NCBI GenBank assembly: GCA_021300535.1
Contig: JAJTED010000083.1
Coordinates: forward strand, 1-32,064
Length of the DNA: 32,064 nucleotides
DNA from: Planctomycetaceae bacterium
Lineage (GTDB): Bacteria; Planctomycetota; Planctomycetia; Pirellulales; UBA1268
Direction: 5' to 3'
In this document: positions 1 to 32,064 of the stretch, piece by piece
How positions within the stretch are numbered: position 1 is the stretch's first letter
Layout of the letters: each line of letters opens with the position of its first letter
Program-made: the position numbers and the translations under genes
The notes under the pieces: model-generated
Seen by the model: only the letters and a program-made list of their open reading frames with translations
The model's database searches: none
Told to the model about the DNA's origin: nothing

Positions 1-265
1 ACGCGAACCCGCGGCATCGTGCCGCGGTTCGCTTGGCGGGCCGCCGCCCGATTGGAATCAACCCGGCCCTCCAGGCCTGGCATCCACACAAAAAGCCCCG
101 GGTGGAAACCCGGGGACACCGGCCACGAAAACCATCCCGCCGTCCATGCCGGATGACGGCACGGAATTGCCCGGTTCAAACCCACATCGCATGGCACCCG
201 GGAAGGCATGCGACCCGGAGTCCCCCGGCATCCGCCGGGCGGGCGGAAGCCCGCCAGGCAAAACA
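1..265 (+). repeat. REP-like double-hairpin element A with 85-bp leader block
   Basis: Bases 1-85 hold a near-perfect hairpin (GCGAACCCGCGG pairing with CCGCGGTTCGC) and a GC-rich tail. The same block recurs at about 22300-22383. From base 90 a double-hairpin element follows. Hairpin 1 is CCCCGGGTGGAAACCCGGGG, preceded by an A-run. A unique middle of about 100 bp carries the family words 'aaaaccatcccgccgtccatgcc' in part and 'cccggttcaaaccc'. Hairpin 2 is degraded here ('cccccggcatccgccggg'). The element lies downstream of the isochorismatase gene, which ends at 326. No gene is seen in 1-325; the open frames across it match those in every other copy and come from the repeat. Confidence 0.8.
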
Positions 266-325
266 ATCGCACGATGCGATGTTACGCCAGCCCGAACCCA
301 CTGCCGCGATGGTGCCGAGCCCGGC

Positions 326-868
326 TCAGAGCACGAGCCGCCGCACGGCCTGGAACTGCGGATGCGCGGCGGAGCGGCACCACTCGAAGAGCACCGCCTC
401 GCTCGTCGTCAGCACGGCGCCGGCCGCCTCCAGCCGCCGCAGGCCGATCTCGTGGTCGAGCGCATGCCGCGACGCGACCGCATCCACCGCCACGAACACA
501 CCGAGGCCCCGGGCCAGCAAATCGAGCGCCGTCTGCGTGACGCAGACGTGCGTCTCCAGGCCGGCGAGCACGACCGTCGCGGCCGCGGCCGGCAGCGCCG
601 CCACGAAAGCCTCGCTGCCGCAGCAGCTGAAGGCCATCTTGCTCACCGCCGGCGGCAGCCGCTCGACGAGCGCCGGCGCCGTCGGACCCAGCCCACGCGG
701 ATATTGCTCGGTGAGGATCGCCGGCACGCCGAGCAGTTCCGCGGCCGCAGCCAGCCGCCCGCAGCGGTCGATCACGCGGTCGGCGCCGGCCACCGCCGGC
801 AGCAGTTTTTCCTGCACGTCGATGACGCACAGCGTGGACGTGGCAGGATCGAGTCGCATGCAGGACAT
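326..868 (-). CDS. Isochorismatase-family cysteine hydrolase
   Basis: 180-residue cytoplasmic protein of the isochorismatase-like hydrolase superfamily. The family cleaves C-N or ether bonds in small amides or vinyl ethers, and the substrate cannot be told from sequence. The Asp-Lys-Cys triad is visible: D17 in 'VIDVQEK', K77 in 'VSKMAFSCC' and C109 in 'GLETHVCV'. The length is normal for YcaC-type members. The ATG at 868 is chosen because AGGAGG lies 9 nt upstream and the conserved core begins 10 residues in. The gene starts 14 nt after the FtsQ-like stop codon, with its ribosome binding site next to that stop, so the two are probably co-transcribed. There is no clear functional link to cell-wall synthesis; it occupies the place where ftsA often sits. 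Confidence 0.9.
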   Translation of the reverse strand: MSCMRLDPATSTLCVIDVQEKLLPAVAGADRVIDRCGRLAAAAELLGVPAILTEQYPRGLGPTAPALVERLPPAVSKMAFSCCGSEAFVAALPAAAATVVLAGLETHVCVTQTALDLLARGLGVFVAVDAVASRHALDHEIGLRRLEAAGAVLTTSEAVLFEWCRSAAHPQFQAVRRLVL

Positions 869-882
869 CGCCGCGGCCTCCT

Positions 883-1761
883 TCAGCCGGCAGGGATCGA
901 CCGTGGGGCGGACGGCTCGCGCGGCTCGACGGTCAGATCGAGCCGGCCGACGCCGCCGGTCGGCCCCAGTTCCTTGAGCCGCGCGAGCTTCGCCGCGGCC
1001 GGCGGCTCGCCGGCCGTCTCCCGACCGGGCGCTGAGCCGAACAAGATCCGGCTGCCGTCGGCGGCGACCAGTTCCCACATCCGCAGGTTCCGCTCGCGGA
1101 CCGGGCGAATCTCGACCAGCCCCAACGCGGCCCAGTCCGGCCCCAGCGCAGCGGCGACCCCGGCCGCCTCCTCCACCGCGGCGTCGCCCCACGGAAATCC
1201 CTCCGTGCCCTGCGGACTCGACTCGATGCGGGTGACGCGCGGATAACGGGCGGCGGCGGCGGGTGTGAAGTCGGCGCTCGGCAGGACGACGGCCTCCGCG
1301 TCCACCGCCAGCAGGCCGTCCTGCCAGGCGACCATCGCCACCGGCTCGCGACACTCCACCTCGACGACGGCCGCGGCGGGATGCATCAACTCCACGCTCA
1401 CCACGCGGCGCACCCACGGATGGATGTCGAACGCCCGCGCGAGCCGCCGCTGCAGTTCCGGGTCGTCGAGCGGCAGACCCCGATCCAGGCTGGCGTTCCG
1501 CAGTGCCTCGAGCTTCATGTCTCCCTTCACCCACTCGGCGACGCCCTTGAGCCGCACCGCTTCCGGCAGCAGGACGACATCGGGATGGGCCCGGGTGCCG
1601 TCGCCGAACCGCGACCACGCCGCCCAGCCGGACACGACCACGGCGGCCAGCACCGCCAGAGCAGCCAGGCCCGCCCGGTGCTCCGCCACGAAGGCGGCGA
1701 CCCGGCCGGGAGTCGGCTCGGCTTCCGGCGGCGGCCGGCGGCGGGATGGAGGCATGTTCAT
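883..1761 (-). CDS. ftsQ: FtsQ-type POTRA membrane protein
   Basis: 292 residues. A short Arg/Pro-rich cytoplasmic N-terminus is followed by one membrane helix at about residues 36-52 ('LAALAVLAAVVVSGWAAW'). A POTRA-like segment comes next (about 65-140, containing 'LARAFDIHPWVRRV' and 'VEVECREPVAMV') and then a beta-rich extracytoplasmic domain, which is the FtsQ/DivIB layout. In other bacteria FtsQ scaffolds FtsB/FtsL and the septal peptidoglycan synthase. Planctomycetes are known to lack FtsZ, so the role here is open. The gene starts 17 nt after the murB stop codon, the classical dcw order. A second in-frame ATG lies at 1755. Sequence similarity to FtsQ is modest; topology and position support the call. 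Confidence 0.75.
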   Translation of the reverse strand: MNMPPSRRRPPPEAEPTPGRVAAFVAEHRAGLAALAVLAAVVVSGWAAWSRFGDGTRAHPDVVLLPEAVRLKGVAEWVKGDMKLEALRNASLDRGLPLDDPELQRRLARAFDIHPWVRRVVSVELMHPAAAVVEVECREPVAMVAWQDGLLAVDAEAVVLPSADFTPAAAARYPRVTRIESSPQGTEGFPWGDAAVEEAAGVAAALGPDWAALGLVEIRPVRERNLRMWELVAADGSRILFGSAPGRETAGEPPAAAKLARLKELGPTGGVGRLDLTVEPREPSAPRSIPAG

Positions 1762-1778
1762 GGCGGTGCGCGGACTGG

Positions 1779-2723
1779 TCACCAGACGTCGACCTGCGGT
1801 GTCAGTTCGACTCCCAGCCGCTCGCGGACGCGGGCCCGGACAGCCTCCACGAGCGTCCGCACGTCGTCGCTGGTGCACTGCGAACCGGCCACGACGTAAT
1901 TCGCGTGCGGTGCGTAGACCGCCGCGTCGCCGGACCGCATGTCGCGGGCGCCGGCCTGCACGATCAGCGCTTCGGCCGTCGCGCCAAGCGGATCCTTGAA
2001 CATCATCGCCACCGCCCGCGTGCCGCTGGGCTGCTGGGCGCGGCCCACGATCCACTGCTTTTGCATCCGCTTCGTGAGCTGCTCGGGGCTCTCCGCGTCG
2101 AGCTCGAGACGGCAGCCGATGACGACGCAATCGTCGAGATTGCTCCACCGCGACTCGAAGGCCAGCCGCGCCCCCTCGCGCACCTCCACGCTGCCGTCGG
2201 GCCGCATGACGGTGACGGACTGCACGCAGGCGCCGATGTCGCCGCCATGGCCGCCGGCGTTGCCGACCAGGGCTCCGCCCACGGTGCCGGGCACGTCGAC
2301 GAGCGTCTCCAAGCCCGCGAGCCCGGCCTGCACCGCCGCCGAGACGACGTGCACGAGCTTCGCGCCGGCCCCGGCGACGACCGCCGGCTTCTGCACCTCG
2401 ATGCCGCAGAAGGAGGCCGCCGACAGCCGCACCACCATGCCCGGGAAGCCGGCGGCCGAGACGAGCACGTTCGACCCGCCGCCGATCACGCGGAGCGGGA
2501 TCCCGCGGTCGCGGCACCGGCGCACCACGCGGCCCAGCGCCTCGACGTCCACCGGCTCGCAGAAATACGCCGCCGCGCCCCCCAGGCCGAGCCAGGTGTG
2601 GTGAGCCAACGGCTCGCCGCACGACACGGCGACGCCGAGATCGTCGAACGCCGAGGACGCGGCGTCGTTGCCGCCGGCGGCCGGGCCGCGGGCGGACTCC
2701 TTGGTCTTCGAACCCTGGTGCAT
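1779..2723 (-). CDS. murB: UDP-N-acetylenolpyruvoylglucosamine reductase, variant active site
   Basis: 314 residues. MurB is the FAD enzyme that reduces UDP-GlcNAc-enolpyruvate to UDP-MurNAc in the cytoplasm. The FAD-binding motifs are clear: 'VIGGGSNVLV' at 79-88 and 'VPGTVGGALVGNAG' at 144-157. The spacing and C-terminal domain match type II MurB ('APHANYVV' near 271-278). Two expected catalytic residues differ. The serine of the usual G-S-x-F motif aligns with Met240 in 'AVAMMFKDP', and the glutamate of the usual C-terminal L-x-x-E-V motif aligns with Gln310 in 'LTPQV'. The Arg of the substrate loop seems kept (R192). The start at 2723 has a GAGGAG site upstream. The gene lies 143 nt downstream of the MurE-like gene and 17 nt before ftsQ. 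The fold assignment is firm; activity is uncertain. Confidence 0.92.
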   Translation of the reverse strand: MHQGSKTKESARGPAAGGNDAASSAFDDLGVAVSCGEPLAHHTWLGLGGAAAYFCEPVDVEALGRVVRRCRDRGIPLRVIGGGSNVLVSAAGFPGMVVRLSAASFCGIEVQKPAVVAGAGAKLVHVVSAAVQAGLAGLETLVDVPGTVGGALVGNAGGHGGDIGACVQSVTVMRPDGSVEVREGARLAFESRWSNLDDCVVIGCRLELDAESPEQLTKRMQKQWIVGRAQQPSGTRAVAMMFKDPLGATAEALIVQAGARDMRSGDAAVYAPHANYVVAGSQCTSDDVRTLVEAVRARVRERLGVELTPQVDVW

Positions 2724-2866
2724 CGCGAACTCCTCGTGCCCTGCAACGCCGGACAGGCCAGCCGGCCGTCAATCGCCCGCGGCGGCGGACGACGCAGATT
2801 GTGCCTCACGCCCCGCTCTTCCGTCCATCCGCGCGGCCCACGCCGACCGGCGGGCGGCGACGCCTG

Positions 2867-4342
2867 TCAGGCGGCCCGCCGACCGAACCGTTCCCCCGAC
2901 GGATGGGCCAATTGCAGCCATCCGTCCACCACGTCCGCGAGGGCGGGCTCGCCGTCGTCCGGCCCGCCACCGCCGGTTCCGAGCCGCGGCCCCCCGAGCA
3001 CGAGCAGGCAATCCCGCCGGCCCAGCCCGCCGAGCAGTCGATCGAGCCGGGCGTAGGCGGTCACGTCGCGTGCCGCCGCAGCGTCGGCCATCATCGTCAT
3101 CGGTACGATCATGCTTTCGTCGCACCACCGCGTTAGCCGCCGGCGCACGGCCCCCGCGCCCACGGTCCGCACCCAGCGGTCGTCTGCCACCACCGCGAGT
3201 CGGCCCGCCGTCAGCCGCCGCAGGCTGACGAGCGTCGCCGCCAACGCATGGCCGCTGGTGGGCGCGTCGCGAAACACCGGCACGTCCTGGCCGCGGTCGA
3301 TCCGCTCCGTGCGGCCGGGCACGCTGCCCGCGGCCTCGATCCCACGGGCGATCCGCTCCAGCGACACCCCGCACCGCAGGCCGATCGCCGCGGCGACCAG
3401 CGCGTCGGCGACGAACGGCGCCGTCGGCGTGTCCACGGCCACCGGCACCATCTCGCCGGCGGCCTGCAACAGAAATGTCTGGCCGAAGAGCCCGCGCTCC
3501 ACCGGCACGGCCGTCACGTCGCACTGCGGCTTCAGGCCGGCCGACAGGCACTCGACGCCGGCCGCGGCGCGTTCCGCCCGACGGCGGAGGTGGGTCAGCG
3601 CCGCAGCGGGCGTGCCCGTGACCAGGCAGCCGCCGGGGGCCAGCCTGTCGACGATCCGCGCGGTGATCGCGTGATACGCCCGCGTGCTGCCGTGCTGCTG
3701 GAGATGGGCGGAACCGAGATTCGTCACGGCTACGATCGCCGCCTCGACGCCCGCCAGGGCGTGGCGGGCGAGCATGCCGCTCGACACCTCCACTACCGCA
3801 TGGGTGCTGCCCGCCTCCGCGAGCCGGCCGAGCCAGGCAGCCAGCGCCGCTGGGTCCGCATAGTCGGCCGGATCGGGCACCGTGCCCTCGGCGTCGAGGC
3901 AGCCGAGATCGGAGAGCACGCCGACCCGCCGGCCGGCTTCGGAGAGCACCGCGGCGGTCAGCCAGGCCGCGGTGGTCTTGCCACTGGTGCCGGTCACCGC
4001 GATGACTTTCAACGCCCGAGCAGGATCGCCGGCCAGCGCATGGCACAGCCGGGCGTGGGCACGATCGGTGCTCCGCACCAGGCACAGTGGCACACCGTCG
4101 GTGGCGACGACACGTTCGGCGATCACGCCCGTCGCGCCGCGGGACAAGGCTCGCGCCACCCGTTCGTGGCCGTCGCCGCGCCGCGTCATGCGGGCCACGA
4201 ACACGTCACCCGGCCGACAGCGGTCGGGATCGTCCTGGCAGCCGCGGGCGACGATGTCGTCGCAGGCGATGAACCGCGGCTGCTCGAGGATGTCGGACAG
4301 CCTCACGCCGCGTCCGGTGCGGCCGCGTGTCGCGTCGCTCAT
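2867..4342 (-). CDS. Divergent MurE-like Mur ligase family protein
   Basis: 491 residues with the three-domain layout of Mur ligases. An N-terminal MurE-type domain runs to about 105. An ATPase domain has a strong Walker A 'TGTSGKTT' (117-124). A C-terminal domain has 'VPGRTERIDRGQDV' (341-354). MurE adds the third residue to UDP-MurNAc-dipeptide. Several signatures are lost here: EVSSH reads 'EVSSG' (185-189), the DHLDYH motif reads 'AHLQQH' (212-217), the carbamylated lysine position reads 'AYHAITARI' with no Lys, VDYAHTPDAL reads 'FRDAPTSGHAL' (357-367), and no DNPR diaminopimelate motif is visible. It is probably a paralogue that binds nucleotide or sugar nucleotide without normal ligation. 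The ATG at 4342 is supported by AGGAGG 7 nt upstream. The gene leads the murB-ftsQ cluster. Confidence 0.8.
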   Translation of the reverse strand: MSDATRGRTGRGVRLSDILEQPRFIACDDIVARGCQDDPDRCRPGDVFVARMTRRGDGHERVARALSRGATGVIAERVVATDGVPLCLVRSTDRAHARLCHALAGDPARALKVIAVTGTSGKTTAAWLTAAVLSEAGRRVGVLSDLGCLDAEGTVPDPADYADPAALAAWLGRLAEAGSTHAVVEVSSGMLARHALAGVEAAIVAVTNLGSAHLQQHGSTRAYHAITARIVDRLAPGGCLVTGTPAAALTHLRRRAERAAAGVECLSAGLKPQCDVTAVPVERGLFGQTFLLQAAGEMVPVAVDTPTAPFVADALVAAAIGLRCGVSLERIARGIEAAGSVPGRTERIDRGQDVPVFRDAPTSGHALAATLVSLRRLTAGRLAVVADDRWVRTVGAGAVRRRLTRWCDESMIVPMTMMADAAAARDVTAYARLDRLLGGLGRRDCLLVLGGPRLGTGGGGPDDGEPALADVVDGWLQLAHPSGERFGRRAA

Positions 4343-4355
4343 GGGTGGCCTCCTG
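4336..4355 (-). promoter_or_regulatory. Strong ribosome binding site fixing the MurE-like start
   Basis: On the minus strand AGGAGG is followed by CCACCC and then ATG at 4342. Strong Shine-Dalgarno sites are rare in this window, so this one decides the start among several upstream in-frame ATGs that would extend the protein through the palindromic repeat at 4485-4588. Confidence 0.7.
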
Positions 4356-4727
4356 CCACGGCGCCTGGCCGGCGCCTCGGGAACAATGCCTGTCAGCTCC
4401 ATCCTTGAAGCCCACGCGAGCGATTGTCGATCCGGGCGAAAACGGGTCAAGGTCACTCCTTTGCGCCGCAACGGTTGTGGCCTCTCCCTCTCCCTCCGGG
4501 AGAGGGCCCGGGTGAGGGTGCAGGGAATCTGCGCAGCTTCGACTGCACCCTCACCCGGCCTGCGGCCGGCCTCTCCCCGCGGGAGAGGCGAGATCGGCGA
4601 CGCTGCCGTCAAGCATCATCCGTCGTGCCGAGCAGGAGTGGGTCAAGGCGGCATCGACGGGGCGACCAGCCCCCGCAGACAGCCCGTCTTGCCGCAATCG
4701 ACATGGCCCGTGTACCGTTCCCGGAGC
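4343..4727. repeat. Intergenic region with nested palindrome (bimodular REP-like)
   Basis: The region lies between the divergent MurE-like and pseudo-receiver genes. At 4485-4588 there are two small hairpins, CTCTCCCTCCGGGAGAG (4489-4505) and CTCTCCCCGCGGGAGAG (4571-4587). They flank a perfect inverted pair, GGGTGAGGGTGCAG (4510-4523) and CTGCACCCTCACCC (4543-4556), so the whole can fold into one cruciform. This resembles the CTCTCCC/GGGTGAGGG repeats scattered through many bacterial genomes. It is unrelated in sequence to the element family at 90, 10.6, 14.0, 20.1 and 22.4 kb. No gene is seen here; promoters for both neighbours should lie in it, but none is recognisable. Confidence 0.75.
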
Positions 4728-5591
4728 ATGCACGCGCGACAGCTCCCATCGCCCGACCGCTTCGTGCCGCCGCAAATCGCCTGGCTTGGCGACGCAACGG
4801 CGGAGGAACTCGCCTTGGCGCGGACCTGGGTGGGCGAGTTCACGACCCTCGTCGAACCGATGGCGGACGAGGGGCCCGTGTCCCATCCGACGGTGGCGGT
4901 GCTGGCCGCGCACGGGCCGGCCGCCTGGACGCTCTCCACTGCAGCGGCGGTGTCACGCCGCTGGCCGCTGACACCTTTGGTCGCCGTGGTCTCGAGCCTG
5001 GCAGATGGTCGCCGCCGCAGCGGCCCCTGGCTGCCCGGCGTCGAGGAAGTGGTCTGGCACGACCTGCCGGGGCGGCTCACATGGTGGCTGGCGGAGCTCG
5101 CGGCCGGCCGGCCGGGAACCTTGGGGCTGCCGACAACGGCACGTCGCGAGGACCGCATCACAGAAACGGCCGGCCACGTACGGGCGGTCGTGGCGGCGTG
5201 CGGGCAGCCGTCAGCGGTGGCCGTGGCGGGCACGTGCCGCACGTCACTCGAGGGCGTCGCCGACCTGCTGACCGCCGCGGGATTCCGGGTCACCAGCCGC
5301 GTCCGCGGCCGGCCGCGACTCGATGACGATGCGGATCTCGTGGTCTGGGACGCCGGCCGGCCCAGCGCGACAGACCGGGCCTGGCTGGAGATGCTCGCCG
5401 CCCATCGCCCCGGGCTGGGCATCGTGCTGCTCGATTCCTTCCCCAGAGGCGACACCGTCCGGGCGGCGCTGCGGGCCGGGGCCGCCGCCGTTCTTGGCCG
5501 GCCGGTCGGCCTCGAGGCCCTCGTTGGCACGCTCCTCCGGATGCGATCCGGGCCCCGAAATGCCCTTGGAGCCCCCGCGCCGCCCGGCTAG
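4728..5591 (+). CDS. Protein with degenerate response-regulator receiver-like C-terminus
   Basis: 287 residues, soluble, no signal peptide. The N-terminal half (about 10-135) is unrecognised. It contains alternating helix/strand text such as 'PTVAVLAAHGPAAWTLSTAA' (55-74) and 'VAVVSSLADG'. The C-terminal part (about 163-272) reads like a receiver domain: 'DLVVWDAG' places D208 at the phospho-acceptor position, 'GIVLLDSFPRGD' fits the Ser/Thr strand, and 'AAAVLGRPVGLEALVGTLL' fits the last strand and helix but with Arg where receivers have the conserved Lys. The acidic pair in the first loop is not evident, so phosphorylation is doubtful. The ATG at 4728 lacks a good ribosome binding site and the frame is open upstream, so the start is uncertain. 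It lies 38 nt before the lipoprotein gene and is probably co-transcribed with it. Confidence 0.65.
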   Translation: MHARQLPSPDRFVPPQIAWLGDATAEELALARTWVGEFTTLVEPMADEGPVSHPTVAVLAAHGPAAWTLSTAAAVSRRWPLTPLVAVVSSLADGRRRSGPWLPGVEEVVWHDLPGRLTWWLAELAAGRPGTLGLPTTARREDRITETAGHVRAVVAACGQPSAVAVAGTCRTSLEGVADLLTAAGFRVTSRVRGRPRLDDDADLVVWDAGRPSATDRAWLEMLAAHRPGLGIVLLDSFPRGDTVRAALRAGAAAVLGRPVGLEALVGTLLRMRSGPRNALGAPAPPG

Positions 5592-5629
5592 CATCCCACC
5601 CCCATTCCCGTCGGCCGGCACCGCCCTCC

Positions 5630-6517
5630 ATGACAGCCCGAGATCGCCTCCTGTCGCGGTGCCTGCTCGCCGCCGCGCTGGCCTGCGGCACCTTCGGCTG
5701 CGCGCGGCTGGCCGCCGGCCCCGGCCTCAACGCCGTCGCCTTGCACGCCACGGGGCTCGTGCCCTGGCATGCCGCGCCCGAGCTGCCGCGGCGGTCCGAG
5801 GTGCAGGCCGGCCAGCTGCTGATCCACGCCGACTTCCCGCTGGCCGAGCAGCACCGCATCATCCGCGACCTGGAGGCCCTGCGGGTGGACGTCAGCCAGA
5901 CGCTCGACATGCCGGTCTCCGACGAGCCGGTGCATCTCTACCTCTTCGAGAGCCCGGAGCGGTACGACGCGTTCGTCGCGCGGCAGTTTCCCTCCTTCCC
6001 CGCCCGCCGGGCGTTCTTCGTCTCCACCGACACCACGCTGGCCGTGTTCGCCGCCTGGCAGGAACGTGTCGCCGAGGATCTGCGGCACGAAACGACCCAC
6101 GGCTACATTCATGCCGTGGTGCCGGCGATCCCGCTGTGGCTGGACGAGGGCATCGCCGAGTTCTTCGAGGTGCCCCGCGCCGAGCAGGGGCTTCACGCGG
6201 GGCATGTCGCCCACTTGGCCGGACGGATCATCGAAGGCACGTGGCGGCCCGACCTGACGCGGATGGAGGCGCTCGTCTCGGCGGGAGAACTCTCGCAGGA
6301 TCACTACGCCGAGGCCTGGTGCTGGGTCCACTGGCTGCTGCACACCACCCCGGAGCGGCGCCGCCTGCTCCAGGACCACCTGGCCGCCATCCGCCGCGAC
6401 ACGGCGACGCCCCCCCTCTCGCTCGCCTTGCGGCACGCGCCCGGCACCCCCGCCGACCTCGCCGCCGCGGTCCGGCAGCACGTCGAATCACTGGCCGCGG
6501 CGGCGGACCAACGCTGA
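5630..6517 (+). CDS. Lipoprotein with HETTH zinc-protease-like domain (DUF1570-like)
   Basis: 295 residues. The N-terminus is a lipoprotein-type signal with candidate lipobox cysteines at C19 ('ALAC') and C24 ('TFGC'), suggesting export and lipid anchoring. The core carries the zinc motif HETTH at residues 153-157 ('LRHETTHGYIH') and, about 15 residues on, 'LWLDEGIAEFFE', whose glutamate would be the third ligand of a gluzincin. This layout matches DUF1570-type metallopeptidase-like domains common in planctomycetes. 'FESPERYDAFV' near 105 is typical of the region before the motif. Substrate is unknown. It follows the pseudo-receiver gene by 38 nt and converges on the GNAT gene, whose stop lies 2 nt away. 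Confidence 0.82.
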   Translation: MTARDRLLSRCLLAAALACGTFGCARLAAGPGLNAVALHATGLVPWHAAPELPRRSEVQAGQLLIHADFPLAEQHRIIRDLEALRVDVSQTLDMPVSDEPVHLYLFESPERYDAFVARQFPSFPARRAFFVSTDTTLAVFAAWQERVAEDLRHETTHGYIHAVVPAIPLWLDEGIAEFFEVPRAEQGLHAGHVAHLAGRIIEGTWRPDLTRMEALVSAGELSQDHYAEAWCWVHWLLHTTPERRRLLQDHLAAIRRDTATPPLSLALRHAPGTPADLAAAVRQHVESLAAAADQR

Positions 6518-6519
6518 CG

Positions 6520-7467
6520 TCACGCCTTCGTGAACAGCGTTCCCCGGTCGGCGACCGTGAAGCCGAGCTTCTCGAAGAGGTTGATGGCCGGCGCGTTCGT
6601 CTCGACGACCTGCGTCTCCACCAGCGTCACCCCCTCCTGGGCGAGGTCGTGGAGCGCCTCGGCCACGAGGTAGCTGGCGAGCCCCTGCCGCCGCCGCGCA
6701 CCCTCGATGTTTACGTGCAGGAGTCCCGCGGCGGACACGCCCCACGCCGCTGCGATCGGCTGCATGTCCCAGAACGTGCCGCTGCCGAGCAGCTCTTCGG
6801 CGGCGTTTCGCAGTTCGTAACGCCGCAGGGCGATCCCGGTGGTCGTGGCCGCCTCCCACCACGACCGCCGCGCGGGCTCGTCGATCACCCGCAGCGTGGT
6901 GGCCCGGCGGATCGCCATCTGCAGCCGATTCACCGGCGGCCGAAAGCCCGCCAGCGGCCGCCGCAACACGGCGACACGGTCGGCGGCGGTGTAGCCGGCC
7001 CGCCGGAAGACATCCTGCATGCCCACCGATGAGTCGAGAATCCCCGGCAGGCCCGCGCCCCCGTAGAGCCCGAGATAGAAGCCGCCGCTCGCGGGTGAGC
7101 CGCCGCCCCCGGGCGTCGCCACGCCGCGGCGCCGCAGGTAATCCTCGGAGCGGGCCAGCAGGCCGGCCGCCGTGTCGGCCTCGGCGGCGTGAGGCACCGT
7201 GACCACCAGCATCGTCGTGCCGATCCGTGTGTCGATGCCGCTGCGGTCGGCGTTGGCCCCGAAGCCGGCGTGGGCGAAGCCCACCATCCGCTGGCCGTCG
7301 AGGGCCACGATCAGACCCTCGCGGTCGAAGTAGGGCTTGGAGAAGACGCACGCCTCGAGCAGCGCGGAGGTCATCGGCTGCATGGCCGACGGGCCCAGGT
7401 CGGCCGCCCGCCAGACGTCGGCGAGCCGCGGCGGATCGTCGTTGCGGAAGCAGCGATACTCGATCAC
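6520..7467 (-). CDS. Tandem GNAT-family N-acetyltransferase
   Basis: 315 residues with two GNAT-like halves, a layout also seen in mycothiol synthase and some amino-acid acetyltransferases. The N-terminal half (about 1-165) has 'GLIVALDGQRMVGFAHAGFG' and a poor acetyl-CoA loop. The C-terminal half (about 240-315) has a clear one, 'EGARRRQGLASYLVAEAL', plus 'ETNAPAINLFEKLGF', typical of GNAT C-termini. The acceptor is unknown. The start is taken as GTG at 7467 because it overlaps the Rieske stop codon (GTGA), which implies translational coupling, and the text before it in this frame is not protein-like. It is the last gene of the pgsA-led minus-strand block. Confidence 0.85.
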   Translation of the reverse strand: MIEYRCFRNDDPPRLADVWRAADLGPSAMQPMTSALLEACVFSKPYFDREGLIVALDGQRMVGFAHAGFGANADRSGIDTRIGTTMLVVTVPHAAEADTAAGLLARSEDYLRRRGVATPGGGGSPASGGFYLGLYGGAGLPGILDSSVGMQDVFRRAGYTAADRVAVLRRPLAGFRPPVNRLQMAIRRATTLRVIDEPARRSWWEAATTTGIALRRYELRNAAEELLGSGTFWDMQPIAAAWGVSAAGLLHVNIEGARRRQGLASYLVAEALHDLAQEGVTLVETQVVETNAPAINLFEKLGFTVADRGTLFTKA

Positions 7468-7799
7468 GGCTCCCGCCCCGGGATGTGGCCGCCCGCGAGG
7501 CGGACGAACAAGCGGCCCCCCTCCTCCCGCACCTCGTGCACCGCCTGACGCATCGTCGCCGACACCTTGTGACGGCCGGTGACGACGTCGAATTGCCAGC
7601 CGTGCCATGGGCAGGTGAGGGTCGTCCCGCAGAGCACGCCCGTGCCCAGCGGCCCGCCCTGGTGCGGACAGAGGCCGTCGATGGCGTGAAACCGGCCGTC
7701 CACGTTGGCGATCGCCACCATCCGCCCGTCGGCGACCCGCTCGATGCTCGCGCCCGGGGGGCACTCGTCGATCGCGGCGACCGGGATCCAGTCAGACAT
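7464..7799 (-). CDS. Rieske [2Fe-2S] ferredoxin-like protein
   Basis: 111 residues, a stand-alone Rieske domain of the NirD/dioxygenase-ferredoxin type. Both cluster-binding boxes are intact: C44-P-H46 in 'LCPHQGG' and C63-P-W-H66 in 'CPWHGWQFD'. Such small proteins carry electrons to oxygenases or reductases, but no partner is encoded nearby. The ATG at 7799 gives the usual compact N-terminus ('MSDWIPVAAIDE'). An in-frame ATG at 7859 would add 20 residues and overlap the stop of the acyltransferase gene (TGATG), so that start cannot be excluded. The stop codon overlaps the GTG of the GNAT gene. Confidence 0.9.
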   Translation of the reverse strand: MSDWIPVAAIDECPPGASIERVADGRMVAIANVDGRFHAIDGLCPHQGGPLGTGVLCGTTLTCPWHGWQFDVVTGRHKVSATMRQAVHEVREEGGRLFVRLAGGHIPGREP

Positions 7800-7858
7800 G
7801 GCAGGCTGTGGTCGGCTGCCGGCCGCGGGGGCCGTGGGAGGGTAGCCGCCGCGCGACA

Positions 7859-8881
7859 TCACGCGGCGGGCCGCGGCAGTCTACTCCGTTTTCGTGGGCC
7901 CGGCTCCCCCCGCCACCGTCTGTGCACCCACCAATATTGCCCCGGCTCGCGCCGCACGGCCCGCTCCAGCAGCGCCGTGTACCACTGCGACAGCGCGGTC
8001 AGGTCGGCCGTCTCGGCCCCCCCGGTCGCCGGATCGGCGATGCCCTCGAGCCGCAGGTCGTAGTCGAAAAGACCGGCGCGGCGGGTGGCGGAGCAGACCA
8101 TCACCGGCGCCGACGACGAGAGCGCGAACACGCCGATCGCCTTGTGGACGCTGGCGGGCCGCCCGAAGAACTCCACCCAGCAGCCCCGCGGCCCGGCCGC
8201 CTGGTCGCCGAGCAGGCCGATGGCGCCGTTTTCCTCGAGCACCAGCGCCACGTCGGGCGCACTGCCCTTCTTGGGCAGGATCCGCTGCCCACGCGACTCA
8301 CGGAAGTCGGTCACGAAGCGGTCGAGCAACGGGTTGTCGAGCTCGCGAGCCACCGAGAAGATGCGGAATCCGAACAGCCCGAACAGGTAGGCGGCGAGTT
8401 CGAAGTTGCCGTAGTGCCCCGAGAGGATGACCTTCGGCCGGTCGAGCCACAGCGTGCGGACGAAGTCTTCCATGCCGTGGATCCGCAGGGACCGCCGCCA
8501 GGTGGTCTTGTGGATCACGCGATTGGCATGGGCGATCTCCACGACCATGAGCAGCAGGTGCTCCCACATCTTGCGGGCCGTTTCCCGCCGCTCGTCGACG
8601 CTGAAGCCGGGAAATGCCTGCCGCAGGTTGTCACGCACGACCTGCCGCCGGATGCGGACGCGATTGGCGAGGAAGTCGGACAGCCGGCGGGCCCACTGCT
8701 CGCAACGATCCCGCGGCAAGGCCTGGATGATGCAGATCACGACCCGCACCGCGACATAGGCGAGCAGATCGACACAGCGGGTGGGAAGGGGGCGGGCCAA
8801 GCCAGGTCGTCCGTGACGGCGGGAGGCGGCCCCGGATTGTCGCCGCCGGCCGTCCCCCGGACCAGATCGGTTGCCCGCCAC
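7859..8881 (-). CDS. LpxL/HtrB-type lipid A acyltransferase
   Basis: Up to 340 residues. It belongs to the late acyltransferase family that adds a secondary acyl chain to lipid A or a similar lipid at the inner membrane. Visible are a hydrophobic N-terminal anchor ('LLAYVAVRVVICIIQAL', about 39-55), the catalytic H-x4-E motif H156 to E161 in 'LSGHYGNFE', 'GLLGDQAAG' near 225, and the family C-terminus 'YWWVHRRWRGEP'. Planctomycetes are reported to have lipid A genes. The GTG start at 8881 precedes about 30 basic residues of low quality. A start nearer 'RCVDLLAYV' (about 8775) is equally likely. It sits between the CPBP protease and Rieske genes in the same direction. Confidence 0.87.
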   Translation of the reverse strand: MAGNRSGPGDGRRRQSGAASRRHGRPGLARPLPTRCVDLLAYVAVRVVICIIQALPRDRCEQWARRLSDFLANRVRIRRQVVRDNLRQAFPGFSVDERRETARKMWEHLLLMVVEIAHANRVIHKTTWRRSLRIHGMEDFVRTLWLDRPKVILSGHYGNFELAAYLFGLFGFRIFSVARELDNPLLDRFVTDFRESRGQRILPKKGSAPDVALVLEENGAIGLLGDQAAGPRGCWVEFFGRPASVHKAIGVFALSSSAPVMVCSATRRAGLFDYDLRLEGIADPATGGAETADLTALSQWYTALLERAVRREPGQYWWVHRRWRGEPGPRKRSRLPRPAA

Positions 8882-8929
8882 CTCCAGGGCCAGCCGGCCG
8901 GATTCTGGTGAAAGTTTGCCGGCCGTCGG

Positions 8930-9931
8930 TCAGCCCGCCGCCGCCGGGGTGGGGGTCTGGAGAAGCAGGAGCGCCAGGCTGACCGCATTGAACAGGCCGT
9001 GGAGCAGAACGGCGGGCAGGATCGACCCCGTGCGGCGCACGAGGTGGCCGAGGACGAGCGCCAGGGGAAACAGGGGCATGAACGCGAGCCCCTGGCCCGC
9101 GTGGGCCAACGCGAACGCGGCGGCCGCGAGGCCCACCGCCTGCCCGCCGTCGGCCGCTGGCAGCCGCTTTTCCAGCCAGCCCTGGAGCACGCGGCGGAAG
9201 AACAGCTCCTCGGCCACCGGGGCCACGATCACCGCCGACACGGCCACGATCGCCAGCGCGGCGGCGTTGCGCTGCGCCCGCAGCAGATCGACGATCGGAT
9301 GCTCGTACGGCACCCACAGGTTCACCGCGTAGGCGAAGGCGAGCACCGGCGCGACGACCAGCGCCAGCCCGCCAATCGCCAGCCGCAGATCCTCACGGGG
9401 CCGCACGTCGCCGAGACCGAGGTCGCGGAGCGTCGCCCCACGGACGATCAGGTAGGCCAGCGAGAAGACCGTGCCCACGGCGGTCGCCAGGCCGCTCACC
9501 GCCAGGCGAATCGCCAGCGGCGCGTCGTCGGCCAGACCGGCGACGCCCGCGAACGCCACGGCGACGTGGATGAGGAGCACCTGGAGCACGTCGGCGCCGC
9601 CCCACGGCACGGGCTCATGCGGCCGCGCGGCCACGATCGGCAGGCCGGCCCGGCGCCGGTTCACGATCCGCGTCGCGACCAGCAGGCTCGCGGCCACCGC
9701 GAGCGCCACCAGCGGCGCCGGCACGGGCAGGATGCCCGGCACGTCGAGCCCATCGGGCACCTCCGGCAGCGTCAGATCAGCACCATCGGTCGGCACGAGG
9801 CGGTCCCTCACGGCCTGTTGAACGGAATCGCCACGCACCGCGCGAAGAGCCGCGGGGATCGGCGTGCGGATGCGGAGCGTGGCGTGGGGCCGCCAGCGAC
9901 GCACGTCATGCCGTCCCCGAGCCGGCGGCAC
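8930..9931 (-). CDS. CPBP family intramembrane glutamic endopeptidase
   Basis: Up to 333 residues with about seven or eight membrane segments. The C-terminal half has the CPBP (Abi/CAAX-protease) motifs: E241-E242-x3-R in 'VAEELFFRRVLQGW', H277 in 'FALAHAGQG', and H311...N315 in 'LLHGLFNAVS'. These residues form the active site for cleavage in the membrane. Substrates in planctomycetes are unknown. The first 65 residues before 'VPAPLVALAVAASLL' are not membrane-like and the GTG at 9931 is only the longest option, so the true start may be downstream. It lies 39 nt after pgsA and 48 nt before the acyltransferase, which suggests one transcript of membrane-lipid genes. Confidence 0.87.
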   Translation of the reverse strand: MPPARGRHDVRRWRPHATLRIRTPIPAALRAVRGDSVQQAVRDRLVPTDGADLTLPEVPDGLDVPGILPVPAPLVALAVAASLLVATRIVNRRRAGLPIVAARPHEPVPWGGADVLQVLLIHVAVAFAGVAGLADDAPLAIRLAVSGLATAVGTVFSLAYLIVRGATLRDLGLGDVRPREDLRLAIGGLALVVAPVLAFAYAVNLWVPYEHPIVDLLRAQRNAAALAIVAVSAVIVAPVAEELFFRRVLQGWLEKRLPAADGGQAVGLAAAAFALAHAGQGLAFMPLFPLALVLGHLVRRTGSILPAVLLHGLFNAVSLALLLLQTPTPAAAG

Positions 9932-9970
9932 ACCACTGGATGCACTTTCACGGCGCGCTTGTTCCCCGGC

Positions 9971-10558
9971 CTACGACCGGCTCCCGCTCACGAGTCCGCG
10001 GGCCGCCACGAGATACTCGAGCCCCGACCAGACCGTGGCGGCCACAGCCGCCCAGGCCGTCCACGCCGCGAGCGGCCGCAGGCCGATGCCGCCGACCGCC
10101 ATCTCCGGCCAGGCCCGGGCCGCAAGCTCCAGCGCGATCGCGGCGCACTGCAGCACCATCTTCAGTTTGCCGGAGAGGGCGGCGGAGAAGTCGCGACCCG
10201 ACCGCTCCATCTCGGCCCGCACGGCCGTCACGATCAATTCGCGGACGGTCACCACGACGGCCATCCAGGGGAGGATCGCCGAGCCGTCGCGGTCCGCCAG
10301 CAGCACGTAGGCGCCGCACACGATCACCTTGTCGACGAGCGGGTCGAAGATCCGCCCCAGCCGGCTCACCTGCCCGAAACGGCGGGCCCACCAGCCGTCC
10401 ACCCAGTCGGTGGAGGCCGCCACGAGGAACAGCCAGAACGCCGGCTCCCGGCCGCCGCGCTCGATGGCGACGAAGAGCACGAGTGCGAGGGCCAACCGCA
10501 CGGCCGACAGCACGTTCGGCACGGTGAGCACGCGATCGATGGCGGGGGTGGAACTCAT
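9971..10558 (-). CDS. pgsA: CDP-diacylglycerol-glycerol-3-phosphate 3-phosphatidyltransferase
   Basis: 195 residues, an integral membrane enzyme making phosphatidylglycerol phosphate from CDP-diacylglycerol and glycerol-3-phosphate. The CDP-alcohol phosphotransferase signature D-x2-DG-x2-AR-x8-G-x3-D-x3-D is complete: D51, D54-G55, A58-R59, G68, D72 and D76. 'TVPNVLSAVRLALALVLF' at 12-29 is the typical N-terminal amphipathic plus first helix. Length is standard. The ATG at 10558 begins at the usual distance before 'PN.LS..R'. The gene follows rimO on the same strand, an adjacency common in bacteria, but here a pair of repeat elements of about 350 bp separates them. Confidence 0.95.
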   Translation of the reverse strand: MSSTPAIDRVLTVPNVLSAVRLALALVLFVAIERGGREPAFWLFLVAASTDWVDGWWARRFGQVSRLGRIFDPLVDKVIVCGAYVLLADRDGSAILPWMAVVVTVRELIVTAVRAEMERSGRDFSAALSGKLKMVLQCAAIALELAARAWPEMAVGGIGLRPLAAWTAWAAVAATVWSGLEYLVAARGLVSGSRS

Positions 10559-10987
10559 GCCTTCATCTTATCCGCCGCGGCGGCCTTCCTGGAGCGGGAG
10601 TCTCCGACCGTCGTGCTCCCCTGTAGCGGCGGTCTCTGACCGTCGCTCGGCATGGATGGCGGGGTGGTTTTCAGGCCCGGTGTCCCCGGGTTGCCACCCG
10701 GGGCTTCTTGCCGCGCGCCGCATCCACAAAAAGCCCCCGGCGGGAGCCGGGGGACTCCGGGTGGCATACCTCCCCGGCTGCCATGCCAAATGAGTTCGAA
10801 CCGGGGCATCGCGGGGCGTCGCTCGGCATGGATGGCGGGGTGGTTTTCATGCCCGGTGTCCCCGGGTTGCCACCCGGGGCTTCTTGCCGCGCGCCGCATC
10901 CACAAAAAGCCCCCGGCGGGAGCCGGGGAACTCCGGGTGGCATACCTCCCCGGCTACCATGCCAAATGAGTTCGAACCGAGCGGCGG
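10559..10987 (-). repeat. Tandem pair of REP-like double-hairpin elements B and C
   Basis: Two near-identical copies, at about 10641-10803 and 10817-10979, give a period of 176 bp. They are inverted relative to element A. On the minus strand each reads hairpin 2 (CCCCCGGCTCCCGCCGGGGG then CTTTTT), a short spacer, then hairpin 1 (CCCCGGGTGGCAACCCGGGG). The copies differ by only a few bases. At 10590-10640 a further short repeat occurs twice, 'gtctccgaccgtcg' and 'gtctctgaccgtcg'. The block lies between the 3' end of rimO and the start of pgsA. The T-run after hairpin 2 would read as a terminator on the minus strand, so it could separate ispG-rimO from pgsA transcription. No gene is seen. Confidence 0.85.
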
Positions 10988-12311
10988 TCAGTCGCCGCTC
11001 GCGAGAATGCCCGCGAGGTCGTAGCCGGTCGACGCGACGATCTCCACGGGCACGATCCGGCCCGTCAGCGGCCGCGCCGCAGACGTGCCGGGCGCCGTGA
11101 CATACACCACACAGTCGATGTCCGGCGCGTCGCACTTCGTGCGCCCGATCCACACGTCCTCCCGCTCGCCACTGGGCCGGTCCACGATCACGTCGAGGAT
11201 CCGGCCCACCTGACGCCGGGCGTGGTCGTGGGCGATCGGCTGCTGGGCGAGCATCAGTTCATCCCGGCGGGCCGTCTTCTCCTCCTCGGGGAGATGGCCG
11301 TCGAGCCGGGCCGCCGGCGTGTCGGGCTCCAGCGAGTAGGTGAACACGCCCACCCGCTCGAACCGCCACCGGCGGGCGAACTCCACCAGCTCGGCGAACT
11401 GTTCCGGCGTCGCTGGCGTGCTGCAGTGGCATGTCGAGATAGGGGAGGATCTTCCGGCTGGTGGCGATCTTTTCGATCAGCCGGTCGGTGAAGTGGATCG
11501 GATAGAGGTACATCAGCCGGATCCACTCGATCCCTTCCACGGCTTCGAGCGCGTCGAGCAGTTCGACCAGCCGCGGCTCGCCGTACAGGTCAATGCCGTA
11601 GTAGGTGGTGTCCTGGGCGACGATCACGAGCTCCTGCACGCCGTCGGCCGCCAGCTCGCGGGCCTCGCGCACGACCTCCTCCAGCGGCTTGGTGGCGTGC
11701 TTGCCGCGCATTTTCGGGATCGCGCAGAAGGTGCAGGTCCGGTCGCAGCCCTCGGAGATCTTCAGGTAGGCCATGTGGCGGGGCGTGACCCGCATCCGGC
11801 CCGAGTCGTCGAGGGCCCGGGCCGGCGCCGGCCGAAACACGCTCCGCTGCTCTCCCAGGCCGCCGATCAGCCGCTCGGCCGCCCGGGCGATCTCGTCCCG
11901 CGAGAACACGCCGATCACCGCGTCCACGCCCGGCAGCTCGTCGAGCAGGCTCTCCTTCTGCCGTTCCGCCAGGCAGCCGGCCACGATCACGCCCCGCGTG
12001 GCGCCCGCCTTCTTGAGGTCGAGCATCTCGTTGATCGCCGCGTACGACTCGGCCCGCGAGGCGTCGATGAACGCGCAGGTGTTGACGACCACGAGATCGG
12101 AGCCGGCCGGCTCGCCCACCAGCTGCCAGCCGTCCTCCCGCAGGAGCCCCAGCATCCGCTCGCTGTCCACGAGGTTCTTGGGGCAGCCGAGGCTCACCAT
12201 GGCGAACGTGCCGCGGCAGGTGGCCGGATCGACCGGTCGCACGGCCGGCATGACGGCAGTCCCGACGCCGCAGGTCTCTCCGGAGTCGACGACGATCGGC
12301 AGGCGATGCAT
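10988..12311 (-). pseudogene. rimO: rimO, ribosomal protein S12 methylthiotransferase, internal deletion and frameshift
   Basis: RimO is a radical-SAM enzyme that methylthiolates an aspartate of ribosomal protein S12. From ATG 12311 the frame encodes the N-terminal cluster cysteines ('LGCPKN', 'VNTCAF', 'AGCLAER'), the radical-SAM box C189-x3-C193-x2-C196 ('CDRTCTFC'), and then 'YLDMPLQHAS' at 291-300. There, near 11405-11415, it leaves frame. The family text resumes in another frame at 'TPEQFAELVEFARRW' and 'GVFTYSLEPDT' through a normal TRAM-domain end at 10988. About 43 residues (the stretch ending at the usual 'FIVGFPGET') are missing, along with a non-multiple-of-3 shift. Either the gene is dead or the assembly lost about 130 bp here. 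The start overlaps the ispG stop (TGATG). Confidence 0.88.
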
Positions 12312-13450
12312 CAGGACCGCTCCGCGATCAGCTTGTCGAGCTCGTGCCGCAGCTTCGGCAGGATCTCGTCGTATGGGAAGGCGCCAAGTTCGGTGCTCCG
12401 CCGCTTGAGGTTCACGTGCGTCGGCCCGCACCACAGCCCGAGGTCGGCGTCGTCGGTCTCGCCCGGCCCGTTCACCCGGCAGCCCATCACGGCAATCGTG
12501 ACCGCATGGTCCTTGGCGTAGGCCGTCATCTCCTTGACCTGCTTGGCCAATTCGATGAACGCCTCGTTCTCGACCCGCGAGCAGCTCGGGCAGGAGATGA
12601 TGTTCAGCGAGGAGAGCCCGTAGTCGACCACGCTCCGGACCCGGCCGGCGGCGATGTCGGCGAGGATGGCGTTGGCTGCGGCGATCTCCTGCGGCTTGTC
12701 GGCGTTGGGCACGGTGAGCGACACGCGGACGGTGTCGCCGATGCCCCGCGAGATCAGCTGCTCGAAGGCGATCCGGGTCTTGATGATCCCGTCGGGCGGC
12801 ATGCCGGCCTCTGTCACGCCCAGGTGCAGCGGCACGTCGGGCCGGGCTTCCGCAAATCGGCGGTTGACGTCGATCACCTTCCGCGGATCGGAATCCTTGA
12901 GCGACACGACGTAGCGGGTGAAGCCGATGGCATCGAGCAGCTCGCAGTGCTCGAGGGCGCTGGCGAGCATCGGGCCGATCGAATCGTCCTCCGCAAACTG
13001 CTCCTTCTTGGCCGGATCGACGCTGCCGCAGTTCACGCCCACCCGCAGGCCGCAGTCGTTGGCCGCCGCCACCTCGGCGATGAACTTCACCTTGTCTTGC
13101 CAGGGCTTCGTCGGCTCGTGATGGTAGAGGTGGCCGGGGTTGTAGCGGAGCTTATCGACGTGGGGGGCGACCTCGAGGGCGAGGCGGTAGTTTTCCTGGA
13201 GGTCGATGGCGAGGTTGGCCTCGGTTCCGGCCCGGATTGCCGGTAGGGCGGCGGCGTCCTTTTTCGAGTCGACGGCGATCCGCACCACGCCGGCCCCGGC
13301 GGCATGCAGGGCGTTGGCCTGCTCGAGCGTGGCGGCCACGTCCTGGGTGTGGGTGGCGGTCATGCTCTGCGGGGCGATCGGGTGCCCCGCCCCGATCGTG
13401 ATCCTGCCGATCCGCACCGCCCGCGTCGGATTTCGCTGCACCTCGACCAC
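12311..13450 (-). CDS. ispG: 4-hydroxy-3-methylbut-2-enyl diphosphate synthase (MEP pathway)
   Basis: 379 residues. IspG is a [4Fe-4S] enzyme that converts MEcPP to HMBPP in the non-mevalonate isoprenoid pathway. It has an N-terminal TIM-barrel ('[13 protein letters not shown]', '[12 protein letters not shown]', '[13 protein letters not shown]', '[11 protein letters not shown]') and a C-terminal cluster domain with 'SCPSCSR' and 'GCRVNGPGE' carrying the cysteine ligands. The GTG start at 13450 is supported by AAAGGAG 5 nt upstream and gives the expected opening '[12 protein letters not shown]'. Length is that of the short bacterial form. It heads the minus-strand block ispG-rimO-pgsA, its stop overlapping the rimO ATG, and is divergent from trmL with 66 bp between. 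Confidence 0.96.
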
Positions 13451-13516
13451 GCCCGCTCCTTTCGTCACAGTACTCCTGGAAACGATAGCAGACCGGCGGC
13501 CGCCGGCGATACGCCC

Positions 13517-13990
13517 ATGAAGTACGACCCGGTCCTCCATATCGTCCTCCACGAGCCGGAAATCCCGCCCAACGCCGGGAACGTGGGCCGCACGTGCGTG
13601 GCCCTCGCCGCCAAGATGTGGCTGGTGCGGCCGCTGGGCTTCAAGCTCGACGATTACTACCTGCGGCGGGCCGGACTCGACTATTGGGACGAGCTCGAAT
13701 GGGAGGTGGCCGACTCCTGGGCCGACCTGCAGCCGCGGCTCGACGCCGCCGGAGCCGGCACCCGCTGGCTGTTTTCCGCCCGCGCCACGCGGCCCTACAC
13801 CGGCGTCGCCTACCGCCGCGGCGACGTGCTCGTCTTCGGTGCCGAGTCCAAGGGCCTGCCCCGCGACCTCACGGCCGCCCATGCCGACACGCTGCTCACG
13901 ATCCCCTCGCGGCCCCAGGTCCGGAGCCTGAACCTCGCCAACTGCGCCGCCATCGTGGCCTACGAGGCGCTGCGGCAATGGGGACCGTGA
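13517..13990 (+). CDS. trmL: tRNA (cytidine(34)-2'-O)-methyltransferase, SpoU/TrmD superfamily
   Basis: 157 residues, a minimal SPOUT methyltransferase. TrmL 2'-O-methylates the wobble nucleotide of certain tRNA-Leu species using S-adenosylmethionine. The three family motifs are in order: '[13 protein letters not shown]' (motif 1), '[11 protein letters not shown]' (motif 2), and '[16 protein letters not shown]' (motif 3, the trefoil knot). Length is typical. The ATG at 13517 lies just before the first beta strand. A strong hairpin lies 10 nt after the stop. Confidence 0.94.
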
Positions 13991-13995
13991 CCGGC

Positions 13996-14204
13996 TTGTC
14001 CCCGGGTTTCCACCCGGGGCTTCTTGGTCCACACGCGCCCCACAAAAAGCCCCCGGCGGAAGCCGGGGGACTCCGGGTCACTCACCGCCCCGCTCACCAT
14101 GCGCCGCCGTTTCGTCCCGGGGAATCACGTTCCGTCGTGCGGCATGGAAAACAGGATGGTTTTCATGACCGGTGTCCCCGGGTTTCCACCCGGGGCTTCT
14201 TGGA
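13996..14204 (-). repeat. REP-like double-hairpin element D between convergent genes
   Basis: Read on the minus strand this holds hairpin 1 (14176-14195), a middle segment, hairpin 2 (14050-14069) with CTTTTT, and a second hairpin 1 (14000-14019). It fills nearly all of the gap between the trmL stop (13990) and the stop of the TonB-like/toroid gene (14228). The hairpin at 14000-14019 is followed by CTTCTTGG, and the one at 14050-14069 has an A-run before it on the plus strand and so a T-run on the minus strand. The block may therefore terminate both convergent transcripts. That role is inferred from position only. Confidence 0.8.
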
Positions 14205-14227
14205 ACTGGTCCTGCCCCGCCGCCCCG

Positions 14228-15838
14228 TCAATGCGGCCCGCCGTAGAGCGGCAGGTGACGGTAGTAGACCTCGAGCATCCAGGTGCAGAAGCAGGTCGCG
14301 TAGAGCCGGCCCGCGATGTGGCCCCACTTGTCGAGCGAGGGATCCCACGAGCCGGCGTCGCGGCCGCCCTTCACCTGGCGGGCCGGCAGCTCTTCGCGGA
14401 GCTTCGCGTTCCAGCGATCCCAGGCGGGCCCGCCCGTGTGGTGGGCCACCTGCGTCACGTAGTACCAGGCGTAGAGATCCTTGTCGTTCTCGAAGTCGAA
14501 GATGCTGCCCGCGACGAGCCGCTCGAGCCCCTCCACTAGCCGGGGGTCGTCGCGCTTCCAGCCCAGGTATTGCCGGCAGAGCAGCCCTTCGGCGGAGATG
14601 GCGGTCGTGACCTGCAGGGGCGGCACCTCGGGAGTTTCGCGGCGATAGCCGTAGCGTCGCCCCCCATCCACCGCCACGTTGTCGAGGAAGGCCTCGATCG
14701 CCTGGAACGTCTTCGCCGGCACATCGATGCCGGCCATCTCGGCGCTCTTGATCGCCATCATGTACCAGCCGGTCACCGACAGGTCGCCACTTTCGCCGGG
14801 CCCATACCGCCAGCCGCCGTTGCGCCCCTGGGCCTGGAGCGCGTAGCTCACCGCCCGCCGGGCCGGCATCTCGAAAGCCTGTTCCTTCGTCATTCCGTAC
14901 AGCTCGCACACCGCGATCGTCGCTTGGGCGTGCGAATAGAGTGTGTGGTGGTGAGGAACGGGATTGATGTCGAAGTTGCCCTCGGGGAGCTGCTGGGCCA
15001 CGAGCGCCTTCCAGCCGCGGGCCACGGCTGCCCGATGCCGCCCCTGCTTGGGCGTGTTGCCCGCCCCTTGCAGGGCCAGCAGCGCCATCGCCGAGGCTGC
15101 CAGTCGATTCTCCTGTGAGCCGGGGTCCATGTACGGCCCTTGCAGGCTCCACAGCCCGTCGCGGCCCTGCTGACGGATGAGCCACTCGAGCGCCCGGGCG
15201 ACGGCCGCCTCGGTGGCGTCGCTGCCGCCGAACTGCTTGACGAGCGCCTGCCGCTGGCCTTCCTCGCGGCCATTGAGCAGCGTGCCGATGACCGGCGCCG
15301 ACGACTCGCCCGTTGCCGCGCCCGGCGCCTCGGCGACCTCCGCCCGCGGCGGCGGCGCGGCGACCGGATCCTCGACGGGCGGCTTCTCGGTTTTCGCCTC
15401 CTCGACCTCCGGTTTTTCGACCGGCTCGGGGGTGGGCGGGATCTCCACGCCCTTGTCGTCCTCCTCGACGATCGACGATGCGAACGACAGATCGAGCGTG
15501 GGCCGTGACGGCCGCTCGTAGCGGATGGAGGCCAGCGCGAGCGCCAACAGTACGATCACGTGCAGCGACACGCTCACCGTAAGCGGCGGGCTGCGTCGCA
15601 CGAAATCGTCGAACCGGGCCCGCAGCGACCGCCAGGAGAGCAGGTCGGCGTCGTAGGTCGTGTCGATGGCCTCGACGGGCCGCTGATCGATGAGCACCGG
15701 GCCGCCGGGGGCATCGTGCGGAGCGGCCCCCTGGTCCCATGGCAGCCCGCCGAGCAGCGTCTTGTGGGCCTGTGGGCCGGGCACCGGTGGGGGCGACGCC
15801 GGCCATCCGAAAGGCAGCGGTGGCGGTTGCGGGTTCAT
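14228..15838 (-). CDS. TonB-like stalk fused to a squalene-cyclase/prenyltransferase-type toroid
   Basis: 536 residues. A Pro-rich cytoplasmic N-terminus is followed by one membrane helix (about 86-105). The helix contains S89-V-S-L-H93, the SxxxH pattern found in the TonB helix that contacts ExbB/ExbD. A Pro/Glu/Lys-rich linker at about 125-180 ('IPPTPEPVEKPEVEEAK') also recalls TonB. Residues about 205-525 contain repeated helical units like those of squalene cyclases and prenyltransferase beta subunits ('ALEWLIRQQGRDGLWSLQG', 'YALQAQGRNGGWRYGPGE', 'WDPSLDKWGH'). No DxDD cyclase acid motif was seen, so this is probably a periplasmic binding toroid, not a cyclase. Function is unknown. It is convergent with trmL. 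Confidence 0.8.
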   Translation of the reverse strand: MNPQPPPLPFGWPASPPPVPGPQAHKTLLGGLPWDQGAAPHDAPGGPVLIDQRPVEAIDTTYDADLLSWRSLRARFDDFVRRSPPLTVSVSLHVIVLLALALASIRYERPSRPTLDLSFASSIVEEDDKGVEIPPTPEPVEKPEVEEAKTEKPPVEDPVAAPPPRAEVAEAPGAATGESSAPVIGTLLNGREEGQRQALVKQFGGSDATEAAVARALEWLIRQQGRDGLWSLQGPYMDPGSQENRLAASAMALLALQGAGNTPKQGRHRAAVARGWKALVAQQLPEGNFDINPVPHHHTLYSHAQATIAVCELYGMTKEQAFEMPARRAVSYALQAQGRNGGWRYGPGESGDLSVTGWYMMAIKSAEMAGIDVPAKTFQAIEAFLDNVAVDGGRRYGYRRETPEVPPLQVTTAISAEGLLCRQYLGWKRDDPRLVEGLERLVAGSIFDFENDKDLYAWYYVTQVAHHTGGPAWDRWNAKLREELPARQVKGGRDAGSWDPSLDKWGHIAGRLYATCFCTWMLEVYYRHLPLYGGPH

Positions 15839-16160
15839 CGGCCGGCCGGCGAAAAGTGACGATTCTGTCGAGCGCAGCGGGCGGCGCTTTCTTTCGCGAA
15901 CGTCTCCGTCTATTATTCCGAAGTCTTCATCGGCCGGATACGCCGGTGATGGACGGCAAAAACACCCATGACGGGCCCCGGCGGGCTGATTTTTGCGCGG
16001 CCTCCTGCCGCGTTTACGCCCGCCCGACCGTCATGGCCCCGGCGGGCTGATTTTTGCGCGGCCTCCTGCCGCGTTCACGCCCGCCCGACCGTCATGGCCC
16101 CGGCGGGCTGATTTTTTGCGCGGCCTCCTGCCGGGGGTCGGTCGTAGAACCGGCGTAATC
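15839..16160. repeat. 61-bp tandem repeats in intergenic region
   Basis: From about 15970 to 16130 a 61-bp unit beginning CCCCGGCGGGCTGATTTTT recurs at 15976, 16037 and 16098, the last copy running out into 'ccgggggtcgg'. Copies differ by single bases (one extra T in the third). The units also contain 'gcggcctcctgccgcg', which can pair with itself. Bases 15839-15969 upstream hold no recognisable gene and presumably the promoter of the TonB-like/toroid gene. The repeats run into the 3' end of the integrase fragment's open frame, which stops inside them. Confidence 0.8.
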
Positions 16161-16546
16161 TCCGAGGCACCCGCTGCAACCTCAACGGTAGCCGCGGGTT
16201 CTGTCGTTTCGTGCGGCTCTGTGCTGTCCGATACGGCTGCCTGCGGAGTCGCATTTCGCGTCGCAATCGCGTCGCAGGCTGCCACCCCGTTCGGACCCTC
16301 TGCCGCGATCGCCGCCGCGACGCTCGGCGCGCCCTTCACCACGTCCTCGAAGTGGTGGTCGCGCGACATGAAGAAGTGCTGCGCCGCGACCTTCGGCGAG
16401 TGTCCGAGCCACTTGGCGACGACGTGCGACGGGTCCCGCTCCAACCAGTCGGCCGCGCATGAGGCCCGCAGGTTCGGGAAGAGCCGCGGCCACACCTCGT
16501 GTCCAGCCTGAGCAATGCTCCGCTTGAGGTATGTTCGCAAGTTCAC
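16031..16546 (-). pseudogene. C-terminal fragment of a planctomycete-type tyrosine recombinase
   Basis: The frame from about 16546 down to 16280 encodes the end of a phage-type integrase: 'WPRLFPNLRASCAADWLERD' (with a catalytic-type Arg), 'HVVAKWLGHSPKVAAQHFF' (the HS box) and 'RDHHFEDVV'. At the nucleophile position, where relatives read 'HYL', this frame has Phe ('QHFF'), which would abolish strand cleavage. Everything upstream of the catalytic half is missing. The frame starts where an oppositely oriented AAA+ fragment begins. The last 80 residues are low-complexity and run into the 61-bp repeats. It is probably a decayed integrase. Confidence 0.7.
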
Positions 16547-16550
16547 TGTC

Positions 16551-16880
16551 GCCCGGGCGTGACCAGCAGGACGCGATCGGGGCCATCTACGCGCGGCACT
16601 ACGGTCCGGTCGCGAAGCAGGCCTGGCCGGAAGGCGTCAATTGGACCGGCGCCGAAATCAAGTCGTGCTGCAGGCTGGCGTCGCTGCTCGCATGATCCGC
16701 TCGTTCAGGCCGCGCCAAACGTCGTGCCCGTGGCGGTCACTGCGAGCGACAAGATCCAGGCTCTTCGCCAGTGGGCCTCGGGACGCTGCCTGTCGGCGGA
16801 TCAGGCGGGTGCGTATTCGCAGCTGGGGAAGGCAGTGGCGGTCGGGTGCGGAAAGTGTGCGGGAGCCGGGGGTGAATTGA
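16551..16880 (+). pseudogene. Frameshifted C-terminal remnant of an AAA+ ATPase (copy 1)
   Basis: In one frame from about 16551 the text reads 'PGRDQQDAIGAIYARHYG' and then 'WTGAEIKSCCRLASLLA' followed by a stop. This is typical of the lid region of AAA+ ATPases (the TGAEI helix). A one-base insertion relative to copy 2 shifts the frame near 16690. It continues as 'DKIQALRQWASGRCLSADQ', and the last bases read '...VREPGVN' stop in yet another frame. Copy 2 at 18085 keeps the same tail in one open frame. The upstream ATPase core is absent, cut off where the integrase fragment abuts. Identification as AAA+ rests on the lid motif and my memory of planctomycete relatives. Confidence 0.6.
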
Positions 16881-16991
16881 GCGTTGGGGACCGGCGGATG
16901 GCGTTCACCGGGCGTTGGGCTGGGGGTAAACTTCGGGTCGGCTACTGGGTCTCGAGCCCGTTTCGCCCCGTCTTTCCCTGTGACACGCGCC

Positions 16992-18071
16992 ATGAACGTC
17001 CTCGCTCGCTATTCGCCGCTCGCTGTCGCCGTGATCGTGGCTGGGGGTTGGCTCGGACATTCGCGCTCGCTGGCTGACGAATTGCCCAAGGACACGAACA
17101 AGATCGAGAGGCTGACGCCGGAGCAGGCAGGAAAACTGGCGAGGAAGCCGGGCAAGGTTCTGCTCCTCAACGGCCTGACCACGCTGGACGCCGACACTGG
17201 CAAGGCCCTCGCGGAGTTCAAGGGCGATTCTCTGGGCCTCAGCGGCCTGACCACGCTCGACGCCGACACTGCCAAGGCGCTCAAGGAGTTCAAGGGCGAA
17301 TATCTGTCCCTCTCGAACCTGACTACGCTCGAAGCCGACACAGCCAAGGCGCTCGCGGAGTTCAAGGGCGGATATCTGTTCATCGAGGGCCTGAGCACGC
17401 TCGACGCCGAAACCGCCAAGGCGCTCGCGGAGTTCACGGGCGCAATACTGTCCTTCAACGGCGTGACCACGCTCGACACCGACACCGCCAAGGCGCTCGC
17501 CGAGTCCAAGAGCCGTCTCATCTCCTTCCACGGCCTCACCACGCTCGACGCTGTCACTGCCAAGGCGATTGCCGCCATCAACACGTGGGATGGTCAACTC
17601 CCGAAACTAACCACACTCGACGCCGACGCCGCCAGGGCACTTGCGGAGCTCAAGGGCGAATGTCTGTCCCTCGACGGCCTGACCGCGCTCGACGCCGACA
17701 CTGCCAAGGCGCTTGCCGCAATCAACAAGTGGAATGGTCAACTCCCAAGACTGACCGCGCTCGACGCCGAAGCCGCCAAGGCACTCGCGGCCATCGACAA
17801 GTGGGATGGTCAACTCCCGGGCCTCACCGCTTTCGAATCCTCTGATTCCGTCGCGATCGCCAAAGCACTCGCCACGCGGAAAGGTTCGCTGTCGCTCCCC
17901 AACCTCAAAAGAATCTCCCCCAAGACCCTGTCCGCCTTGATCACCAAGGAAGACGTCGAGATTCCCCTGATCGAGATGCTCGAACTCATCCCCGAACCCG
18001 ACGGCAGCGCGACCGACGACTTCGTGATTCCCAGAGAGTTCGCAGAGCGGCAGAAGCAGAAGGCCCGGTAA
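16992..18071 (+). CDS. Secreted 24-residue-repeat (LRR-like) protein, paralogue 1
   Basis: 359 residues. Residues 1-29 form a signal peptide ('LAVAVIVAGGWLGHSRSLA'). There are then about ten repeats of 24 residues with the consensus L-x-L-x-G-LTTLDADTAKALAEFKG, resembling leucine-rich-repeat units of planctomycete surface proteins. Three units are altered to 'AAINKWNGQLP'-type versions. A non-repeated C-terminal tail (about 280-359) contains 'ISPKTLSALI', 'DVEIPLIEMLE' and 'DFVIP'. Function is unknown; such repeats usually bind proteins. It is preceded by the AAA+ remnant and a 111-bp leader, all duplicated immediately downstream. Confidence 0.82.
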   Translation: MNVLARYSPLAVAVIVAGGWLGHSRSLADELPKDTNKIERLTPEQAGKLARKPGKVLLLNGLTTLDADTGKALAEFKGDSLGLSGLTTLDADTAKALKEFKGEYLSLSNLTTLEADTAKALAEFKGGYLFIEGLSTLDAETAKALAEFTGAILSFNGVTTLDTDTAKALAESKSRLISFHGLTTLDAVTAKAIAAINTWDGQLPKLTTLDADAARALAELKGECLSLDGLTALDADTAKALAAINKWNGQLPRLTALDAEAAKALAAIDKWDGQLPGLTAFESSDSVAIAKALATRKGSLSLPNLKRISPKTLSALITKEDVEIPLIEMLELIPEPDGSATDDFVIPREFAERQKQKAR

Positions 18072-18084
18072 GCCAGCCCGCCGC

Positions 18085-18306
18085 AAGTCGTGCTGCAGGC
18101 TGGCGTCGCTGCTCGATGTTCCGCTCGTTCAGGCCGCGCAGCACGCCGTGCCCGTGGCTGTCACTGCGGGCGACAAGATCGAGGCTCTTCGCCATTGGGC
18201 TTCCGGAAGATGTTTGTCGGCGGATCGGGCGGGGGTGTATGCGCGGGAGGAGGGTGGCAGTGGTGGTCGGGTGCGGAGAATGATGCGGGAGCCGGGGGTG
18301 AATTGA
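18085..18306 (+). pseudogene. C-terminal remnant of an AAA+ ATPase (copy 2)
   Basis: A 73-codon open stretch without a start of its own. It begins 'KSCCRLASLLDVPLVQAA', continues 'DKIEALRHWASGRCLSADR', and ends 'MMREPGVN' with TGA at 18304-18306. It aligns throughout with the decayed copy at 16551-16880 but lacks the first 38 or so residues and retains one continuous frame. The fragment begins 13 nt after the stop of repeat-protein paralogue 1, at the same word (AAGTCGTGCTGCAGG) found in copy 1. This marks the left border of the duplicated unit. Confidence 0.6.
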
Positions 18307-18417
18307 GCGTTGAGGAGCGGCGGATGGCGTTCACCGGGCGTTGGGCTGGGGGTAAACTTCGGGTTGGCTACTGGACTGCAAACCCGCCTGCCCGCGCCTA
18401 CCGCATCGAGGCCCGCC

Positions 18418-19794
18418 ATGAACATCCGCGCTCGCTTTTCGCCGCTCGCTGTCGCCGTGATCGTGGCTGGGGGTTGGCTCGGACATTCTCGCTCGCTGGC
18501 CGACGAATTGCCCAAGAACACGAGCAAGATCGAGAGGCTGACCGTCGAGGCGGCCGAGGTGCTCGCGCAGCGCAAAAACGCAAGCCTGCGGCTCGATGGT
18601 TTGACCGAACTCTCCGCCGACGCGGCCACGGCGCTCGCTCAATACCAGGGCGGCAGGCTGAGCCTCAAAGGCCTGACCACGCTCTCCGCCGAGGCCGCGA
18701 GGCCGCTGGCACAGTTCAATGGCATGCTGCAGCTCAACGGCCTGACCACGCTCTCCCCCGAGGTTGCCCAGGCGCTGGCGGAGCATCGAGGCGAAGGGCT
18801 CCAGCTCAACGGCCTGACCACGCTCTCCACCGAGGCGGCCAAGCGGTTGGCGGAACATCGAGGCGAAGGGCTCCATCTCGCCGGCCTGACCACGCTCACC
18901 CCCGAGGTTGCCAAGGCACTGGCGGAGCACCAAGGCAACGAGTTGTGCCTCAACGGCCTGACCATGCTCTCCACCGAGGCGGCCCAGGCGCTGGCGGAGC
19001 ACAGGGGCGGCGGGCTGGGCTTGATTCGCCTGACCAATCTCTCCGCCGAGACGATCGTGGCGCTGACGCAGCACAAGGGCTTCCTGGCCCTCGACGGCCT
19101 GACCACGCTCTCTGACGAGGCGGCCCGGGCGCTGGGGCAGCACGCAGGCGAAGGGCTGGCCCTCAACGGACTGACCGCGCTCTCTCGCGAGCAGGCCACG
19201 GCGCTCGCGGAGCACAAGGGTAAATCGTTGTTCCTCGGCGGCCTGAAGGGGCTCTCCGCCGAGGCGGCCCAGGCGCTGGCGCAGCACAGAGGCGAACGAC
19301 TTTCTTTGAGGGGTCTAACCGCGCTCTCCGCCGAGGCGGCCCAGGCCCTGGCAGCGCACAAGGGCCAAGAGTTGTATCTCGACAGCTTGACCACACTCTC
19401 CGACGAGGCGATCCAAGCCCTGGGGCTGCACCAGGGGCCGGTTTCCATAAACGCACTTCTGCGGAACGAGGTTGTCGCCAGGCAACCGTTGAGCCCCCAG
19501 ACCGCAAAGGCGTTGGTCCTTTTTCTGCAGGGAGACCTCAGTGGCATCACCGCCCTCGACTCCCCTGACTCCGTCGCCATTGCCAAGGCCCTCGCCGCAA
19601 CGAAACGCCCGCTGTTCCTGCCCAACCTCAAGAAAATCTCCCCCAAGACGCTCACAGCCCTGATCGAAAAGCGGGACGTCGAGATTCCACTGATCGAGAC
19701 GCTGGAAATAATCGCGGAACCAGACGGCAGCGCTACCGAGGACTTCGTGATCCCGGAGTGGCTGGAAGCGAGGCAGAAGGAGAGGGCCCGGTAA
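18418..19794 (+). CDS. Secreted 24-residue-repeat (LRR-like) protein, paralogue 2
   Basis: 458 residues, the tandem paralogue of the gene at 16992. The signal peptide is nearly identical (residues 1-29) and the C-terminal tail ('SVAIAKALA', 'ISPKTLTALIEKRDVEIPLIE', then 'DFVIPEW') is conserved. The repeat block is longer, about 12 or 13 units, and has a shifted consensus LTTLSAEAAQALAEHRG in place of LTTLDADTAKALAEFKG. So the flanks are conserved while the repeats diverged. A non-repeat insert, 'NALLRNEVVARQPLSPQTA', occurs near 350-370. It is preceded by the same 111-bp leader between AAA+ remnant and ATG. Function is unknown. Confidence 0.82.
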   Translation: MNIRARFSPLAVAVIVAGGWLGHSRSLADELPKNTSKIERLTVEAAEVLAQRKNASLRLDGLTELSADAATALAQYQGGRLSLKGLTTLSAEAARPLAQFNGMLQLNGLTTLSPEVAQALAEHRGEGLQLNGLTTLSTEAAKRLAEHRGEGLHLAGLTTLTPEVAKALAEHQGNELCLNGLTMLSTEAAQALAEHRGGGLGLIRLTNLSAETIVALTQHKGFLALDGLTTLSDEAARALGQHAGEGLALNGLTALSREQATALAEHKGKSLFLGGLKGLSAEAAQALAQHRGERLSLRGLTALSAEAAQALAAHKGQELYLDSLTTLSDEAIQALGLHQGPVSINALLRNEVVARQPLSPQTAKALVLFLQGDLSGITALDSPDSVAIAKALAATKRPLFLPNLKKISPKTLTALIEKRDVEIPLIETLEIIAEPDGSATEDFVIPEWLEARQKERAR

Positions 19795-20626
19795 GCCAGC
19801 CCGTCTCAAATGGGCGTACCTCGCCCATCTCGCTTGCCCCGGCCGACGGAACGGTCGATTTCGCCATAGGTTTCCCGGCCGCGAGCCGCTGCATGCATGC
19901 AGCGAGAGCGGATGAAACAGGTGTTGAGCCTCGCAACCAGCAACGCGGTGGCCGCGGCGGCCACGCCGGCGCCGCTGCCGGGAAGCCGGAATCGTCGGAT
20001 GAGCGAACCCGCGTCGCTCCCCGGGAGGCCGTCCGCATTCCCTCGACTCGCGGCTTTTGCTGTTGCCGGTTCTCCAATCGTGCGCTCGGCTTGACATGCA
20101 CGTGTCACGAGAAGCCCCGGGTGGAAACCCGGGGACACCGGGTGTGAAAACCACCCCGCCGTCCATGCCGGATGACCGCACGCAATGTCCCGGTTCAAAC
20201 CCGCGCAGCATGGCACCCGGGAAGGCATGCGACCCGGAGTCCCCCGGCTTCCGCCGGGGGCTTTTTGTGCCGTTCGCGCGCGTTCCGAGAAGCCCCGGGT
20301 GGAAACCCGGGGACTCCGGGTGTGAAAACCATCCCGCCGTCCATGCCGGATGACGACACGCAATCGCCCGGTTCAAACCCGCGCAGCATGGCACCCGGGA
20401 CGGCATGCCACCCGGAGTCCCCCGGCTCCCGCCGGGGGCTTTTTGTGCCGTTCGCGCATGTCATGCCGAGCGCATGACTGGAGAACGCGCAACACCAAAA
20501 CTCGCGACTCGGGCTTCAAGGAACAGAGCCGCCAAACCCGACAGACCGGAAACGCACCACCAGTCCCAAGAGGCAGACCGGCTCAACGACAGCGCAGAGA
20601 TGCGCGAGTGACGCCCAACTCAAATC
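19795..20626. repeat. Repeat cluster E: two REP-like elements between inverted arms
   Basis: Two plus-oriented double-hairpin elements (about 20109-20267 and 20288-20447), each hairpin 1, middle, hairpin 2, then CTTTTTGTG. They are flanked by imperfect inverted arms: 'ggttctccaatcgtgcgctc' in the left arm (about 20050-20100) against its complement in 'gagcgcatgactggagaac' on the right (about 20468-20490), extending to 'cttttgctgttgcc' and 'gcgcaacaccaaaac'. Left flank 19966-20065 and right flank 20448-20626 both recur almost unchanged in cluster F. No gene is supported in 19795-20824. Bases 20627-20824 show nothing recognisable. Confidence 0.8.
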
Positions 20627-20824
20627 AGTGGGCTTCACTCGTCTTCTCACTGCTTTCGCTCCTGCCGATCGTGGGGCTGGGATCACGACACGGGACACGA
20701 GTGAACAAATGAGCGCCGGGTGATTGGTAGGAAATCACAGCCTCTACTATTCACACACACCGTCGCCAGCCAAGAACCTTTTCCAGCCCGGGCCGACGAC
20801 AGTCTGCGCGGCGGCCAGCACCAG

Positions 20825-21110
20825 TCAGTCGCCTTTCGCCAGCGGCTCATCAAGAGCGTCCGAGAGCATGTCGAAATACTCGGTCTCGAACCATGCCTTG
20901 AAGAGGGCGAAGTCGTGGAAGTCTGGGCGCTGCTCCAGGTCCAGATGCCGCGCCGACACCTCCTCATAGAAGATCGCCGCGGGTGACTCCTGCAGGACCG
21001 CGTCTTGGTCTTCCGGGTAGTCGCACTCGCCGATCAGGGAGACCGACTTTTCGCTGTGGCCTGGGAGCCAGAAAACATTGCGGTTTCCAGACGACGCATG
21101 GCATCGACAT
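20825..21110 (-). pseudogene. 5'-truncated unknown gene remnant
   Basis: On the minus strand a stretch of about 90 codons, ending with TGA at 20825-20827, reads like a real protein: 'NVFWLPGHSEKSVSLIGE', 'YPEDQDAVLQESPAAIFYEE', 'DLEQRPDFHDFALFKAWFE', 'FDMLSDALDEPLAKGD'. It has natural amino-acid composition but no credible start codon. Around 21110 the protein-like text appears to move to another frame ('VRVEEGDVDAMRRLETAMF'), suggesting a frameshift in a decayed gene. I do not recognise the family. It lies just downstream of the small secreted protein gene. Confidence 0.4.
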
Positions 21111-21196
21111 CGCCCTCTTCCACACGCACGGCAGTTTGCCGGAGCCCACGTTCACCAGCAGATTTTGCTGCCGAGGCTTACGGAACAGGGGCGGCT

Positions 21197-21628
21197 CTAT
21201 CTCGGCTTCTCCCCTGGCGTCTTGCTCTTCCGCTCGATGCGTTTCAACTGCGTGGTGGATTTCTCTTCGTTGAGCGTTAGGACACCATCGGCAATGGTTC
21301 CGCTCCAAGCCTTCCCTGCGAACGTGACCCTGCCGTTTTCGGCCTTCGCGGTTGCTTCCTGCTTGGTCTTGCCGTCCCAGCCTTCGCCGGGGAAGCCGCC
21401 TTCGAAGATGCTGACGACGAACTGGTCGTTGCCGCGGGCGACCACCTGGGCGGCGATGGTCCGGGGCGGCGCATTGACGCCCGTTATCCTGGCTTTGTAC
21501 TCCCCTTCAATCTTCATCTGGGGCTTGGCCTTGGCGGGACCAATCACCACCTTGACCGGTTCGTCGGCTGCACAGGCAAGCAAGCCGCAGTAGGCAAGAC
21601 ACGACAGCACGGCACACCAGCGTTTCAC
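21197..21628 (-). CDS. Small secreted protein related to 3-keto-disaccharide-hydrolase-associated domains
   Basis: 143 residues with a signal peptide ending near 'LLACAADEP' (about residues 1-22). The mature part has 'KIEGEYKARI', 'IAAQVVARGNDQFVVSIFEG', 'GFPGEGWDGK' and 'GVLTLNEEK'. This pattern resembles the small beta domain (roughly 'G-x-Q-V-A-x-G-x-G-x-F...GGLPG-x-GWDG') that often precedes DUF1080 domains in planctomycetes. No catalytic residues can be named. The GTG at 21628 is chosen because GGGAGG lies 6 nt upstream and it yields a clean signal peptide; an upstream in-frame TTG would spoil the ribosome binding site. The C-terminus is basic and ends 'KTPGEKPR'. Confidence 0.72.
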   Translation of the reverse strand: MKRWCAVLSCLAYCGLLACAADEPVKVVIGPAKAKPQMKIEGEYKARITGVNAPPRTIAAQVVARGNDQFVVSIFEGGFPGEGWDGKTKQEATAKAENGRVTFAGKAWSGTIADGVLTLNEEKSTTQLKRIERKSKTPGEKPR

Positions 21629-22030
21629 GAGGCACCTCCCTGACAAGGCTTTTGATTTTCGTTGGGTAAGGTTCGAGTAACGTGCCCGGCTTTACCCATG
21701 GGCACTGAGAATAGGTCGGCCAACGGGACTTCGGCAAGCGTCTGCCGAGCGGGGTGGATCATGAGAAGCAGCCGCCTGAGCTGGTCGGGCTGGATGCGGT
21801 CCGATCGGGGAGGTGCCGCGGAGCTTCTCGGCAGTTCTTCGCGCGATCCCGGCGGCTGAACATTCGGTCTAGTCACGAGTTGGATGCCCGCGTCGAACAG
21901 GGCCAGCAGACGATTGCGGGCATCGAGCCGCCGACGCTCAGGGACTCAAACAGGCTCCGCGCGACAGTCGCCCGAGACTTCGAGCAGATTCAGGCCCGTG
22001 TTGGTGACCTGCTCGTGAATCGGCCCCGCA
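21629..22030. other. Intergenic region with weak open frames
   Basis: No gene is firmly supported. A minus-strand frame (about 21625-21950, e.g. 'DARNRLLALFDAGIQLVT' and 'DQLRRLLLMIHPARQTLAEV') ends in TGA overlapping the GTG of the secreted-protein gene. A plus-strand frame over 21880-22030 ('VARDFEQIQARVGDLLVN') also reads moderately well. They overlap, so at most one is real. Neither matches a family I know. Confidence 0.3.
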
Positions 22031-22905
22031 GGAACATTCTCAGCCGCGGGCAGACGGGGGCGGGCCAGGCCGGCGCCGCTGCCGGGCAGCCCGAATCGTC
22101 GGATGAGGGAACCCGCGTCGCTCCACGGGAGGCCATCCGCATTCCATCGGCTCGCGGCTTTTGGTGTTGCGCGGAGGAGTTCAACAAAGGTGCGCCGCTG
22201 CAGGGATCCAGCAGCGAATCGTGTTTTGACCACCCGTACACAGGCGATCGGTCCCGTCACCGGCCCGAGAAAGCCCCGGGTGGAAACCGGGAGCATGCTG
22301 CACGCGAACCCGCGGCCTCGTGCCGCGGTTCGCTTGGCGGGCCGCCGCCCGCTTGGAATCAACCCGGCCCTCCGGGCCTGGCACGCACAAAAAGCCCCGG
22401 GTGGAAACCCGGGGACTCCGGGTGTGAAAACCACCCCGCCGTCCATGCCGCATCACTCAACGCAATTGCCCGGTTCAAACCCACATCGCATGGCACTCGG
22501 GAAGGCATGCGACCCGGAGTCCCCCGGCTCCCGCCGGGGGCTTTTTGTGCGATGGTCGCGCCCGAGAAGCCCCGGGTGGAAACCCGGGGACTCCGGGTGT
22601 GAAAACCACCCCGCCGTCCATGCCGGATGACGACACGCAATCGCCCGGTTCAAACCCACATCGCATGGCACTCGGGAAGGCATGCGACCCGGAGTCCCCC
22701 GGCTTCCGCCGGGGGCTTTTTGTGCCGTTCGCGCATGTCATGCCGAGCGCATGACTGGAGAACGCGCAACACCAAAACTCGCGACTCGGGCTTCAAGAAA
22801 CGGAGCTGCCGAACCCGACAGACCGGAAACGCACCACCAGTCCCAAGAGGCAGACCGGCTCAACGACAGCGCAGCGATGCGCGAGTGACGCCCAACTCAA
22901 ATCCT
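22031..22905. repeat. Repeat cluster F: two REP-like elements plus duplicated flanks
   Basis: Left flank 22071-22165 matches 19966-20060. Bases 22264-22295 hold a truncated hairpin 1, and 22300-22383 repeat the 85-bp block found at bases 1-85. Two double-hairpin elements follow, at about 22389-22547 and 22565-22724, both in plus orientation with CTTTTTGTG after hairpin 2. Right flank 22724-22903 matches 20448-20626 with only a handful of substitutions. Inverted words 'ttttggtgttgcgcg' (about 22160) and 'cgcgcaacaccaaaa' (about 22768) bracket the cluster. Bases 22906-23114 upstream of the LEPR-XLL gene hold no gene. Confidence 0.8.
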
Positions 22906-23114
22906 TAAATCCTTAGAAGGCTTCACGTCCTCGGCGAACTGCCGGAGCCGGAAGTCACCCGAAGGTTCTGCTCAGGAGGCCAAAGGTTAAACGAGCAGGA
23001 AAAGTGGATTCGCGAGCGAAAACGCCGGATGCTAAAATCGGAGGTGCGTGCCATAACCTGTTCCGGACTGCGAGTCCTGGCCGCTTCTACGGCCTTTTCT
23101 GCGACGAGAACCCT

Positions 23115-26100
23115 ATGGCACTGCTGTTGCAATTCATCCTGTTCGGTCGTCGTCGGCGGATGACGGACGGGGGCCGGCGGCGCAGCCGCCGTTCGGCAGG
23201 CGGCACCCCGGGCCTCGAGGGCCTAGAGCCGCGGGCCATGCTCGCGGCCGACGACGTCCTCGTCGGTTTCGTTGGCAATCGGGTCGTGCTCACGCTTGAC
23301 CCGCGAGGCGCGACGATCACGAACCTCGCCACCAAGTACGACGCACCGGCAGCCAGGCTGACGATCACCGCCGCGACGGCGGGCTCGCTTGCCATGGCCG
23401 CTCCGGTCAACGGCATCTCCGTTGATGCCCTGGCCGACACGATCACGGTGGACCTGAAAAAGATCAGGAAGTTCGCGGGCCTCTCGATCGTCGGAGGAGC
23501 AAACACCGATTCGGTCACGATCGGCCCCGGCGGTGTGAACCTCGCCGCCATCGGCCGAGGGGCGGCCGCGCAGGGCTTGGTCATCGACACCGGCGCGGGG
23601 ATGGGCGACAGCATCACCATCGCCGGTCAGATCGTGGCGAAGGGCGCGGGCGGCGTGCGCCTCGCGACGAAGTCCGAGGGCGTGACGCACGGGATTCTGC
23701 TGGCGTCCAGCGTGGTGACCGCCGGAGGCTCTCAGTCGTTCGGCGGCGCCGTCACGCTCCTGAACGGCGTGGCCCTTCAGGCCGGCGGCGACATCGCCTT
23801 CGCGTCCTCGGTCGATGGGTTCGGCAGGCTGCGGCTCACCGCCGGACGGGCGATCACGATGGCAGGTGATGTCGGCAGTCGGCTGCCGCTGCAGGGCATC
23901 ACGCTGGCAAAAGCCAGCCGCGTGCTCGTCGGCGGAGGGTTCGTGCTGGACGGATCGGGCACCGCCGCCGGCACGAGCGGTCTCGTGATCGGGGCGAACG
24001 TCCACAATGTCGTGTTCTCTCGGCTTTCCGACGCCCGCACGATCAGCGGATTCGGCGGTGCCGGCATTCGCTTCGTCGGCGGATCGACGGGATCCCGGAT
24101 CACGGACGTGGCGAGCTTGGGTAATGGTGTCGGGCTGCTGGTCGGCCCCGGCGTCTATCGGGGCACCGTTATCTCCGGCAGCTCCTTCAGCGGCAACGTC
24201 GGCCACGGCGTGTCGCTCCAGGCTGCGCGAGGCCTCACGATCGGCGGTCGAAATTCGGGTGCCGGCAACGAAATCGTCTCCAACGGTGGATTCGGTGTCG
24301 CGGCGATGGGGCCGTGCACAGGTTCGCTCGTGGTGGGAACCGAAATTGGCGACAACGCACTCGGTGAGGTCGAGAATTACCTTGCGAGCACCCTCTCGGG
24401 CAACCTGCTTATCCAGAACGCCACACGCCTGCGGCTTCAACTGAACGAAGTGGGGCGGGCAGTCTATCGGGCGCAGAAGGCGCGAAGCTATTCCTTCGAC
24501 GTCGGGGTCGAGGCCTTCGTGGTGTCAGCCCGTTCGACCGGGTGGCTCGACACCCGCACCGCCGCGCTCGACGTCGATGCCTCCGTCGGATTCTTGGTGC
24601 CGCCGCCGGGGACGATGATCCCGTCGGGGATGCAGCGGACCGTGCTCGGCGAGAACCGTCTTGCCATGTCGCTGACGCCTTTGAAGACGCTTCCCGGGAT
24701 CGGCTTCGCGAGGAGCGTGCAGTATGTCGGTAGCGACTCGTATGGCCGGCATTATCGGGCCGTCGTGGGGCTCTCGACGTTCGCGGGCATGATCCCGCTG
24801 GCCGATCTGGAGGCTGCCCCGCGCATCGGCCGCGACGGGAGCCCCGTGCCGGTGGATGTGTGGGTGAACGCCCAGGGCAACGTGACCCGGATCGCGGGTG
24901 CGTTCGCGGGCGGCACGTTCACGATGTCGCTGCGCGGGCAGGGTGCGACAGGGTTCGTGCCGGCGATGGCCCCGGCGCCGGTCGCGGCAGTGACCGTGGC
25001 CACCGCACGAGCGGCTCCGGCCGCTGCGGGCATCCGCGGAGGCGGCGGTCCAAGCCTGCCCGGAACGTCGAACGGCGTCAGCGGCGTGCAGGTGGGCCGC
25101 TCCACGCTTGCGATTCCTTATGGCGGCGGCGTGCAGGCGCCTGCCGATTGGTACTTCCCGACGCAGGCCGACGGCGGGATCGAAGCCCAAGGCATGATCT
25201 GGCTGCAGCATGCATCCGGCGGCACCGGCGGCTCTCTCTCCGCGCTGGCCGTCGATCTCGCCCGGCAGACCAACAGCATCGTGGTGGCGCCGTCGCTGCC
25301 GGCCACAATGAACTGGTCGCGGGCTGGCGAACCCGTCCGGCAGGCTGTGGCGTCGTTGTTCGAGGGCGACCGGTCGGCGCTCGTCGGCAGCGCGGCGGTG
25401 GCCGGCTATGCCGGGCAGGCCAGCGGACTCACGGGGAAGTTCGTGCTCGCCGGTCATTCCGCGGGCGGCGGCTTCGTGACAGCGGTCGCGGCCGCCTACG
25501 TGGACCGCAACCCGGGTTCGACCAACCTCGTCGGCGTGATCATGGAGGACGGCGTCGCGTACGGCGCGTTCGACGGCAGCGGCAATTTCGCGGCGCAGGT
25601 GGCCGCACTCGATTCCCGTTCCATCCCCGTCTATCAGCTTGCGGCGCCCGCGCAGCTCTGGAACGCCTACGGTGCCACCACGAGCGCGCTTCTGACGGTG
25701 GATCCCGGCAGGTTTCGGGGCGTGGTGCTCACCGGCGGTTCGCACGTTGACGCCATCGTGGGCAGCAACCTAGCCGACGACATCGTGGCCCAGCGGGTGA
25801 CCACGCGGTCGCTGCCCAGCAATGCGGCGGCCGCCCGCCTGCTGACCGCCGGCTGGATCAACGACCTGTATGCGGGCGCCGTGCCGGATGATCCCTCGTA
25901 TGGCTTCTATGCCGCGGCGAATCGCCCGCTCCTGCTGGGCGATGCCGCGGCGACCGGGCTCCCCAGCCCGGTCGCAAACATGTGGTCGGCGGGCGAGTGG
26001 AGGCTCGATGCGGAACTGTCCGCCATTGGCGGGCTGTCCGGCTTTGAGCCGGAGCCCGCGGTCAACAGCGGCAGCAACGGCCTCTCTGGAGCCTCCACCC

Positions 26101-27404
26101 CGTCGCTCAGTAACGGCGTGACCGGCGTGAAAACCGGCACCGCGTCGCTGGCCATTCCGCTTGGCCCCAGGGGCTACGTGACGTCGGCGGATTGGTACTT
26201 CCCGACCCAGGTCGACGGCCAGGTCTCGGCCAACGGCGTCATCTGGCTCCAGCCCGGCGAGGTCCGCGACGCGGCGGCCTTCGCGGCGCTGGCCACCCGG
26301 ATCGCGGGGCAGACCAACAGCATCGTAGTCGCGGCCGCGATCAGTTCCTTCGAGATCCCGACCCGGCCCGGGTGCTTCCTGGGCAGTGCAGCCATGCAGC
26401 AGGCGGTCGCCGGCATGATGCTCGGCGATCGCGGAGCGCTCGTCATCAGTGCGACCGCCGCCGGCTATCAGGGGGTGCTGCCCGAAAAGATCCTGCTTGC
26501 CGGTCAGCGCATGGGCGGCGGCTTTGCCGTCGAGGTGGCGGCACGCACCGTCGACAACGGCGCCGCCGAGCACGTGCTGGGAGTGGTGATGTTCGACGGG
26601 GTGGCCAGCCCGAACCAGTTCCCCGCATCGCTCGCGACGATCGATTCCTTGGGCATCCCGGTCTACCAGATCGCCTCGCGGCCGCAGGCCGCGAATCACT
26701 GGGGCCGCACCACGGAGCAGCTTGCGGCACTCCACCCCGACCAATTCGTCGGCGTTCAGTTTGACGACGGCAGCACGCTCGACGCCATAGTCACGCTCGC
26801 CACCGGCTGGATCAACGATATCTACGCCGGGAACGGACCGACCGCTCCGCGGTACGGCATCTACGCGAATCCCAACGACGGCTCATTCGTCGCCAACCAG
26901 CCGATCATCATGGGCGGGACGGGGGTCACCGTACTCCCTGCGCCGCCGCCGGTCGACATCAATCAGTACGCAGGCACGTGGCACGAACAGGGCAGCGTGA
27001 AGCAGGGGCCCCTTATCGGGCTGGTCAACACCACGGCTGTCTTCACGCCCCAGCCGAACGGCACCATCGATGTGGAGAATTCCGGCACCTACGGGCCTAA
27101 TGGCCCGGCGTGGAAGGTCACCAGTTCTGCGGTCCCAGTCAACGCCGCCAACACCCGCCTCAACGTGAGCTTCTCCGGCGAGCCCAGCAGGGACGGGCCG
27201 GGCAACTACTGGATCCTGGACTACGCCCCGGACTACAGCTGGGCGATCGTCAGCGACCCGACCGGGACCTCGGGATCCATCCTCACCCGTGACCAGGACA
27301 TCCCTGAGGCCGAGTACAAGGCGTTGGTGGCCCGGGCGTATCGGCTCGGTGTGCGGCGCACCATCACCCCGACTCCGCAGCACCCGACCATCCCGCCGGC
27401 GTGA
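23115..27404 (+). CDS. LEPR-XLL surface protein: beta-helix, two alpha/beta-hydrolase domains, lipocalin
   Basis: 1429 residues. A basic N-terminus leads into the planctomycete LEPR-XLL motif 'LEGLEPRAMLAAD' (about 34-46). Residues about 50-430 are Gly/Val/Thr-rich with parallel-beta-helix-like units ('GAGIRFVGGSTGSRITDV', 'NEIVSNGGFGVAA'). Two related alpha/beta-hydrolase domains follow, each opening 'LAIP...ADWYFPTQ'. Domain 1 (about 650-975) has nucleophile elbow GHSAG with S782 and His877 in 'GGSHVDAI'. Domain 2 (about 1000-1275) has GQRMG with Arg1132 and Thr1221 at those places. Residues about 1280-1429 are a lipocalin ('INQYAGTWHEQGSVKQ', 'NYWILDYAPDYSWAIV', 'ILTRDQDIP'). The start is uncertain: GTG 23004 or ATG 23160 are in frame. 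Confidence 0.85.
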   Translation: MALLLQFILFGRRRRMTDGGRRRSRRSAGGTPGLEGLEPRAMLAADDVLVGFVGNRVVLTLDPRGATITNLATKYDAPAARLTITAATAGSLAMAAPVNGISVDALADTITVDLKKIRKFAGLSIVGGANTDSVTIGPGGVNLAAIGRGAAAQGLVIDTGAGMGDSITIAGQIVAKGAGGVRLATKSEGVTHGILLASSVVTAGGSQSFGGAVTLLNGVALQAGGDIAFASSVDGFGRLRLTAGRAITMAGDVGSRLPLQGITLAKASRVLVGGGFVLDGSGTAAGTSGLVIGANVHNVVFSRLSDARTISGFGGAGIRFVGGSTGSRITDVASLGNGVGLLVGPGVYRGTVISGSSFSGNVGHGVSLQAARGLTIGGRNSGAGNEIVSNGGFGVAAMGPCTGSLVVGTEIGDNALGEVENYLASTLSGNLLIQNATRLRLQLNEVGRAVYRAQKARSYSFDVGVEAFVVSARSTGWLDTRTAALDVDASVGFLVPPPGTMIPSGMQRTVLGENRLAMSLTPLKTLPGIGFARSVQYVGSDSYGRHYRAVVGLSTFAGMIPLADLEAAPRIGRDGSPVPVDVWVNAQGNVTRIAGAFAGGTFTMSLRGQGATGFVPAMAPAPVAAVTVATARAAPAAAGIRGGGGPSLPGTSNGVSGVQVGRSTLAIPYGGGVQAPADWYFPTQADGGIEAQGMIWLQHASGGTGGSLSALAVDLARQTNSIVVAPSLPATMNWSRAGEPVRQAVASLFEGDRSALVGSAAVAGYAGQASGLTGKFVLAGHSAGGGFVTAVAAAYVDRNPGSTNLVGVIMEDGVAYGAFDGSGNFAAQVAALDSRSIPVYQLAAPAQLWNAYGATTSALLTVDPGRFRGVVLTGGSHVDAIVGSNLADDIVAQRVTTRSLPSNAAAARLLTAGWINDLYAGAVPDDPSYGFYAAANRPLLLGDAAATGLPSPVANMWSAGEWRLDAELSAIGGLSGFEPEPAVNSGSNGLSGASTPSLSNGVTGVKTGTASLAIPLGPRGYVTSADWYFPTQVDGQVSANGVIWLQPGEVRDAAAFAALATRIAGQTNSIVVAAAISSFEIPTRPGCFLGSAAMQQAVAGMMLGDRGALVISATAAGYQGVLPEKILLAGQRMGGGFAVEVAARTVDNGAAEHVLGVVMFDGVASPNQFPASLATIDSLGIPVYQIASRPQAANHWGRTTEQLAALHPDQFVGVQFDDGSTLDAIVTLATGWINDIYAGNGPTAPRYGIYANPNDGSFVANQPIIMGGTGVTVLPAPPPVDINQYAGTWHEQGSVKQGPLIGLVNTTAVFTPQPNGTIDVENSGTYGPNGPAWKVTSSAVPVNAANTRLNVSFSGEPSRDGPGNYWILDYAPDYSWAIVSDPTGTSGSILTRDQDIPEAEYKALVARAYRLGVRRTITPTPQHPTIPPA

Positions 27405-27737
27405 CCGCTGCCTTGACCCGCGACGATGCCGACCAAGGGCACGGCTTGAACATCCCCCGAGTCGGCTCGGGCCCGTCTCTTTACCGGGCGCCACGCTGTC
27501 GTCTCGCGGCCCCCCTGCTCCAGAGAACGGGATGCCGAGGTATCTGTCATTCGGCGGTTCAAAACCAGCCACCGTGCGGGGAGGTATGGGCCGGAAGAAT
27601 CCTGTTGTTCGGACCTGTTGGCAAGGGGTTGTGATCAGGTCGCAGGGGTCTGATCGGTCGTCGCGCCGGTGTCGTTGGCCGGTTTCGCCCAACGTTCCCT
27701 TCGGGATCGGCACCGAGGCGAGAGGGTGCGGCGGAGT
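27405..27737. other. Convergent intergenic region
   Basis: The region lies between the stops of the LEPR-XLL gene and the DUF1559 gene. It contains a candidate terminator hairpin at 27456-27471. No coding sequence, no REP-like element and no other clear structure were seen in the remainder. Confidence 0.5.
27456..27482 (+). terminator. Candidate terminator of the LEPR-XLL gene
   Basis: CCCGAG, loop TCGG, CTCGGG (27456-27471), followed by a pyrimidine-rich stretch ending TCTCTTT, 52 nt after the stop codon. The T-run is weak, so the call is tentative. Confidence 0.4.
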
Positions 27738-28895
27738 CTATGGCGGATCCACCGGTCGGCCGTCGTCGATCCAGGCGAGCCGCTGCCAGGTGCCGTAGCG
27801 AGGCGGAGTCGTGCTCAAGTCGACAAGGCTTTCAACCGTATCGTCGATGAACCCCACATGGCCGTCGCAAAAGAGCACGTTCACCCCGCCGCGATGGCGG
27901 CTCGTCGCGCCCGACTCACAGGGCAGATTCATCACCGGATTGTCGTTTGGCGAGGGCAAGTTGGAATAAACCGAGCACCCCCAGTCGTTGACGCTATCGA
28001 TATCCTCAACGCGGCGCGGAAGCCGATCCGGCTGGGTGGCGTTCGGCGACACAGCCGCATGGAGCATCTGCATGCCCGCGTCGTTGAACCAAAACGCACC
28101 ACGGCCATCGCGATCGGAGACGCCGCGGAGATACTCGGCGACGGCAATCGTGTTTGCCAGTCCGTCTTTGATCGTTTGGGCCGTGGCACCCTGCGAAAAG
28201 CCAAATACAGCGCGGCGGTCCGAGGATGCGCGCGGAGGGAGCGGCAGGAGACTCCTGTTGGTCCAACCGGTCGTATCGAGGCGACTAATTGCTCCTTCCA
28301 CGTTCGTGCCTGAAAAGATGCCGAGATAGTTCGACTTGGCGAGTCGCAGCACGCCCACCTGCGGCAAATTCCCGATCACCGGCGACGACCAGAGGGGGCC
28401 GGTCTGGTTGTCGGACGGGCAGAGAAACGGCTGGATCGACCTGCCATTCACGCGGGCGTAAAGGGAGCGGACGTCGGCTTCTGTCAGGCTTGGATTTGCC
28501 GGGCTCGGAATGCGAAAGAGAGGCCCGCGAAGACCGTCGTAGTAGGCCTGCTCCTCGACCCGCGGCAGCAGTTCGTGCAAAAAATACGTCCAGTCGAAAA
28601 ACCCGAACTTTGCGACTGGGCCGGTGAGGGCGGTCGAACCGGTTTCCTGGTCGCCCGATCGCCAGGCGCTCGCGAAGATTCCCGGGGGGAAGGAACCCGC
28701 CGCCGACTCGTAGCCGGCCATCGCGACGCCGATCTGCTTGAGGTTGTTGGTGCAGACCGTGCGCCGGGCCGATTCCCGTACCGATTGCACGGCCGGAAGC
28801 AGCATCGCCACGAGGATCGCGATGATCGCGATCACCACCAGCATCTCGACGAGCGTGAAGCCGCGGCGGAGTAAAGTAGGCGCAGGGTTTTTCAT
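27738..28895 (-). CDS. DUF1559 protein with type IV pilin-like N-terminus (385 aa)
   Basis: 385 residues. Prepilin-type N-terminal methylation motif '[19 protein letters not shown]' (about 10-28): the peptidase would cut after Gly12 and methylate Phe13, leaving a hydrophobic helix. The DUF1559 body follows ('[19 protein letters not shown]', 'FLCPSDNQ', '[12 protein letters not shown]') and ends with the family's '[19 protein letters not shown]'. Planctomycetes encode many such pseudopilin-like proteins, of unknown function and thought to be surface associated. ATG 28895 lies just before the leader and 6 nt after the stop of the next DUF1559 gene, so the two are clearly one operon. Confidence 0.95.
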
Positions 28896-28901
28896 GGGAC
28901 G

Positions 28902-30410
28902 CTATTTTTCCCTGCCAATCTCCCCGGTATTGGCGAGCACGTTTCCGGGGGGGTCGTTGGGCACCATAAGCATGTCCCAGATTTCGTCACGAAATTGCAC
29001 CGTCCCCGACATCAGGATGCCGCCGAGGCCGGTGGGATTGTAGGTGTCTCTGCCATATTCACGGCCGGCCACGTCGGGATCGCATTGCTCGCGGCGGGTG
29101 ACCCGCGGCGAAATGCCCCGCACCGACCCGTCGCACATGACCACGTTGAGCACCTCGTGGTTGGCCTGTAGCCGGAACTTATTGCAGCCGGAGAGCGCGG
29201 GCCGTTGCTGGAACATGAGCGTGTTGCCGTAGCCCATGGACAGGGCAGAAGCGTACCACTGATCGGCTGCCGAGGTGCCGGACGCCCTCACGTCGATCCC
29301 GAATGAGTGTTCGTCGCCGGGTTCATTCGTCGGAAGGAAGGCATACCGGAACGAGTTGCCATCGTCGCACCGCCGCATGCCCTCGCCGAACATGATCGTG
29401 TTGGACAGGCCATCCACGATGTGGGCAAACCGCCGCGGATCGAGGCCGAGCGTGCCCGAACTCATGTGGTGAAACTCGGGCGGCAAACCAGAACCCGCAG
29501 CAGCGGAACGGGCCCGAGGAAATCGCCCGCCCATGTTCTGATCCAGCGGCGACGCGCCGGCTGCGCTCAGAATCCGCCCTCCGGCGCACGCCGTGCCAGG
29601 GGCCGTGCCACTACATCGCTGAAACCTGACGAAGGCATGGGCATTGGCCATGTAGTTGGTGAGCGACCAACGCACGTTGCCGCGGCTCTTGTTTGAGGCT
29701 TCCGCGGTCATCCGCATGGTGTTCGGCGGCACCCCGGAACCGTCGGCGCTGCACTGCAGCACGTCGAGTGACTTCGCCGCCTGTGCGGTGTCAAAACCGG
29801 GGGGAAGGCCACTGTTCGTGAGAACGTCGGTCGGCGGTTGCGGAATCTGCTCAAATACGGCCGGTATCGCGGGAGTGCCCCTGCCCGGATTGGTGATTAT
29901 CGACCGCACTTCGAAGATGGTGCCGGTGATCACGAGACCAACGTTGGTCGAAGAGTAGACCAGAACCGCGTTCGTAGAGGTGGTGTACGTCGGGGGTTCG
30001 TAGTCCGGGCTCTGGGGAATGGCCGGGGAAATCATTGTGCCCGTGGTAAAACTGGTCAACTTGATCGTTCCCGTCGTCGACAGCGGAAACCCGTCAGAGA
30101 ACGTCTGTTCGCCGAGGTGTGGCAGCAGGTGCAAGATCCAGGGCCCGAACCTCTGCCCGCCCGCATTCCTCATGCTGCCCCAGTAAGGCGGCATCGAGTC
30201 GTTCAGATGGTGAAACTGCTGAACGGCCGACCCGAGCTGCTTGAGGTTGTTGCCGCACTGGGCCCGACGGGCAGACTCGCGGGCCGACATCACCGCCGGC
30301 AGCAGCAGGCCCGCGAGGATGCCGATCACGGCGATCACGACGAGCAGTTCGACAAGCGTGACTCCGCGGCGGCGGGAACAGGCCAGATCAGTCAGCCGTG
30401 CTTGCGACAT
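28902..30410 (-). CDS. DUF1559 protein with type IV pilin-like N-terminus (502 aa)
   Basis: 502 residues. Pilin-type leader and helix '[19 protein letters not shown]' (about 14-32), with Val at +1 in place of the usual Phe. Then '[20 protein letters not shown]' and a longer middle region than its neighbour, including a Thr/Pro-rich insert at about 115-200, '[19 protein letters not shown]', and the C-terminal '[16 protein letters not shown]' signature of DUF1559. It heads the two-gene DUF1559 operon. A TAATAT box on the minus strand at 30483-30488, about 73 nt upstream of the ATG, could be a -10 element, but no convincing -35 is seen. Confidence 0.95.
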
Positions 30411-30593
30411 GATGCGTTGCCCCGGGCGTTGGGTGTGGCCCCCCGGCCGACATCAGACGATTTCGACCCGGCCACTTCCAAAATATTACCCGTATCTTCC
30501 GCGAACGGAAAGCGGGAACAGTCGAACGCGTCGCCCATGGCACGCCCCCCGGCTGGCCGTGGCGGGGGCTTCGGAACGCCGCTCGCGGGCCAA

Positions 30594-32064
30594 TCAGGAC
30601 CGCCGCCGAGACGCTACGTAAACCGAAGCCGCGATCCCGATGAGGGCCAGGGTAACCGCCGTCGGCTCGGGAACATACTGGAGGACGATGTTATTGCTCG
30701 ACTGCACGACGTTGAACGTGTTGGTGTTGCGGGAGGAGGCGGAGAATGCCTCACCCGTCGAGTCGACCCAGCTTGCCGGATTGTTCGCGAGCTGGAAGTT
30801 GCTGAAGTTTGTCGTCGTGCCGGTGACGGTAAAGAGCGTCCATTGCCGGGACTCGCTCCAGAACGCATTGTCCCAGTCAACAACGCCGACCCCGGTGCCA
30901 CCGAAATTGAGGGTCAGCGTTGTCAAGGCAGCGAAGTCGAGCGTGCCGCCGACGTTGATGCCGTCGTACAAAGCGCCCCGACTGCCGAGAGAATCGGTAT
31001 TGCCCCACAGCTCCCAGATCACCTGCGACGTGCCGCCCGTATAGGTGAGGTTGGTCGAGAACGTCTCGATGCCGGGCGAGTTGCCCGGGGAATGAATGCC
31101 GGCGATCGTGGCGTTGCCGCCGATCGTGCCCGAGCCCATGAGCGTCGCGCCGGCAGCCACGGAGAGGGCGCCTTCCGCGAGGCGACCGTTCACGACGAGC
31201 GTGCCTTGGTTGACCGCCGTGTTGCCGGTGTAAGAGTTTTGACCGGAAAGCTCGAGCGTGCCGAGGCCGGTCTTGGTGAGGCTTCTGGCACCGCTCGAGC
31301 CGGTGCCGATCACGCCGCTGACGGCGAGCCGCGCCGAGGCAGCCACGTCGAACGTGCTGTTGTCGTCGAGGGCGACGCTCGCGGAGATCTGGTGGCCGGT
31401 GCCGACCACGTTTACGGCGGCCGTACGCGAAAAGGTGCGAAGGTTGAAAGTGCCATTTGAGAACGCCGAACCAAGCGTCATGGGCGTGCCGGGGTCCATC
31501 CGGTTGTCGCTGTTGATCGCCAGAGTTCCGGCGACGACTTTGACGGACTGGATCGACGCGGGCACGCTCGCTGCAAAGACCACCTCACCTGCGTTGCCGA
31601 GGGAGCCGATCGTAAAGTTGACTGCGGGAGACGTTCCGCCGGTGGAGTCTTGCCAAGTGCTTGCGAACTCAACAGTACCGCTGTTTGAGGCCTGAAGCGT
31701 GACGTCGCGGCCGAGCCTGATGTCCGTCCCAACGCTGTTGAACCGCGAATTTCCGGCCCCATAGCCGCCGAGAACCACGACCTGATTACTGCCGGTGTTG
31801 ACGGCAAGACCACGGGACACCGTTCCACTCTCCACGAGGAGTCCGGCGGTGCCTGTCGTCGCAGACGAGTCGCCGACAAGCGGCAAAACGTTTGCGTCTC
31901 CGCCGAAAGGGCTAGGGCCCGTCTGGCCTACCGACCCCACGATCACGCGCCCATCGAGAACCCGCAGCTGTCCGCTGTAGCTGCTGTTGCCCGTGAGTCG
32001 CCAGGTGCCAGCCCCGCTCTTGGTGACGCTCGCGACGCTAGCGTCGATCGACGGCAGCGAATTG
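30594..32064 (-). CDS. Autotransporter-repeat PEP-CTERM protein (5' end outside window)
   Basis: At least 490 residues; the frame is still open at the right edge, so the N-terminus lies beyond the window. It carries autotransporter-associated beta-strand repeats: 'VTKSGAGTWRLTGNSSYSG' near the edge and 'LTKTGLGTLELSGQNSYTG' near 31270-31220, then 'GSGTIGGNATIAGIHSPGN'. The C-terminus is a canonical PEP-CTERM sorting tail: 'VPEPTAVTLALIGIAASVY' followed by 'VASRRRS', to be processed by an exosortase. It is probably an exported adhesin or matrix protein. It is upstream of the DUF1559 pair on the same strand with a 183-bp gap. Bases 30543-30570 contain a GC-rich stem that might end its transcript. 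Confidence 0.93.
   Translation of the reverse strand, partial: NSLPSIDASVASVTKSGAGTWRLTGNSSYSGQLRVLDGRVIVGSVGQTGPSPFGGDANVLPLVGDSSATTGTAGLLVESGTVSRGLAVNTGSNQVVVLGGYGAGNSRFNSVGTDIRLGRDVTLQASNSGTVEFASTWQDSTGGTSPAVNFTIGSLGNAGEVVFAASVPASIQSVKVVAGTLAINSDNRMDPGTPMTLGSAFSNGTFNLRTFSRTAAVNVVGTGHQISASVALDDNSTFDVAASARLAVSGVIGTGSSGARSLTKTGLGTLELSGQNSYTGNTAVNQGTLVVNGRLAEGALSVAAGATLMGSGTIGGNATIAGIHSPGNSPGIETFSTNLTYTGGTSQVIWELWGNTDSLGSRGALYDGINVGGTLDFAALTTLTLNFGGTGVGVVDWDNAFWSESRQWTLFTVTGTTTNFSNFQLANNPASWVDSTGEAFSASSRNTNTFNVVQSSNNIVLQYVPEPTAVTLALIGIAASVYVASRRRS

Follow-up and report, generated by a model that had tools for sequence, protein, structure and literature searches.

One open reading frame of the window, which is the whole 32,064-nucleotide stretch of planctomycete DNA analysed here, encoded a large modular protein in which two alpha/beta-hydrolase-type domains were followed by a lipocalin. 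The hydrolase domain adjoining the lipocalin had lost its catalytic triad, and this hydrolase-lipocalin unit was shared across phyla. The best reading is a surface-displayed hydrophobic-ligand binder that would derive from a secreted esterase; if any catalysis survives, it would be in the first hydrolase domain (H1). The features of the protein were as follows:

23115..27404, +, whole coding sequence, 1429 amino acids plus stop
23223..23243, +, LEPR-like motif LEPRAML, residues 37-43
23238..24482, +, beta-rich, probably solenoid region, residues 42-456
24483..25034, +, region between solenoid and H1, residues 457-640, pLDDT <50
25071..25940, +, hydrolase domain 1 (H1), residues 653-942, triad candidates S782, D812 and H877
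25458..25460, +, codon of the nucleophile candidate S782 (GHSAG)
25743..25745, +, codon of H877 (GGSHVD)
26112..26918, +, pseudo-hydrolase domain 2 (H2), residues 1000-1268, a tandem copy of domain 1
26508..26510, +, codon of R1132, nucleophile position of domain 2 (GQRMG)
26775..26777, +, codon of T1221, histidine position of domain 2 (DDGSTLD)
26952..27350, +, lipocalin domain, residues 1280-1412, with a GTW motif at its start

Domain content of the protein

The initial annotation had described five parts in order: LEPR motif, beta-helix, two hydrolases and lipocalin. The frame and the domain order were real. H1 and the lipocalin were borne out and the competence of H2 was not, while the LEPR motif stayed below profile cut-offs and the beta-helix was plausible, though unproven. 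Upstream, the same frame extends without a stop to a GTG at 23004. Three further genomes of the window's genus carried full-length relatives, 77-79% identical. In total, six full-length planctomycete copies (the window and L031-L035) had open frames of about 1430 codons, and their C-terminal halves were 74-83% identical to the window. The fusion is no assembly accident, since it recurs in these six copies from freshwater planctomycetes.

Residues 640-1429 were modelled with a pLDDT of 86.0 and a pTM of 0.87, giving two alpha/beta-hydrolase-type domains and a Blc/TIL-type lipocalin; structure prediction and Foldseek, the check proposed for this part, thus recovered both the hydrolase and the lipocalin cores. 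The C-terminal lipocalin was confirmed by Pfam Lipocalin_2 at residues 1280-1412 (E 6.5e-22; 78.5 bits vs. a cut-off of 24) and by Foldseek matches to Blc, TIL and ApoD (E 2.2e-11 to 2.8e-8), with an eight-stranded barrel in the predicted model. Sequence matches of the lipocalin in the PDB were TIL and Blc; the Blc subfamily model NF007786 scored 32.7 of 267 bits and did not reach its cut-off. Escherichia coli Blc and the plant temperature-induced lipocalin share the fold and sequence family of this domain but are stand-alone proteins, unlike the fusion in the window. The accessible part of PMC5350466 treats YceI/BCN lipocalins and mentions neither 'Blc' nor 'Lipocalin_2'.

In H1, the GHSAG motif with S782 and the histidine H877 were positioned as annotated, and D812 is the probable acid of the triad, judging from the alignment. 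Foldseek on the model matched acetylesterase, PETase and cutinase (E about 1e-6); by sequence alone, Pfam Abhydrolase_3 scored 22.2 of 25 bits, just below its cut-off. The Chlorophyllase model PF07224 matched 32 of 48 relatives at E <= 0.01 (best 2.1e-11), with the window's stretch absent among the matches listed. A profile of nine hydrolase domains found two matches among PDB sequences (E 0.24 and 0.77), neither of them a hydrolase. H2 was 42% identical to H1 (E 2e-56), so that their homology is far above chance.

The N-terminal half was less sharply resolved. PF07595 scored 13.8 bits on the window against a cut-off of 25.5, leaving the LEPR motif sub-threshold, and NF012209 (LEPR-XLL), which at E <= 1 also matched seven of 14 control genomes, had no match in the window's N-terminus. 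The motif LE[PS]RAMLAA was kept in all nine planctomycete rows, whose N-terminal stretches were 75-82% identical. The N-terminal model (pLDDT 58.9 overall, mostly 55-90 over residues 42-456) was beta-rich and solenoid-like at moderate confidence, and a beta-helix is plausible on this model. For the same region the NosD and Beta_helix Pfam models were below cut-off, and no PDB structure matched at E <= 1e-3 (best E 0.021). Residues 457-651 were modelled below a pLDDT of 50, and a Pfam search of 24540-25067 gave no match. The N-terminal region also matched other large proteins elsewhere in the genus.

Catalytic residues and relatives in other phyla

Triad residues were counted with the window entered as L097. 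Domains covering <140 profile positions (e.g., H1 of L063) were excluded, as were all domains of L054, L088, L091, L093, L094, L095 and L096. We defined the actinobacterial-type set ourselves, as every locus whose title named none of Planctomycetota, Burkholderiales/Limnohabitans and Verrucomicrobia; two loci titled Bifidobacterium breve (L040 and L067) and one titled Acidobacteria (L060) fall in it. Candidatus Kuenenia is the title of L073, which was counted as planctomycete. The structure alignment comprised the window plus 47 relatives, L069 being the only one of the 48 left out.

In the window, the H2 serine was replaced by arginine and the histidine by threonine, with Asp alone kept. A full triad was found in none of the 14 H2-type copies from Planctomycetota, Burkholderiales and Verrucomicrobia, and was intact in all 85 actinobacterial-type domains. 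The second hydrolase of the initial annotation therefore stands as a homologous domain and not, by its sequence (GQRMG, no His), as a catalytically competent one; H2 as an active hydrolase was rejected because the triad is absent. The full Ser-Asp-His triad was present in five of seven planctomycete H1 domains (the window and four of the six others), the histidine being lost in L034 and L036. The HG oxyanion motif of the relatives was changed to HA in 7/7 planctomycete H1 domains; HG was kept in 82 of 85 actinobacterial-type domains, the remaining three lacking coverage there. A GQRRGG in L088 was considered as a dead actinobacterial copy and rejected: it lies near the frame start, far upstream of the domain, and L088 stops short of the nucleophile.

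The H1-H2-lipocalin order occurred in 22 actinobacterial-type ORFs, 14 of them titled Mycobacterium/Mycolicibacterium, with an N-terminus different from that of the window. The five-part architecture had been called unfamiliar, and this holds for the N-terminal half only; many proteins share three of the five parts. A planctomycete-only invention is ruled out by this cassette. Actinobacterial proteins such as those of Mycolicibacterium rhodesiae (L037) and M. sphagni ENV482 (L042) have orthologous H1 and H2 domains in the same order and are 50-61% identical to the planctomycete protein domain by domain. Unlike the window, both of their hydrolase triads are intact, and a signal-like helix and low-complexity linker replace the LEPR/solenoid part. 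A literature search, in which subscription journals were thinly covered, found no papers describing hydrolase-hydrolase-lipocalin proteins.

Burkholderiales of Limnohabitans type (L071, L076, L077 and L081) carried a dead H2-type hydrolase and lipocalin as in planctomycetes, with H2 66-88% identical to planctomycete H2. These proteins are short, without H1 and without the N-terminal solenoid, and a lipobox-like L-x-x-C start was present in 6/6 Burkholderiales copies. The planctomycete L073 likewise had the dead hydrolase and lipocalin without H1, preceded by a fibronectin type III domain. L035 and the Burkholderiales locus L071 were 88.5% identical in DNA over 1313 bp, a segment made up of H2-lipocalin and roughly 40 upstream bases; outside it the two loci had no further match at E 1e-20. 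The neighbours of the L077 copy look betaproteobacterial by eye.

A sparse draw of 294 genomes from the phylum gave two matches, the window's own genome and one at E 8.7e-4; gene-carrying relatives of the genus were absent from the matches. A plasmid search gave 42 records, each covering less than 80% of the query, and the 15 matches listed were all in the lipocalin end.

Phylogeny and constraint

Hydrolase trees started from 106 domains, of which 102 of >=225 aa entered a quick tree and 75 a careful tree, near-duplicates and most divergent single-hydrolase copies being excluded by hand from the latter. The freshwater H2-type copies were monophyletic (99/95), with actinobacterial H2 as their sister group (100/99), and planctomycete H1 grouped with actinobacterial H1 (100/99), which indicates that both members of the tandem were transferred together. 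The lipocalin tree agreed: planctomycete and Burkholderiales lipocalins grouped together (100/100) inside the lipocalin group of the hydrolase-hydrolase-lipocalin proteins (95/90). Treekit gave long-branch warnings on both trees. The passage from live to dead H2 needed one change on the hydrolase tree, with all 13 freshwater H2-type rows scored as dead and all H1 as live, including the His-less L034 and L036. Together these sequence data suggest that the whole cassette was transferred, that H2 lost catalysis once and that dead H2-lipocalin was later shared with Limnohabitans-type Burkholderiales. The probable direction, from actinobacteria to planctomycetes, rests on nesting and breadth under an outgroup that we chose.

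Median omega was 0.388 for H2, 0.389 for H1 and 0.438 for the lipocalin. H2 is constrained as much as H1, omega of about 0.39 being moderate constraint; because the values are near-equal across all domains, they single out no H2-specific role.

Proposed function and alternatives

On this reading, an uncultured freshwater planctomycete would secrete the modular protein or display it at the surface. The C-terminal half may be a cassette gained horizontally from a mycobacterium-like actinobacterium; the donor form was probably secreted, with two chlorophyllase/PETase-like serine hydrolase domains, both bearing the triad, ahead of a Blc-type lipocalin. The cassette sits behind a LEPR-type, probably solenoid module common to other large proteins of the genus, which probably serves export and display. 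The H2 nucleophile and histidine would have been lost once, before the sampled freshwater copies split, and purifying selection may have kept the dead H2 beside the lipocalin as a partner without catalysis of its own. In the most likely working, the pair would bind a hydrophobic ligand, either lipid or ester, and hold it at the cell surface, and H1 may still cleave the bound ligand where its triad survives. This whole explanation, with a foreign cassette, a single H2 loss, a dead-hydrolase/lipocalin binder and H1 perhaps a residual enzyme, is held at slightly better than even confidence.

The initial annotation had proposed that the protein captures and cleaves a hydrophobic ester. The parts are indeed fused, and the ligand could reasonably be a hydrophobic ester or lipid; the cleavage part is weakened because the lipocalin-adjacent hydrolase is dead in all 14 freshwater H2-type copies, planctomycete H1 has HA throughout and has lost its histidine twice, and L073 and four Burkholderiales retain H2-lipocalin without H1. 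Catalysis may nevertheless be the point, since the window and most other planctomycetes keep Ser, Asp and His in H1, and H1 is constrained like the rest. A protein in which lipocalin and H2 hold an ester and hand it over to an active H1 is rather unlikely. With the active site of H2 lost, the evidence suggests that the tail holds a hydrophobic molecule as much as cutting it. The N-terminus shared with other large proteins and the fibronectin type III domain of L073 would also fit a large surface fibre with the hydrolases as spacers and the lipocalin as terminal recognition domain; this is improbable, as a spacer has no need of a specific hydrolase fold beside the lipocalin and the Burkholderiales copies are short and stalkless.

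Stepwise loss of catalysis in a protein heading to a pseudogene would agree with the dead H2, the H1 domains without histidine and a broken lipocalin remnant in one genome of the genus (L026), but the long open frames of the six full-length copies, the omega in every domain and the spread of the dead unit across phyla make it very improbable. That assembly or binning fused unrelated genes is scarcely credible, even though the freshwater genomes were assembled from metagenomes and several records seem to carry wrong titles: the same junctions occur in six planctomycete copies from separate records, and the L077 copy lies among betaproteobacterial-looking genes.

The binding role proposed for H2 is drawn by analogy. 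IS11 (PMC9972953) is a metagenomic family VIII carboxylesterase of beta-lactamase fold, in which a C-terminal lipocalin lies over the catalytic cleft and probably aids substrate binding. As an esterase fused to a C-terminal lipocalin it offers a precedent for a lipocalin as lid and substrate binder, but, as described there, it is a single, active hydrolase with another fold and other catalytic residues.

The dead-hydrolase/lipocalin pair can tentatively be viewed as a new extracellular ligand-holding module, in which the lipocalin may close over the former active site and which may have passed between lake phyla after the loss. The pair would then have spread between Planctomycetota and Burkholderiales because binding alone was useful, and its uses might be lipid scavenging, sequestration of harmful hydrophobic compounds or ester sensing. 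Among alpha/beta-hydrolase pseudoenzymes, GID1, neuroligins and insect yolk proteins have lost catalytic residues and bind instead of cleaving; unlike the window, they are eukaryotic and without a lipocalin. The present family would add a bacterial example in which a serine hydrolase has become a pseudoenzyme, with intact and dead relatives, a probable single active-site loss and later transfer of the dead form across phyla, which together make the keeping of a dead hydrolase beside a lipocalin a testable question. It also suggests that large planctomycete surface-type proteins can acquire whole foreign hydrolase-lipocalin cassettes.

Domain architecture and surroundings

The open reading frame at 23115-27404 (+) encodes a 1429-residue product. 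In the Pfam search of this protein, Lipocalin_2 scored over its cut-off at residues 1280-1412 (E 6.5e-22), Abhydrolase_3 was sub-threshold (22.2 bits; cut-off 25), and NosD and Beta_helix gave weak matches only. A phmmer search of PDB sequences matched the plant temperature-induced lipocalin (TIL; E 5.8e-10) and also Escherichia coli Blc. Residues 640-1429 were modelled from a 48-row alignment, in which the window protein was joined by 47 relatives found in named genome records; the mean pLDDT was 86.0 and the pTM 0.87. Among the best 50 Foldseek rows against the PDB, the lipocalin part matched Blc derivatives, TIL, Blc, and ApoD (E 2.2e-11 to 2.8e-8), and the hydrolase part matched acetylesterases, PETases, and cutinases (E about 1e-6). 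The model supports both a lipocalin fold and a hydrolase fold, and with the reading frame and the Pfam lipocalin it agrees with the domain order of the initial annotation: LEPR-XLL motif, beta-helix, two alpha/beta-hydrolases, lipocalin.

The model of the N-terminal 651 residues was poor as a whole (pLDDT 58.9) and showed a beta-rich part at residues 42-456. Its PDB matches all fell short of E 1e-3; the top rows (E 0.02 to 0.3) included tailspikes and an alginate epimerase, which we take to be beta-helix proteins. A beta-helix at residues 42-456 is plausible from the model, but its PDB matches were no better than E 0.02. The LEPR motif was conserved as LE[PS]RAMLAA in all nine planctomycete rows (Pro in three, Ser in six), but scored under the PF07595 cut-off, and NF012209 gave no match to the N-terminus of the window protein. 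In the window's genome, NF012209 matched only outside this gene, below its cut-off; it also matched at E ≤ 1 in 7 of 14 control genomes.

Downstream of the gene were the following features:
27738-28895 and 28902-30410 (-), just past the gene on the opposite strand, two adjoining proteins of the DUF1559 (SBP_bac_10) type that carry N-terminal methylation motifs
30594-31946 (-), an open reading frame with a passenger-associated-transport-repeat profile match (PATR, E 4.9e-10), possibly a second surface protein

Active-site loss in the second hydrolase domain

Hydrolase domains H1 (residues 653-942) and H2 (1000-1268) of the window protein are tandem copies, being 42% identical (E 2e-56). In their alignment, the nucleophile site reads GHSAG in H1 and GQRMG in H2, and the histidine site reads GGSHVD in H1 and DDGSTLD in H2; beyond the histidine site, H2 also lacks 26 aligned residues. 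Having neither the nucleophilic Ser nor the His, H2 is by its sequence a pseudo-hydrolase, and the earlier description of a dual hydrolase did not hold.

The catalytic triad was surveyed in 106 domains. Among actinobacterial-type loci (those titled outside Planctomycetota, Burkholderiales/Limnohabitans, and Verrucomicrobia), the full Ser-Asp-His set occurred in 32/32 H1 domains and 53/53 H2 or single domains. In H2 and single-type domains it occurred in none of nine from planctomycetes (L073 and L084 being single domains, and the H2 of L036, which runs into a contig end, being scored by its nucleophile), none of four from Burkholderiales, and not in the one from Verrucomicrobia. Five of seven planctomycete H1 domains kept the full set; at the histidine, L034 has Pro and L036 a gap. 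The HG motif, presumably part of the oxyanion hole as in the alpha/beta-hydrolase family, was HA in all seven planctomycete H1 domains and HG in 82 of 85 actinobacterial-type domains (three outside coverage). Given the two incomplete triads among the seven and the HG to HA change in all of them, catalytic activity of planctomycete H1 is possible from its sequence but not assured.

Median dN/dS (Nei-Gojobori, seven planctomycete copies) was 0.39 for the N-terminus, 0.389 for H1, and 0.388 for H2 (21 pairs each), and 0.438 for the lipocalin (15 pairs), with widely overlapping ranges. H2 was as constrained as H1, both only moderately. Median identity to actinobacterial copies was likewise equal, at 56.1% for H1 and 55.4% for H2.

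Architectures and distribution of relatives

When the species-genome collection was scanned, 64 loci matched. Actinobacterial-type reading frames comprised 22 H-H-lipocalin (seven cut 5' by a contig end), 11 H-H, 17 single H (one cut), three H-lipocalin, and one H-lipocalin-lipocalin (cut). Fourteen of the 22 H-H-lipocalin loci were titled Mycobacterium or Mycolicibacterium; the rest were Mycobacteriaceae, actinobacterial bins, and two bins under the title Bifidobacterium breve. Planctomycete loci comprised five H-H-lipocalin besides the window, one H-lipocalin (L073), and one single H (L084), with one H-H and two H cut by contig ends. Burkholderiales had four H-lipocalin and two more cut, and the Verrucomicrobia copy was a single H. 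In the six actinobacterial-type proteins with complete starts that were inspected, and in L060, the N-terminus by eye holds a hydrophobic, signal-like helix and then a linker of low complexity. A lipobox-like L-x-x-C opened 6/6 Burkholderiales copies.

Several relatives had other arrangements. L060 (825-4253, +; titled Acidobacteria) had a mycobacterium-like N-terminus and a hydrolase-lipocalin fused to DUF1254 and DUF1214. L073 (265-2460, +; titled Candidatus Kuenenia) had a LEPR-like motif, fibronectin type III (E 4.1e-8), a dead hydrolase, and a lipocalin, without H1. The 1194-residue frame of planctomycete L084 (2442-6023, +) had the same N-terminus type, then kelch-like repeats (by eye) and a dead hydrolase, without a lipocalin. 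In mycobacterial loci L037, L042, L045, L048, and L053, an H-H gene lay directly 5' of the H-H-lipocalin gene on the same strand, likely a tandem gene pair. L026 (G003 contig 349) held a broken lipocalin remnant over two frames, behind an IS-transposase-like stretch (by eye).

Of 60 searched genomes, the window's own among them, 21 matched somewhere, most rows falling in the N-terminal module. Three other genomes of the genus gave full-length matches, another two copies reached contig ends, and the C-terminal part matched in one genome of another genus. Judged by their lengths, six contigs appeared in both searches (L032=L003, L033=L004, L034=L002, L054=L005, L091=L006, L073=L007). For four window reading frames near the gene, tblastn matched nothing in the flanks of eight planctomycete loci; these flanks extend for about 5 kb at most, which makes the result only a hint that the surroundings differ.

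Probable transfer between phyla and proposed working

In the hydrolase tree (75 domains, IQ-TREE; support as bootstrap/SH-aLRT), planctomycete H1 grouped with the H1 of those actinobacterial proteins that also bear a lipocalin (100/99). The 13 freshwater H2-type copies formed one group (99/95), sister to actinobacterial H2 (100/99), and a single live-to-dead change suffices on this tree. In the lipocalin tree (40 rows), planctomycete and Burkholderiales lipocalins grouped together (100/100) within a group containing 22 actinobacterial lipocalins (95/90). Since the two trees agree, the cassette most likely moved whole, after the H1/H2 duplication. From nesting and breadth we infer an actinobacterial origin, a direction that rests on outgroups of our choosing and on trees with long-branch warnings.

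Burkholderiales H2 copies grouped with planctomycete L035 (100/99). Their lipocalins divided between L032, which paired with one (99/96), and L035, which paired with three (91/89); this pattern suggests recombination or several events. L035 and Burkholderiales L071 shared 88.5% DNA identity over 1313 bp, spanning H2-lipocalin and about 40 preceding bases. Burkholderiales L077 sits on an 88.8-kb contig, and its neighbours, which we take by eye to be nagZ, acpS, pdxJ, recO, and era, argue against a stray planctomycete contig.

The dead H2 and lipocalin are the part kept in both planctomycetes and Burkholderiales; L084 and Verrucomicrobia L090, with a dead domain and no lipocalin, speak against strict pairing. 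Mechanistically, the closest precedent found was the IS11 esterase, whose C-terminal lipocalin is described as covering the catalytic cleft and probably aiding substrate binding, although its esterase fold differs from that of the window's hydrolases (PMC9972953). By analogy, the lipocalin would be placed next to what was once the active site of H2, holding a hydrophobic ligand. The actinobacterial H2-lipocalin pair would act as a live esterase whose lid binds lipid. Planctomycetes would display the pair behind the probable solenoid, and H1 may have stayed on as an esterase. Across the 48 aligned relatives, the nearest hydrolase profiles were Abhydrolase_3 (33), Chlorophyllase (32; best E 2.1e-11), and Lipase_3 (26), and seven matched an extracellular short-chain PHA depolymerase profile (best E 5e-7); Abhydrolase_3, below cut-off, was the sole profile match of the window's own hydrolases. 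A reasonable first candidate for the ligand is a long-chain alcohol ester or a polyester.

The five-part architecture was unfamiliar to the initial annotation, but three of its parts, H1-H2-lipocalin, already occur together in actinobacteria, in a protein that appears to be uncharacterised. The novelty lies in the N-terminal fusion of planctomycetes and, to a greater degree, in the unit of dead hydrolase and lipocalin, which seems to have spread from phylum to phylum once its active site was lost.
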